Notes under the pieces: generated by a model
Told to the model about the DNA's origin: nothing
Seen by the model: only the letters and a program-made list of their open reading frames with translations
Databases searched by the model: none
IMG/VR virus record: IMGVR_UViG_3300046318_000391
Location: 1 to 44,160 of that record
Length of the DNA: 44,160 nt
Reading direction: 5' to 3' (one strand)
From: a virus
Made by a program: the position numbers and the translations under genes
Shown: in pieces, positions 1-44,160 of the stretch
How the letters are laid out: the number at the start of each line of letters is the position of its first letter
Numbering within the stretch: the stretch's first letter is position 1

Positions 1-402
1 GAAATGCACTTGGCCCAAGCCGAGATGCAAGGCCGCAAGGGCAACTTCCAGAACATGAACGCCTTGGCCAACCAAGCGCGTCAAGAGAAGCAGTTCGCCA
101 CCAGCTCCGAGTTGCAGCGTCAGCAGATCGCTCAGCAAGGTCAGTATTACCGTGACATGGGTGAGGCGGCCAAGGCACGTGGCGGCATGGACGCTAAGGT
201 GATGACTGAGTACACCAAGATTCAGAACAAAGCGACTGACTCCGTGGACAAAGACATCATGTCCGGCCTGCTCCGACCCGAGCAAAAAGAAGCCATGATC
301 TTGCAGCGCACACGCGCTATGGCCATGGACAACCCACTGCTTGCACGTTTCTTGTCGATGGGTGCAGCAGAAAAAGAACCGCTCACACGCGACCTTGATT
401 GA
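1..402 (+). CDS. C-terminal part of a virion-associated protein (partial)
   Basis: The reading frame is already open at base 1 and ends in TGA at 400-402, so only the last 133 codons are in the window and the true start lies upstream. The visible part is very rich in Gln, Ala, Met and charged residues with no hydrophobic segment, and looks largely alpha-helical or coiled-coil. It lies directly upstream of the giant internal-virion-type gene on the same strand and is separated from it by a terminator-like hairpin. From position and composition I infer an internal or neck-associated virion protein. I do not recognise the family. Confidence 0.7.
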   Translation, partial: EMHLAQAEMQGRKGNFQNMNALANQARQEKQFATSSELQRQQIAQQGQYYRDMGEAAKARGGMDAKVMTEYTKIQNKATDSVDKDIMSGLLRPEQKEAMILQRTRAMAMDNPLLARFLSMGAAEKEPLTRDLD

Positions 403-434
403 TACGCACCTTCTGTGCGAGAATTCACACACAG

Positions 435-470
435 CGCCTCAGTCTTACCCGCTGGGGCGTTTGCACATTT
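435..470 (+). terminator. Rho-independent terminator-like hairpin
   Basis: An 8-bp stem (CGCCTCAG at 435-442 with CTGGGGCG at 452-459, one G-U pair) closes a 9-nt loop and is followed by a T-rich stretch, TTTGCACATTT. It lies in the 94-nt gap between two rightward genes. The T tract is interrupted, so termination may be partial. Confidence 0.55.
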
Positions 471-496
471 AATGGGTTACTCACTGCTGATTGACT

Positions 497-3400
497 ATGG
501 CCAACTACCTGCCCCTCCCTGACGGTTCACGTTTACGTATTCCAGAAGGCATGTCCGAAAACGAAGCGATGCAGAAAGCACGCATTAAGTTTCCTGACCT
601 GTTCCCCAAACAAGGTGGTTTGAAAGGGGCGTTCGGTAAAGGGTTGGAGTCGACACTCTCCAGCATGCAAACAGGCTTGGGTGCCATCATGGACCCGGAA
701 GAAGCCGCTCAAGCAGGCCGACAACGTGGCCAGGACATCAACAGTCGCTACGCCGAAGAAGTCAGCTTCGACAAAGTCCGTGAAGCCTACGACAAGAACG
801 GCATCCTTTCCGCCGCGCGCGAAGCGCTTGGCCAAGTCCCCAAAGCAATCGCTGAACAAGCACCCAACATGGCCGCCACGATTGGTGGTGCGCGCCTTGG
901 CGCCATGGCCGGTTCACTTGCTGGCCCAGCAGGTACAGTTGTTGGTGGTGTGGCCGGTGCGTTGGCTCCTTCTCTCTTGCAGCAGTTCGGTGGCAACATT
1001 GAGCGTCAACAGGCCGAAGGCGCACCGATTGATCGCCGTGCCGCCGCTGCGGCCGCAGTCCCCCAAGCCGCGCTAGATGCCGCTGGTACCTTTATTCCTT
1101 TGGGTGGCAAGTTGGTGAGTAAGCTGACAGGCATCCCAATCGCTGGCCTGGCCAACAAGGGTGCAGCCAAGCTGGCCGAAGAATCTCTCCTTAAGACGTT
1201 GGCAAAAGGTACGGCCGTCGGCGCCTTGGCCGAAGTCCCCACTGAGATTGCCCAGCAGATGCTCGAGCGCGCGCAAGCCGGCCTGTCCTTGACCAGCCCA
1301 GACGCTCTGAAAGAATACGGTGAGACAGCGTACCAAGTTGGCCTGTTGGCACCCATCGGTGCAGTCGGCCGCTTCTCAAAGAAGGGCGAAGCCCAGCAGC
1401 AACTGGCTGCCGAGCAAGACGCCAAAGACCTCGCCGCTGCGGCAGCCGAGGAAGAAACAAACAAGGAGCCATTGCAGATCGGCTACACCCCGCAGATCGC
1501 AGGCCCCAACGCTGAGCCTCGCTTTGAGATCGCACCTCAGCCAACGCCAGATGTCATGGACCTCATGAACAAGCATGCTGCGTTGGTCCCTCAGATGGAT
1601 GCGCTGCAAGAGCAGATCAAGGAAGCCGGCGTTGCCGGTGACACAGCCAAGCTCGCTGAGTTGATGCCTCAGTTCGACAAGATTCAGACCGACATGCAGT
1701 TGCTCACGGCCACCGTCGAGCAGTTGGGCGGCACAACAAAGCCTTCCGCCGAGCTGGAGACAGAGGCACAGGCGCAGCTTGCCCAAGCAAACAAACAAGT
1801 GGCCGCCGCACAGAAAGCATTGGCCAAAGCAGCCGATCTCGGTGAGTGGGGGCAGATTCCAAAACTCAGCGCCAAGCTGGATGCAGCACGCCAGAACGTG
1901 ACGGCCATCCAAGAGAAGACCCAGCAGCAGTTGCAGATGCGCCAGGTTGCAGAGACGCCAAAGGGTGAGACACCCGGTATGTTCGGCGCTCAAGAACAAG
2001 TGGACGAAACAAAGGCCGCAGAAGTGTTGAAGGGCGAAGCCGAGCGCGGTCTCTATGGTCCAGAAAGCAAAGCCGAGTCGGCCAAGCAAGCGTTTGCCGA
2101 GACAGAAGTTGGCCCACGTGGCCAGATCGAAGCTGCGCCTGTGGCTCAGAAGGTCAAGAAAGACAAGGACACCCTTGCGCTGTTTGGTAAAGAGAACCTC
2201 GTCAAGACCACGTTGGCCAACCGTGACTTTGAGAACGGCCCCTACGTGCCTCGTGATTTGGACGAGCAAGGCAAGCGTCGCGTCGAAGACGAGCGCGTGC
2301 TGCGTTTGTTGGAAGACCGTTTTGGTTTGGGTGGCGAAGACAAGATCACCGAAGGCCCGTTCAAAGGTGAGACCACGCGCAGCGTGCAGTCCACCCGCAT
2401 GTACGAGCACCCCATGTTCAAGCCGACCATGGAGAAGATTCAGCAGCACAAAGACCGCGTTGAGAAGAAGCAGCGCAACGCCAAGCAGTCATGGTTGGAC
2501 GAGCTGTATGAGCAAGCCAACATCTACAACTACATCCACGAGCTGCAAGGCGGCAACAAGAAGACCGGCCCAGCCGAGTCCCCCATCGCTGCTGTCGCTG
2601 ACCAACTGGTGAACTTGGCGCCTCCTGCACAGGTTGTTGCCGGCCTCGAAAAGAAGACACCGCGCAACTTGCAGCGCACCAAAGACGCAGCACTGGCCAA
2701 GTACGAAAAGGTGTTGGCCAAGATCGAGATGGAGCGCAACGCCATTGAGAAGCTGTACAAGAACTTGAACAGCGCTGTCGTGAAAATTACCCCACTTGAG
2801 AAAGTGGAGTCCGTGCGTCAGAAGAAAAAGGACCTGTTGGATGCGCAGCCAAAGCCTGTCGTGTCGAAGGCTGCCAAAGAAGTCAAGCGCATCAACGAAG
2901 GCAACGTGGCCAAAGAAGCGTCTGAGACGCAGACCATGCGTGACTTGGCCTATATGCTCGGCATGGATACAGACGTGTACGCTCGCGCCAAGAAGCAGCT
3001 GGCACAGCGCGGCAAGAAGATTGCCGACCAACACACCAAGGACTCAAACGAGTACCGCGAGTTCATCGACTTGGCTCGCCCAGACCTGCGCAACATTGCC
3101 GAGCGTGAGGGTGCCAAGACCGAGGAGTACAAAGAAGCGTTGGCCGAGCAGACTGAAACGCTGAAGAAGTCGTACCAGTCCGCGGGCAAGCAGCAACTCA
3201 AGTCCAAGCGTGACAAGTCACCTGTCATGCGCAAGCAGTCCGCTGCACCTGAGCGCTTTGTTACTGGCTCCCCAGAGAGTAAGGCACGCACCTCCGAGAA
3301 GCAAGCCAAGTACATGGAGTCGCTGAATGACGCCTACGAAGCCATCCAGTCTGAGAACGACGGCACCTACGGTGAAGGCAACTGGCGCACAGCGCCGCGC

Positions 3401-6400
3401 ACGCAGGGCATCGACTTGGCAGAAGCCAAGAAGACCATCGACGGCTTGAAGTTGCCCAAGGGCATCAAGTTCGTCTACGCCGAGTCGCTGGACGATGCCC
3501 CCAAAGAATTCTTCATGGAAGCTGCGGCCCAAGGCTTAAAGCACATGGACTTGCTCGACAAGAAGGGTGTGGTCTTGAAGGACGGCACAGTGGTCGTCAT
3601 CGGCGCACACCACGCCAATGTGAAAGACCTCGAAGCCACCATCGCTCACGAGTTGATCGGCCACTACAGCGTGCAGGGCTTGATCGGCCGCAAGGGCCTG
3701 ATCGACATGCTCAAGACACTCGACGGCCAGCAAGGTGGTTTGCTCAAGCTCGCCGATGACCTGGGCGTTGGTATCCAAGTGCGCAACGCAATCGCGGAAG
3801 CCAAGGCTGGCGGCGCTGACGACCTCAACGCTCGCTTCGTGGGCCTGAACGAGATGATCGCCTACACCGAAGAACAGCGTGTGACTGAGGACTTCTTGGC
3901 CAAGGCCAAGCGCTTCATGAAAGAGATCGTCGGCGCACTGCGCAAGGCGTTCCGCGACATGGGCCTCACCAACACAGCCGACCTCAGCACGAGCGACATC
4001 TACAAGCTGCTGCGCGACGCGCGCAAGCAGTTCAACGAAGGCAGCACCGGCGCATACCGTGACCCCAACGGCGGCTTGCTGTTCCGCAGCGGCGCCAAGA
4101 GCACGGCCAAGCACAGCGTCACCGCCAAGCCCTCCACACTGCAAGACAAGATCAAGGCCAACTTCTTTGGCTTGGGCGCACGTCAACAGTTCGTTGACAG
4201 CTACGCTTCGATCGACTCAGCCATCCGTACCGGCATGGACAAGAAGATGCTCACCTCCATGGAGGGCGAGCAAGCCATGTACTACCTGCGCTTCACCGAG
4301 CAGCGTAGCCAATACGTCGGCCAGTTCGTGACGAACGGCCCCGTGTCGCTTGAGTCACAGAAGACACCACGCGGCACCGAGTACGTGTTCAAGTCCAAGA
4401 AAGGCCCGACCTTGATGAAGGTCGCTGAGCTCGCCGGCAAGTCTGGTTTGGGCAACGAAGCCACCATTGAGGACTACCTGACCTCCTACCTCGTCGGCCA
4501 ACGTGCCAATGCTGTGGGCTGGAGCAAGCTGGGCAAGAGCGAGAAGGAAGCTCGCGCCGCTTACCAAGAAGTTATGGATAAGCTGGCCGCCAACCCCAAG
4601 GCCAAGACAGCGTTCGAGGCAGCGGCCAAAGAGTACAAGGCATACAACGACGGCCTCATTGACTTTTTGGCACAGTCCGGCGCGATCAGCCGTGGCAAAG
4701 CCGCTGAGTTGAAGTCCAAGCCATACGTGCCGTTCTATCGCGAGAAAGATGGCAACGTCGAGCTCGTAGTCGATGGTGAGTCCATCCTGCGCATCGGCAA
4801 CATCAAGAACCAACCACAGCTCAAAGAGTTGTTGGGTGGCGATGAGAAGGTCATGCCGCTCTACGAGAGCGCTATGCAGAACACCGCCATGATTACCGAC
4901 ATGGCCTTGCGCAACATCAAGACCAAGAATACAGCGTACGCGTTGAAGAAGGTCGGCATCGTGAGCCGCGTCGGCGACGGCAAAGGCCCTGCTGACCCCA
5001 GCATCGTGCGCTTCTTCGAGCATGGCGAACCCAAGTATGCGGTCGTTGACAAAGACGCCTTCGGCATCCCCGCTGAGCTCGTGGTCAAGTCCATGGAGGG
5101 CATCGCCACCACCATCCCCGCCGTCGTGCGTTTGATGGGCTACCCAGCTGACTGGCTGCGCCAGTTCGTGACCCGCAACCCAGCGTACGCTATACGTCAA
5201 ACCATTCGTGACCCGTTGTCTGCATGGCTCACCACCGGCACGGACTCAATGCCCGTGCTCAGCTCACTGAAAGAACTTAGCAAGATGGTGGGCGGCCGCA
5301 GCGCAGCGGAGACAAAGCTCATGGAGTCTGGTGCGATTAGCAGCAACGTGTTTACCGGAGACTCCAAAGACCTGAAGACGTTCCTGCGCGACATCTCTGC
5401 TGGCAAGTCTGGCTGGGAAAAAGCCATGGCCAAGCTCGACGCCTTCGCTTTGCAGGGCGACTCGGCTACCCGCGCGGTGATCTACAACGAAGCGATCAAG
5501 CAAGGCATGACCGAGATGCAGGCCCTGACCCGCACACTGGAGTCCATGAACTTCTCACGTCGCGGCTTGTCACCCAGCATGCAGGTGTTGTCTACGCTCA
5601 TTCCGTTCTTCAACGCGCAGATTCAAGGTCTGGACGTGCTGTACCGTGCGTTCACCGGCCAGATGCCGTTCGAGAAGCAGCTCCAAGTGCGCGAGAAAAT
5701 GTTGAAGCGCGGCACCATGTTGGCCGTGGCCGCTGTGGCCTACGCCGCTCTCATGCAGGACGACGAAGCGTACAAGAACGCCAAGCCCGAAGAACGCTAC
5801 GGCAACTTCTTCCTGAGCATCCCGGGCATCGACGAACCAATGCGCGTGCCACTGCCGTTTGAATTGGGCTACATCTTCAAGGCGCTGCCCGAGGCGATAT
5901 ACAACATGGCTGTTGGCGACGAAAAAGCCAGCAACGCCATGGCCGGTATCGGCAAGCTGTTCGCTCAGTCCAACCCGTTTGGTCTGCCACAAGCCATCAA
6001 GCCAGCAACCGAAGTCATCCTCGGCAAGTCGTTCTACTCAGGCGACATCGAGTCGGCACGTGACAAGCAGGTGCTCCCCACCGAGCGCTATCGTGACAAC
6101 ACGTCTGAGCTGAGCAAGATGATCGGCAGCGTCACAGGCGAAGTGGGCCTGAGCCCCGTCAAGTTGGATTACCTGATTCGCGGTTACTTCGGCAGCTTGG
6201 GCGTTGCGTTGGCTCAGATCGCCAACCCTGTTCTGGCCAGCACACCTGAGAAAGAAGTGGCCAAGCCAACCACCAAGGTCAGCCAGATGCCCGTCATCGG
6301 CTCGCTGTTCCAACCCATCGAAGGTCGTGGCCCTGTGGATGAAGCCTACGCCAAGATGGAGGAAATCAAGCAAGCCAAGGGTACCTTCACACGCTTGGTC

Positions 6401-6655
6401 GAGCAAGGCAAACAAGCCGAAGCCCGTGCGTTCGCTCAGCAGTATTCGACAGAACTGGCCATGGCCAGCACATCGGGTGCCGTGTATAAGCGACTCGGCG
6501 AGCTGGCGAAGCAAGAGCGTGCGATCAAGGCCAGCGCCAACATGGATACACCGCAGAAAGACGAAGCGCTCAAACGCATCGCCGAAGCGAAGATCAAGTT
6601 GGCTCGGATGTTGACTCAGGCTTCCGACCGCGCCGCTGAAACAAAACCCCAATGA
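497..6655 (+). CDS. Giant polyvalent/internal virion protein (2052 aa) with HExxGH motif
   Basis: ATG at 497 is chosen over the in-frame TTG at 491 because the protein then begins MANYLPLPDGS, the usual 'LPDG...IP.G.s..ea' opening of phage internal proteins. A Gly/Ala-rich amphipathic or membrane-like stretch lies at about residues 120-200, followed by long Gln/Ala/Lys coiled-coil regions to about 950. A zinc-peptidase-like HELIGH motif is at about 1051-1056. The C-terminal third (about 1540-1760) resembles the large polyvalent protein-associated domain LPD38 by recall, with motifs such as RNPAYAIRQTIRDP. Such proteins are normally carried in the capsid and injected with DNA or form the ejection channel. 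Function here is inferred from size, domain mix and position. No frameshift is seen over the 6.2 kb. Confidence 0.8.
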   Translation: MANYLPLPDGSRLRIPEGMSENEAMQKARIKFPDLFPKQGGLKGAFGKGLESTLSSMQTGLGAIMDPEEAAQAGRQRGQDINSRYAEEVSFDKVREAYDKNGILSAAREALGQVPKAIAEQAPNMAATIGGARLGAMAGSLAGPAGTVVGGVAGALAPSLLQQFGGNIERQQAEGAPIDRRAAAAAAVPQAALDAAGTFIPLGGKLVSKLTGIPIAGLANKGAAKLAEESLLKTLAKGTAVGALAEVPTEIAQQMLERAQAGLSLTSPDALKEYGETAYQVGLLAPIGAVGRFSKKGEAQQQLAAEQDAKDLAAAAAEEETNKEPLQIGYTPQIAGPNAEPRFEIAPQPTPDVMDLMNKHAALVPQMDALQEQIKEAGVAGDTAKLAELMPQFDKIQTDMQLLTATVEQLGGTTKPSAELETEAQAQLAQANKQVAAAQKALAKAADLGEWGQIPKLSAKLDAARQNVTAIQEKTQQQLQMRQVAETPKGETPGMFGAQEQVDETKAAEVLKGEAERGLYGPESKAESAKQAFAETEVGPRGQIEAAPVAQKVKKDKDTLALFGKENLVKTTLANRDFENGPYVPRDLDEQGKRRVEDERVLRLLEDRFGLGGEDKITEGPFKGETTRSVQSTRMYEHPMFKPTMEKIQQHKDRVEKKQRNAKQSWLDELYEQANIYNYIHELQGGNKKTGPAESPIAAVADQLVNLAPPAQVVAGLEKKTPRNLQRTKDAALAKYEKVLAKIEMERNAIEKLYKNLNSAVVKITPLEKVESVRQKKKDLLDAQPKPVVSKAAKEVKRINEGNVAKEASETQTMRDLAYMLGMDTDVYARAKKQLAQRGKKIADQHTKDSNEYREFIDLARPDLRNIAEREGAKTEEYKEALAEQTETLKKSYQSAGKQQLKSKRDKSPVMRKQSAAPERFVTGSPESKARTSEKQAKYMESLNDAYEAIQSENDGTYGEGNWRTAPRTQGIDLAEAKKTIDGLKLPKGIKFVYAESLDDAPKEFFMEAAAQGLKHMDLLDKKGVVLKDGTVVVIGAHHANVKDLEATIAHELIGHYSVQGLIGRKGLIDMLKTLDGQQGGLLKLADDLGVGIQVRNAIAEAKAGGADDLNARFVGLNEMIAYTEEQRVTEDFLAKAKRFMKEIVGALRKAFRDMGLTNTADLSTSDIYKLLRDARKQFNEGSTGAYRDPNGGLLFRSGAKSTAKHSVTAKPSTLQDKIKANFFGLGARQQFVDSYASIDSAIRTGMDKKMLTSMEGEQAMYYLRFTEQRSQYVGQFVTNGPVSLESQKTPRGTEYVFKSKKGPTLMKVAELAGKSGLGNEATIEDYLTSYLVGQRANAVGWSKLGKSEKEARAAYQEVMDKLAANPKAKTAFEAAAKEYKAYNDGLIDFLAQSGAISRGKAAELKSKPYVPFYREKDGNVELVVDGESILRIGNIKNQPQLKELLGGDEKVMPLYESAMQNTAMITDMALRNIKTKNTAYALKKVGIVSRVGDGKGPADPSIVRFFEHGEPKYAVVDKDAFGIPAELVVKSMEGIATTIPAVVRLMGYPADWLRQFVTRNPAYAIRQTIRDPLSAWLTTGTDSMPVLSSLKELSKMVGGRSAAETKLMESGAISSNVFTGDSKDLKTFLRDISAGKSGWEKAMAKLDAFALQGDSATRAVIYNEAIKQGMTEMQALTRTLESMNFSRRGLSPSMQVLSTLIPFFNAQIQGLDVLYRAFTGQMPFEKQLQVREKMLKRGTMLAVAAVAYAALMQDDEAYKNAKPEERYGNFFLSIPGIDEPMRVPLPFELGYIFKALPEAIYNMAVGDEKASNAMAGIGKLFAQSNPFGLPQAIKPATEVILGKSFYSGDIESARDKQVLPTERYRDNTSELSKMIGSVTGEVGLSPVKLDYLIRGYFGSLGVALAQIANPVLASTPEKEVAKPTTKVSQMPVIGSLFQPIEGRGPVDEAYAKMEEIKQAKGTFTRLVEQGKQAEARAFAQQYSTELAMASTSGAVYKRLGELAKQERAIKASANMDTPQKDEALKRIAEAKIKLARMLTQASDRAAETKPQ

Positions 6656-6699
6656 GGCCGTCCTTGACCCCGATGGTGGCGCGGGTGTGAATTCGGAAT

Positions 6700-6727
6700 G
6701 GGAGCGCAGCTTTTAGGCCGCGCTCCC
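6700..6727. terminator. Hairpin between converging transcription units
   Basis: A perfect 8-bp stem (GGGAGCGC at 6700-6707, GCGCTCCC at 6720-6727) with a 12-nt loop lies in the 86-nt gap between the convergent giant virion gene and the primase-helicase gene. There is no T tract on either strand, so it may work as a weak bidirectional terminator or as an RNA 3'-end stabiliser. Confidence 0.4.
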
Positions 6728-6741
6728 TGACTCCGTGAACA

Positions 6742-9726
6742 TCAAGCGTCGGGACGAAGAAGCTCTCCTGCGGCTGGAGCTTCTCCCAAGGGAAGTGAAT
6801 CTTCATCAATGGTGTCCTTTGGGCGGCTAATGTGCATCACGTTGACCCGCATGTTGGGGCCGTTCGTGCGCGAGGTCATGTCCTTTTTGATGTAGGTCAC
6901 GTGGTACTTCGCTTCGAGCTGCGTCTTGAAGTCAGAATACCCGAAGCTCATGGCCACGCAGTGCTGCTTCAACAGTTGCTCCTCGATGTAGTACTCGATG
7001 AACCCATCCTTCAAGGTGTCATGCTCAACGCGGCCCAGCACCTTGTTGCGCGTCATCGACTTGTCCACCTCACCGTTGTCGCCACGGAACGCTTGGAATC
7101 CGCCGTCGAGCTTCTTTACGACCACGAAGCTGCCGTAGTTGTCACGGGTGTAGGCGTTCAGCACGTCCTCAGCGTTGCGCTGCGCACGGCCAATGATGCC
7201 ACGAGCATGCTCAACCAGTTCGCGCAACGCATCCACTATGGCCTCGGTGGGCAGCGTGATGATGTCAGCGTACTTACTGCCGAGAAGAATCGAAGCCGCC
7301 ACCGTGGTGGTGCAGGCCGCATGCCAGTAACGCTCGTCGTCCGAGAAGTTCATGGCCACTTTCAGCTTCTTGTGCACCTTGCTCACCATGGCACGGGCTG
7401 TGTCTTGGTTCTTCACCAACCAGCGAACCCACGCTTCACCCGCCACGCCGTAGTTGTCGCGCATGGTCTTGATGATGTCACGCTCGTCGTCAGTAAACAG
7501 CAAGGGTTTGTTGGGTGTCCACTCCAGCATACGCAGCATCTCGCCGAACGAGCTGTGCTTGCGCGCGCCAGTCAACAAGTCGAACAAGTGGGTGTTCGAT
7601 GTCATCGTGGCCGTCATGCACCAGCGGCTGTTGTTGATGCGCTCTTTGTTGGAGCCTGACTCCATACGCTCCTTACCTTGGCCCTCAGACAAGTCGAAAA
7701 TCAGGGCAGGCACCCACTCCACGTCGTTGCGGCTCTTGGCCGTCATCTCGTCCATGCTCAGGGGCAAACTGTTGAGCAAGCCAGCGCGTTGTTGCAGCGC
7801 CACGGGCGAAGTTCCTTTACCTGTTCGGTAATGAATTGGGTGTCCCCACACGCCAGACTTAGCGTTGAGCGTGAGCGATTTACCTGTGCCTGACTCGGTT
7901 GAGCCGATGTGCCAGACGAAGCCGTTGTAGTCCGTGAAGTTCATCAAGGTAGAGCCGAACGAGTCAACGCACAGCGCCAGCATCGTGTTCATCTTCTTGG
8001 TAATCATCAAGTCCCAATACTGACGCCAGCCGTTGAGCGAACCCTTCTGCACCGTCACGCGGTTCAAGTTCTCCAAGCCGGGCATGGGTATGGTTGACTC
8101 TTTGCCGTCAGGTGTGAACACGCGGTTGCTGTACACGAATGAGCCGTTCTCCTGCCAGCCAAACTGCAACGGAACCGAGATAGCACGCTTGTTCAATGAA
8201 GCCTCCTCGACACATGCACGCACGTAGTCGAATAAATGTTTGTCGTTGCCTTGGCCATAGGACGCAATGATGTTGTGGGCGGCCAGTGCTTTCACTGTCT
8301 CGTCCTTACTCACAACTGACTTCTGGAGCATGTCGATGGTCACGGGGCCTTCTGGGCGCAGCGCCATCATGTGCACAGTGTGCTCACCTTCGAGCTTCAA
8401 AATGTCCACCACGAACAAGTCATAGGCCGTGATCTGTACTTCCTTGCTCGTCTCCTCGCCGTCAACCTTGTCCTTGACCGTGCGGTACACGCCGCCGAAC
8501 TTGCCGAAGCTGAATCCACGTGGGGGCGATGGGCGTGTGACCGTGTAGCTGGTGGGCTGCGCGGCCAAGAGTTCTGGGTCAAGCTCCTCGCCTTCTTCGG
8601 CTGGCACTTCTACTTGTTGTTTCGGCACCACGATTTCTTTGGGTGCGTTGTCGGTCATCACCTCGCGGCCAAGGGCCAGCGGGTTCGTGATCTTGCCGTA
8701 GTGTGGGCAGCTTTGGCAGACGCCAGGGTTCTCGCTGTCCATCTTCAAGCACGCGTACGGGCCTTTGATTTCGCCGAGCTTCTGGTGCATACGGGCGTCG
8801 TCATAGGGGTGCAAGCTGCTGAGCCAGATCGCATGGTCAGGGCCGTCTTCGCACTTCTGCGTCCACGAGAGCAGGCCGCGCCAGATTGGCTCCATGCCGT
8901 CCTCGGTGGCGTTCTCGATGTAGTTCTTGAGCTGTGCGCACCCAGTGCCTTCGTTGGTCTTGTTCAGAATCAACTCGAACTTGGTGGCGCTGTTCTCCAT
9001 GAGCTTTACGCCAGACTTACTAGGGGCTTTGTTGGGCTTCTGGCCGGGCAGTGCATCGAACTTTGCCGCTGACGCTGCGTAGCTTGGGCCAACAAGTTTC
9101 TCGTTGATCTTGGCAGCAATGTCGTCCAGCTCGAAGATGTCGCCTTCCACCACCATGCGCACGGGGCGCGGCGTGGGGTACTTGGGTTTGAAGTTCTTGG
9201 TGCCGGGCACGCGCAGAACACGGGCAGCGTCAGCCGTCACGGTCATGTCGATCTTCAAGCCTTCCTGCTTGGCCAGACGCTTCAAGTTCTCAGCAACAGG
9301 TTTCCAAGTGTCGATGTCGATGGTCTGGCTCAGCGGCCAGTAGATGTGCATGCCACCGCCGGAATTGATGATGTAAGGCTCACCCAGTGAGCCTATGCCT
9401 GTGGTTTCCAAGAAGTCGGCCAGCGCGTTGGCGCCTTCCTTCTTCGAGCCGTAGGTTTTGGGGCCGTCTTCGGCGCAGTCGATGTCCATGAACAAAGACT
9501 TGATGACGCGAGCGTTCGACGCCGTGCGGCTACCCGATACCTCGAAAGCTGACAGCGCATAGAACGCGTCGCTTTTCTCCTCTACGAAGCGTTCGGCCAC
9601 GTCGCTCAGCTCTTGGATGCTTTGGACGTAGACGTGCTCTTTTCTTTTTGTCGTGAATTCAGCCGCGCAGTAATACCCGTTTTCAAGGGTCGGCAGAACC
9701 ACCGCTAGGAAGTCAAGCGGTTGCAT
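6742..9726 (-). CDS. Primase-helicase: AEP-like primase fused to DUF927-type helicase
   Basis: A 994-residue protein. The N-terminal part carries primase-polymerase (archaeo-eukaryotic primase) signatures: FMDID at residues 79-83 (metal-binding D81, D83), SGGGMH at 122-127 with the motif II histidine, and a basic VLRVPGTKNFK stretch near 170-180. A CxxC pair lies around residue 350. The C-terminal half has a Walker A (ESGTGKS, about 610) followed by MDE and an RINNSRW segment, matching the DUF927 phage/plasmid helicase family. It likely synthesises primers and unwinds DNA at the fork. It is the last gene of the leftward transcript, 12 nt after the preceding gene, with a weak GAGG ribosome site. 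Confidence 0.85.
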   Translation of the reverse strand: MQPLDFLAVVLPTLENGYYCAAEFTTKRKEHVYVQSIQELSDVAERFVEEKSDAFYALSAFEVSGSRTASNARVIKSLFMDIDCAEDGPKTYGSKKEGANALADFLETTGIGSLGEPYIINSGGGMHIYWPLSQTIDIDTWKPVAENLKRLAKQEGLKIDMTVTADAARVLRVPGTKNFKPKYPTPRPVRMVVEGDIFELDDIAAKINEKLVGPSYAASAAKFDALPGQKPNKAPSKSGVKLMENSATKFELILNKTNEGTGCAQLKNYIENATEDGMEPIWRGLLSWTQKCEDGPDHAIWLSSLHPYDDARMHQKLGEIKGPYACLKMDSENPGVCQSCPHYGKITNPLALGREVMTDNAPKEIVVPKQQVEVPAEEGEELDPELLAAQPTSYTVTRPSPPRGFSFGKFGGVYRTVKDKVDGEETSKEVQITAYDLFVVDILKLEGEHTVHMMALRPEGPVTIDMLQKSVVSKDETVKALAAHNIIASYGQGNDKHLFDYVRACVEEASLNKRAISVPLQFGWQENGSFVYSNRVFTPDGKESTIPMPGLENLNRVTVQKGSLNGWRQYWDLMITKKMNTMLALCVDSFGSTLMNFTDYNGFVWHIGSTESGTGKSLTLNAKSGVWGHPIHYRTGKGTSPVALQQRAGLLNSLPLSMDEMTAKSRNDVEWVPALIFDLSEGQGKERMESGSNKERINNSRWCMTATMTSNTHLFDLLTGARKHSSFGEMLRMLEWTPNKPLLFTDDERDIIKTMRDNYGVAGEAWVRWLVKNQDTARAMVSKVHKKLKVAMNFSDDERYWHAACTTTVAASILLGSKYADIITLPTEAIVDALRELVEHARGIIGRAQRNAEDVLNAYTRDNYGSFVVVKKLDGGFQAFRGDNGEVDKSMTRNKVLGRVEHDTLKDGFIEYYIEEQLLKQHCVAMSFGYSDFKTQLEAKYHVTYIKKDMTSRTNGPNMRVNVMHISRPKDTIDEDSLPLGEAPAAGELLRPDA

Positions 9727-9738
9727 AGTAACCCTCAG

Positions 9739-10023
9739 TTATTGGTTGGCAGCAGCAACGCCAGCGGCGAAGCCTTTTTCGTATTGCTCGTTGTCGGCTT
9801 CACCTTTGCCGTCCTCATAGCCTTCGTCGTAGCCGTTGTGCCATTGACCGCACTCGCCTTCGCCTTCGCACTCAGCTTCCACTTCTTCTGGGTTGTCGAT
9901 GGCATTAGCCAAGCGGCGGCACAGTTCTTCGACCCACGCTTTAGGCAGCATCTCGTTGCCCATCAGGTACACCTGACGCAGCACTTCTTCGTCGGTCAGG
10001 TGTTCAGGTCGAATTGCTTGCAT
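9739..10023 (-). CDS. Acidic small protein of unknown function
   Basis: 94 aa. The start is placed at ATG 10023 because CGGAGAAAAAT precedes it at good spacing; an upstream in-frame extension lacks such a site. The middle is strongly acidic (runs of Glu with Gly and two Cys around residues 60-68) and the C-terminus has a repeated Gly-Tyr-Glu-type pattern. It overlaps the upstream HTH gene by 28 nt and lies just before the primase-helicase, so a replication-linked role is possible. No family is recognised. Confidence 0.65.
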   Translation of the reverse strand: MQAIRPEHLTDEEVLRQVYLMGNEMLPKAWVEELCRRLANAIDNPEEVEAECEGEGECGQWHNGYDEGYEDGKGEADNEQYEKGFAAGVAAANQ

Positions 10024-10274
10024 ATTTTTCTCCGTGCTTCTGTTGACGAGCCGCATGCGCTCATGATTTTCAATAGGTTCTCCACCGCTGGGCGGTAGGC
10101 CACGAATACCTCGCCACCTGCGAACCAGTTGTAGGCGGTCTGACGCGATGCGCCAGTAGCCTGAGCAATCAGTGCCACAGGAATGTCGAAGTGCACAGCC
10201 CAGCGCCCGAGTTGGTTGCCCAACGTCTTCGGTGCTTTCTTGACCGTGTCTTTGATTTGTTGTGAGTAAGCCAT
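9996..10274 (-). CDS. Helix-turn-helix DNA-binding protein
   Basis: 92 aa. Residues about 32-55 (VALIAQATGASRQTAYNWF) form a typical helix-turn-helix of the phage Cro/CI or Gp-type regulators, with Ala-Ser-Arg-Gln-Thr as the recognition turn. It may regulate phage genes or act at the origin. The start codon ATG 10274 has no Shine-Dalgarno directly before it. An AAGGAG lies 22 nt upstream, separated by a UUCG-capped hairpin that would bring it to normal spacing (see separate entry). Confidence 0.75.
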   Translation of the reverse strand: MAYSQQIKDTVKKAPKTLGNQLGRWAVHFDIPVALIAQATGASRQTAYNWFAGGEVFVAYRPAVENLLKIMSACGSSTEARRKICKQFDLNT

Positions 10275-10301
10275 GTTGAAGGGGCCGAAGCCCCTCTCCT
10301 T
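10275..10301 (-). promoter_or_regulatory. SD-hairpin-AUG translation element
   Basis: On the minus strand the order is AAGGAG (10301-10296), a hairpin AGGGGC-TTCG-GCCCCT (10295-10280, 6-bp stem, UUCG tetraloop), TCAAC, then ATG (10274). Looped out, the hairpin leaves about 5 nt between SD and start, the optimum. The stop codon of the upstream 44-aa gene (10300-10302) overlaps the SD. Similar split initiators are known in phage T4, for example gene 25. Confidence 0.6.
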
Positions 10302-10434
10302 ATTTAGTTGTCCTAGAACGCACCCATTCGATGATGCGTCTCGCTTGCCATCCCGCCCAGATGCCGATAATCAGCGCGAGCCCCATAGCAACGAGAACAT
10401 CTCCACGTCCTGCGAAGATACCCACGGCAGTCAT
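10300..10434 (-). CDS. Small single-pass membrane protein
   Basis: 44 aa, beginning MTAVGIFAGRGDV. It has one clear transmembrane segment (VLVAMGLALIIGIWAGW, residues about 13-29) and a positively charged tail (RR, R, R, K), predicting an N-out/C-in topology. The ATG overlaps the stop of the lipoprotein gene as ATGA (10431-10434), so the two are translationally coupled. The spacing argues that they act together at the envelope. It does not resemble an inner-membrane spanin, which would be longer with a periplasmic coiled coil. Family unknown. Confidence 0.65.
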   Translation of the reverse strand: MTAVGIFAGRGDVLVAMGLALIIGIWAGWQARRIIEWVRSRTTK

Positions 10435-10934
10435 TTAGCGCCTACTGCCTTTGGCAATGGGAACGGCACTTCGCGTGTGGAAGCGCATGAGCCGTCTTGC
10501 ATTTTGCCGGGGTGTTTAGCCCAGTTGTCAGTCGGGTTCACCATCACACAACCTTGTGTCGAAGAAACCGTGCTGCACATGACAGTGGCCTTTTCGATTT
10601 GCAGGTTTTGCGTCTTGCCTTCGGCACGCTCAGAACGCATAAACACAACCTCAGCCCAACCGTCGCCTTGAGGGCAAGTGGAAGAATGAGTTGTGTCTGC
10701 CTTCACGATGGTTTCCCAGCCTTGGATGCGCGGGTTCTGGCGTTGGTAATCGGCGGCAGATGCGCCAGCATTTGCACGGCCTTGTGCGCGTTGCTCCTCG
10801 ACTGTCTGGAACGAGAAGGCCGCAGACTTGTCTACTTTGCCGCCGTCCTTCATGACTTGGTCGATGTTCTGTGGGCCGCATGCTGTGAGCAGCGCTGCTG
10901 CGATGATGGCGGTAGTGATTACGATTTTTTTCAT
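10431..10934 (-). CDS. Phage-encoded lipoprotein
   Basis: 167 aa from ATG 10934, preceded by CAGGAG. The N-terminus is a classical lipoprotein signal: MKK, a hydrophobic IVITTAIIAAALL core and a lipobox LTAC with Cys at residue 19. The mature part has three further Cys that could form disulfides and is predicted periplasm-facing. Longer upstream readings (to 11039) run through the intergenic hairpin and lack a ribosome site. Lipoproteins in early phage regions often block superinfection by masking receptors (known for T5 Llp and similar). Here that is inference only; another possibility is an acquired host lipoprotein fragment. Confidence 0.8.
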   Translation of the reverse strand: MKKIVITTAIIAAALLTACGPQNIDQVMKDGGKVDKSAAFSFQTVEEQRAQGRANAGASAADYQRQNPRIQGWETIVKADTTHSSTCPQGDGWAEVVFMRSERAEGKTQNLQIEKATVMCSTVSSTQGCVMVNPTDNWAKHPGKMQDGSCASTREVPFPLPKAVGAK

Positions 10935-10950
10935 TGCTTTCTCCTGTTGA

Positions 10951-11011
10951 TTTAAAAATGGACGACCCCCTGCGAGGGTCTGTAGCTCCGGTTTAATGGA
11001 AACGCAGGGGG
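10951..11011 (-). terminator. Long-stem terminator or attenuator with alternative hairpin
   Basis: CCCCCTGCG (10966-10974) pairs perfectly with CGCAGGGGG (11003-11011), a 9-bp stem with a 28-nt loop. On the minus strand it is followed by ATTTTTA (10953-10959). A second hairpin, GACCC with GGGTC (about 10964-10980), uses the same downstream strand, so the two are mutually exclusive. It lies between the DNA-binding protein gene and the lipoprotein gene. Confidence 0.45.
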
Positions 11012-11023
11012 CCTTCACTCTGC

Positions 11024-11995
11024 TTACTCGTCGTCCCAATCGGTCACGGCTGCGGCCAATGTAGACTTCTTGCTTGGAACAGCCGTTGGTTTGGCTTCTT
11101 CCTTGCGCACGACTGGCTCTTCGCCTTCGTCCTCCGCAGGGGCTGCGGCGGCTTTGGGCTTCTTAGCCTTCGGTGCTGGTGCTGGTGGCTCGTCGTCCTC
11201 AGCTTCTGGCGCTGGTGCTGCCTTGGCTGCTTTAGGAGGAGTGCCGCCCAATGGTGCGGGTGCAGCGGTTGCTGCGTTGTCCATCTTGGCCACGGTCATG
11301 GTGATCGCTTTGATGGCGTCGTCAGACTTGGCTTGTTTCTCAACCGACTCGTACTCGTCGTCGCTCAACCAGCGCATAGGCTTGAAGAACAACTTGGGGC
11401 TCTCAGACTTGGTGTCGAACTTCATGCGAGTCACGACAGTCTCAGGGTTGATGGTCTGTGCGGCCAAGTAGCGTGCATACTCTTGCAATGGGCGATCGTC
11501 GCCGACTGCCTTGCCGAAGATAGATGTTGCTGGCAATGCCAACTGCAACACGTCGCCGTCCACGTCGTTGGCCAACACTACAGCAAGACGTTGCTGGTAG
11601 CGGCAAGCGCGGCTGTTACCTTGGCCAGAACCTGCGATGTTCTTGGGGCACTCGGCACAGTTGGTGGCTTGCTTGTTCTCGGAGTCAGCGCTGGGCTTCT
11701 CACCATCGGGCGACCAGCAGTCAGGTGCGGCCACTGCGTTGGCATCATAGGTCTTTGCGTAAAACACGCGGCTGACTTTAGGTGCTGCGTTCACGATCAC
11801 CACGTCGAGGTAGCGTTCTTCGATTGCAGCAACTTCTTTGCCAGAGTCCACCAGACGGAACACGCCGCCTTTGATGGAGATACGCTTGCCACCACCAACG
11901 CCACCACCCGACAGGGCCTTAGCGATTGCGGACAGTTCTGCCTTCTTGGCAAATGCGGGGACGGCTGCGCCGTTGAATAAAGCTACGTTGCTCAT
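11024..11995 (-). CDS. Putative single-stranded DNA-binding/replication protein with Cys4 cluster
   Basis: 323 aa. Four cysteines (C93, C113, C116, C131) make a zinc-binding-like cluster inside a globular N-terminal domain of about 225 residues. This is followed by a long Ala/Pro/Lys/Glu linker and a short acidic end (TDWDDE) like the protein-recruiting tails of SSB proteins. Its place beside primase-helicase, SNF2 helicase and polymerase genes supports a DNA-binding role. I recognise the general layout from phage replication modules but not a named family. Its start overlaps the upstream gene's stop (ATGA). Confidence 0.6.
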   Translation of the reverse strand: MSNVALFNGAAVPAFAKKAELSAIAKALSGGGVGGGKRISIKGGVFRLVDSGKEVAAIEERYLDVVIVNAAPKVSRVFYAKTYDANAVAAPDCWSPDGEKPSADSENKQATNCAECPKNIAGSGQGNSRACRYQQRLAVVLANDVDGDVLQLALPATSIFGKAVGDDRPLQEYARYLAAQTINPETVVTRMKFDTKSESPKLFFKPMRWLSDDEYESVEKQAKSDDAIKAITMTVAKMDNAATAAPAPLGGTPPKAAKAAPAPEAEDDEPPAPAPKAKKPKAAAAPAEDEGEEPVVRKEEAKPTAVPSKKSTLAAAVTDWDDE

Positions 11996-12201
11996 TTGTT
12001 TTCTCCTGTGATGAAATCTAAAAATACTTGCGCTGTCGCGACTATGTGGTTGGCTTGGTGCATACCGCCGTTGTTCTTGTGGAACACGATGGCTTTCTCA
12101 AGCACATCTGAACGAGTCCAGCGGTCAACGGTTGCGTCGCTTTCAGGCACTTGTGTAAGCGCTTCGTTCACTGCGACGTGCTCTGTTTGCTTCTTCGTCA
12201 T
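11992..12201 (-). CDS. Small protein of unknown function
   Basis: 69 aa with no Cys, membrane segment or known motif; mixed charge and likely helical. It overlaps the gene on each side by 4 nt (ATGA), so it belongs to a three-gene translational relay with the 151-aa coiled-coil protein before it and the DNA-binding candidate after it. A replication accessory role is only inferred from this. Confidence 0.65.
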   Translation of the reverse strand: MTKKQTEHVAVNEALTQVPESDATVDRWTRSDVLEKAIVFHKNNGGMHQANHIVATAQVFLDFITGENK

Positions 12202-12653
12202 TTGGTTGGTTTCCTTACTGAGATTGCGTACTCTGTCATCGAGTTAAGTCCGGGCGGTACGACACCTGGATGCTCGTCAAGGAACTGCTTCATGTTGGTC
12301 TGCGCGATGCGCTTCTCAAACAAATCAAGAGCATCGTTCTCCATCACGAACGACTTGAACGAATCCCAGTCAGTTGTGTTGTAACGAGTCTTGGTGCTGA
12401 GCACCACAGTTCCTTTGTCTGTGCGGACGGAAGACACGCCTAGCACGAGCATCTGGTCTTTGAGAGCGTTCTTCACAGCCTCTTGCTGTGCCTTGATGTT
12501 CTCGACCTGAGTTTCGTACTCGGTGGTCAACTGCTGAATCTTCGCCTGCATCTTGCGATACACGTTAGCCAGCTTGTCCATGGGGATTACCGACATGTCG
12601 TCATCGGTAGTTTCTTGTTGAGGCGCTACGTCCTCGTCATCTAGAGCGGTCAT
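12198..12653 (-). CDS. Coiled-coil protein, Gp157-like layout
   Basis: 151 aa. An acidic N-terminus is followed by a coiled coil at about residues 27-70 (KLANVYRKMQAKIQQL and on). A compact C-terminal part contains RTDKGTVVLSTKT and ends in basic RKPTK. The layout recalls phage Gp157-type proteins found in replication/recombination modules, but I cannot confirm homology by eye. It is the first gene after the TTTGACAA-containing control region and has the ribosome site CAGGAGAAGCAA. It probably starts the transcript that carries the DNA-binding, lipoprotein, HTH and primase-helicase genes. Confidence 0.65.
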   Translation of the reverse strand: MTALDDEDVAPQQETTDDDMSVIPMDKLANVYRKMQAKIQQLTTEYETQVENIKAQQEAVKNALKDQMLVLGVSSVRTDKGTVVLSTKTRYNTTDWDSFKSFVMENDALDLFEKRIAQTNMKQFLDEHPGVVPPGLNSMTEYAISVRKPTK

Positions 12654-12679
12654 TTGCTTCTCCTGTTATGTGTCTAGTG

Positions 12680-12713
12680 TTTGACAATGGTACACGAATT
12701 TTTCGTTTGACAA
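12680..12713 (-). promoter_or_regulatory. Control region with two TTTGACAA sites and an ACGAA dyad
   Basis: The 69-nt gap between genes holds TTTGACAA at 12680-12687 and at 12706-12713, 26 bp apart, with an inverted repeat ACGAA-TTT-TTCGT between them. Read on the minus strand the sites are TTGTCAAA, the half-site of the perfect operator near 29.6 kb. A weak promoter (TTGTCA, 15 bp, TACCAT) can be read. Operator function is inference. Confidence 0.45.
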
Positions 12714-12722
12714 CTACCTCCT

Positions 12723-14285
12723 TTAAATATTTTTTACTTCGCTATCGAATAAGCCTACAAGCAATCCGTTGTCGTTCACTTTGGTACTCATAGCTTTGAA
12801 CAACTTCTTTTCGATAGGGCTTGACTCGATGTGGTGCACAGTGACTTTGTCTGAGTCTTGACCTTTACGGTCGGCTCGTGCTATGCACTGGATGTACTGC
12901 TCGACGCTCATGAGTGGGCCAAAGAACACAACCGTGTCTGCTGCTGTCAGCGTGATGCCGTGCGCAGTAGCTTGTGGTTGCATGACCAACACACGAATGG
13001 TTGGTGTTGTTTGGAAGTCATTGATGATGCGCCCACGCTTGCTGGCGCTCACGTCGCCGTGAATCTGGTCTACGCCGTAGCCCTTCTTCGTCAGGTAGTT
13101 CACGATGGTGTCGATGCTGCTGCGGAACATAGCGAAGATGATGACCTTGCGGCTCGTCTCCTCCAAGATTTCCTCAAGCACAGCCAGTCGTGGGCCAGCG
13201 TCGAACTCAACAATCTCCTTGTCGTCTGTGTACGCAGCGCCACAAGAGATTTGCAGCAACTTGTTTACAGCAACACCAGCGTTCACTGCGGTGATCGTCT
13301 CGCCTGCGGCAGACACCAGCAACTGCTCTTTCAACAGCTTGTAGTACTTGTTTTGCTGCGGTGTCATGGGCACCTCACGCGTCACGGTGATGACGGGCGG
13401 CAAGTCCAAGCACTGCGACTTAGAAAACCTAATAGCGGGTTGTAGCGCGGCGAAGACAGTCGTGGTTGCGTCGGGCTTCGCTGCCCACTTGAACATCGTG
13501 ATCTTGTTCATCACCTTGTCGCGCCACGCAGTAAAGAACTTGGGCACGCCTGTTGGGTTCACCAACTTGGCCAAGCCATACGCATCCACTGGCGACTGCG
13601 ATGCAGGTGTGCCCGTCATCATCCACAAGTACGTCTCAGGTGTCAGGATTGAGTTGAGCGCCTTCCAACGATTTGTTGATGGGTTCTTGTATGCGTTCGC
13701 TTCGTCCACGATGACCAGATCAAAACGGCCATCACGAATGATCTCGCTGGCAATCAAGTTCAAACCGTCGTAGTTGGTGATGACCAACTCGTAGTCCTGC
13801 TGAATCATCTCGATGCGCCGTGCAGCTTGCGTATGGTGGGCCACGATCGCACTGCGATGAATCACGCTTGAGTTGATGTCGCCCATCCACGCGCTGTGCA
13901 TGATTGACAGCGGACACAAGATCAAGACACGGCGAACTTCACCACGCTTCATCAAGTAGTCTGCTGCCCACAATGCGCTGAGCGTCTTGCCCGTGCCGGG
14001 GTCGTTGAACACGAACGCACGACGATACATCGTGAGGAACGCGGCTGTCTCTACTTGGTGGCCCATGGGCTTGTAACGGCCCGGCCAGTCGTAGCGTCTC
14101 GTGATGGGCGAGGGGACATTCTTGACCCCAAGGTTGCGAAGCACACGTGCTTCATCTAGGCCCCAGAACACGGCGACTTCGTACGCTCCATCGTTGAAGC
14201 CGAGCACCTTGCTCTTGGGGATGACGCTGTACTTGTCAGGGTTTCTTGTGCGCAGTACAAGCGCTTTGTCGTCAACTATTTGCAT
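12723..14285 (-). CDS. SNF2/DEAD-like superfamily 2 helicase
   Basis: 520 aa. Motif Q-like YKPMGHQ (71-77), Walker A DPGTGKT (95-101), motif II DEAN (194-197, a DExx variant), motif III TGTP (224-227) and motif VI with QCIARADRKGQ near 480 are all present, so both RecA-like lobes are complete. The family uses ATP to translocate on duplex DNA; phage members serve in replication, recombination or fork remodelling. The gene start overlaps the previous gene by 14 nt. Length fits the compact phage SNF2 proteins without extra domains. Confidence 0.9.
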   Translation of the reverse strand: MQIVDDKALVLRTRNPDKYSVIPKSKVLGFNDGAYEVAVFWGLDEARVLRNLGVKNVPSPITRRYDWPGRYKPMGHQVETAAFLTMYRRAFVFNDPGTGKTLSALWAADYLMKRGEVRRVLILCPLSIMHSAWMGDINSSVIHRSAIVAHHTQAARRIEMIQQDYELVITNYDGLNLIASEIIRDGRFDLVIVDEANAYKNPSTNRWKALNSILTPETYLWMMTGTPASQSPVDAYGLAKLVNPTGVPKFFTAWRDKVMNKITMFKWAAKPDATTTVFAALQPAIRFSKSQCLDLPPVITVTREVPMTPQQNKYYKLLKEQLLVSAAGETITAVNAGVAVNKLLQISCGAAYTDDKEIVEFDAGPRLAVLEEILEETSRKVIIFAMFRSSIDTIVNYLTKKGYGVDQIHGDVSASKRGRIINDFQTTPTIRVLVMQPQATAHGITLTAADTVVFFGPLMSVEQYIQCIARADRKGQDSDKVTVHHIESSPIEKKLFKAMSTKVNDNGLLVGLFDSEVKNI

Positions 14286-14634
14286 GGGGTTTCAGTAGGT
14301 AAACTTCTTCGGAGAACTCAGGGCGGTTTCCTTCGCGCAGTTCTTTACGTTCGTATAGCTCAGAGCCAACAACCCACAGGTCGGTACCGCTCATGTTTGC
14401 GACTTCGTCCATTGATGCTGGCTCGCCATTGAACGCTGCCGTCCAAAGATCGCGTAGCACCTGTGTGTCTGCACGGCGTAGCTGTTTGTGTTCCTCTGAT
14501 TCTGTTGCACGTAAATCTTTGTTTTTTGCCATTTCTGAAGCGTTCCTAAAGCTGTATTTTTTGTATTCCACGTCGAACAGTTGGTTGAGTTGAGGTAACA
14601 GGTGTTTGCGCATGGTGGCCATGCTGAGCGCCAT
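14272..14634 (-). CDS. Small protein, member of a three-gene paralog set (copy C)
   Basis: 120 aa. The start is placed at ATG 14634, which overlaps the preceding stop as TGATG; an upstream extension to 14661 is less likely. Its C-terminal half contains the pattern TQVLRDLW...G...DLWVVGSELYERKELRE, which matches the C-terminal halves of the two genes immediately upstream (L.DLW...G..W......FW....RL.....E). No known family is recognised. All three lie between the HNH gene and the SNF2 helicase gene. Confidence 0.65.
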   Translation of the reverse strand: MALSMATMRKHLLPQLNQLFDVEYKKYSFRNASEMAKNKDLRATESEEHKQLRRADTQVLRDLWTAAFNGEPASMDEVANMSGTDLWVVGSELYERKELREGNRPEFSEEVYLLKPHANS

Positions 14635-15149
14635 CACACGTTCTCCTTCAAACGCAACCACTCACGATTATGTTTTTCCATACGCTCGAAGCAGTGGTTT
14701 CGACTAAGACGCAGTTGCAGCTCGCCGTAAAAATCGCCGTTGGTCCAAACACTTTTAGCTTTTACCCACGCATCGCCGTGCTTGACCCTCCACAGATCAA
14801 CTGCTGTTGATAGTGAAACAGAATACGCCTCGTCATTGTTGGGGTCGTACGCGTCAGCGATTGCTTCATGCCGCGCCATTTCCTCTTTCTTCTGGTATTC
14901 CTCAACCAAACGCCACTGCGCGTCTGGGTCTAACTGATACCAGTAGCGCTGCGCATCTGGGTCAGACATCTCTTGAATCAAAGACTCAGGCATGTCCTGC
15001 TTGCGCGGCGCTGAACGTTGCGACATTTGTCTGTATTGGCTACCTTGTATCGCGTTGCCATACAGACCCCGTGGGTCTGTCCACCCATTTGATGCTTGTT
15101 GCGCTGCTTGTTGCGCTGCGTTGTTCCATGCGTTGTTAAGTGCGCTCAT
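14634..15149 (-). CDS. Protein of unknown function, paralog set (copy B)
   Basis: 171 aa. The N-terminal 40 residues are Asn/Gln/Ala-rich and look disordered; the middle is charged. The C-terminal part (AVDLWRVKHGDAWV through RL, then ERMEKHNREW) carries the domain shared with the neighbours at 14272 and 15169. Its ribosome site is AGGAGAAGCAA before ATG 15149. No enzymatic motif is visible. Confidence 0.7.
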   Translation of the reverse strand: MSALNNAWNNAAQQAAQQASNGWTDPRGLYGNAIQGSQYRQMSQRSAPRKQDMPESLIQEMSDPDAQRYWYQLDPDAQWRLVEEYQKKEEMARHEAIADAYDPNNDEAYSVSLSTAVDLWRVKHGDAWVKAKSVWTNGDFYGELQLRLSRNHCFERMEKHNREWLRLKENV

Positions 15150-15168
15150 TTGCTTCTCCTGTTGAAAT

Positions 15169-15525
15169 TTATTTTGGCCTGCGACACACGTGCATTGCGC
15201 GGTCTGTCAGGTAGTGTTGTTCGATCATGCCTAGCTGTTTCAATCGCTCACATGCAACCGTCCAGAACTTGTCTTCTTGTAGGTCGCTCAAGTCAACCCA
15301 CTCGTTGCCCCACTTCGCTAACCACAAATCACTAAGCGTTTGCACGTCGGTGTTGAACGCTTCGTTCTCTTTCAGCTCGACGCTGTTTGTGTAGTTGTGT
15401 GGATTCGCAGTAGCCCCGAAGGGGCCACCTTGATGCGACGCTGTGTTGTTTATGGTCAGCGGCACGTTCATAGTGTTGGGTGAAGTTGTCGTCACCCACG
15501 AGCCAGGCGGCAAACCCGCAATCAC
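15169..15525 (-). CDS. Protein of unknown function, paralog set (copy A)
   Basis: 118 aa, GTG start overlapping the HNH gene's stop (GTGA at 15522-15525). The N-terminus is Pro/Thr/Asn-rich; the C-terminal 65 residues contain TLSDLWLAKWGNEWV, FW, ERL and EQH, spaced as in the two following genes. The divergent N-termini with a shared C-terminal domain suggest duplication followed by replacement of the front part. Function unknown. Confidence 0.65.
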   Translation of the reverse strand: MIAGLPPGSWVTTTSPNTMNVPLTINNTASHQGGPFGATANPHNYTNSVELKENEAFNTDVQTLSDLWLAKWGNEWVDLSDLQEDKFWTVACERLKQLGMIEQHYLTDRAMHVCRRPK

Positions 15526-15755
15526 TTTTTGTCTCCGCGATTGGCCTTCACGCTACGCACACGCAGGTTCGACTTCGCTGACGTGCCGCCGCTCTTGAGT
15601 GGTTTGATGTGGTCAACATCTTTACCATCGCCTTTGTGCACGGCACCGCTTTTCTCCATGATGCGTCGTGCCTTGACGCGCTCACCGCGCTTGGCAATCT
15701 GATCTGGCTTGCCGTGAAAGTCTTTGTATTCCTGTTTGTAGTCGCGTGTTGCCAT
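15522..15755 (-). CDS. Small HNH-family protein
   Basis: 77 aa, basic. DVDHIKPLKSGG (D48, H49) followed by N63 and N72 gives the HNH (beta-beta-alpha metal) pattern, and length matches the short phage HNH proteins often found near replication or packaging genes. Likely a metal-dependent DNA nickase or nuclease. No intron or intein border is visible beside it, so a free-standing role rather than homing is more likely. Ten nt separate it from the Cas4-like nuclease gene. Confidence 0.8.
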   Translation of the reverse strand: MATRDYKQEYKDFHGKPDQIAKRGERVKARRIMEKSGAVHKGDGKDVDHIKPLKSGGTSAKSNLRVRSVKANRGDKK

Positions 15756-15764
15756 GATGGCTCC

Positions 15765-16433
15765 TTAGTGCTTGGGGTTGAACTCGCAGCCGGTGACTTG
15801 GCACCATTTGCATAGAGGGGTTTGATTGGGGTTCCACACGTTGTTGGCAAAGCTGGCTTCAAGCCGCGCTGTGCGCTCACGGTACTTCCACCACGCAGCG
15901 TCTGCTTGCTCACGCATCATCTGCATCTTGACTATATCGTTCTTGACGATGAACAGCAACGCTGAGTTGACCTTGCGGATGTGCGGGAAGTGCGCGAACA
16001 CCATGATCGACATGAGCACCAACTGATCGCGGTCTGGGTACTTGTTGTTGCCTGTCTTCCAGTCACCTACCCACGCAGTGAGGTTGTCATCATTCACGAT
16101 CAAGATGTCAGCGATGCCGCGCACCCACACGTCGGGGGACTTCCACTCGCAGGGGTTCAGGTTCACGTCCAGCGCCATCTCATACTCGGCGAGCTTGCGC
16201 CCTTCCTTCTGCATCATGGCGTCGGCCACATCCTTGAACTGAGCATGCTCAGGAGGGATAGGCTTGCCGTCACGGATGTACAGCTCCAAGCTCTCATGCA
16301 CTTGGTTGCCGTAGCGTGTGGCGTCCGTCTCTTGGAAGGGGTACTTCTTCAAGACCTTGACCTCGTGGTAGCGACGAGCGCAACCCTCAAAGTCTTTTAA
16401 GGAGCTGTGGCTCCATGCTGGTTTCTTACTCAT
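15765..16433 (-). CDS. PD-(D/E)XK exonuclease, Cas4/RecB-like with Fe-S cysteines
   Basis: 222 aa. H46 in GNQVHE, D109 in RGIADI, and D124-x-K126 in GDWKTG form the RecB-type nuclease site. C18 together with C208, C211 and C216 match the four-cysteine iron-sulfur arrangement of Cas4/AddB nucleases. It likely acts as a single-strand or end-processing exonuclease in replication-linked recombination. There is no CRISPR array here, so an adaptation role is not suggested. Confidence 0.85.
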   Translation of the reverse strand: MSKKPAWSHSSLKDFEGCARRYHEVKVLKKYPFQETDATRYGNQVHESLELYIRDGKPIPPEHAQFKDVADAMMQKEGRKLAEYEMALDVNLNPCEWKSPDVWVRGIADILIVNDDNLTAWVGDWKTGNNKYPDRDQLVLMSIMVFAHFPHIRKVNSALLFIVKNDIVKMQMMREQADAAWWKYRERTARLEASFANNVWNPNQTPLCKWCQVTGCEFNPKH

Positions 16434-16659
16434 ACGTGTGATGTTCCTGATCGTTTAAAAATTTATCGAACAAACCCTCAATGGTTTCGTCGCCGAAGAA
16501 GCGCAGGGGGTTGTCGCCATAAAACATGAACAACTTGCTGCGATCGTTGTAGTTAACTCTACCCACCATCCCCATCAAGTTGAGCATGTCCTCGTTGCTC
16601 AGCCGTACGGCCCCCGCTTCTGAACCCACTGCCATATCTCGTATGCGTTTCTCTCCCAT
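16426..16659 (-). CDS. Small protein, paralog of its upstream neighbour
   Basis: 77 aa from ATG 16659 (GAGG 8 nt before). It overlaps the upstream gene by 61 nt; a shorter start at 16635 would reduce this. The segment SNEDMLNLMGMVGRV...LFMFYGDNPLRF aligns with PQDLLALMEMAGVKI...VHMYFDGNNYRV of the preceding gene, so the two are diverged tandem copies. Function unknown. Confidence 0.6.
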   Translation of the reverse strand: MGEKRIRDMAVGSEAGAVRLSNEDMLNLMGMVGRVNYNDRSKLFMFYGDNPLRFFGDETIEGLFDKFLNDQEHHTYE

Positions 16660-16838
16660 GTGCCGTCCTCGTCTTGTGGTACTCGGTAGTTGTTGCCATC
16701 AAAGTACATGTGCACCGTACCCAGCGTGTCTATCGTGATCTTCACACCCGCCATCTCCATGAGCGCCAGCAAATCTTGCGGCGCTACTTCGGTCTTGTCG
16801 GGGCGGTACCACTCAGAATTTTGCTGAGCGGACGGCAT
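16599..16838 (-). CDS. Small protein, paralog of its downstream neighbour
   Basis: 79 aa from ATG 16838, preceded by AAGG at 8 nt; an upstream TTG at 16868 is possible but would lengthen the overlap with the HExxH gene. It shares the L.LM.MAG...hhhFdGNN...V pattern with the gene at 16426. No catalytic motif. It sits between the zincin-like gene and the Cas4-like nuclease. Confidence 0.6.
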   Translation of the reverse strand: MPSAQQNSEWYRPDKTEVAPQDLLALMEMAGVKITIDTLGTVHMYFDGNNYRVPQDEDGTWERNAYEIWQWVQKRGPYG

Positions 16839-17115
16839 TGCTGAGCCTTGTTGAAAACGCATCGACAAACTTCTCGTTGGCTTCGAGCTTGCTGCCCATG
16901 TCTTCGAGAATGGCGTGAGTCAACTCATGCCAGAAGGTTGTGTCAATTTCTTTCTCTGGCAGTGGGCGACCCAGTGAGTTGTGTGTGCCAACACGAATGT
17001 CAGCGTCCGCATAACTGATACCACCCCACACGTGCTTGCCGTTGATCTTGTGCGTAAGACGCTTGGTGACCGTGTACCACTTCTTGCCGACTTTAATTTT
17101 CTTTGGTAGTTGCAT
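16813..17115 (-). CDS. Zincin-like HExxH protein
   Basis: 100 aa, basic N-terminus. FWHELTHAILEDMG contains H63-E64-L-T-H67, the zinc-binding and catalytic signature of metallopeptidases, and a Glu (E71) follows at a distance compatible with a third ligand. Short phage zincins of this kind are widespread; their targets are unknown. It overlaps genes on both sides by about 25 nt. A structural rather than proteolytic role cannot be excluded. Confidence 0.7.
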   Translation of the reverse strand: MQLPKKIKVGKKWYTVTKRLTHKINGKHVWGGISYADADIRVGTHNSLGRPLPEKEIDTTFWHELTHAILEDMGSKLEANEKFVDAFSTRLSNAVRSAKF

Positions 17116-17275
17116 TGCTCTCTCCTAGTTGTTTTAAAAGTTCGTATGCCTCGCGGACAATATCTTTACTCAGCATGATGTGCGCACCGTGTTCATCTAC
17201 AAAGGACACGAAGTCCTCTGCATCTTTCATACCAAACGCTTCTTCTATATACACACCGTAGTCTGTTACCTGCAT
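17093..17275 (-). CDS. Small acidic protein of unknown function
   Basis: 60 aa, acidic and probably helical, with no motif I recognise. ATG 17275 is preceded by AGGAGAGAGCA. It is the first gene after the DNA polymerase (10 nt gap) and overlaps the zincin-like gene by 23 nt, so it belongs to the same leftward operon. Confidence 0.65.
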   Translation of the reverse strand: MQVTDYGVYIEEAFGMKDAEDFVSFVDEHGAHIMLSKDIVREAYELLKQLGESNATTKEN

Positions 17276-17285
17276 TGCTCTCTCC

Positions 17286-19265
17286 TTAGTTTTTTGCTAA
17301 CCCATACCTACGGTGCGCACCACCGTCAGCGTCCAGAGGGATGCCCTGCATGTAGCTTGGCTCCATGGTCATCTGCGCCAAGACCCAAGTCTTAGCGTCA
17401 GCAACTTCTGCATCTGGCACAACCGAAATCAATTCGTCGTGCACGGTGCCTTTTACGGGATAGCGTTTGTTAACACGCAGCATCCCATCGGTCATCACAA
17501 TCCGCGCTGTACCTTGCACCACGTTGTTCGTGATCTTGCCTGCGTACAGCTTGGTAGCGTCGGGGCCATAAACCCATTGCGGCCTACCCTTCTCGTCCTT
17601 TTCTTGGCGTAGGTTCTTGTAGAACACGCTCATACCGTTCGGTAGGACAATCTCTTCTTTGCGGAAGGTGATACATTTATAACTGAATTCGTTGCCCAAG
17701 TAAAGGCTTCGATGAATTAATTCACCGCACATGTCCCAAAAAGCAACAACGGGGTACGCTGTGGCACGGTACTTGTCGATGATCGCCTTGGCCGCTACGC
17801 AGTGAATCAGCAGCTCCTCGTCTGTGCACACGCGGGGTATCTCCTCCATCTTCTTGATGTTGTCCTCGTTGTTCAAGAAGCTGTCGATGTACTTCGACGT
17901 GACGCCGAGCGCTTTGGCGAAGTCTTTTTTGTATCGTACAGGCGGTGCTCCAAGGAAGCCCACCAAGAGTTGCGCTGAGAACGATGCCCAACCAAGGCCA
18001 TACCCGCAACCAAGCAACGCGCTTTTCGCAGACTGCCGTAGGTCTGGGTGAGATTCTTTACTGAGTCCGGGTATGTTGAACATCTGAGCGCCGAACGCCG
18101 CATAAGGGTCACCACCTTCTTTGAAGATTCGCAACATGTCGTGGTAATCCGCCAGCCACGCAAGCACTCGCGGTTCAATCTGCGATAAGTCACCCACGAC
18201 AAGCTGGTGCCCAACGGGAGCCATAATTGCTTTACGGAGGAACGAACCTCGCTTGAGGTTCTGCATGTTGATGGCACTGCCCTTGGACGCTGTCCATCGC
18301 CCCGAGAGAGCGCCGTAATACGAGAGCGGTACAGGTAACGGGCCGCGTCGGGAGATGTCAAGAAAGCGCTGCGCTCGCGTGCGCTCAGTCGTTGACTTAA
18401 CTTTAAGGCGAGCCTCGCAAAGTAGGGCGACATCTTCATTTTCGCCGTTGAGCATTGCTTGGAAGTGCGCGTCAGTCTTTGCAAGCGCAAGAGTCTGCTT
18501 GCCGGTGGTTTTGCTTTTCTTAGTCGGCGCAACAACGCCAAGAGATTTAAGAATCGCCTCGAAGTTTTTGTTCGACGCAAGCGCAGCTTCTTCCACGCCG
18601 AGCTTTTTAAGTAGGGCTTCACGTGATTCCTTTTCTGAGTGGAGCGCATCCACCAACATGTTGCTGTCAAGTTCAAGAACAGGGTTCGTGAACATCTTCA
18701 AGGTCATGTCGATAAGGCGGAGTTCCTTAGACGGGTAGCCAACAACAAGACGCTTGAATATTTCTTCGCAGAGATACACGTCGTGCATGCAGTAGTCTGC
18801 AAGTTCTTTCTCAATCTGCGGCGTGAGTTCCGTGAGGCCGTCCGTGGTATGCACGGCCTTGCCCTTCGCTGGGAGCCCGTACTTTTCTGCAAGGGTGGCG
18901 AGGCTGTTACCTGCGACAAGCAAACCTTCTGAGATGTTGCGTGCACGTGCCATGCTAAGGCTATCGAAAATAAAGCAAGGATGAACGTCGTAAATCCACT
19001 CAAGAATGGAAACGTCAAACTGAGCATTGTGAGCAAGCACAGCAGTGCTGCTCCAATCGTAAGTTGAAAGGATGCGCGGGAGCTCCTCGTGGCTGTACCA
19101 CTGTGTGATCTTGTCTGTTCCGTACTCATGGATGCAGGCACCGAAGGCTTTGAATTGTGGGTCACGAATGTACTCCTCTGTTGTCATCTTCCGAAGGGTG
19201 TAGCCCGAGCTGTCCCAGCGAGTTTCAAAGTCGATTGTTAAAAGGGTTTTGTATGGGGCGCTCAA
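17286..19265 (-). CDS. polA: Family A DNA polymerase with 3'-5' exonuclease
   Basis: 659 aa from TTG 19265. This start sits in a TTGA overlap with the upstream stop and has AAGGAG 8 nt before it; it keeps exonuclease motif I, whereas later ATGs would remove it. Exonuclease: D12/E14 (IDFET), N80/D84 (HNAQFD), Y158/D162. Polymerase: motif A GDLSQIEPRVLAWL (about 357-370), motif B R410-Q-S-A-K414-S-A-L-L418-G-C-G-Y422-G, motif C VHDE (about 606-609). No 5'-3' nuclease domain. It replicates the phage genome. The residue equivalent to E. coli Phe762 is Leu418. The longer N-terminal reading to 19442 is a shadow of the neighbouring gene. Confidence 0.93.
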   Translation of the reverse strand: MSAPYKTLLTIDFETRWDSSGYTLRKMTTEEYIRDPQFKAFGACIHEYGTDKITQWYSHEELPRILSTYDWSSTAVLAHNAQFDVSILEWIYDVHPCFIFDSLSMARARNISEGLLVAGNSLATLAEKYGLPAKGKAVHTTDGLTELTPQIEKELADYCMHDVYLCEEIFKRLVVGYPSKELRLIDMTLKMFTNPVLELDSNMLVDALHSEKESREALLKKLGVEEAALASNKNFEAILKSLGVVAPTKKSKTTGKQTLALAKTDAHFQAMLNGENEDVALLCEARLKVKSTTERTRAQRFLDISRRGPLPVPLSYYGALSGRWTASKGSAINMQNLKRGSFLRKAIMAPVGHQLVVGDLSQIEPRVLAWLADYHDMLRIFKEGGDPYAAFGAQMFNIPGLSKESHPDLRQSAKSALLGCGYGLGWASFSAQLLVGFLGAPPVRYKKDFAKALGVTSKYIDSFLNNEDNIKKMEEIPRVCTDEELLIHCVAAKAIIDKYRATAYPVVAFWDMCGELIHRSLYLGNEFSYKCITFRKEEIVLPNGMSVFYKNLRQEKDEKGRPQWVYGPDATKLYAGKITNNVVQGTARIVMTDGMLRVNKRYPVKGTVHDELISVVPDAEVADAKTWVLAQMTMEPSYMQGIPLDADGGAHRRYGLAKN

Positions 19266-19561
19266 TTCATCATCTCCTTGGGTGGCGCATCCACCGTGTT
19301 CAAATCCATGAGCGCCATGCCGAGCTTCGACACGAGCACGCCTGCTTCCAGTTCTGTGCAGTTGATTGTCATAAGCTCTGCCTTGTCGTCTCCGTCTCGG
19401 CCAGCGATGATGACTGCACGCCAGTCTTCTTGGAGGTAGCACTCGATGATGCCCTTCACAACCACACGCAGGTGGTCGCGCTGCTGTTTGCTCAGCTTGT
19501 CGATCTTCTCCATAAACTCCAGCGCCTCTTTTGTCTCGCCTATCGTTCGTCGTCCGTCCAT
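19262..19561 (-). CDS. Protein of unknown function upstream of polymerase
   Basis: 99 aa, ATG 19561, with a 22-nt overlap to the VRR-NUC gene and a 4-nt overlap to the polymerase start. The first half is helical and charged (KEALEFMEKIDKLSKQQRDHL); the second half is more hydrophobic (VLVSKLGMALMDL). No family is recognised. Translational coupling suggests a polymerase- or nuclease-linked accessory function. Confidence 0.7.
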   Translation of the reverse strand: MDGRRTIGETKEALEFMEKIDKLSKQQRDHLRVVVKGIIECYLQEDWRAVIIAGRDGDDKAELMTINCTELEAGVLVSKLGMALMDLNTVDAPPKEMMN

Positions 19562-19869
19562 TGCATGCTCCTTAAAGTGTCGAGTGTTTCGATTGCTGTG
19601 GCCAAGTCGGCCACGTTTGATTCATTGATGACCAGCGATATGCCGCCGCTTTCTTGGATGCGCCGCAGGTTGTCTTCTTGCAGCGCTGTTGTCTTGCCCT
19701 TGCCTGCCTTCGCTTCGATGCCGATGAACAGGCCGTTCTTGCAAGCCAAGAAATCAGGAACGCCGCTGCTCCCATAGCCCGTACCAATCGGCATAGCGTA
19801 GTATGTCCGTGTGGTGTCCAGTATCTTTCTGATCTGCTTCTTTACTTTGGATTCCGGTGTTGCTGCCAA
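19540..19869 (-). CDS. VRR-NUC family nuclease
   Basis: 109 aa from TTG 19869, with GGGAG 8 nt upstream. G-V-P-D39-F, then IE52-A-K54-A-G and Q64 form the VRR-NUC (PD-(D/E)XK) active site; GGISLVI closes the domain. Phage members cleave branched DNA (Holliday-junction-like) or host DNA. Length is that of the isolated domain. It overlaps the end of the upstream gene by 116 nt in another frame. Confidence 0.88.
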   Translation of the reverse strand: MAATPESKVKKQIRKILDTTRTYYAMPIGTGYGSSGVPDFLACKNGLFIGIEAKAGKGKTTALQEDNLRRIQESGGISLVINESNVADLATAIETLDTLRSMQWTDDER

Positions 19870-20356
19870 TGTTGTATCTCCCTTTCATGTTGAATTTAAT
19901 GTGCTCGTCGATGTGTGTTGCTAGGTTGTCTGCGGCTTCATCCAACACCATACCCGCTATGCTCTTGCCACGCGGCCTAAAACCTGCTGGGTCACTAGCC
20001 AACGCACCTGCGTCCATCATCTGACGGAGCACTCGGTTTGTTGTCTTGGAGCCAAGGCTGTTCCATGTGTGGCGCTCGATGTACTTGTCCATGTCCTCGC
20101 CTTGCAGGTGAATAGGTTCGTCACCCATAAGCACAACGCCGTGGCTACGCAAGAAGTCGTAACCCCCAGCCCGACCACGCAGCTCGTTTGCCTTAGTCTT
20201 GGCCGCGTATATCTCTGTGCTGAGAAAGGTGTTCTTGTCGCGCAGCTCCTCGTAGCACTGCTTCCAATACTTCGCCTCTTGGATAGCTTGCTCACGATCA
20301 GCGACTTTCTTCTCCGCTTGTTTAAGCGCGGGTTGTTTCCATTGTGCTTTGCTCAC
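19754..20356 (-). CDS. Coiled-coil protein of unknown function
   Basis: 200 aa. Residues about 8-60 form a coiled coil (KQAEKKVADREQAIQEAKYW and on); the middle contains a conserved-looking block around RSHGVVLMGDEP and GKSIAGMVLDEAADN. The last 38 residues are encoded over the start of the VRR-NUC gene in a different frame, an unusually long overlap that could mean this gene once ended earlier. Function unknown; its position in the replication operon suggests a DNA-metabolism role. Confidence 0.65.
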   Translation of the reverse strand: MSKAQWKQPALKQAEKKVADREQAIQEAKYWKQCYEELRDKNTFLSTEIYAAKTKANELRGRAGGYDFLRSHGVVLMGDEPIHLQGEDMDKYIERHTWNSLGSKTTNRVLRQMMDAGALASDPAGFRPRGKSIAGMVLDEAADNLATHIDEHIKFNMKGRYNIGSNTGIQSKEADQKDTGHHTDILRYADWYGLWEQRRS

Positions 20357-20582
20357 GCTGCACCTCCTTGAGTTTCATGTTGTAGTGGAACCACTTCTCT
20401 GCGTCTGGGCTGTCCTTTTTACCTTGACGCATACCGTACTTAATGAGGTTGCCCTTGAGGTAGCCGATGAACTCCTCACGTGTAAGCAACGCCTCCATCA
20501 CAGTCCACGGCTGTACGCTCATGTCCTTGTAGTGGCTACCGCCTGCTTGAATGTCGTCTGCTTTAATCGTTGTCTCTACCAT
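20322..20582 (-). CDS. DUF3310 family protein
   Basis: 86 aa. GGSHYKDMSVQPWTVME followed by FIGYLKGNLIKYGMRQGKKD fits the DUF3310 pattern (GGsHY...qP...GN.iKY..R...K), a small phage protein often annotated loosely as a nucleotide kinase without evidence. ATG 20582 has AGGAGAAGCATT upstream. It overlaps the next gene by 35 nt. Biochemical role unknown. Confidence 0.85.
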   Translation of the reverse strand: MVETTIKADDIQAGGSHYKDMSVQPWTVMEALLTREEFIGYLKGNLIKYGMRQGKKDSPDAEKWFHYNMKLKEVQREQSTMETTRA

Positions 20583-20592
20583 AATGCTTCTC

Positions 20593-21006
20593 CTACAGAA
20601 AGGGTTGTTTTGTTCTTGTGCGCTTTGTGCGCTTCTTCGAGGCGTTTGCCCTCCACTCGCGTAAAAGGCCAGTGCGCCGCGAAGGGATTTCCATCTCGGC
20701 AGCTATCGTACTTATCATGCTGTCGCTCAAGCCGAACTTGTTCGCCACATACGAGTGCTTCTCGCCTGCCCTTAGTAGCTTGGCGATGTGTTGGTTTCGT
20801 ACGAAGCGAATCTTTTTCTTCTCGATTGCATCGGCGTGCGCTGGTATTACTTTCCTGACTGACTTCCATATACCCTCGTCTATTTCATAGGTACCGAACT
20901 TGTGGTTACATACGGTGCACTTGCGTGTCCTACGTGTGACCACATCAGCGTGTAAGGGGCGTGTCTCCAATACGGATGCCTCGCCACCACATTTAACGCA
21001 CTTCAT
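20593..21006 (-). CDS. NrdR-like zinc ribbon fused to a helix-turn-helix
   Basis: 137 aa. The first 41 residues (MKCVKCGGEAS, then TRRTRKCTVCNHKFGTYE) closely follow the NrdR zinc ribbon with C3, C6, C30 and C33. NrdR proteins then carry an ATP-cone; here instead there is an HTH-like stretch (IAKLLRAGEKHSYVANKFGL, about 74-93) and a very basic tail. It is therefore a DNA-binding protein, possibly a regulator, not a true NrdR. Start ATG 21006 overlaps the upstream gene by 14 nt. Confidence 0.75.
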   Translation of the reverse strand: MKCVKCGGEASVLETRPLHADVVTRRTRKCTVCNHKFGTYEIDEGIWKSVRKVIPAHADAIEKKKIRFVRNQHIAKLLRAGEKHSYVANKFGLSDSMISTIAAEMEIPSRRTGLLREWRANASKKRTKRTRTKQPFL

Positions 21007-21121
21007 GTTTGTGTGCCTTCGCTTCTTGTATATCTACAAACACGTCACCGCAAACTTTGCAACGCAGTGCGCGTCCCTCGGTCATGCGGTAACTACCCTG
21101 GCTACGTTGTACGGTGTACAT
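20993..21121 (-). CDS. Small single zinc-finger protein
   Basis: 42 aa from ATG 21121; an upstream reading to 21220 overlaps the neighbouring gene almost fully and is Ser/Thr/Lys-rich, so it is less likely. LRCKVCGDVF...AKAHKHE gives a CxxC...HxH arrangement, a minimal C2H2-like finger. It may bind nucleic acid. The start is uncertain because no strong ribosome site is present. Confidence 0.5.
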   Translation of the reverse strand: MYTVQRSQGSYRMTEGRALRCKVCGDVFVDIQEAKAHKHEVR

Positions 21122-21335
21122 CGTCTTGACCGTTTCCCATGCGCTGCTCTTGCTCTCGCTGGATGCGCTCGAACTCGTCGTCTTCTGCAAGGGCGTCTTG
21201 TAATTGTTGGTTGATTTCATCAGCCGTCTTTCGTTTTACCTTCTTACCCCAGATCAGATCGTAGTTGTTGCTATATGCGTCATGGTTTGTTGGGCGCATG
21301 TCGTCACCCTTGCCTGCTTCACTGTGCGTCGTCAC
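21102..21335 (-). CDS. Conserved phage protein with GKGDDMRP motif
   Basis: 77 aa. The N-terminus SEAGKGDDMRPTNHDAYSNN...WGKK matches a short motif common in many phages (GKGD.RRP......Y....D.I.GkK), whose function is unknown. The C-terminal half is a charged helix with many Glu and Gln. It overlaps the genes on either side by 17-20 nt. Confidence 0.7.
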   Translation of the reverse strand: MTTHSEAGKGDDMRPTNHDAYSNNYDLIWGKKVKRKTADEINQQLQDALAEDDEFERIQREQEQRMGNGQDDVHRTT

Positions 21336-21510
21336 GTTTGAACTCCCTTACAAAAGCTGCGAAGGATGTGGCTGTGTCGCCGAGTGCCTTCATGGTGTCG
21401 ATCTGCGAGGCCACGGTAATCAGCGCTGTGTTCCAGCCCAGATCAAAAGCCTTCTGTGCCTGCTCTTTGAAGATGTCCTTGGCGGCGTCGTGCATTTCTT
21501 GCGGTGTCAT
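21319..21510 (-). CDS. Small protein of unknown function
   Basis: 63 aa, one likely helix bundle with alternating Ala and hydrophobic residues, no Cys and no recognisable motif. ATG 21510 overlaps the preceding stop as ATGA. The ribosome site is within the end of the upstream gene (GGAAAGAAGAA). Confidence 0.6.
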   Translation of the reverse strand: MTPQEMHDAAKDIFKEQAQKAFDLGWNTALITVASQIDTMKALGDTATSFAAFVREFKRDDAQ

Positions 21511-21848
21511 TTCTTCTTTCCTTTCGGGCCAACATTGTTGGCACCTGCTTTGTTGTAGATGTGGAACTCGCGGGGTGTCAGGTCTACCTTCAAAGGCTTC
21601 GCTGCTTTCGACACACCGTGCACGAAGCCGTGCAGTGGGTTGGTCTTGCGCTTCTCTGTAACGTGTTTGCTCAACGTCTCACCTGCGGCTGTACGCTTCT
21701 CGTCCACCTTGATGGCTGTGAGTATGTCGGGCATGTACGTCTTCACGTAGTCAGGATGAAACGCGTTGATGATGGGTGGTGTTGGGTTGTTCAAAACAAA
21801 GCATCCTTTGATGGGGTCGTAGATTGAGAGGGGTTGGTCAGCGATCAC
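21507..21848 (-). CDS. Small basic protein of unknown function
   Basis: 113 aa from GTG 21848, which has TTTGGAG at 8 nt and overlaps the previous gene by 11 nt; a Cys-rich reading to 21887 is a shadow of the membrane-protein gene. The protein contains a Pro/Asn-rich N-terminal part and a basic C-terminal end (GPKGKKK), suggesting contact with nucleic acid. No family is recognised. Confidence 0.6.
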   Translation of the reverse strand: MIADQPLSIYDPIKGCFVLNNPTPPIINAFHPDYVKTYMPDILTAIKVDEKRTAAGETLSKHVTEKRKTNPLHGFVHGVSKAAKPLKVDLTPREFHIYNKAGANNVGPKGKKK

Positions 21849-22041
21849 GGGTCTGCTCCAAACGAAGCAACAGCATGAAGCCGCCAACCAAAGACCAGAT
21901 GGCTATGAGGCCACGAAGGTTTGCCGTCCAGTCAGACAGCGTCCAGCTTGCCGCAACGAGTGCGCCGAGGCAGTACATGGTAGCGGTGACGAATACGAAT
22001 GGCATGAGTAGCTGAAAAGATTTCTCGACGGTGTGTTTCAT
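21838..22041 (-). CDS. Two-pass inner membrane protein
   Basis: 67 aa. Two hydrophobic segments (LLMPFVFVTATMYCLGALVAA, here split as residues about 11-31, and LIAIWSLVGGFMLLL, about 45-59) are joined by a short loop, with a charged C-terminus. It overlaps the secreted Gly/His-rich gene by 4 nt. Possible roles are holin-like pore, superinfection exclusion or membrane anchoring; nothing in the sequence decides between them. Confidence 0.6.
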   Translation of the reverse strand: MKHTVEKSFQLLMPFVFVTATMYCLGALVAASWTLSDWTANLRGLIAIWSLVGGFMLLLRLEQTRDR

Positions 22042-22271
22042 TTCTTCTCCCGCTTGCGTTCGTCTTCACTGCTACCACCACGTGAGCCGCCACCAACGAA
22101 CACAGGTGCAGGCTTGGGTGTTGGGGCTGGCGCTGCTTTGGCTGGCGCTGCGTGAGCGCCGCTACTTGAGTGGCCACCACTTGAATGACCACCGCCACCT
22201 CCGTGGCCACCACCCTTGGCAAAGGCAACGGATGTTGCAACAGCAATACTCAAAATAAATAGTCGTTTCAT
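22038..22271 (-). CDS. Secreted Gly/His/Ser-rich small protein
   Basis: 77 aa. An N-terminal signal peptide (MKRLFILSIAVATSVAFA, cleavage after AFA) is followed by a low-complexity segment of Gly, His and Ser repeats, then Ala/Pro and a charged tail. It should be periplasmic; the histidine clusters could bind metal. It lies between a 73-aa gene and the two-pass membrane protein with ATGA overlaps on both sides, so all three are coupled. Confidence 0.65.
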   Translation of the reverse strand: MKRLFILSIAVATSVAFAKGGGHGGGGGHSSGGHSSSGAHAAPAKAAPAPTPKPAPVFVGGGSRGGSSEDERKREKK

Positions 22272-22489
22272 TTCTTCTCCTTGTGCACGGCGGCTAAGCG
22301 CTTGTACCGTGCGATATTGTTTTTCAAAGCGCGGGGTTCTTCCGCGTTCTTGGTCACGAATTGGGGCTCCGGAAACTCTGCAAAGGTTAGCTTGGCATGA
22401 GAGCCTGCCCTGAATTCAATGGCAATCACGTTGAACCCCGCACGGGAGTAAGCGTCGATCTGCTTACGTAGGTGACGGGGTATCTCCAT
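22268..22489 (-). CDS. Small basic protein of unknown function
   Basis: 73 aa, basic at both ends (MEIPRHLRKQ and HKEKK) with a hydrophobic beta-like middle (FNVIAIEFRAGSHAKLTF). This alpha-beta-alpha outline resembles small nucleic-acid-binding phage proteins, but no family is recognised. Start ATG 22489 lies 2 nt after the preceding gene's stop. Confidence 0.6.
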   Translation of the reverse strand: MEIPRHLRKQIDAYSRAGFNVIAIEFRAGSHAKLTFAEFPEPQFVTKNAEEPRALKNNIARYKRLAAVHKEKK

Positions 22490-22491
22490 GA

Positions 22492-23211
22492 TTAACCCAA
22501 CATCTTCTTGAGCTCTGCGTGAAGCAAGACTGCCTCAGACAGAGAGATGTTGTCGATGACGTAGGACGCAGTGAGTGCGATGCGCGGTGGCTTGATTAGC
22601 TCAGCCAACTCAGGGTGGGGGACGAACGTCTGCATTGGAGGGCGAGGGATGCGCTCGCTACGTAGGATGCCTTGAGCTGGTTTGATCTCTGCCGTATCTG
22701 TCGGCAACGCTGCGATACCCTGCGCTGGTTGCGCGGCATCGCCCTGCTTGATCTTCTTGTGCACTCGAATCTTCTTGGCCTTCTTGTTAGGCAACATGGC
22801 AGGCACATCGTCGTACTCGTTCACAGCGGCAGAGTAAACAAACACATCACGGGTAGCAATGCGGCCACCATAGATAGGACGCTGCACCTGCACTGCCTTA
22901 CGTGACAGCTTGCCGTTGAAATACAGAAGGCTCAAGTGTGTAGAGGCAGAGCCGTGCTCGTACCCGCACTCAACTAGGTCTTGCAACGAACTCTCAGGGT
23001 TGCCTTTGATGTGGTTGAAAAGATCACGGCGTACGCTTTCATTCTCGGGGGTTGCAACGCGACCGCGTGGAGTTGGTGTTATTTGTGTGGCTGTTTGCAT
23101 TTGAGTTGCCTCTGGTAATGGGGTTGGTTGTTGCTTCTCTACTTGATGGCGACCTGCTGAGTCGCTCCATTCGTTTAACGCTTCTTTGAGCGCTGTTTGC
23201 ATGTCTGGCAT
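22492..23211 (-). CDS. Winged-helix-like DNA-binding protein (candidate)
   Basis: 239 aa. Disordered Pro/Gln/Thr-rich N-terminus; residues about 58-110 (SVRRDLFNHIKGNPESSLQDL, quoted in part, then GSASTHLSLLYFNGKL) have the length and pattern of a winged helix-turn-helix. A Lys-rich stretch (KKAKKIRVHKKIKQ) and a long Ala/Pro linker follow, and the C-terminal 35 residues form a helix. Likely a phage regulator or DNA-organising protein. ATG 23211 has AGGAGAAAGCA upstream. Confidence 0.55.
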   Translation of the reverse strand: MPDMQTALKEALNEWSDSAGRHQVEKQQPTPLPEATQMQTATQITPTPRGRVATPENESVRRDLFNHIKGNPESSLQDLVECGYEHGSASTHLSLLYFNGKLSRKAVQVQRPIYGGRIATRDVFVYSAAVNEYDDVPAMLPNKKAKKIRVHKKIKQGDAAQPAQGIAALPTDTAEIKPAQGILRSERIPRPPMQTFVPHPELAELIKPPRIALTASYVIDNISLSEAVLLHAELKKMLG

Positions 23212-23220
23212 TGCTTTCTC

Positions 23221-23436
23221 CTATCGTGTGAAAAGATACCCAATGGCTACGATTACAGCGGTTGCTGAGCCGAAGCGCACAAGGGCGCGGATTACATCGG
23301 TGAACGGTGTACGAATACCAAGCAGAGCTGCTTGAATCTTCTCCTCGTCTTCCGACATTTGTGCAGGCGGTGGTTGATATAGCAAACCAATCTTCACCTT
23401 GCCTGTGTCATACGGTACGTTTTGTTTCTGGTGCAT
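23221..23436 (-). CDS. Small C-terminally anchored membrane protein
   Basis: 71 aa from ATG 23436, in a TGATG overlap with the previous gene. The N-terminal 45 residues are soluble and charged; the C-terminus is hydrophobic (FGSATAVIVAIGYLF) and ends in Thr-Arg, a tail-anchor pattern. Function unknown. Confidence 0.6.
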   Translation of the reverse strand: MHQKQNVPYDTGKVKIGLLYQPPPAQMSEDEEKIQAALLGIRTPFTDVIRALVRFGSATAVIVAIGYLFTR

Positions 23437-23858
23437 CACCACTGCTCCTTATAGGCTTGCATGATTGTTTCTAAATGGATTGTCAAAGATTTTACATCTG
23501 GTCTGTACGGTTGTACAAGATGGTCAGCAAACTTTTTGTTCTCACGAATACGTTGCCATATCTCCCATGAGACGTTGTGTTTGATGGCAAACATAGTCGC
23601 TAAGTTCTCACACAGCTCGTTGGCTTTGGCACGGTCGTATTCATCTGCCTTGACCTTGAACTTGCAGCAGATAGCGTAGACCTTCTTGGCGTTGCCGTTA
23701 GGGAATTCCGCAGGGTCACGAGGCATGACGCCCGTGTATGACACCTGTATAGTGCGCATCCCCTTGCTCGCATCCAACGCACTGAACTTGAACCAGATGG
23801 TGCCAAGGTTGAAGCCGATCTTCTGCGCGTCACTCACCCAGATGTCATGGGCTTCCAT
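23436..23858 (-). CDS. Protein of unknown function
   Basis: 140 aa, mixed alpha/beta, with a Cys-Cys pair (AICCKF) and several aromatic residues. No catalytic motif is evident. It overlaps neighbours on both sides (14 nt with the upstream gene, TGATG with the downstream gene). Confidence 0.6.
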   Translation of the reverse strand: MEAHDIWVSDAQKIGFNLGTIWFKFSALDASKGMRTIQVSYTGVMPRDPAEFPNGNAKKVYAICCKFKVKADEYDRAKANELCENLATMFAIKHNVSWEIWQRIRENKKFADHLVQPYRPDVKSLTIHLETIMQAYKEQW

Positions 23859-24150
23859 ATTTTCCCCTCGACATGTCGAGCATGCTGTTCACTGTGTTGA
23901 TGAAGGCGTCGCGGGTTCTAGGCACAGGCATTTCCATCTCCATGCTGTTAGCCCAGCGGTCGAAGTCAGCATACGGCTCAGACATTTGCAGCTTGTACTT
24001 TGTACCATCTACGCCGACCACACGCCAGTTCCTACCCCTGCCTGCCAACACCACATCGCCGAAGCGAGACTTGAAGTTGTAAGCGGAGCGTAGGTGTGCA
24101 CAGCGGAGCCAGTGTCTCCATTGTTTTGGTAGGGCGCTTCTCACTGACAT
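23845..24150 (-). CDS. Small basic protein of unknown function
   Basis: 101 aa. The first half is rich in Arg, Trp and aromatic residues and beta-like (GDVVLAGRGRNWRVVGVDG), the second half acidic with Met repeats (MEMEMP). ATG 24150 is 2 nt after the preceding stop and follows AAGGAGAAG. No family is recognised. Confidence 0.6.
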   Translation of the reverse strand: MSVRSALPKQWRHWLRCAHLRSAYNFKSRFGDVVLAGRGRNWRVVGVDGTKYKLQMSEPYADFDRWANSMEMEMPVPRTRDAFINTVNSMLDMSRGKYGSP

Positions 24151-24151
24151 A

Positions 24152-24346
24152 TCACTTCTCCTTCTTCAACTTGGGCAGTGGTGCCCAATGCGTATAGAAC
24201 TTGTCTTTGCCGTTGTACGTGCCGTACATGGCCACGCCTCCTGCGCCCAACAGTTGAACCTTCACGCCGCGTGGGCATGTGTCGATGGGTAACCAGAAGT
24301 AGTTGTGATCTACGGCGACTGTGCCTGTGCTGTCTAGTTTTGTCAT
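24152..24346 (-). CDS. DUF551-like small protein
   Basis: 64 aa. FWLPIDTCPRGVKVQLLG...GTYNGKDKFYTHWAPLPK has the W-P-I-x-x-x-P...V..h.......THW.PLP outline of DUF551-type phage proteins. The family has no assigned reaction. Start ATG 24346 overlaps the following-strand neighbour by 4 nt (ATGA). The call is by pattern memory only. Confidence 0.6.
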   Translation of the reverse strand: MTKLDSTGTVAVDHNYFWLPIDTCPRGVKVQLLGAGGVAMYGTYNGKDKFYTHWAPLPKLKKEK

Positions 24347-24522
24347 GGCTTCTCCTTTAGTTTGGCTATTGCTTCTATGACAGTTTCAATGTCAGCAAGA
24401 ATGTTGATTCGCTCTGCTTCCGATGCAGGATGGCGTTGATACTTGCAATCATGGTCTTCGAGTCGTTCATTCATGTAATCAACGGCAATTTCAAGTGCTT
24501 GTTTCGTTGCTTCAATATTCAT
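24343..24522 (-). CDS. Small helical protein of unknown function
   Basis: 59 aa from ATG 24522, chosen over the GTG at 24525 because AAGGAG then lies at 6 nt. The protein is almost entirely helical and charged, consistent with a small dimeric coiled coil. Family not recognised. Confidence 0.6.
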   Translation of the reverse strand: MNIEATKQALEIAVDYMNERLEDHDCKYQRHPASEAERINILADIETVIEAIAKLKEKP

Positions 24523-24532
24523 CACCTTCTCC

Positions 24533-25408
24533 TTAAAAATTAAACTTGCTCAGCAGTGCATCGACTGCCTTCTTGGTGTCCTGACGGACGGCTTCGTTCT
24601 TGCGCAACTCCTGCGGTGTGATGCCCACCAGCAGCTCGGACAGTTCACTGCGCGCTGTCTCTAGTTCTTTGTCGCCCGTCACGTTCAACGCACGGGTCAT
24701 GTCACACAACTCGATCGCACCAACCACCAACGTGTCATGGAATCGGCGTTGCTTAGCTTCACCACCCACGTAGTCGGTCGTCAGTCGGTCGGACATGCGC
24801 TTCAAGTGCTCACCAAGACGGCGGCGAATGTCTGCCATGGCAGCATCGACACGCTCAGCGGCCAGCTCCTCTAGCTTGGCCTTCAACTCGGCCTGTGCTT
24901 CGTTGCCCACGTCTACACGGAAGTCACCAGCAGTAGGCACGGGCATGTAGTTGAGACGGAAAGAGAACTTGCGTGCGATCTCGTTGGCCGTGGGGTACTC
25001 GTCGCGCTTGAACATGTCACCCAACGCCATAGCCTGAGCCGTGATTAGTGTGGGGTAGATGTTCAAGAACTCAGCGACTAGGCGCTCGAACTCCTCCTCG
25101 AACTGCGACATGCGCTCAGCGAAGGCCATGAAGTTGGTGGTCGGCAACAAGCGCAAGCCAGAGTCAGACCATGGCAACGTGTTGTCATACACATAGGTGC
25201 GTGCACGATTGACCATAGATTGAATTGTCTCTAGCTCGTTGCGGCCAGCTAGTAGTGACTTGTTCACACGCGCTGCGTCTTTGGCTTGTGCGTTCTTTGA
25301 CGACACGATCTCGTCAGTGGCTCCCTTGTCTAGCTTGCGTGCTGTCCACACAGAAGCGTTGAACTCGGCGAGCATCGCGCAGGTAGAGATGTTGTAGGTA
25401 GGTGTCAT
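24533..25408 (-). CDS. DUF3150-like protein of the AAA/VWA locus
   Basis: 291 aa, mostly helical with long amphipathic stretches (AELKAKLEELAAERVDAAMA and similar) and a Tyr/Pro-rich break (FSFRLNYMPVPTAG). Length, composition and co-occurrence with a MoxR-like ATPase and a VWA/metallopeptidase protein match DUF3150 proteins of phages and plasmids, though I recall rather than compute this. It may be the third component or the substrate adaptor of that ATPase system. AAGGAGAAACCAA precedes ATG 25408. Confidence 0.6.
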   Translation of the reverse strand: MTPTYNISTCAMLAEFNASVWTARKLDKGATDEIVSSKNAQAKDAARVNKSLLAGRNELETIQSMVNRARTYVYDNTLPWSDSGLRLLPTTNFMAFAERMSQFEEEFERLVAEFLNIYPTLITAQAMALGDMFKRDEYPTANEIARKFSFRLNYMPVPTAGDFRVDVGNEAQAELKAKLEELAAERVDAAMADIRRRLGEHLKRMSDRLTTDYVGGEAKQRRFHDTLVVGAIELCDMTRALNVTGDKELETARSELSELLVGITPQELRKNEAVRQDTKKAVDALLSKFNF

Positions 25409-25419
25409 TTGGTTTCTCC

Positions 25420-25800
25420 TTAAAAAATTGCTGAGCCTGTGAAGGCACGAAGGGTATCTTTGTTGATCGACTGAGCCGCTTCTCTTGCGAGGTTGTGTAT
25501 GTCGGTACGGTGTCTCTGTATGTAGTCTGTCCTGTTCGTGTAATCCGCAAGCGCTGATCTGATCTGCACATCCATGATGGTCTTCAACTCACGCGCAACC
25601 GTCTCCTGCACCAGCTCGGCGGCTTCGTGCATGATGTACTGCTCGACCATCTGCTTGGTCAGCTTCGACGCTACGTCTCTCGCTACGTTGTCTGCAACGC
25701 TACGCGCTACTGATCTCAAGCGCTCGTTGATCTGCTCTTTCAGTTCGTCTTCACCATACTCTAGTTGCACGGCTAGTGCATTTGTTACTGGGTCTGTCAT
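25420..25800 (-). CDS. Helical protein of unknown function
   Basis: 126 aa, predicted nearly all alpha-helical with heptad-like spacing (VARSVADNVARDVASKLT), so likely an oligomeric coiled coil. It lies in the AAA/VWA locus, directly before the DUF3150-like gene, and its start overlaps the preceding stop (ATGA). It may be part of the same complex. Confidence 0.6.
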   Translation of the reverse strand: MTDPVTNALAVQLEYGEDELKEQINERLRSVARSVADNVARDVASKLTKQMVEQYIMHEAAELVQETVARELKTIMDVQIRSALADYTNRTDYIQRHRTDIHNLAREAAQSINKDTLRAFTGSAIF

Positions 25801-26066
25801 TTTCTTTCTCCTTGGTTAAGTAATTCGTCAGCGTACCGCATACGGCACACGTCCAACAATGTGTCCATTGTTTGTTGCATGGTTTCTGTGGGTGCGTGAT
25901 GGTCGAACATGACACGACACACATTCCAGTGAGCTTGCATACGTGCGGCTTTGCATTTCACCACGCACACGTGAGACCCAATCCTTGTTGGCACCCAATA
26001 GAAACCACGTTCATCTAGGTCGATCATGGTTGGTTCCCAATACCAGTTGATCTGCGGCTCAGTCAT
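25797..26066 (-). CDS. Small protein, member of a dispersed ~80-aa family
   Basis: 89 aa from ATG 26066 (AAGG 7 nt upstream), overlapping the previous gene by 8 nt. It is aromatic- and Cys-rich and ends with LLDVCRMRYADEL, a tail similar to LLALCEQRYAQE in the gene at 26852 and TLCRLHYQQ in that at 26402. Function unknown. Confidence 0.6.
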   Translation of the reverse strand: MTEPQINWYWEPTMIDLDERGFYWVPTRIGSHVCVVKCKAARMQAHWNVCRVMFDHHAPTETMQQTMDTLLDVCRMRYADELLNQGERK

Positions 26067-26418
26067 CTTTGTACCTTGATGCAAGCAACACGCTCATGAT
26101 CTGCTCAGGCTTGGTGGCTTCTACTTTATCAAGCAGTCGTTTAATCCACCTGTGAACTACCTCGCGGTCTTTCTTGTTGAGTGCGTTCTCCTTGTCCTCG
26201 TCTTTCATGTGCACGTGCGGTACGCGATACACCTTACAAAATCTAGCGGACTCACCAATCCACAACTCAATACCTGATCGCTCGTGCTTGAGTGTGTAGG
26301 TCTCTTTAATCCACGCGTCTGTCATCAGTGCATCACGCAGCTCAAGACCAAGCGCAGACATGCCACGCGTCTCACGCCACCACCGAAACCTCACGTAAAG
26401 CTCACGCAGTTTTTTCAT
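26059..26418 (-). CDS. Basic protein of unknown function
   Basis: 119 aa from ATG 26418 (GGGAGAAGCAA upstream); an 18-residue upstream extension overlaps its neighbour and lacks a site. It begins MKKLRELYVRFRWW, and is rich in Arg, Lys and Trp, suggesting nucleic-acid or membrane contact. It lies among the small family members of the AAA/VWA locus. Family not recognised. Confidence 0.6.
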   Translation of the reverse strand: MKKLRELYVRFRWWRETRGMSALGLELRDALMTDAWIKETYTLKHERSGIELWIGESARFCKVYRVPHVHMKDEDKENALNKKDREVVHRWIKRLLDKVEATKPEQIMSVLLASRYKDD

Positions 26419-26641
26419 TTGCTTCTCCCGAAAAAGATTGTTGATAGTGAAGTCGGCACAAGGTCTTGGCATTGGCTAAGTCCTCGGCTTCGTCGGTGCC
26501 GTCAGTTGTAAAACTAGCCAGCACGTAGGGGCCTGATACAAGGATGTAATGATTCACGTTTGGGTTGATGACCGAGATGGTGCCCATAACGCTGTTCGCC
26601 CATGCGACTTGGTTCTGCCTCCATTCAAGCGTAGTAATCAC
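26402..26641 (-). CDS. Small protein, member of a dispersed ~80-aa family
   Basis: 79 aa. A beta-rich N-terminal half (NHYILVSGPYVLASFTT) is followed by an acidic helix with LCRLHY. This halves pattern is shared with the genes at 25797, 26638 and 26852. It overlaps the next gene by 17 nt. No biochemical role can be read. Confidence 0.55.
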   Translation of the reverse strand: MITTLEWRQNQVAWANSVMGTISVINPNVNHYILVSGPYVLASFTTDGTDEAEDLANAKTLCRLHYQQSFSGEANEKTA

Positions 26642-26859
26642 AGCGATGCCTCCCAGTTAGCGTGGCGTAGCTCAAGCATGGTGGCGAACGTGTGGCCAAT
26701 ACGTGCCTTCTGATCTGCGCTGTACCACTTGGGTGCGATCAACTGCGCGACAGTTTGGTTCTTGTCCTGTACGCGCACGCCTGCCCTCGTGATGATTATT
26801 GTGAACGGCGGCTGCCAATGCTCAACGCTACTGAACTCGTTTATTGCTACGTCATCCAT
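26638..26859 (-). CDS. Small protein, member of a dispersed ~80-aa family
   Basis: 73 aa from ATG 26859, which has CAGGAGAATCCAA upstream and overlaps the previous gene by 8 nt. HWQPPFTIIITRAGVRV near the N-terminus parallels SWSRPPFTVEYD of the upstream neighbour, and the C-terminal helix ends with LELRHA. Function unknown. Confidence 0.55.
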   Translation of the reverse strand: MDDVAINEFSSVEHWQPPFTIIITRAGVRVQDKNQTVAQLIAPKWYSADQKARIGHTFATMLELRHANWEASL

Positions 26860-27127
26860 TTGGATTCTCCTGTGCATAGCGTTGCTCACACAACGCCAGT
26901 AGTGATTCGCCTACGGCTTCCTTGTCCTTGGGGTGCACGTACCATGCACGCACGTTCCACCACTCTGTAGAGACGCCTCGGTTGGAATACACGTACACGT
27001 CATACATGCTGGTGTGCGGGTTGAAGTCATACTCGACTGTGAAGGGAGGGCGCGACCATGACTCACCGTCAACGCTACCGTCAGCCGATAGGTCGTCCCA
27101 CTCCCAATCAATAACCATCTCGATCAT
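26852..27127 (-). CDS. Small acidic protein, member of a dispersed ~80-aa family
   Basis: 91 aa, strongly acidic N-terminus (DWEWDDLSADGSVDGE) and aromatic-rich middle (MYDVYVYSNRG), ending with ALCEQRYAQE. ATG 27127 overlaps the stop of the VWA/metallopeptidase gene (ATGA), so the two are coupled. Function unknown. Confidence 0.6.
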   Translation of the reverse strand: MIEMVIDWEWDDLSADGSVDGESWSRPPFTVEYDFNPHTSMYDVYVYSNRGVSTEWWNVRAWYVHPKDKEAVGESLLALCEQRYAQENPNG

Positions 27128-28368
27128 GGCTTGATGCGCACGACCTTGCCAGTGTGCGGTACGAAGTCATCGTTATCTACAACGCCGAACAACACGGGGA
27201 GCTTTGGCACCTCGTAGTCGCTCTCGATGTAGCCGTCAGTCAGATAGATCACGCACTTAGGTGTGAGCTTCTTCTTGGCAATGTACTTAGCAACACACGA
27301 CACGGTAGTGCCGCCGCCACCCTTGGGTGACATGAGCGTAGCGATCTGGTCGTACTGGTCAGGCTTGAACTCCTGATCGCCGCACACGGATGTGTCCCAC
27401 CACAACACACGCACACCCTCGGGACGCACACTGCTACAGATACGTGCGATCTCACCGAAGATGGTCGAGTAGTACGGGTGCATAGAACCAGACGTGTCAC
27501 ATGCAATCACGATCTCACCAATCGTCTCAGTGAAGTGCGAGGGCATGATGAAACCTGACGCAAGCAAGCGTTTGTTGGGAGGGCAGAAGCGTGACTGCTC
27601 GTCACCTTGGCACACGCTCGACAAGAAGTCACGCAGTGCATCCTGCCAGTTAGTCGCACGCTCAGCGGCCAGCTCGAAGATGTCACGACCACCAGCACCA
27701 TTGCCACGTAGCTTCTGTGCAAGCAGGGCACCTTGATGGTTGGCATCGTCGATGTCCTTGGATAGCTTGTTGACTTCTTGCTCGGTCAGCTCGTCGCCAT
27801 CGTCACCCTCGCCGTGCATGTGCTCGTCGAGACACTTGCCTAGCATCTCCTCCAATGCCTTCTGCATAGCGTCAGCATCCTTCTTCATCTGCTCAGGGTC
27901 AAGACCCTTGGCCTTCATGTCATCGACTAAAGACTTGAGCACTTGCGGAAACGACATACCCTTGTACTTGGGGTCAACCAATGGGGGCACAGCAGTGGGA
28001 CGGTCAACAAAGTTGAGCGCAGGGTCAAGCTCCTCGATCAAGCCGTTCACCACGTAGTCCATGGCCACGTTGCACAGTGGGCCACCGAAGCGATCTTCTA
28101 GTGGTCGGTATGCAATGCAGTGCTTGAGTGCAACGTGGAAGTTCTCATGCAACACGAGGTAGCGCAGTTGCTTGCGCGTCATGTCCTTGATGAAGTCAGC
28201 GCCGTAGTATTTATTCTTGCCGTCAGTGCCAGCCGTAGGTATCTCGTCCTTAACGTCAGACTTACCCATGCAGATGATGCCAGACAGCAGTGCGAAATCT
28301 TTGTTGCGCATACAGTCGATGTTGACCGCCTCGACGCGGCGGTGTAGTGTCATTTTCTCGAAGCTCAT
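27124..28368 (-). CDS. VWA-domain/metallopeptidase-like protein (DUF2201 type)
   Basis: 414 aa. The N-terminal half has VLHENFHVALKH with H74-E75-x-x-H78, a zinc-peptidase signature, followed by AMDYVVN, as in the putative metallopeptidase half of DUF2201 proteins. A Gln/Asp/Glu-rich linker (about 150-230) leads to a VWA-like C-terminal half whose MIDAS motif is DTSGSM (about 291-296). Such proteins pair with MoxR-type ATPases in a CobS/CobT-like manner. The ATPase gene lies directly upstream, separated by a UUCG hairpin and an AAGGAG site. Confidence 0.85.
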   Translation of the reverse strand: MSFEKMTLHRRVEAVNIDCMRNKDFALLSGIICMGKSDVKDEIPTAGTDGKNKYYGADFIKDMTRKQLRYLVLHENFHVALKHCIAYRPLEDRFGGPLCNVAMDYVVNGLIEELDPALNFVDRPTAVPPLVDPKYKGMSFPQVLKSLVDDMKAKGLDPEQMKKDADAMQKALEEMLGKCLDEHMHGEGDDGDELTEQEVNKLSKDIDDANHQGALLAQKLRGNGAGGRDIFELAAERATNWQDALRDFLSSVCQGDEQSRFCPPNKRLLASGFIMPSHFTETIGEIVIACDTSGSMHPYYSTIFGEIARICSSVRPEGVRVLWWDTSVCGDQEFKPDQYDQIATLMSPKGGGGTTVSCVAKYIAKKKLTPKCVIYLTDGYIESDYEVPKLPVLFGVVDNDDFVPHTGKVVRIKP

Positions 28369-28383
28369 AAGGTTCTCCTTGAT

Positions 28384-28399
28384 GGGGGCCGAAGCCCCC
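28384..28399 (-). other. Intercistronic UUCG hairpin
   Basis: On the minus strand GGGGGC-TTCG-GCCCCC forms a 6-bp GC stem with a UUCG tetraloop in the 36-nt gap between the AAA ATPase stop and the VWA gene's AAGGAG. It has no T tract, so mRNA protection or partial termination that sets the ATPase:VWA ratio is more likely than full termination. Confidence 0.6.
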
Positions 28400-28404
28400 G
28401 TTGA

Positions 28405-29529
28405 TTACTTGGTGTTGAACAGATCACGATGCGCGGCCAGCATCTTGGCAAACTCTGTCAGTGTCACGAACAGAGACAAGCGTTGGCTGTTGGCCAGCGT
28501 ATTGCAGAACAGTGACTGCATCTCGGTACGCATACGCAACACATACTTGACGACAGCCTCTGCCTCCTCACGTTTCTCTACACGTGTGATGAACTGGTAC
28601 ACCTGCAACAACTGCGCCGTAGGGTTGTCAGACAGCGCCGCCTTATCAGGTGCGGCAACAACTGACTCGAACGATGCAATGTCACGACCGAAGCGAATGA
28701 ACGCACCCATGGCCTCGGCTGTCGCCTCGCCTACTGCACCGACCAACGCTGTCTCCATCGTGTCGTCGTCAACGATACCGTCACATGCCGTGATGATGTC
28801 GGACGCTGCGTGCAATGAACGAGGTGAAGCGTAGGCCAACTGCATAGAGCGAGGGTTGAAGATGTAGCCGTTGTCCTTGTCTTGCTTCTTGCCCTCGTGC
28901 TTGCCACCCTTCTCGTAGTCGAGGAAAGAATCCATCACGTTGCTATGTTGTGACACGAAGGTGATGACCTTCTCGTTGAGGCCACGGTCGATCGCCCAGC
29001 TAATCCACTCGTCAGCCGAAGGCTTACGCATCTTGACGAACACCAGACGGTTACGCAGGTGGGCTTGGATGCTGTCGCCCAGACCCTCGGTGCTAAGGTT
29101 GGTAGCGCAGAACACAACGCTACCCTCGGGCAAGTGGTAGTTACCAACGCGGCGCTCATAGATGATCGGAGCCAGCACGTTCTTGATGAACTGCGGAGCC
29201 TTAGCAATCTCGTCCAAGAAGATCAACACAGGCTTGGAACCATTGACGCCTAGCTGATTGGTCTTGGTCACACCGAAGCGCTCGTTAGGCAGCTCGCGTG
29301 ACACACCGTTCTCGCGGTCGAGGTCAGGCATCCACACAGAACCATCGCTTAGTTGTGTGCAGTCGATTGGGTCAACGGCAATGTGGTTAGCAAACTGCGG
29401 CATCTTCTTGATGGCATGGAACAGGCCAGTCTTACCGATACCGTTCTCGCCCTCGACGATGACGGTGCGCTTGTCACCGATAGCAGAGACTAGTGATGTG
29501 ACTTGAGAGAAAGAGAGAAAGTTACGCAT
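28405..29529 (-). CDS. MoxR/CobS-like AAA+ ATPase
   Basis: 374 aa. Walker A GENGIGKT (27-34), Walker B VLIFLDE (101-108), sensor-1 N144 in VVFCATN and arginine-finger region HLRNR (157-161) are complete. The layout without extra domains matches phage CobS/MoxR-type ATPases, which form rings and remodel a partner using a VWA protein. First gene after the TTGTCA-TATAAT promoter near 29.6 kb, with an untranslated leader of about 50 nt carrying a hairpin. The partner is most likely the next gene. Confidence 0.88.
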   Translation of the reverse strand: MRNFLSFSQVTSLVSAIGDKRTVIVEGENGIGKTGLFHAIKKMPQFANHIAVDPIDCTQLSDGSVWMPDLDRENGVSRELPNERFGVTKTNQLGVNGSKPVLIFLDEIAKAPQFIKNVLAPIIYERRVGNYHLPEGSVVFCATNLSTEGLGDSIQAHLRNRLVFVKMRKPSADEWISWAIDRGLNEKVITFVSQHSNVMDSFLDYEKGGKHEGKKQDKDNGYIFNPRSMQLAYASPRSLHAASDIITACDGIVDDDTMETALVGAVGEATAEAMGAFIRFGRDIASFESVVAAPDKAALSDNPTAQLLQVYQFITRVEKREEAEAVVKYVLRMRTEMQSLFCNTLANSQRLSLFVTLTEFAKMLAAHRDLFNTK

Positions 29530-29557
29530 GATGATTTCCTAGAAAGTTAAAAGTTGT

Positions 29558-29578
29558 TTGCCACTGAACCGCAGTGGC
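29558..29578 (-). repeat. Leader hairpin repeat, copy 1
   Basis: A 7-bp stem (GCCACTG with CAGTGGC) and a 5-nt loop in the untranslated leader of the AAA ATPase gene. It matches the element at 33327-33347 at 18 of 21 positions, and one of the three differences pair is compensatory (G-C here, A-T there). Confidence 0.6.
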
Positions 29579-29588
29579 CACGGTGTTG

Positions 29589-29618
29589 ATTATATCAGAG
29601 TTGTCAAAGGTTTGACAA
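29589..29618 (-). promoter_or_regulatory. Sigma-70-type promoter overlapped by a perfect operator
   Basis: On the minus strand, TTGTCA (29618-29613) and TATAAT (29594-29589) are 18 bp apart. The -35 box is half of a perfect dyad, TTGTCAAAGGTTTGACAA, at 29601-29618. A repressor bound there would block polymerase. It follows the stop of the 336-aa gene by 4 nt and drives the AAA/VWA locus. Confidence 0.75.
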
Positions 29619-29622
29619 CACG

Positions 29623-30633
29623 TCATGGATAGGTAGTGATGTTGCTTTTGGGCAACACGTCAGCGAACTGAGGTAGCTCGACGGCTTCGGACTGATTGAA
29701 CAGCGAGGTGTGGCGCTTGATGGTGTCCCACAAACGTGCCTCCAATTCTTTCTCAGTAACACGTTGCTCTAAGTCGTAGGGTGTGGCTTGCTTGACACCA
29801 GTAGGCTGTCGCTGGTAGTTGACCCAAGTAAACATATCCCGTGCGTCCCTGAGCTTGCCCTCTTTCCTAGCGCGGTGTGATGCCAGCGAGTTGTATGCCT
29901 TCGACGCTGTGTATGCCAAGAATGTGGTGAGTGCATCCTGATTGAAGTCACCATCGACAAAACACTGCATAGCGAAGCGTTCGTCAACTGACGGTGATGC
30001 CTCGTTACTGAACGCATACACGTAGTTCTCACTTATTATTGCGTCACGCTCATACTCATGCAGCTTCATACACGCCATGAGCAGCACGCCCTGCACCGCT
30101 TGCTTCACATCCTTGCGCTGTTGTTTGTCCTCTGCGCTTGACTTGCGTGTGTAGTGACGTGTGTGCTGTGAAGCCTTAACGTCAAGCAAGTAGTCATCGA
30201 ACCACAGATCAACACAGAACTGCTCGCCCTTGTCTGTGATTGTGTTGCGTGTATGTATTGGCACGATGGCTGTGTACTCCATACCCTCGAAGATCGCCTG
30301 CGTGTTGAAGCGGCGGCCATACCTGAGCACTGACCAGCGGAACTGATTCGACAAGTTAGTGTTGCTACCGTTTAGTAGTACGCGACGACGTGAGCCCTCG
30401 GGTTTGTAGTAGCGTGCCATGGGTGTGCGATACAACACCACGTCATACCACTCTTGACCATCGGCTTGTGTGTGGTGCTCGATGCGGTAGTGATGCAAGC
30501 GTGTGTTGCGTAGTGGGCGCTCATGATCTGACCAACGCTTAGAGCGTGGTGGCTTGGCCTTGTTTGCGAAGTACGCTTGCGCGGCTTCGTAGCTGTCGAT
30601 TGTGGGTAGTGATTGAACTGAGTTGCTATACAT
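29623..30633 (-). CDS. Protein of unknown function
   Basis: 336 aa, Arg/His/Tyr-rich, with a predicted alpha/beta core (about 45-175) and a helical C-terminal half. Two segments, AIVPIHTRNTIT and FCVDLWFDDYLLDVKAS, might be parts of a nuclease-like fold (D-x-K in DVK), but the spacing is not diagnostic. ATG 30633 has AAGGAGAAAACC upstream. The gene is followed at once by the operator/promoter. Confidence 0.65.
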   Translation of the reverse strand: MYSNSVQSLPTIDSYEAAQAYFANKAKPPRSKRWSDHERPLRNTRLHHYRIEHHTQADGQEWYDVVLYRTPMARYYKPEGSRRRVLLNGSNTNLSNQFRWSVLRYGRRFNTQAIFEGMEYTAIVPIHTRNTITDKGEQFCVDLWFDDYLLDVKASQHTRHYTRKSSAEDKQQRKDVKQAVQGVLLMACMKLHEYERDAIISENYVYAFSNEASPSVDERFAMQCFVDGDFNQDALTTFLAYTASKAYNSLASHRARKEGKLRDARDMFTWVNYQRQPTGVKQATPYDLEQRVTEKELEARLWDTIKRHTSLFNQSEAVELPQFADVLPKSNITTYP

Positions 30634-30649
30634 GGTTTTCTCCTTGGGT

Positions 30650-31012
30650 TTAAAAAGTTGTGTGCAGTTCGTGTACTGCGGTAATCATGTCGTACAGGTC
30701 GTCCTCATTAGGGCCGTCTGCGTGGTATGTCTCGGCTCCGTCTTCTCCGATAGCGATGAAGCGGTAGCTTGCGTCGAACAACTCACACGCCTGCTCTCTT
30801 AGCTGTCGGTGTGCTTTCACGTCGTCGTAGCTGTCATACCACTTCACGCTGTCGATCTTGAACACAATATATCTGTCTACATAGTCACTCACCTCCTCTA
30901 TTGCTTGCGTTATGTGCTGATCGTTCTTGTGCAGCATCACATCTCTGAATGTTGCACGCTCGTCTGCGTCTTTGAATTGAATGGCGTATGCCACGTCACT
31001 GCGGTAGCCCAT
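30650..31012 (-). CDS. Conserved phage protein (MGYRSDV type)
   Basis: 120 aa. The opening MGYRSDVAYAIQF and the block FKIDSVKWYDSYDDVKAH are typical of a conserved small protein found in many phages and some bacteria, without assigned function. It is acidic, with a His at the end. It overlaps its upstream neighbour by 17 nt. Confidence 0.7.
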   Translation of the reverse strand: MGYRSDVAYAIQFKDADERATFRDVMLHKNDQHITQAIEEVSDYVDRYIVFKIDSVKWYDSYDDVKAHRQLREQACELFDASYRFIAIGEDGAETYHADGPNEDDLYDMITAVHELHTTF

Positions 31013-31271
31013 CGGTTTTCTCCTTGGTTAGTTTGTTCATGAGTTTGCGCATACCAAACTGCTGGTATGCGATGTTCGCTTTGGTTGCGGGTTTCTTCGG
31101 GTCTTCAAGCAACACCCACATGCCAGTGCTAGGCCATGCTTCATAGCGCAATCCGTTGTAGTCGATGCGAATGTGCTGACCGTTGTTGAACACCTCGTGG
31201 TCAATGCCAGCGATGGTGAGTAGTGTTGGGGTGCATTGCACCCACCAGTCTTTGGTTTCTTTTGCGTTCAT
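30996..31271 (-). CDS. Small protein of unknown function
   Basis: 91 aa, beta-rich with several Trp and a basic C-terminal helix. ATG 31271 has GGGGAGAGGC upstream. A 19-bp palindrome lies 17 nt before the start codon. Family not recognised. Confidence 0.6.
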   Translation of the reverse strand: MNAKETKDWWVQCTPTLLTIAGIDHEVFNNGQHIRIDYNGLRYEAWPSTGMWVLLEDPKKPATKANIAYQQFGMRKLMNKLTKEKTDGLPQ

Positions 31272-31287
31272 GCCTCTCCCCGTTTGC

Positions 31288-31306
31288 GTGGGACACCGTG
31301 TCCCAC
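31288..31306. repeat. Dispersed 19-bp palindrome, copy 1
   Basis: GTGGGACACCGTGTCCCAC: two 8-bp arms around a 3-nt centre. It lies in the 56-nt gap between the 219-aa gene and the 91-aa gene, just upstream of the latter's ribosome site. Confidence 0.85.
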
Positions 31307-31327
31307 AGAAAGATGTTGATAGTGAAG

Positions 31328-31987
31328 TCAGATGGTTCGCCCACCCTCGTCAAACTCCCACTCGTTATGCTTACACGCGTCAGCGATCTGCTCAGGCGAG
31401 ACGAGCCACTCGTACTCCTCCTCTAGTTGCTTGTAACAGCGACGTGCATACTCACCCGCTTCGGTCTGCATCCAATCATGCAGTGAGCTGAGCAAGTCAT
31501 CTATGTCGATCTCGCGCCCGATGTGCTCGACGTTCACACCCTTGAACATGCCATGCGTTAGTACGTCAGGTTCGTCTACTGCGCGATACGTGTAGTCCTC
31601 GGGTTCCTCTACTGTGGTGACATGGCCACGGTACTGTCGATTACTCACGCTCACCCTATGCTGTACCCAGTCGTCGTCGATTAGGTCACGTAGTATTAGG
31701 TAGCGTGCATAGTCGGTGTGCTCAGGTGTGAGATGTGCGTCAAGAAAATCTAGTAGGCGTATCGACCCATTCCACGAAGCGAAGTCGCCCTGTGAGTAGA
31801 AGCCTGAGAAGTTAATCTCGTCCACGTCCATACCCTTCTCGGTAGCCTGTGACTTGAGGTCGTCGATGGTGTACTCATACCAATCGTGGTTCATGCAGTG
31901 TTCGGTGTACCACTGGTGCACGTTCTCCTTGGCCTTGTCACTCAGCTCGTCATACTTGTAAACAAGTTTTTCTATTACGCGTGGCAT
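31328..31987 (-). CDS. Conserved phage protein often annotated antitoxin-like
   Basis: 219 aa from ATG 31987 (TTGGAGGATTGAT upstream). KYDELSDKAKENVHQWY and INFSGFYSQGDFASWNGSI are hallmarks of a family common in phages (ELSd.AKe.a..W....SGF.sQGDgA.f.G). It is often named after a toxin-antitoxin N-terminal domain, but with no proven function. Highly acidic. No toxin gene lies beside it. Confidence 0.75.
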   Translation of the reverse strand: MPRVIEKLVYKYDELSDKAKENVHQWYTEHCMNHDWYEYTIDDLKSQATEKGMDVDEINFSGFYSQGDFASWNGSIRLLDFLDAHLTPEHTDYARYLILRDLIDDDWVQHRVSVSNRQYRGHVTTVEEPEDYTYRAVDEPDVLTHGMFKGVNVEHIGREIDIDDLLSSLHDWMQTEAGEYARRCYKQLEEEYEWLVSPEQIADACKHNEWEFDEGGRTI

Positions 31988-31988
31988 A

Positions 31989-32045
31989 TCAATCCTCCAA
32001 AAATAAAAAGTCAATCAACATTAAACACAAAGCGGCGGCGATCAT
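31989..32045 (-). CDS. Micro-ORF encoding an 18-aa hydrophobic peptide (candidate)
   Basis: MIAAALCLMLIDFLFLED is preceded by CAGGAG at 7 nt and overlaps the previous gene's stop (ATGA); its own stop precedes the next ATG by 1 nt. The ribosome site and tight coupling are better than chance. It could be a membrane micropeptide or merely re-initiation that feeds the next gene. Confidence 0.4.
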   Translation of the reverse strand: MIAAALCLMLIDFLFLED

Positions 32046-32197
32046 TCGTATCTCCTGAAAGTTAATCGGTGTGCCCACTCACGGCCATGGTCGTAGGCCA
32101 GCATCAAGCCCCAGTCTGCGTACCACGTGGTGTAGTGCGAACGGAACTCCCACATCCCATTGATGAAGGCGCGTAGTCGGTAAAGTTTGTATGTCAT
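32042..32197 (-). CDS. Small aromatic-rich protein
   Basis: 51 aa, beginning MTYKLYRLRAF and containing six Trp or Tyr pairs (MWEF, TTWYADW). ATG 32197 has AGGAGAGAGCA upstream. It overlaps the micro-ORF by 4 nt. No transmembrane segment is evident. Function unknown; it was found by reading the gap between its larger neighbours. Confidence 0.6.
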   Translation of the reverse strand: MTYKLYRLRAFINGMWEFRSHYTTWYADWGLMLAYDHGREWAHRLTFRRYE

Positions 32198-32212
32198 TGC
32201 TCTCTCCTTTGT

Positions 32213-32638
32213 TTATCGAACCCAATATACGTAGGCACCCCACTCAACGGGCGTGTAGTCAGCTCTGAGGTTGTCGGCTGTCGCCTCCCAGTCAATCACG
32301 ACCCACTCAGGTACACCACTAGGCAGTGCGCCTATGTCATCGGTCAGTTGCTCGGCGTACTCCGTCCAGTGCTCGTCCAGAATCAACTGCACCCCATGGT
32401 GCCAGTCGTCGCAGTACTTCTCCGCCTCTTTGCAGAATTCTTCGAGTGCCTTGTACTCCTCGCCGTGCTCCTCGTCCCACGCGTCGAGGTTTTCTTGCGC
32501 CGCCTCCTTGTCTGCCTCGGTATCGGCATCGTCCACGGCATCGACAAGGTCAGCCCTGTCTGTGGCCATCTCGGTTAGTAGCTCGGCCAGCTCGCGGCTG
32601 TCGATGGTGTCGTCACCGTTGTAGTCTGTGTAACTCAT
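32213..32638 (-). CDS. Very acidic protein, possible DNA mimic
   Basis: 141 aa with about 41 Asp/Glu against 8 Lys/Arg. The C-terminal block (EWVVIDWEATADNLRADY, then VEWGAYVYWVR) is a recurring end in phage proteins and resembles part of the ArdA-type antirestriction proteins, which mimic DNA charge. Anti-restriction is inferred from charge and this similarity only. The first 15 residues carry an EF-hand-like DYNGDDTIDSRE, which could bind calcium. Confidence 0.65.
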   Translation of the reverse strand: MSYTDYNGDDTIDSRELAELLTEMATDRADLVDAVDDADTEADKEAAQENLDAWDEEHGEEYKALEEFCKEAEKYCDDWHHGVQLILDEHWTEYAEQLTDDIGALPSGVPEWVVIDWEATADNLRADYTPVEWGAYVYWVR

Positions 32639-32639
32639 G

Positions 32640-32801
32640 TCATTCTCCTGTGGTTAGTGATTCGGTTACTGTGCATCCGCGCTGTTCGGCCAGCGCCTCA
32701 AGCATTGGAAGGCAGGCCATGTACACGTCCTCGTCCTCAAACGTAGCGACTTGCTCAGCCCACGCCTTGCTAGGCGGTTCAAAAAATACGGTCACTGTCA
32801 T
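32640..32801 (-). CDS. Small acidic protein of unknown function
   Basis: 53 aa, starting MTVTVFFEPPSKAW. ATG 32801 overlaps the stop of the NinX-like gene (ATGA) and follows AGGAGAGACAGC; its stop lies just before the next start codon. Composition is acidic with a short helix (MLEALAEQRG). Function unknown. Confidence 0.6.
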   Translation of the reverse strand: MTVTVFFEPPSKAWAEQVATFEDEDVYMACLPMLEALAEQRGCTVTESLTTGE

Positions 32802-33121
32802 GCTGTCTCTCCTGTGGTTAAAAATTCTGCGGGTATCTCGACTTCATCGCCGAGCTTTGATGCAACGTAGCAGCGCATGGCTGCAATGAGTGGGCCGCCT
32901 GCCGCATGCATATACTCGCCAAGATCACCATAGTTCTGGCGTATGCAAGCAAGCCAAACTCCGTCGTGCCCAACATCTACGCAAAGCTTCTCACGCTCAA
33001 TAATCGGGCCACCTTGCGCCCAGTCGGTTGAATAGTTCGGCACGGGTACGGGTTTGTATTCCCCGATAGCCTTAGCCACCGCCCAGTCAAGTGCGGCTCC
33101 TGTTAATGCACTCGTTCTCAT
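32798..33121 (-). CDS. NinX-like protein (DUF2591)
   Basis: 107 aa. The pattern MRTSALTGAALDWAVAKA...YSTDWAQGGPIIEREK...MRCYVASKLGDEVEIP follows DUF2591, the family of the lambdoid nin-region protein NinX, across the whole length. The family has no known reaction. Start overlaps the preceding stop (ATGA). Its presence among small accessory genes is like the nin region of lambdoid phages. Confidence 0.9.
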   Translation of the reverse strand: MRTSALTGAALDWAVAKAIGEYKPVPVPNYSTDWAQGGPIIEREKLCVDVGHDGVWLACIRQNYGDLGEYMHAAGGPLIAAMRCYVASKLGDEVEIPAEFLTTGETA

Positions 33122-33309
33122 ATCGACTCCTCCCGCGATCTAATCGCGGCTTTGATGATTACGCCCTGTGCGTACAGGTTGCACGCCTTCTCGAACTCCT
33201 GCGTACTCGGCTCCATGAGCGGCAGTGTTGCGGCCAACAACTGCATGATGCCCTCGGCTTGGGCTAGTGCCTTGGCACGTTGCTCTGGTGTTTTGATTTG
33301 CTTTGTCAT
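33118..33309 (-). CDS. Small helical protein of unknown function
   Basis: 63 aa from ATG 33309, with AGGAGAACAC upstream; an 8-residue extension to 33333 lies inside the upstream hairpin. The protein is Ala/Gln-rich and helical. The leader carries the covarying hairpin element at 33327-33347. Confidence 0.6.
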   Translation of the reverse strand: MTKQIKTPEQRAKALAQAEGIMQLLAATLPLMEPSTQEFEKACNLYAQGVIIKAAIRSREESI

Positions 33310-33326
33310 GTGTTCTCCTAAACAAG

Positions 33327-33347
33327 TTGCCACTAATCCGTAGTGGC
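33327..33347 (-). repeat. Leader hairpin repeat, copy 2
   Basis: A 7-bp stem (GCCACTA with TAGTGGC) and a 5-nt loop, just upstream of AGGAG for the 63-aa gene and covering the stop codon of the preceding gene. It matches 29558-29578 at 18 of 21 positions with a compensatory stem change. Confidence 0.6.
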
Positions 33348-33614
33348 ATCGGTTGTGGGACAGTGTGTCCCACGGGGTTCTTCGTTGATGCGAAAGTGTG
33401 CCACGGCAATGGCTTGCTCGGGCTCGTCATGTATTCGTGCCAGCGTGAGCACCTCACCATTGGGCCAGTAGATCATCACACCCCACTGTCGCTGATTTTG
33501 GGCTTCTTCTGTCCCTGTTGTGTACCACGGGTAGCGATACACCAGTTGGCACACCACACCACGGTACTCAAACAAGTCGCTCGGGTAGCTGTCGTCATCT
33601 GTTGGGTTTGTCAT
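33333..33614 (-). CDS. Small protein, paralog of its upstream neighbour
   Basis: 93 aa from ATG 33614, overlapping the preceding stop (ATGA); the reading to 33869 is a shadow. DLFEYRGVVCQLVYR...WGVMIYW aligns with ELFEYRNTVCAVRTM...QGVAYIS of the gene at 33611, showing duplication. The last 14 codons run through one copy of the 19-bp palindrome (RGTHCPT) and into the leader hairpin. Confidence 0.65.
   Translation of the reverse strand: MTNPTDDDSYPSDLFEYRGVVCQLVYRYPWYTTGTEEAQNQRQWGVMIYWPNGEVLTLARIHDEPEQAIAVAHFRINEEPRGTHCPTTDATTD
33355..33373. repeat. Dispersed 19-bp palindrome, copy 2
   Basis: GTGGGACAGTGTGTCCCAC, 8-bp arms, inside the last codons of the 93-aa gene. Confidence 0.85.
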
Positions 33615-33841
33615 TTGTATATGTGCCTCGCTTGTCGCACCATCACCTCGGCCATCTTTACTGCGTCTTCGCGCTTGGTGTACCAGTTCGACTGGTGCTT
33701 GGTGTTTGATATGTACGCTACGCCCTGATACCACGGCTCGGCCCCCGTGTGCTTCGACTTCATGGTGCGCACCGCGCACACCGTGTTCCGATACTCGAAC
33801 AGCTCCACCTCGTCTATGTCTACGGTCATGCTCTCTGTCAT
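33611..33841 (-). CDS. Small protein, paralog of its downstream neighbour
   Basis: 76 aa, ATG 33841 with AGAAGGAGAGAGCA upstream. It shares VELFEYRNTVCAV and the alternating aromatic/charged helix at the end (REDAVKMAEVMVRQ) with the next gene and, more weakly, with the family at 25.8-27.1 kb. Function unknown. Confidence 0.65.
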   Translation of the reverse strand: MTESMTVDIDEVELFEYRNTVCAVRTMKSKHTGAEPWYQGVAYISNTKHQSNWYTKREDAVKMAEVMVRQARHIYK

Positions 33842-33860
33842 TGCTCTCTCCTTCTAGTTG

Positions 33861-33879
33861 GTGGGACACCTAGTCCCAC
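33861..33879. repeat. Dispersed 19-bp palindrome, copy 3 (one mismatch)
   Basis: GTGGGACACCTAGTCCCAC lies in the gap between the 222-aa gene's stop and the ribosome site of the 76-aa gene. The innermost pair is broken, leaving 7-bp arms. Confidence 0.8.
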
Positions 33880-33883
33880 GGGT

Positions 33884-34552
33884 TTATCTTGCAGGGTCTG
33901 TCGTCCAAAGGGTCGGCAGTCGCAGCTTCATGTGTTCTTTGTATGGCAGGTTGCGCCACATCGTCCCAAGCGTAGCCGTGTCACCAAACGACACGAACAT
34001 TTGCCACCGTGCGCTGTCTGCGCGGCGTTGTTCTTTCAGGCGTTCCAGCTTGGCGAGGGCCTCGACCTCAACCAGCACATCGAGGTATGTTCGCAAGAAC
34101 ATGAGCGTGGCACCGCATTGGCTCTCAAGCAAGCGGCTCTCATGCCGCGTCAGTTGACGGCGCACCAGTTTGATCTCAGACAACAACGGCTTGAGCATCT
34201 CGTCCCATGACTCACGGAAAACCTTCCCCCAACGCTTCGTGATTGCGTCACGCCCTTTGCTTGCACGGCTTGCCTCACGTCTCTTTATCTCACTATCAAC
34301 AATAAAGTCAGACAGCTCACCTGATTTGGCCTTGGCCAGTAGCTCGTCACGGCGTAGCTTCTCCAGTGGTTTTTTCTTTGGTTGGCATGGTTTACATCGG
34401 CTTGATTCGTACTCAAGGGTGACATTCCCCGCGAAGCCCCAAGCCTTCGACTGTGCTTTGGTGGCTTTGGCTTTGAATTCAGCGAGGGGTTTGATCGCTT
34501 TGCATACGGTGCACATGGCCGCCGCAGGCAATGATTCCACGTCAATAGTCAT
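33884..34552 (-). CDS. Zinc-ribbon-like protein of unknown function
   Basis: 222 aa. C14/C17 (CTVC) and C53/C56 (CKPC) form a four-Cys zinc site at the N-terminus, as in HNH-associated or ribbon proteins, but no His-Asn catalytic residues follow. The rest is strongly basic and helical with Arg/Lys-rich stretches. DNA binding is likely. It is the first gene downstream of the putative origin, with AGGAGTTAGT before ATG 34552, so a role at the origin is conceivable. Confidence 0.65.
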   Translation of the reverse strand: MTIDVESLPAAAMCTVCKAIKPLAEFKAKATKAQSKAWGFAGNVTLEYESSRCKPCQPKKKPLEKLRRDELLAKAKSGELSDFIVDSEIKRREASRASKGRDAITKRWGKVFRESWDEMLKPLLSEIKLVRRQLTRHESRLLESQCGATLMFLRTYLDVLVEVEALAKLERLKEQRRADSARWQMFVSFGDTATLGTMWRNLPYKEHMKLRLPTLWTTDPAR

Positions 34553-34925
34553 ACTAACTCCTTATGTTTTGCCGTGGCATACCCACGTGACAGGTTGTGC
34601 ATACCCACTCGAAGTACCTTGGTGGACACTATGGGGGGTGCTATTTGAGGTACCGAGTATACATCGTTTTTAGGGGGGGACACCCACAAGACCTATTTCG
34701 TAGCGAGAACACTACAACCAAAACGGGTTTTTCTATTTACTGATAAGGGGGGCCATACCCACGTGACCCTACTTATATATATATCTTAATAAATCTATTT
34801 ATATATATATAGGTGTGCTGGGTGCTGGGTGTGGGTTCGCTAATGTTCATGCGGGTTTGCGGGTGGCCCACGCATTGTCCACGTGGTTACTTCGAGTGGG
34901 TATTTCGCCGATTCAGGTGGGTATG
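34553..34925. other. Gene-free AT-rich iteron region: candidate replication origin
   Basis: CATACCCACGTGAC occurs at 34578-34591 and again at 34754-34767. A 16-bp inverted repeat, ATACCCACTCGAAGTA at 34601-34616 and its exact complement at 34888-34903, brackets the region. A further GTGGGTATG lies at 34917-34925. Between them, 34772-34811 is almost pure A/T (alternating TA runs) flanked by GC-rich DNA. Iterons beside an AT-rich unwinding stretch are typical of origins. No open frame longer than about 30 codons has a ribosome site here. Confidence 0.55.
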
Positions 34926-35083
34926 CTCTGCCCATGACTTCTCCAAAACAAGTTGGTGGGACATGGTGTCCCACGGCGTCGATGGTCTGCGATAGCGAGG
35001 AGGCGGTGCTCCTCACGCAAGGCGCGCAAGCGCTCCCGATACCAAGCCACATCGACGGGCAGTGTGAGGGGTAGTTGTTTCAT
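34913..35083 (-). CDS. Small basic protein of unknown function
   Basis: 56 aa from ATG 35083, coupled to the previous gene through ATGA. It begins MKQLPLTLPVDVAWY and has an Arg-rich helix (RERLRALREEHRLLAIAD). Its last 20 codons read through a copy of the 19-bp palindrome (RRGTPCPT) and a GCATACCCAC iteron. The gene end may have been replaced by these elements. Function unknown. Confidence 0.55.
   Translation of the reverse strand: MKQLPLTLPVDVAWYRERLRALREEHRLLAIADHRRRGTPCPTNLFWRSHGQSIPT
34956..34974. repeat. Dispersed 19-bp palindrome, copy 4
   Basis: GTGGGACATGGTGTCCCAC, perfect 8-bp arms, inside the 3' end of the 56-aa gene and followed on the minus strand by CAACTTGTTTTGGAGAA. Confidence 0.85.
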
Positions 35084-35283
35084 AGCGTCCACCTTGCTTT
35101 GTCCTGCTTCATGTGCGTGAAGCCGTTGATGATTGCCCATGCTTTGGCTAAGGCGCGTAGCTCGTCGAGGTCGTGCCCGTCGAAGGACTTGATGGGGTCT
35201 GGTTTGTTGCCGTAGTAGAGGTCGATGCGTTTTACGTTGAAAGAACCCCACGTGCGGTAGAACACGGCGGTGACGGTCTTCAT
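35080..35283 (-). CDS. Small protein of unknown function
   Basis: 67 aa from ATG 35283; the longer reading lacks a ribosome site. MKTVTAVFYRTWGSFNVKRI is beta-like, the rest a helix containing DELRALAKAWAI. ATGA overlaps on both sides couple it to its neighbours. No family is recognised. Confidence 0.6.
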   Translation of the reverse strand: MKTVTAVFYRTWGSFNVKRIDLYYGNKPDPIKSFDGHDLDELRALAKAWAIINGFTHMKQDKARWTL

Positions 35284-35435
35284 GCTTCGCCCTCCAAGAT
35301 TGAGATGACAAGCCAGCCGAGTATCAGCCCGCCCACGGCCATGGCGGCTTTGTGTAGTAGCCCTTCGCCGTCGAGCCCCATAGCGAACAGTAGGCACATG
35401 ATGATCGTGGCAAGGATGGATTGAGTTTTAGTCAT
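35280..35435 (-). CDS. Small two-pass membrane protein
   Basis: 51 aa from ATG 35435 (TGGAGAAACCACC upstream). Two hydrophobic segments (ILATIIMCLLFAMGL and AAMAVGGLILGWLVISIL) are joined by a short acidic loop. It may be a phage membrane effector; a holin would normally be beside lysis genes, which are not seen here. Confidence 0.6.
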   Translation of the reverse strand: MTKTQSILATIIMCLLFAMGLDGEGLLHKAAMAVGGLILGWLVISILEGEA

Positions 35436-35547
35436 GGTGGTTTCTCCAGAATAGGTTTGTGGGAATAAATGCGTGATGGACACGGAATGGAACAGCAGTC
35501 AGGCGAGGCGCTCCCGCCCTTCTGCGTAGGTTTTGTAAAACACGTTG

Positions 35548-35566
35548 GTGGGACACGGTGTCCCAC
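35548..35566. repeat. Dispersed 19-bp palindrome, copy 5
   Basis: GTGGGACACGGTGTCCCAC, 8-bp arms, 3 nt after the stop of the 144-aa gene, within a 134-nt stretch without a gene (35436-35569). Confidence 0.85.
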
Positions 35567-35569
35567 GCA

Positions 35570-36004
35570 TTACGCATTGAGTGCTTTGAACACGGCGGCG
35601 GCACGTTTCTTGTCACCACCACATGCGGCCAAGAAGGCTTTGAAGGCGGCGCGTTCTTCTGCGCTGACACGTTGCTTAGTTGGCTCAGCGCGTGCACGCT
35701 CGGTCGGTGCCTTGAACCATGCCATGACGTTACGCTCCCAAGACTTACGTGCTGACTCGTTGCGTGTGTCGCGGGTTGATTCGTCGCCGTCATAGAACAC
35801 CGCGCCGCCCGTGGCGTTCCATGTGTAGTTGCACTTGTACTTTGTCGCGTGTACCTTGGCCAGTGCCTCTAGTAGCGTGGGACATGGTGTCCCACCGAGT
35901 TGCTCGGCGGCTTTGCGTAGTGCGTCACCGTATGACATGCCCGCAGTTAGGAAGGCTTCGTACTGTGTAGCGATAGCGGCGATTTGTTTAGATGTGATTG
36001 TCAT
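35570..36004 (-). CDS. Protein of unknown function (first gene of the leftward transcript)
   Basis: 144 aa from ATG 36004 (TAGGAAAACACATC upstream). The N-terminal 40 residues are helical; KYKCNYTWNATGGAVFYDGDE looks like a beta hairpin (quoted to 20 residues or less: YKCNYTWNATGGAVFYDG); the C-terminus is Ala/Lys-rich. A 19-bp palindrome lies in frame between the two parts (LGGTPCPT), apparently as an insertion tolerated in a linker. Family not recognised. Confidence 0.65.
   Translation of the reverse strand: MTITSKQIAAIATQYEAFLTAGMSYGDALRKAAEQLGGTPCPTLLEALAKVHATKYKCNYTWNATGGAVFYDGDESTRDTRNESARKSWERNVMAWFKAPTERARAEPTKQRVSAEERAAFKAFLAACGGDKKRAAAVFKALNA
35877..35895. repeat. Dispersed 19-bp palindrome, copy 6
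   Basis: GTGGGACATGGTGTCCCAC, identical to copy 4, inside the coding region of the 144-aa gene where it encodes GGTPCPT. Confidence 0.85.
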
Positions 36005-36297
36005 GATGTGTTTTCCTATAAGGTTATGTATCAAGCAAGGCCAATCCCTACTCGATGCCTCTATTGTATGACAACACGTTTTCAAAAGGGGTTGACACCA
36101 CTGGTTTTGCCCCATTCCGAACCCCACCTACCCCCCACATCCCCTTTTTGACGTCCCCACCAGCTTGGCGCATGAACACTGTTCCACATCGACTTTCAGC
36201 ATTTTTGTCAAACCCTGTCCATTTATAGCCAAAAGTATTACACCCAAAATTTTATAAAAATTCCCTGGGGTTTTTGTCAAACGGCTATACTGAGGGC
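36005..36297. promoter_or_regulatory. Divergent control region with repeated TTGTCAAA sites
   Basis: This gene-free stretch separates leftward and rightward programmes. TTTTTGTCAAAC occurs at 36202-36213 and 36271-36282. ACGTGTTGTCA (minus strand, about 36078-36068) repeats exactly the sequence at the -35 of the 29.6-kb promoter. TATACT at 36286-36291 is a possible rightward -10 box, but no good -35 lies 16-18 bp before it. A C-rich tract (36115-36150) has no visible function. Confidence 0.45.
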
Positions 36298-36657
36298 GTT
36301 GATGAATCCAAATCCCAACCCTTGCGGAGAGACTCTGAGATGGATACAGAGCATCAACACCAACAAGTAAGAAGGCTGGCTGCGCAACCTAGCGCAAGGA
36401 CCTCGCTGGTTTGCGGTGGGGGTGCTGTTCGAATCGGCGCCCCGGGTCTGTAGGGACGCCAGCCTTCTTTCTTGTTGGTGAGCGAGGCCACCTGGTGTAA
36501 CAGGGAACCGCTGGGATGGACTAGCTTCGTAAGCCTGAACCCACCCCGTCACCAACAACCTGCATAAGCCGAAGGCTCGCGTCCTAATCTAACGACGCTG
36601 AGGTGCTGCCTGCCAAGAAACAGAAAGGCAAAAAAGAGCCCCACGCAAGGTGGGGCT
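36298..36657 (+). ncRNA. Highly structured RNA candidate with tRNA-like fold
   Basis: Consecutive helices: 36298-36304/36352-36358 (7 bp) enclosing CTCTG/CAGAG (36333-36351); then 36358-36380/36458-36480, 22 of 23 bases paired. Inside that long stem are TGCGC/GCGCA (36381-36396, D-arm-like), a weaker hairpin at 36398-36412, and a 9-bp stem capped by the T-loop sequence TTCGAAT (36419-36443), exactly as a tRNA T arm. Further hairpins lie at 36513-36547 and GCGTC/GACGC (about 36578-36596), and a terminator follows. No frame here looks coding. Strand is assumed from the following rightward genes. It could instead serve as a DNA site for packaging. Confidence 0.55.
36631..36657. terminator. Bidirectional terminator-like hairpin
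   Basis: AGCCCCAC (36637-36644) and GTGGGGCT (36650-36657) form a perfect 8-bp stem with loop GCAAG. On the minus strand it is followed by CTTTTTT, a full intrinsic terminator for antisense transcripts. On the plus strand the tail GAATGGGTTTT is weaker. Confidence 0.7.
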
Positions 36658-36685
36658 GAATGGGTTTTACCCCAGAGGAGAAGCA

Positions 36686-36745
36686 ATGCAGGCAACTGCT
36701 TGCCGCACTACCGGAAATGAGTGTACACTCCAGCCATCGAGGTGA
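36686..36745 (+). CDS. Possible leader peptide upstream of the terminase genes
   Basis: A 19-aa frame starts at ATG 36686 behind a strong AGAGGAGAAGCA site and ends at TGA 36743-36745, six nt before the AGGAG of the next gene. The peptide contains no clear motif. Alternatively the site belongs to an in-frame start of the terminase gene not recognised here. Confidence 0.4.
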   Translation: MQATACRTTGNECTLQPSR

Positions 36746-36761
36746 CAACAGGAGCCTTCGC

Positions 36762-37379
36762 TTGTTTGAAGATTTGGTGCAATTTAATCCGGAACCCACA
36801 CCGTCCGGAAATTTCAAGCCCATCGACGAGATGGGGCCAGCTACCGTGCTTGACGCACAGGTGGCTACAGCTGATTGGCTGGAAGAGATCGGCGCGCCTC
36901 CCGATGAGGACGCCCACGCAGAGGCCACACAGAAGTTGGCCCGGGCCGCGTTCACGGCCATGATTACTGACTCGGACGAGGGCACACAGCGTAAAGCGCT
37001 CACAACCCTGAAGACACCCGAGGCGGTACGACACATCACCGGCATGCTGGCAGCCTACGACTGGGAGTTCGTGGAGCAGGCCAAAGAGCTCCGCGGCTAC
37101 GCCGTGGCGCAAATCTTCGAAGAGACCAAACACCCCGACGCCAAGATTCGACTCAAAGCACTTGAGATGCTGGGCAAGGTCACGGAAGTGGCACTGTTCA
37201 CGGAACGCGTCGAGGTCAAGAAGGCTGAGATGAGCGACCACGAGCTGGAAGCCAAGATCAAAGAGAAGCTCAACAAGTTCATGAAGGTCGTCGACGTGGT
37301 CGACGTAAGGGACGTGTCAGAAGACACCCCGGCCGAAGCCCCCACCATCCTGCCAACTCCCGAAACGGACGACGAGTGA
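36762..37379 (+). CDS. terS: Terminase small subunit (putative)
   Basis: 205 aa from TTG 36762, which has CAGGAG 8 nt before it; the frame stays open to ATG 36660 (239 aa), but those extra codons overlap the terminator hairpin and leader frame. Central helical repeats (MLAAYDWEFVEQAKELRGYA, KALEMLGKVTEVALFTERV) and the position directly before the large subunit (GTGA overlap) support the call. It should recognise the packaging site, probably close by. The acidic, Pro-rich tail is likely disordered. Confidence 0.7.
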   Translation: MFEDLVQFNPEPTPSGNFKPIDEMGPATVLDAQVATADWLEEIGAPPDEDAHAEATQKLARAAFTAMITDSDEGTQRKALTTLKTPEAVRHITGMLAAYDWEFVEQAKELRGYAVAQIFEETKHPDAKIRLKALEMLGKVTEVALFTERVEVKKAEMSDHELEAKIKEKLNKFMKVVDVVDVRDVSEDTPAEAPTILPTPETDDE

Positions 37380-38917
37380 ACCTGGACGCCCTGACCACGC
37401 TGAGCAAGGATGAGCTGATCGCTCTCCAAAAGGCGTTGCCGACAATGTCGCTCCAAGACAAGATGGAGCTGTTCGACATGTTGGAGGTGCGCGAGAAGCG
37501 CGCCAGCCTAGCGGCCGCCCAAGGGAACATGCTCGGGTTTGCCAACGCGGTCTACCCGGGATTCAAGGTCGGGCCACACCACCGGAAGCTGGCCAAGATT
37601 TTCCAGGACGTGATCGACGGCAAGAAGAAGCGCGTCATCATCAACATCGCGCCGCGTATGGGTAAGTCGGAATTTTCATCCTACCTGTTCCCAGCGTACT
37701 TCCTAGGTAATAACCCTAACAAGAAGATCATCATGGGCACGCACACCGCGGGCCTGTCCGAAGACTTCGGCCGGCGCATCCGAAATTTGCTCGACTCAGA
37801 GGAGTACCGTGAAGTCTTCCCGAATACGCAGGTGGCGGCTGACCAAAAGGCTGCTGGAAAATGGTCCACCTCTGCTGGTGGCCAGTATTACGCTGCTGGT
37901 GTGGGTGGCGCTCTTGCGGGTCGCGGCGCAGATTTATTCGTAATTGACGACCCACACTCCGAACAGGACGTGAAAACAAACTCGCGCCTGGCGTTCGACA
38001 CGGCGTGGTCGTGGTTCCAGACTGGCCCCTTGCAGCGTTTGATGCCGGGCGGCGCGATCATAGTCATCATGACGCGGTGGAGTCTGCTGGACCTGACCGG
38101 CCGGCTGATCGACTACCAGATGAAGAACCCGAACGCGATTCCATGGGAGATCGTGGAGCTGCCGGCGATTCTGAACGAGGACACCGAGAACGAGAAATCG
38201 CTGTGGCCGGAGCAGTGGCCGCTGGCGTCATTGAAGTCGACGAAGGCTTCGCTGGACCCACAGTACTGGAACGCCCAGTACATGCAGCAGCCCACATCGG
38301 ACTCGGCCGCGATCGTGTCGAGAAAGAGCTGGCGCATCTGGGAGAGCGACACGCCGCCGAACTGCGACTACGTCATCCAGTCATGGGACACGGCGTTCGA
38401 AGCCAAGACCCGGTCGGACTATTCTGCGTGCACCACGTGGGGCGTCTTCTACAACGAGGAAGAGAACCACATGCCCCAGCTCATCTTGCTGGACGCGTTC
38501 AAGGACCGCATGGAGTTCCCGGAGCTCAAGGCCGTGGCGCTGAAACACTACCGCGAGTGGGAGCCAGATGCGTTCGTGATCGAGAAGAAAGCCGCCGGCG
38601 CGCCCCTCATCCAAGAGTTGCGCAACATGGGCATCTTCGTCCAAGAATTTACACCGAGCCGCGGAAACGATAAGATCGTGCGTATGAACGCAGTGGCCGA
38701 CTTGTTTCACTCAGGTAAAGTCTGGGCACCCGACACACGCTGGGCGCGCGAGGTCATCGAAGAAGTTGCGTCGTTTCCGAACGGCGAGCACGATGACTAC
38801 GTGGACACGACCAGCCAGGCTCTGCTGCGTTTCAGGCAAGGTGGTTTCATTCCGTTGGACTCCGACGAGCGTGACGAACCGACATTCTTCAAACGCAAAT
38901 CGCACGCGTATTACTAG
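37376..38917 (+). CDS. terL: Terminase large subunit
   Basis: 513 aa from GTG 37376. ATPase: Walker A APRMGKS (92-98), Walker B LFVIDD (187-192). Nuclease: D in QSWDTAF (about 338), the FVIEKKAAG block and HDDYVD near the C-terminus, the RNase H-like metal-binding pattern. The enzyme packages DNA into the prohead and cuts it. Full length for the family. It overlaps the small-subunit stop by 4 nt and is followed 14 nt later by the portal gene. Confidence 0.95.
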   Translation: MNLDALTTLSKDELIALQKALPTMSLQDKMELFDMLEVREKRASLAAAQGNMLGFANAVYPGFKVGPHHRKLAKIFQDVIDGKKKRVIINIAPRMGKSEFSSYLFPAYFLGNNPNKKIIMGTHTAGLSEDFGRRIRNLLDSEEYREVFPNTQVAADQKAAGKWSTSAGGQYYAAGVGGALAGRGADLFVIDDPHSEQDVKTNSRLAFDTAWSWFQTGPLQRLMPGGAIIVIMTRWSLLDLTGRLIDYQMKNPNAIPWEIVELPAILNEDTENEKSLWPEQWPLASLKSTKASLDPQYWNAQYMQQPTSDSAAIVSRKSWRIWESDTPPNCDYVIQSWDTAFEAKTRSDYSACTTWGVFYNEEENHMPQLILLDAFKDRMEFPELKAVALKHYREWEPDAFVIEKKAAGAPLIQELRNMGIFVQEFTPSRGNDKIVRMNAVADLFHSGKVWAPDTRWAREVIEEVASFPNGEHDDYVDTTSQALLRFRQGGFIPLDSDERDEPTFFKRKSHAYY

Positions 38918-38931
38918 GAAAGATTTAACAC

Positions 38932-41370
38932 ATGGCCACCAATATCGACAAGGCGCTGTTCCAACAGCCTCAAGGTCTCGAAGAACTCGCGCAGGACGAG
39001 GAGCCGATTGAGATTGAAATCGTTGACCCCGAGGAAGTAAAGATCGGCATCGACGGTATGGAGATCGACATCATCCCCGGCGAAGAAACCGAAGAAGACT
39101 TCAACGAGAACCTCGCCGAGCACGTAGAGCCTAGTGCCTTGGAGAGCCTGTCTGGCGACCTGCTCAGTGACATCGACAACGACCTGGCCTCACGCAAGGA
39201 CTGGGAGAAAGCGTACGTCGAGGGTTTAAAGCTCTTGGGTCTCCAGTACGAGGAGCGCACCGAGCCTTGGAACGGTGCCTGCGGCGTCTTCCACCCGATG
39301 ATTACAGAGGCTGTGGTGCGCTTCCAGTCGGAGACCATCACCGAGACCTTCCCAGCCCAGGGTCCCGTGCGCACCAAGATTCTTGGCAAAGAGACACCGA
39401 CCAAGCAAGAAGCCGCGGTCCGTGTCGAGACGGACATGAACTACCAGTTGACTGAGACCATGGTCGAGTTCCGCCCTGAGCACGAGCGCATGCTGTGGTC
39501 ACTGCCGGCCACGGGCTCTGCGTTCAAGAAGGTCTACTTTGACCCAAGCCTTGATCGCCAGACTTCGATCTTCATCCCAGCCGAGGACATGATCTTGCCT
39601 TACGGCACGTCGGACATCCAGTCGTGCTACCGCGTCACGCACCGCATGCGCAAGACCGAGAACGACCTCATCAAGTTGCAGAAGGCCGGCTTCTACTTGG
39701 ACGTCGAGCTGCCTGACCCAACCAAAGAGACCAACGACATCCGCAAGGCCAAGGACAAAGAGACTGGCTTCAACGACACCAACGACGAGCGCTTCGAGAT
39801 TTACGAGTGCCACGTGGACTTGGACTTGAAGGGCTACGAGGACAAAGACGCAGACGGTGAACCCACGGGCATCGCGCTGCCGTACGTCGTGACCATGTTG
39901 AAAACCGACGGTACCATCCTGGCCATCCGCCGCAACTGGAAGGAAGATGATGAGCTCCGCCTCAAGCGCCAACACTTCGTGCACTACCAGTACATTCCTG
40001 GTTTCGGTGCCTATGGCTTCGGTCTGTTCCATCTCATCGGAGGCTACGCCAAGTCAGCGACGTCAATCATGCGTCAGCTGGTGGACGCTGGAACGCTGTC
40101 TAACTTGCCCGGCGGTCTCAAGTCACGGGGACTTCGCATCAAGGGTGATGACACTCCAATTGCACCGGGCGAGTGGCGCGATGTAGACATCGGCTCTGGC
40201 GCGATGCGCGACAACATCTTGCCGTTGCCATACAAAGAGCCTTCAGCGGTTCTGGCCGCCTTGATGGACAAGATCGTGGAGGAAGGCCGTCGCTTCGCTT
40301 CCACAGCGGACATGAACATCTCCGACATGAGTGGTCAGGCCCCAGTGGGCACGACCCTTGCTTTGTTGGAGCGTCAGCTCAAGGTGATGACAGCCGTGCA
40401 GGCGCGCGTGCACTACGCGTTGAAGCAAGAGCTCCAGCTGTTGGCTGAGATCATCCGCGACTACAGCGACGACGAGTACAACTACGAGCCGGAGAGCGGC
40501 ACACCGCGCGCAAAGAAGTCTGACTACAACCACGTCGACATCATCCCCGTGAGCGACCCCAATGCTGCGACCATGTCACAGCGCGTTGTGCAGTACCAAG
40601 CGGTCATTCAGATGGCCCAGATGGCACCTGACATTTATGACCTGCCTCAGTTGCACCGCAAGATGCTTGAGGTGCTGGGCATCAAGAACGCAGACAAGCT
40701 CGTGCCCTTGGAAGAAGACCAGAAACCCAAGGACCCCGTGGCCGAGAACATGGCCCTGCTCAAGAACGAGCCGGTCAAGGCGTTCATGTACCAGGACCAC
40801 GAGTCGCACATCAAGGTGCACATGTCGGCCATGCAGGACCCCACGATTGCTCAGTTGATCGGCCAGAGCCCCAAGGCTGCCCAGATTCAAGGCGCGGCCA
40901 TGGCGCACATCGCCGAGCACGTTGGATTTGCGTACCGCCAGAAGATTGAGCAGCAGATGGGCGTGGCGTTGCCACCCGAAGGCGAGAAGTTGCCACCGGA
41001 AGTCGAGTTGGCTTTGTCGAGCATGATGGCCCAGGCCGCGCAGCAGGTGTTGCAGCAGAGCCAAGCCCAGGCTGCACAACAACAAGCTCAGCAACAGCAA
41101 CAAGACCCTGTGGTGCAGATGCAACAGCAAGAGTTGCAGATCAAGAACCGCGAGGTCAACATCAAGGAGAAGAAGCTCCAGATCGACGCCGCTGCCATCG
41201 CAGACAAACACCAGTTGGAGGAGAAGAAGTTGGCAGTCATGGCCGCCGGCCAAGCCGACAAACTCCAAGCTGACCAAGAACGAGACGGTGTCCGCATGGG
41301 CATTGAGATCGCACGAAGCCAGCACGAGAAGGCAAAACCACAACAGCCACAGGAGAAGCCAGCTAAATGA
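38932..41370 (+). CDS. Portal protein (P22-type)
   Basis: 812 aa from ATG 38932 (AGGAAAGATTTAACAC upstream). An acidic N-terminus is followed by the conserved core with SATSIMRQLVDAGTLSNLP and GTTLALLERQLKVM, which I recognise from P22-like portals of environmental podovirus-type phages. The C-terminal 120 residues are Gln-rich with a long coiled coil (QAQAAQQQAQQQQQ), matching the barrel helix of P22 gp1. It forms the dodecameric DNA channel. Confidence 0.9.
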   Translation: MATNIDKALFQQPQGLEELAQDEEPIEIEIVDPEEVKIGIDGMEIDIIPGEETEEDFNENLAEHVEPSALESLSGDLLSDIDNDLASRKDWEKAYVEGLKLLGLQYEERTEPWNGACGVFHPMITEAVVRFQSETITETFPAQGPVRTKILGKETPTKQEAAVRVETDMNYQLTETMVEFRPEHERMLWSLPATGSAFKKVYFDPSLDRQTSIFIPAEDMILPYGTSDIQSCYRVTHRMRKTENDLIKLQKAGFYLDVELPDPTKETNDIRKAKDKETGFNDTNDERFEIYECHVDLDLKGYEDKDADGEPTGIALPYVVTMLKTDGTILAIRRNWKEDDELRLKRQHFVHYQYIPGFGAYGFGLFHLIGGYAKSATSIMRQLVDAGTLSNLPGGLKSRGLRIKGDDTPIAPGEWRDVDIGSGAMRDNILPLPYKEPSAVLAALMDKIVEEGRRFASTADMNISDMSGQAPVGTTLALLERQLKVMTAVQARVHYALKQELQLLAEIIRDYSDDEYNYEPESGTPRAKKSDYNHVDIIPVSDPNAATMSQRVVQYQAVIQMAQMAPDIYDLPQLHRKMLEVLGIKNADKLVPLEEDQKPKDPVAENMALLKNEPVKAFMYQDHESHIKVHMSAMQDPTIAQLIGQSPKAAQIQGAAMAHIAEHVGFAYRQKIEQQMGVALPPEGEKLPPEVELALSSMMAQAAQQVLQQSQAQAAQQQAQQQQQDPVVQMQQQELQIKNREVNIKEKKLQIDAAAIADKHQLEEKKLAVMAAGQADKLQADQERDGVRMGIEIARSQHEKAKPQQPQEKPAK

Positions 41371-41567
41371 TTTCCGAATTCGCACGCGTACTGCGCGAAC
41401 AAGTACGCCAGGATATGAACAACTACTGTGACGACCTCGCCAGCGGGGTCTGCCAGTCGTTCGACCAGTATCAAAAACTCTGCGGTGTGATTCAGGGTCT
41501 TGCTATCGCAGAGCAATACATCATCGACCTTGCAAAGAAAGTGGAGAAAGCCAATGACGACAGCTAA
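41367..41567 (+). CDS. Small helical protein between portal and co-chaperonin-like genes
   Basis: 66 aa, start overlapping the portal stop as ATGA and end overlapping the next start by 14 nt. Helical, with two Cys and hydrophobic faces (GVIQGLAIAEQYIIDLAKKV). Small genes at this position are usual in this phage type, but the role (connector or scaffold factor) is not known. Confidence 0.65.
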   Translation: MISEFARVLREQVRQDMNNYCDDLASGVCQSFDQYQKLCGVIQGLAIAEQYIIDLAKKVEKANDDS

Positions 41568-42003
41568 CGAAGCAGGAATCATCCTGCCACCAGGCATCGC
41601 GCTACCAGAGCACATTCAACCGGTCGACGCGCCGGACGAGGGTGCTGACAACGAAACCAAAGCAGGTGCACTGCCAACGCCAACAGGTTGGAAGCTGCTC
41701 TGTGTGGTCCCAGAAGTGGACGAGAAGATTGCGGGCACGTCCCTCGATCTGGTTCGTGACGCTGCAAGCATGCGTAATGAAGAGCACGGCACCACCGTGT
41801 TGTTCGTGCTGCGTGTGGGTCCAGACGCGTACAAAGACACAACCAAGTTCCCCGCAGGCGCGTGGTGCAAGGAAGGTGACTTCGTGCTCGTGCGTACGTA
41901 TTCCGGTACGCGTTTCAAAATTTTCGGAAAAGAATTCCGCCTGCTCAATGACGATCAGGTAGAAGCTGTTGTGCAAGACCCCCGCGGTATCACCCGCGCT
42001 TAA
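41554..42003 (+). CDS. GroES-like co-chaperonin fold protein
   Basis: 149 aa from ATG 41554. After a disordered acidic N-terminus, the domain from GWKLLCVVPEVDEKIAGTSL through TVLFVLRVGPDAY, GAWCKEGDFVLVRTYSGTRFKIFGKE (read as separate strands) to DDQVEAVV follows the Cpn10 beta-barrel pattern (mobile-loop region, GD.V.., G..ydg). Phages such as T4 encode GroES replacements to fold capsid proteins. Its place between portal and scaffold fits this. A terminal DPRGITRA is unusual for GroES. Confidence 0.7.
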   Translation: MTTANEAGIILPPGIALPEHIQPVDAPDEGADNETKAGALPTPTGWKLLCVVPEVDEKIAGTSLDLVRDAASMRNEEHGTTVLFVLRVGPDAYKDTTKFPAGAWCKEGDFVLVRTYSGTRFKIFGKEFRLLNDDQVEAVVQDPRGITRA

Positions 42004-42012
42004 GGAGAAACT

Positions 42013-42981
42013 ATGAGCCTGAACGACGAGTTCGAGTTCCCGGACGAGATCGAAGAGAAGAAAGCCGCCGCCGGCGGTGAAATCAAATCGACTGAGTCTG
42101 ACGACTTCGAGATTGAAATTGTTGACGACACACCCGCGCAAGACCGTGGCCGCAAGCCATTGGAGCGAGAGGTGGAAGACCCATCGGAAGATGAGATCGA
42201 GTCGTACTCCGACGGTGTGAAGAAACGCATCAAGGAGTTAACACACGCGCGCCACGACGAGCGACGCGCCAAAGAGGCCATCCTCCGAGAGAAGGAAGAG
42301 CTGGAGCGGGTCACACAACAGCTGATTGACGACAACAAGCGTCTCAAGCAAACAGTGCACTCAGGCACCGAGCAGTTCATGACGCAAGCCAAAACTCTGG
42401 CCGAGTCGGAGCTGGAGGCAGCCAAGCGCAAGTACAAGGAAGCGCACGAAGCCTTTGATGCTGATGCCATGGTTGAGGCCCAAGCGGCCATGATGGCAGC
42501 CCAGATGAAAATGGCTGATGCAAATAAATTTCGTCCAACCCCTTTACAAGAACGTGAAGTTGAGGTACAAACTGCACATCGCGAACCCCAACGCGTGCAA
42601 CCGGACGAAAAAACCTTGCGCTGGCAAGCCAAAAACCAGTGGTTCGGTGCTGCGGGGTACGAAGAAGTTACCAGCTACGCGCTAGGGCTGCACCAAAAGC
42701 TAGTGAACTCAGGCATCACTCCCGCGAGTGAGGTCTATTTCGAGCAGATTGATGCTCGCATGAAGTCAAAGTTCCCTGAGATTCTCGGGGCCGACGAAGA
42801 CAAGCCACGTACAAGTGAAGTCTCCAAGAAACCAGCGACGGTTGTTGCAGGTGCTACGCGCTCTACGGGCGCGAAAAAAATCCAGTTGACGTCTACGCAG
42901 GTTGCACTTGCGAAGAAGTTTGGACTTACCCCTCAACAATATGCCGCCGAATTGGCAAAAATGGAGAAATCAAATGGCTGA
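42013..42981 (+). CDS. Capsid scaffolding protein (putative)
   Basis: 322 aa, ATG 42013 with AAGGAGAAACT upstream. Acidic N-terminus, a long charged coiled coil at about residues 70-175, and a basic C-terminal helix-turn-helix-like end (VALAKKFGLTPQQYAAEL), a typical scaffold layout in which the C-terminus binds coat protein. Position between portal and head genes agrees. No protease motif is visible. Confidence 0.75.
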   Translation: MSLNDEFEFPDEIEEKKAAAGGEIKSTESDDFEIEIVDDTPAQDRGRKPLEREVEDPSEDEIESYSDGVKKRIKELTHARHDERRAKEAILREKEELERVTQQLIDDNKRLKQTVHSGTEQFMTQAKTLAESELEAAKRKYKEAHEAFDADAMVEAQAAMMAAQMKMADANKFRPTPLQEREVEVQTAHREPQRVQPDEKTLRWQAKNQWFGAAGYEEVTSYALGLHQKLVNSGITPASEVYFEQIDARMKSKFPEILGADEDKPRTSEVSKKPATVVAGATRSTGAKKIQLTSTQVALAKKFGLTPQQYAAELAKMEKSNG

Positions 42982-43426
42982 AAACCGTACACCCCGTGAC
43001 TTGGCGTCACGCGAAAAAAATGTTCGTGCTGTATACGTACCGCCGACATCTCTGCCCGACCCAACACCTGAACCTGGTTATGTGTATCGCTGGATTGCGA
43101 CTCACGTGCTTGGCCAGGCTGACCCATCTAACGTGTCTCGCAAGATGCGCGAAGGCTGGCAACCGGTGAAGGCAGAGGACCATCCAGAACTGCAACTGTT
43201 CGGTAACGAAAAGTCCGGTAACGTGGAAATTGGTGGCCTCATGCTCTGCAAGATGCTCACTGAACAAGCCCGTGCCCGTGATGAGTACTACAACCAGCAA
43301 GCGCAGAACCAGATGGAATCAGTGGACAACCACTTCATGCGAAACAATGACCCCCGTATGCCTCTGTTCAGTGACCGCAAGTCAACGACCAGTCGCGGAG
43401 GTGGTTTTGGTTCAGGTTCAAAGTAA
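42974..43426 (+). CDS. Conserved head-region protein
   Basis: 150 aa from ATG 42974, overlapping the scaffold gene by 8 nt. PGYVYRWIATHVLGQADPSN, VSRKMREGWQPV and a Gly/Ser-rich tail are recognisable from similar environmental phages, where the protein precedes the capsid genes. The role is not established. Confidence 0.7.
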   Translation: MAENRTPRDLASREKNVRAVYVPPTSLPDPTPEPGYVYRWIATHVLGQADPSNVSRKMREGWQPVKAEDHPELQLFGNEKSGNVEIGGLMLCKMLTEQARARDEYYNQQAQNQMESVDNHFMRNNDPRMPLFSDRKSTTSRGGGFGSGSK

Positions 43427-43441
43427 CTTAGGAGTCCTTAA

Positions 43442-44059
43442 ATGGCATCTACCGCTTCTCCCTACGGCCTCCGTGCCGTAAACGAGTTGGGTGGTCTACC
43501 TTATGCTGGTAGCACTCGCTCATTTCTGATTACGCCTGCTGGCTACGCCAACAACATTTTCAACGGCAGCGTTGTTTTTGTTGGTGACGATGGCTATTTG
43601 CAGCTCGTGACAGGCACTGGTGCTGACGGCACTACTAACTCATTCCCCGGCAACGGTACCTTGACTGGTGCAGTTGGCGTGTTCGTGGGTTGCTCGTACG
43701 TCAACGCTCAAGGCCAAACAATCTTCTCTCAGTACTACCCAGCTAACGCTGTGAACGCTACTGCGTTTGTGATTGATGACGACCGCACCGTGTTCCAAGT
43801 TCAAGCAGCTGGCGTTATCAGCCAAACTGAATTGGGCAACAACGTGTACTTGGCTAACGCCCAGTCCACAAGCACTGGTTCGACCACCAACGGCAACAGC
43901 AACGTGGCTGTGAACGCTACTGCTATCACTACTACCGCTGCTTTCCGCATCGTTGGTTTTGTGAACAGCACAACTTCACAAGTTGGCGACGCGTACACCG
44001 ACATCTTGGTGAAATTCAACCCCGGCTACCACAGCTATTCCAACGCCGTTGGTCTGTAA
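43442..44059 (+). CDS. Virion structural protein (head decoration/accessory candidate)
   Basis: 205 aa, ATG 43442 with TTAGGAGTCCTTAA upstream. It is rich in Gly, Thr, Asn and Val with beta-strand repeats and has almost no charged residues, typical of surface-exposed capsid decoration or fibre-like proteins. It is directly followed by the major capsid gene (11 nt). A recognisable opening, ASPYGLRAVNELGG, is common in environmental phages. Confidence 0.75.
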   Translation: MASTASPYGLRAVNELGGLPYAGSTRSFLITPAGYANNIFNGSVVFVGDDGYLQLVTGTGADGTTNSFPGNGTLTGAVGVFVGCSYVNAQGQTIFSQYYPANAVNATAFVIDDDRTVFQVQAAGVISQTELGNNVYLANAQSTSTGSTTNGNSNVAVNATAITTTAAFRIVGFVNSTTSQVGDAYTDILVKFNPGYHSYSNAVGL

Positions 44060-44070
44060 GGAGTAAATAA

Positions 44071-44160
44071 ATGGCTATTTCACGCGCACAACTGCTCAAA
44101 GAATTGCTGCCCGGCCTGAACGCTTTGTTCGGCATGGAGTACGCACGCTACGGCGAAGAG
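44071..44160 (+). CDS. Major capsid protein, N-terminal 30 codons (partial)
   Basis: The frame from ATG 44071 (GGAG 8 nt upstream) is cut by the window edge. Its start, MAISRAQLLKELLPGLNALF followed by MEYARYGEE, is the usual opening of the major capsid protein in P22/T7-like environmental phages. The call rests on 30 residues and on position after the scaffold gene. Confidence 0.8.
   Translation, partial: MAISRAQLLKELLPGLNALFGMEYARYGEE

Follow-up and report, generated by a model that had tools for sequence, protein, structure and literature searches.

A family of structured phage RNAs with tRNA-like hairpins, encoded upstream of the terminase genes

A 97-nt RNA core encoded upstream of the terminase genes of a virus record almost certainly belongs, as judged from sequence comparisons, to an RNA family that is new to description and absent from Rfam 15. 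The structure of the family is supported by covariance, and its members occur at the start of late operons and in tRNA islands, regions where GOLLD and ROOL also occur. The novelty lies in the RNA family itself; its mechanism may prove to be of a known type.

Results

Genomic context of the element

The window, i.e. the whole stretch of DNA that was analysed, is a virus record of 44160 bases. The element lies in a divergent gap between two gene blocks, just upstream of terS as the earlier note on this DNA had placed it, see Table 1. The minus-strand block contains primase/helicase, helicase and polymerase genes, while the plus-strand block contains terS, terL and portal genes. Searches of Pfam and PHROG give no match for the window terS; its homologues in two related loci (L098 and L105) are the genes that precede terL. 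The window TerL is 51.7% identical to that of Pelagibacter phage HTVC027P; this phage, phage 023Pt_psg01 and phage DSL-LC04 are the nearest (about 52%).

Table 1. Positions of the RNA modules, their parts and the neighbouring features in the window.
Feature	Position	Strand	Remarks
Candidate -10 (TATACT) of the leader RNA promoter	36286..36291	+	preceded by TTTTTGTCAAAC (36271-36282)
Module A, stem-loop	36295..36361	+	closed by GGCGTTGATG / CATCAACACC; inverted repeat I5 and fold
Module B, full 23-bp basal stem	36358..36480	+	22/23 paired, one T.T mismatch
Conserved core of the family	36371..36467	+	97 nt; found at 106.3 bits (E=1.2e-25) by model R1, from which the window was left out
P1, 5' strand	36371..36380	+	pairs with 36458-36467
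P2 hairpin, TGCGC-AACCTA-GCGCA	36381..36396	+	loop AACCTA invariant
P5, 5' strand GGAC	36398..36401	+	pairs with GTCT 36446-36449; encloses P3 and P4; 4 bp
P3, D-arm-like hairpin, TCGC-TGGTTT-GCGG	36403..36416	+	loop GG invariant
P4, T-arm-like hairpin	36419..36443	+	9 bp, loop TTCGAAT
Junction strand GTAGGGA	36450..36456	+	conserved
Module C, structured stretch	36472..36558	+	closed by TTGTTGGTGA / TCACCAACAA; inverted repeat I3 and folds
Module D, second conserved RNA family	36560..36632	+	unlisted; hairpins and H-type pseudoknot
Module D, hairpin	36567-36577	+	
Module D, hairpin	36579-36598	+	loop CTAATCTAAC
Module D, H-type pseudoknot	GGT(36602-36604)/GCC(36612-36614) and GCCT(36608-36611)/AGGC(36626-36629)	+	
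Module D, A-rich strand AAGAAACAGAA	36615-36625	+	invariant
A-tract and GC hairpin before terS	36637..36657	+	also in empty-site relatives
terS	36660..37379	+	239 aa; first gene 3' of the element; called by position
terL	37376..38917	+	513 aa; PF17289, PF03237

A tRNA-like fold closed by a long stem

The earlier note had described a tRNA-like fold closed by a 23-bp stem, and its account of the structure holds. An inverted-repeat search finds the two arms (36358-36380 and 36458-36480), which are 77 nt apart and can pair at 22 of their 23 positions, and the three hairpins that it had placed in the apex are all present: the D-arm-like P2, the weaker central P3, and P4, in which the T-arm loop TTCGAAT is closed by a G-C pair. 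As it had also said, 14 nt (36444-36457) separate the T-arm-like hairpin from the 3' arm and no CCA is encoded. The note missed that this element, module B, belongs to a longer cassette in which a further conserved RNA, module D, is also present.

A chance inverted repeat is ruled out by three results. The RNA fold of 36340-36500 reaches -79.8 kcal/mol (z=-5.3), which none of 200 shuffles equals; when the region is compared by blast with the genome that contains it, the arm-to-arm self-match is returned with E=5.9e-5; and a covariance model built from relatives only detects the core (Table 1), which shows that the structured fold is real. The earlier note had made its reading depend on covarying stems in related phages; we looked for them, and the stems covary.

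Members of the family

Pattern searches find the core RNA in at least 14 further IMG/VR records. The first search, with a 17-base pattern from the P2 hairpin, gave four true homologues (L165, L167, L169 and L170) and four chance hits, and a second search with a T-arm and junction pattern, omitting the P2 hairpin, brought the total of homologues to 14. Only the positions fixed in these patterns are ascertained, the remaining positions are free of ascertainment. Among the rejected hits, L166, L168, L171 and L172 are chance or coding matches, and L084-L096, from the first T-arm pattern, are not homologues (L094 alone was inspected, and its flanks do not match). None of the named phages searched carries the family, a pattern search of named phages and plasmids gave nothing convincing, and for the cores of L182 and L174 Rfam, searched at high sensitivity, returned chance matches alone.

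In a structural alignment of the ten distinct cores, all metagenomic, the five helices are paired in 298 of 310 cells. Alignments shuffled without keeping relatedness have 243±4.7 paired cells (maximum 260, n=2000). The helix cells, which are not independent of each other, contain 50 G·U against 5 A·C, and because of this excess of G·U the RNA is assigned to the plus strand. Unpaired positions are 82-91% identical, compared with 55-75% in the stems. The covariance model R1, built from seven relatives with the window left out, gives a single match in the window, the core. It also detects L182 (94.6 bits) and L175 (48.7 bits), neither of which is in the model.

The core RNA is located upstream of terL on the same strand, at 0.9-4.5 kb, in 12 of 15 records (about seven non-redundant), with L175 at the far end of this range; a search for TerL in the other three records found none. 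The terminases of the family records differ: they are of the window type, of the L165 type, or accompanied by a Sf6-type TerS in L167, L174 and L176, whose TerL are about 30% identical to that of the window. In L165, the core RNA lies in the leader directly before a small ORF, which is taken for terS, and module E, also found in relatives of the window, follows. In L182, a tRNA-Thr and a terminator-like hairpin come 3' of the core RNA, and the next sizeable frame is on the other strand. This arrangement argues for action in trans.

Anatomy of the core

The basal stem P1 has at least 10 bp across the family and 23 in the window, and is paired in 93 of 100 cells over the ten sequences, with covariation. 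P2 is TGCGC-AACCTA-GCGCA or a close variant throughout, and its loop AACCUA is invariant even in the records fetched by a pattern that did not contain it. P5 occurs in six combinations, all paired (GGAC/GTCT, GGAG/CTCT, GGCG/CGCT, GCAG/CTGT, GCCG/CGGT and GGGC/GCCT), and its outer pair is G·U in every one. The P4 stem, of about 9 bp across the family, also covaries, and its UUCRANU loop is present in all relatives, as TTCGAAT, TTCGACT or TTCAAAT. The conserved junction strand includes TAGGGA, which was part of one search pattern; L165, L167, L169 and L170 were recovered without it.

Taken together, P5, P3 and P4 form a three-way junction with the make-up of the acceptor/D/T junction of a tRNA minus the anticodon arm. 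In tRNA, G18G19 and the T-loop form the elbow. P3 and P4 may form an elbow in the same way, and CCTA in the P2 loop (36388-36391) is predicted to pair with TAGG of the junction (36451-36454) as a pseudoknot. We infer both contacts, since the bases concerned do not vary and thus show no covariation.

The other modules of the cassette

Homologues of modules A and C were sought in the fetched loci and none was found, so both are singletons so far. The 5' side of module C overlaps the outer stem of module B, and therefore both cannot be fully formed. In addition, the 3' arm side of that stem (36454-36481) can alternatively pair with 36549-36558 (10/10) and with 36571-36584 (13/14), in modules C and D. 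From the folding models a conformational switch is possible; the alternative is about 9.5 kcal/mol less stable than the long-stem fold (-124 versus -133.5 kcal/mol).

Module D is a unit of about 74 nt with more than 40 true loci found by patterns, all viral. In several records (loci among L099-L164) it lies exactly between two tRNA genes. In the alignment of 41 distinct sequences (A1), 91.6% of the cells are paired, versus 61% in shuffles and at most 44% in slid versions, and its P2 and H-type pseudoknot are backed by covariation. The model R2, also built without the window, finds the module at 84.5 bits (E=9e-22). One pattern searched against 84,980 cellular genomes gave six chance hits, and an Rfam search for a ribozyme gave nothing at module D. 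Rejected as chance hits of the module D pattern were L120-L125, L127, L130, L131, L143, L146, L153-L156 and L159. On each of two virus contigs (L112 and L129), module D lies within a group of about 30 tRNA genes that spans 9-12 kb. Among the records searched, the window alone contains both the core RNA and module D.

Further recurring modules are seen in relatives, namely E, F, G, H, a tRNA-Met-like M and a tRNA-like T. Module E (L102:990-1069, L113:1442-1521, L105:177-257 and L165:9778-9856) has a terminator-like hairpin, GCCCCGTGGGGTTTTT, whose arms have an alternative pairing partner in the module's own 3' end; from this pairing it looks like a terminator/antiterminator switch. Several tRNA-like genes have the T-loop AGCGTTA or ATCGTTA (L097, L099, L105, L107 and L117, with similar ones in L112 and L114), i.e. 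A at position 54 and T at 58 versus the usual T54/A58, and several of them read as tRNA-Met(CAT). One stem on the reverse strand of L106, about 110-180 from the start, holds a T-arm TGGGTTCGAGTCCCA and, 3' of it, a D-arm-like stretch GGGCTGGAGTGGTCAGC, an arrangement that resembles a circularly permuted tRNA.

The cassette site in related phages

For the comparison of the site, 80 loci with a related TerL were fetched. A few long distances are regex artefacts and were excluded from the counts. In two relatives with about 98% identical TerL (L004 and L006), the whole stretch 36282-36651 is missing, and almost nothing separates the AT-rich upstream part from the A-tract and hairpin that precede terS. 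The site is also empty in the majority of relatives whose TerL is 76-89% identical, and most of the measurable sites are empty; filled ones are those of the window, L005, L008, L105, L042, L021-L023, L079 and L045. The site of L005 has a promoter-like start and a 3' end in common with the window, while its middle is different. In L107, other RNA modules are followed by module D, then seven tRNA genes (2457-3227), at the same site as module B, and terS. A recurring module, GATTGCGACGAT...ATCGTGGTGCAG, is found at L045:3010-3059, upstream of terS at the same site, and at L099:1280-1316, at the head of an array.

Since in relatives the site either has no insert or contains tRNAs or other RNA modules, it is a cassette slot. 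The presence of tRNAs and other modules in neighbouring slots fits an exchangeable accessory locus. Having empty, tRNA-filled and RNA-filled versions of one site in close relatives opens the function to a genetic test.

The borders of the slot are partly shared. The start of the filled sites, TA(T/C)ACTG followed by (G)TGTTGG, is found once in the window and again in L005, L042, L099 and L105; upstream of the candidate -10 in the window a good -35 was looked for and none was found. Two copies of the palindrome TTTGTC...GACAAA, each reading TTTTTGTCAAAC, lie a short way upstream of the cassette site in the window, at 36271-36282 and 36202-36213, and the palindrome also occurs at the empty sites of L038, L020 and L013. 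It is perhaps an operator of divergent early and late promoters. At the other border, the A-tract and GC hairpin (36631-36657 in the window, same place in relatives) are retained even where the cassette is missing; they form a terminator on the minus strand only, not on the plus strand.

Possible function

We suggest, with somewhat less than even confidence, that the RNA is an accessory cassette acting in trans, a mimic of the tRNA elbow that would bind a host tRNA-handling factor. In this proposal the RNA (36358-36480) would be transcribed with the late leader upstream of terS. It would then be processed out of the late transcript and be stable, which is part of the weakest step. Late in infection and outside translation, it would occupy its partner as an elbow mimic; candidate partners are a defence tRNase or an enzyme of tRNA processing, modification or decay. 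A stable, non-decoding mimic acting in trans is favoured by the accessory distribution of the RNA, by the tRNAs found alongside, by its elbow motifs and by its setting in L182. The kind of partner is suggested by phage tRNAs that defeat tRNA-cleaving defences and by the precedent of YrlA (PMC11555353, PMC10264068, PMC8394870). Of the roles listed in the earlier note, a host-enzyme decoy probably fits best. More broadly, and rather doubtfully, the late operon of some phages may begin with cassettes of small structured RNAs, among them several mimics of tRNA; these cassettes would be RNA-based tools of counter-defence or host take-over, exchanged between phages whose terminases differ widely, and the core RNA and module D would be two of several families of this kind.

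The main rival is a cis role in late expression, kept in play by the consistent location near terL. Here the RNA would act as the leader of the late operon, either modifying the polymerase, blocking termination or regulating the translation of terS, in the manner of an attenuator or of antitermination leaders such as HK022 put. In both the window and L165 a promoter-like sequence precedes the RNA and terS follows it; this placement, the same-strand location upstream of terL in 12 of 15 records and the competition of the long stem with downstream pairings are all in line with such a leader. We nevertheless regard it as unlikely, as the RNA of L182 precedes a tRNA and a terminator-like hairpin with the next sizeable frame on the opposite strand, the distance to terL is 4.5 kb in L175, and the operon works in phages that have a 98% identical TerL but lack the RNA. 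The control RNA for late genes that the earlier note had listed is a possible role in the window and in L165; in L182 it is not. The proximity to terL could also mean that the role, rather than being generally accessory, lies in the late operon or in packaging. A quite improbable alternative is a phage Y RNA of the YrlA kind, in which the basal stem would bind one protein and the head PNPase or another nuclease, redirecting RNA decay. The plan of YrlA (PMC8394870) matches P1 and P5/P3/P4 in general, but the P2 hairpin and the junction strand are extra, and neither an RF02553 match at the core RNA nor a TROVE/Rsr gene was found in the window or relatives' records.

The earlier note had considered a packaging RNA or a terminase recognition site, and the comparison of sites speaks against both: L004 and L006 lack the whole element beside a TerL that is about 98% identical, therefore it is neither a needed packaging RNA nor the cut site (cos or pac) of this terminase. 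A part in the terminase motor analogous to the phi29 pRNA is very unlikely even though the RNA adjoins terminase genes in several terminase lineages, given also the empty sites in most relatives at 76-89% TerL identity and the lack of an Rfam pRNA match. That the inverted repeat next to terS forms a DNA site (cos, pac or operator) instead of an RNA is scarcely credible, with a one-strand G·U bias of 50 to 5, conservation in loops and not in stems, and near-identical terminases without the element. A functionless, decayed tRNA or remnant of a tRNA array would account for the canonical T-arm sequence and for the tRNAs in the slot of relatives (L107). It is largely refuted by covariation, as phages whose terminases differ widely share the junction bases and have covarying stems, and the layout is unlike that of a tRNA, which makes it highly improbable.

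Comparison with known RNA classes

The earlier note had concluded that the element is not an ordinary tRNA and had recognised no named RNA class in it. This agrees with ARAGORN and Rfam 15 (RF00005 for tRNA), which recognise neither a tRNA nor a tmRNA in the element and rule out both; Rfam 15 has no match at gathering, and with E up to 10 just weak terminator-like and chance matches. The likeness to tRNA consists of the UUCRANU T-arm, a GG-bearing hairpin loop, an end-joining stem and a genomic slot shared with tRNA genes in relatives; the T-loop UUCRANY with a closing G-C pair is present in all members. However, the core RNA has the extra P2 hairpin, the predicted pseudoknot and a long basal stem. 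An anticodon arm with a 7-nt loop is absent, as the interval from P2 to P4 holds just the 4-bp P3 with its GG loop of 6-7 nt. Nor is the T-arm adjacent to an acceptor strand with a 3' CCA in the window, and relatives share this layout. A circularly permuted tRNA was considered because of the T-arm-first halves in L106, and was rejected as the window RNA has no G18G19 D-arm beside an acceptor strand.

YrlA is a bacterial Y RNA of 90-150 nt in which a large stem joins the ends and the head resembles the D, T and acceptor arms of tRNA; it mimics tRNA and interacts with PNPase and with enzymes that modify tRNA (PMC8394870). The core RNA has a similar size (~100-120 nt), a long terminal stem, a D/T/acceptor-like head and no anticodon arm, but it differs in its junction and in P2 with its junction strand. 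Membership is ruled out by the Rfam model RF02553, which has no match at the core RNA in the window and eight relatives' records, and by the absence of Rsr/TROVE (PF05731) from the phage records, namely the window and eight others. Elsewhere in the records RF02553 has weak, sub-threshold matches, and such matches also turn up in 13 of 14 control genomes.

The phi29 pRNA is likewise a small structured RNA encoded by a phage, and the window RNA lies near packaging genes, but the Rfam model of pRNA has no match and the window RNA is missing in phages with the same terminase. GOLLD and ROOL are structured phage RNAs of unknown function, often near tRNA islands (PMC12286853). The window RNA shares this description but is smaller, built of separate short modules, without a sign of cage assembly or a match to their Rfam models. 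Finally, phage tRNAs (T5, T7 and others) counter tRNA-cleaving defences; like the window RNA they are accessory RNA cassettes, and they are expressed in infection (PMC11555353, PMC10264068). Those are functional tRNAs, while the window RNA cannot decode. If the RNA is indeed an elbow mimic, phages would counter tRNA-centred host systems with non-decoding RNAs besides spare tRNAs.
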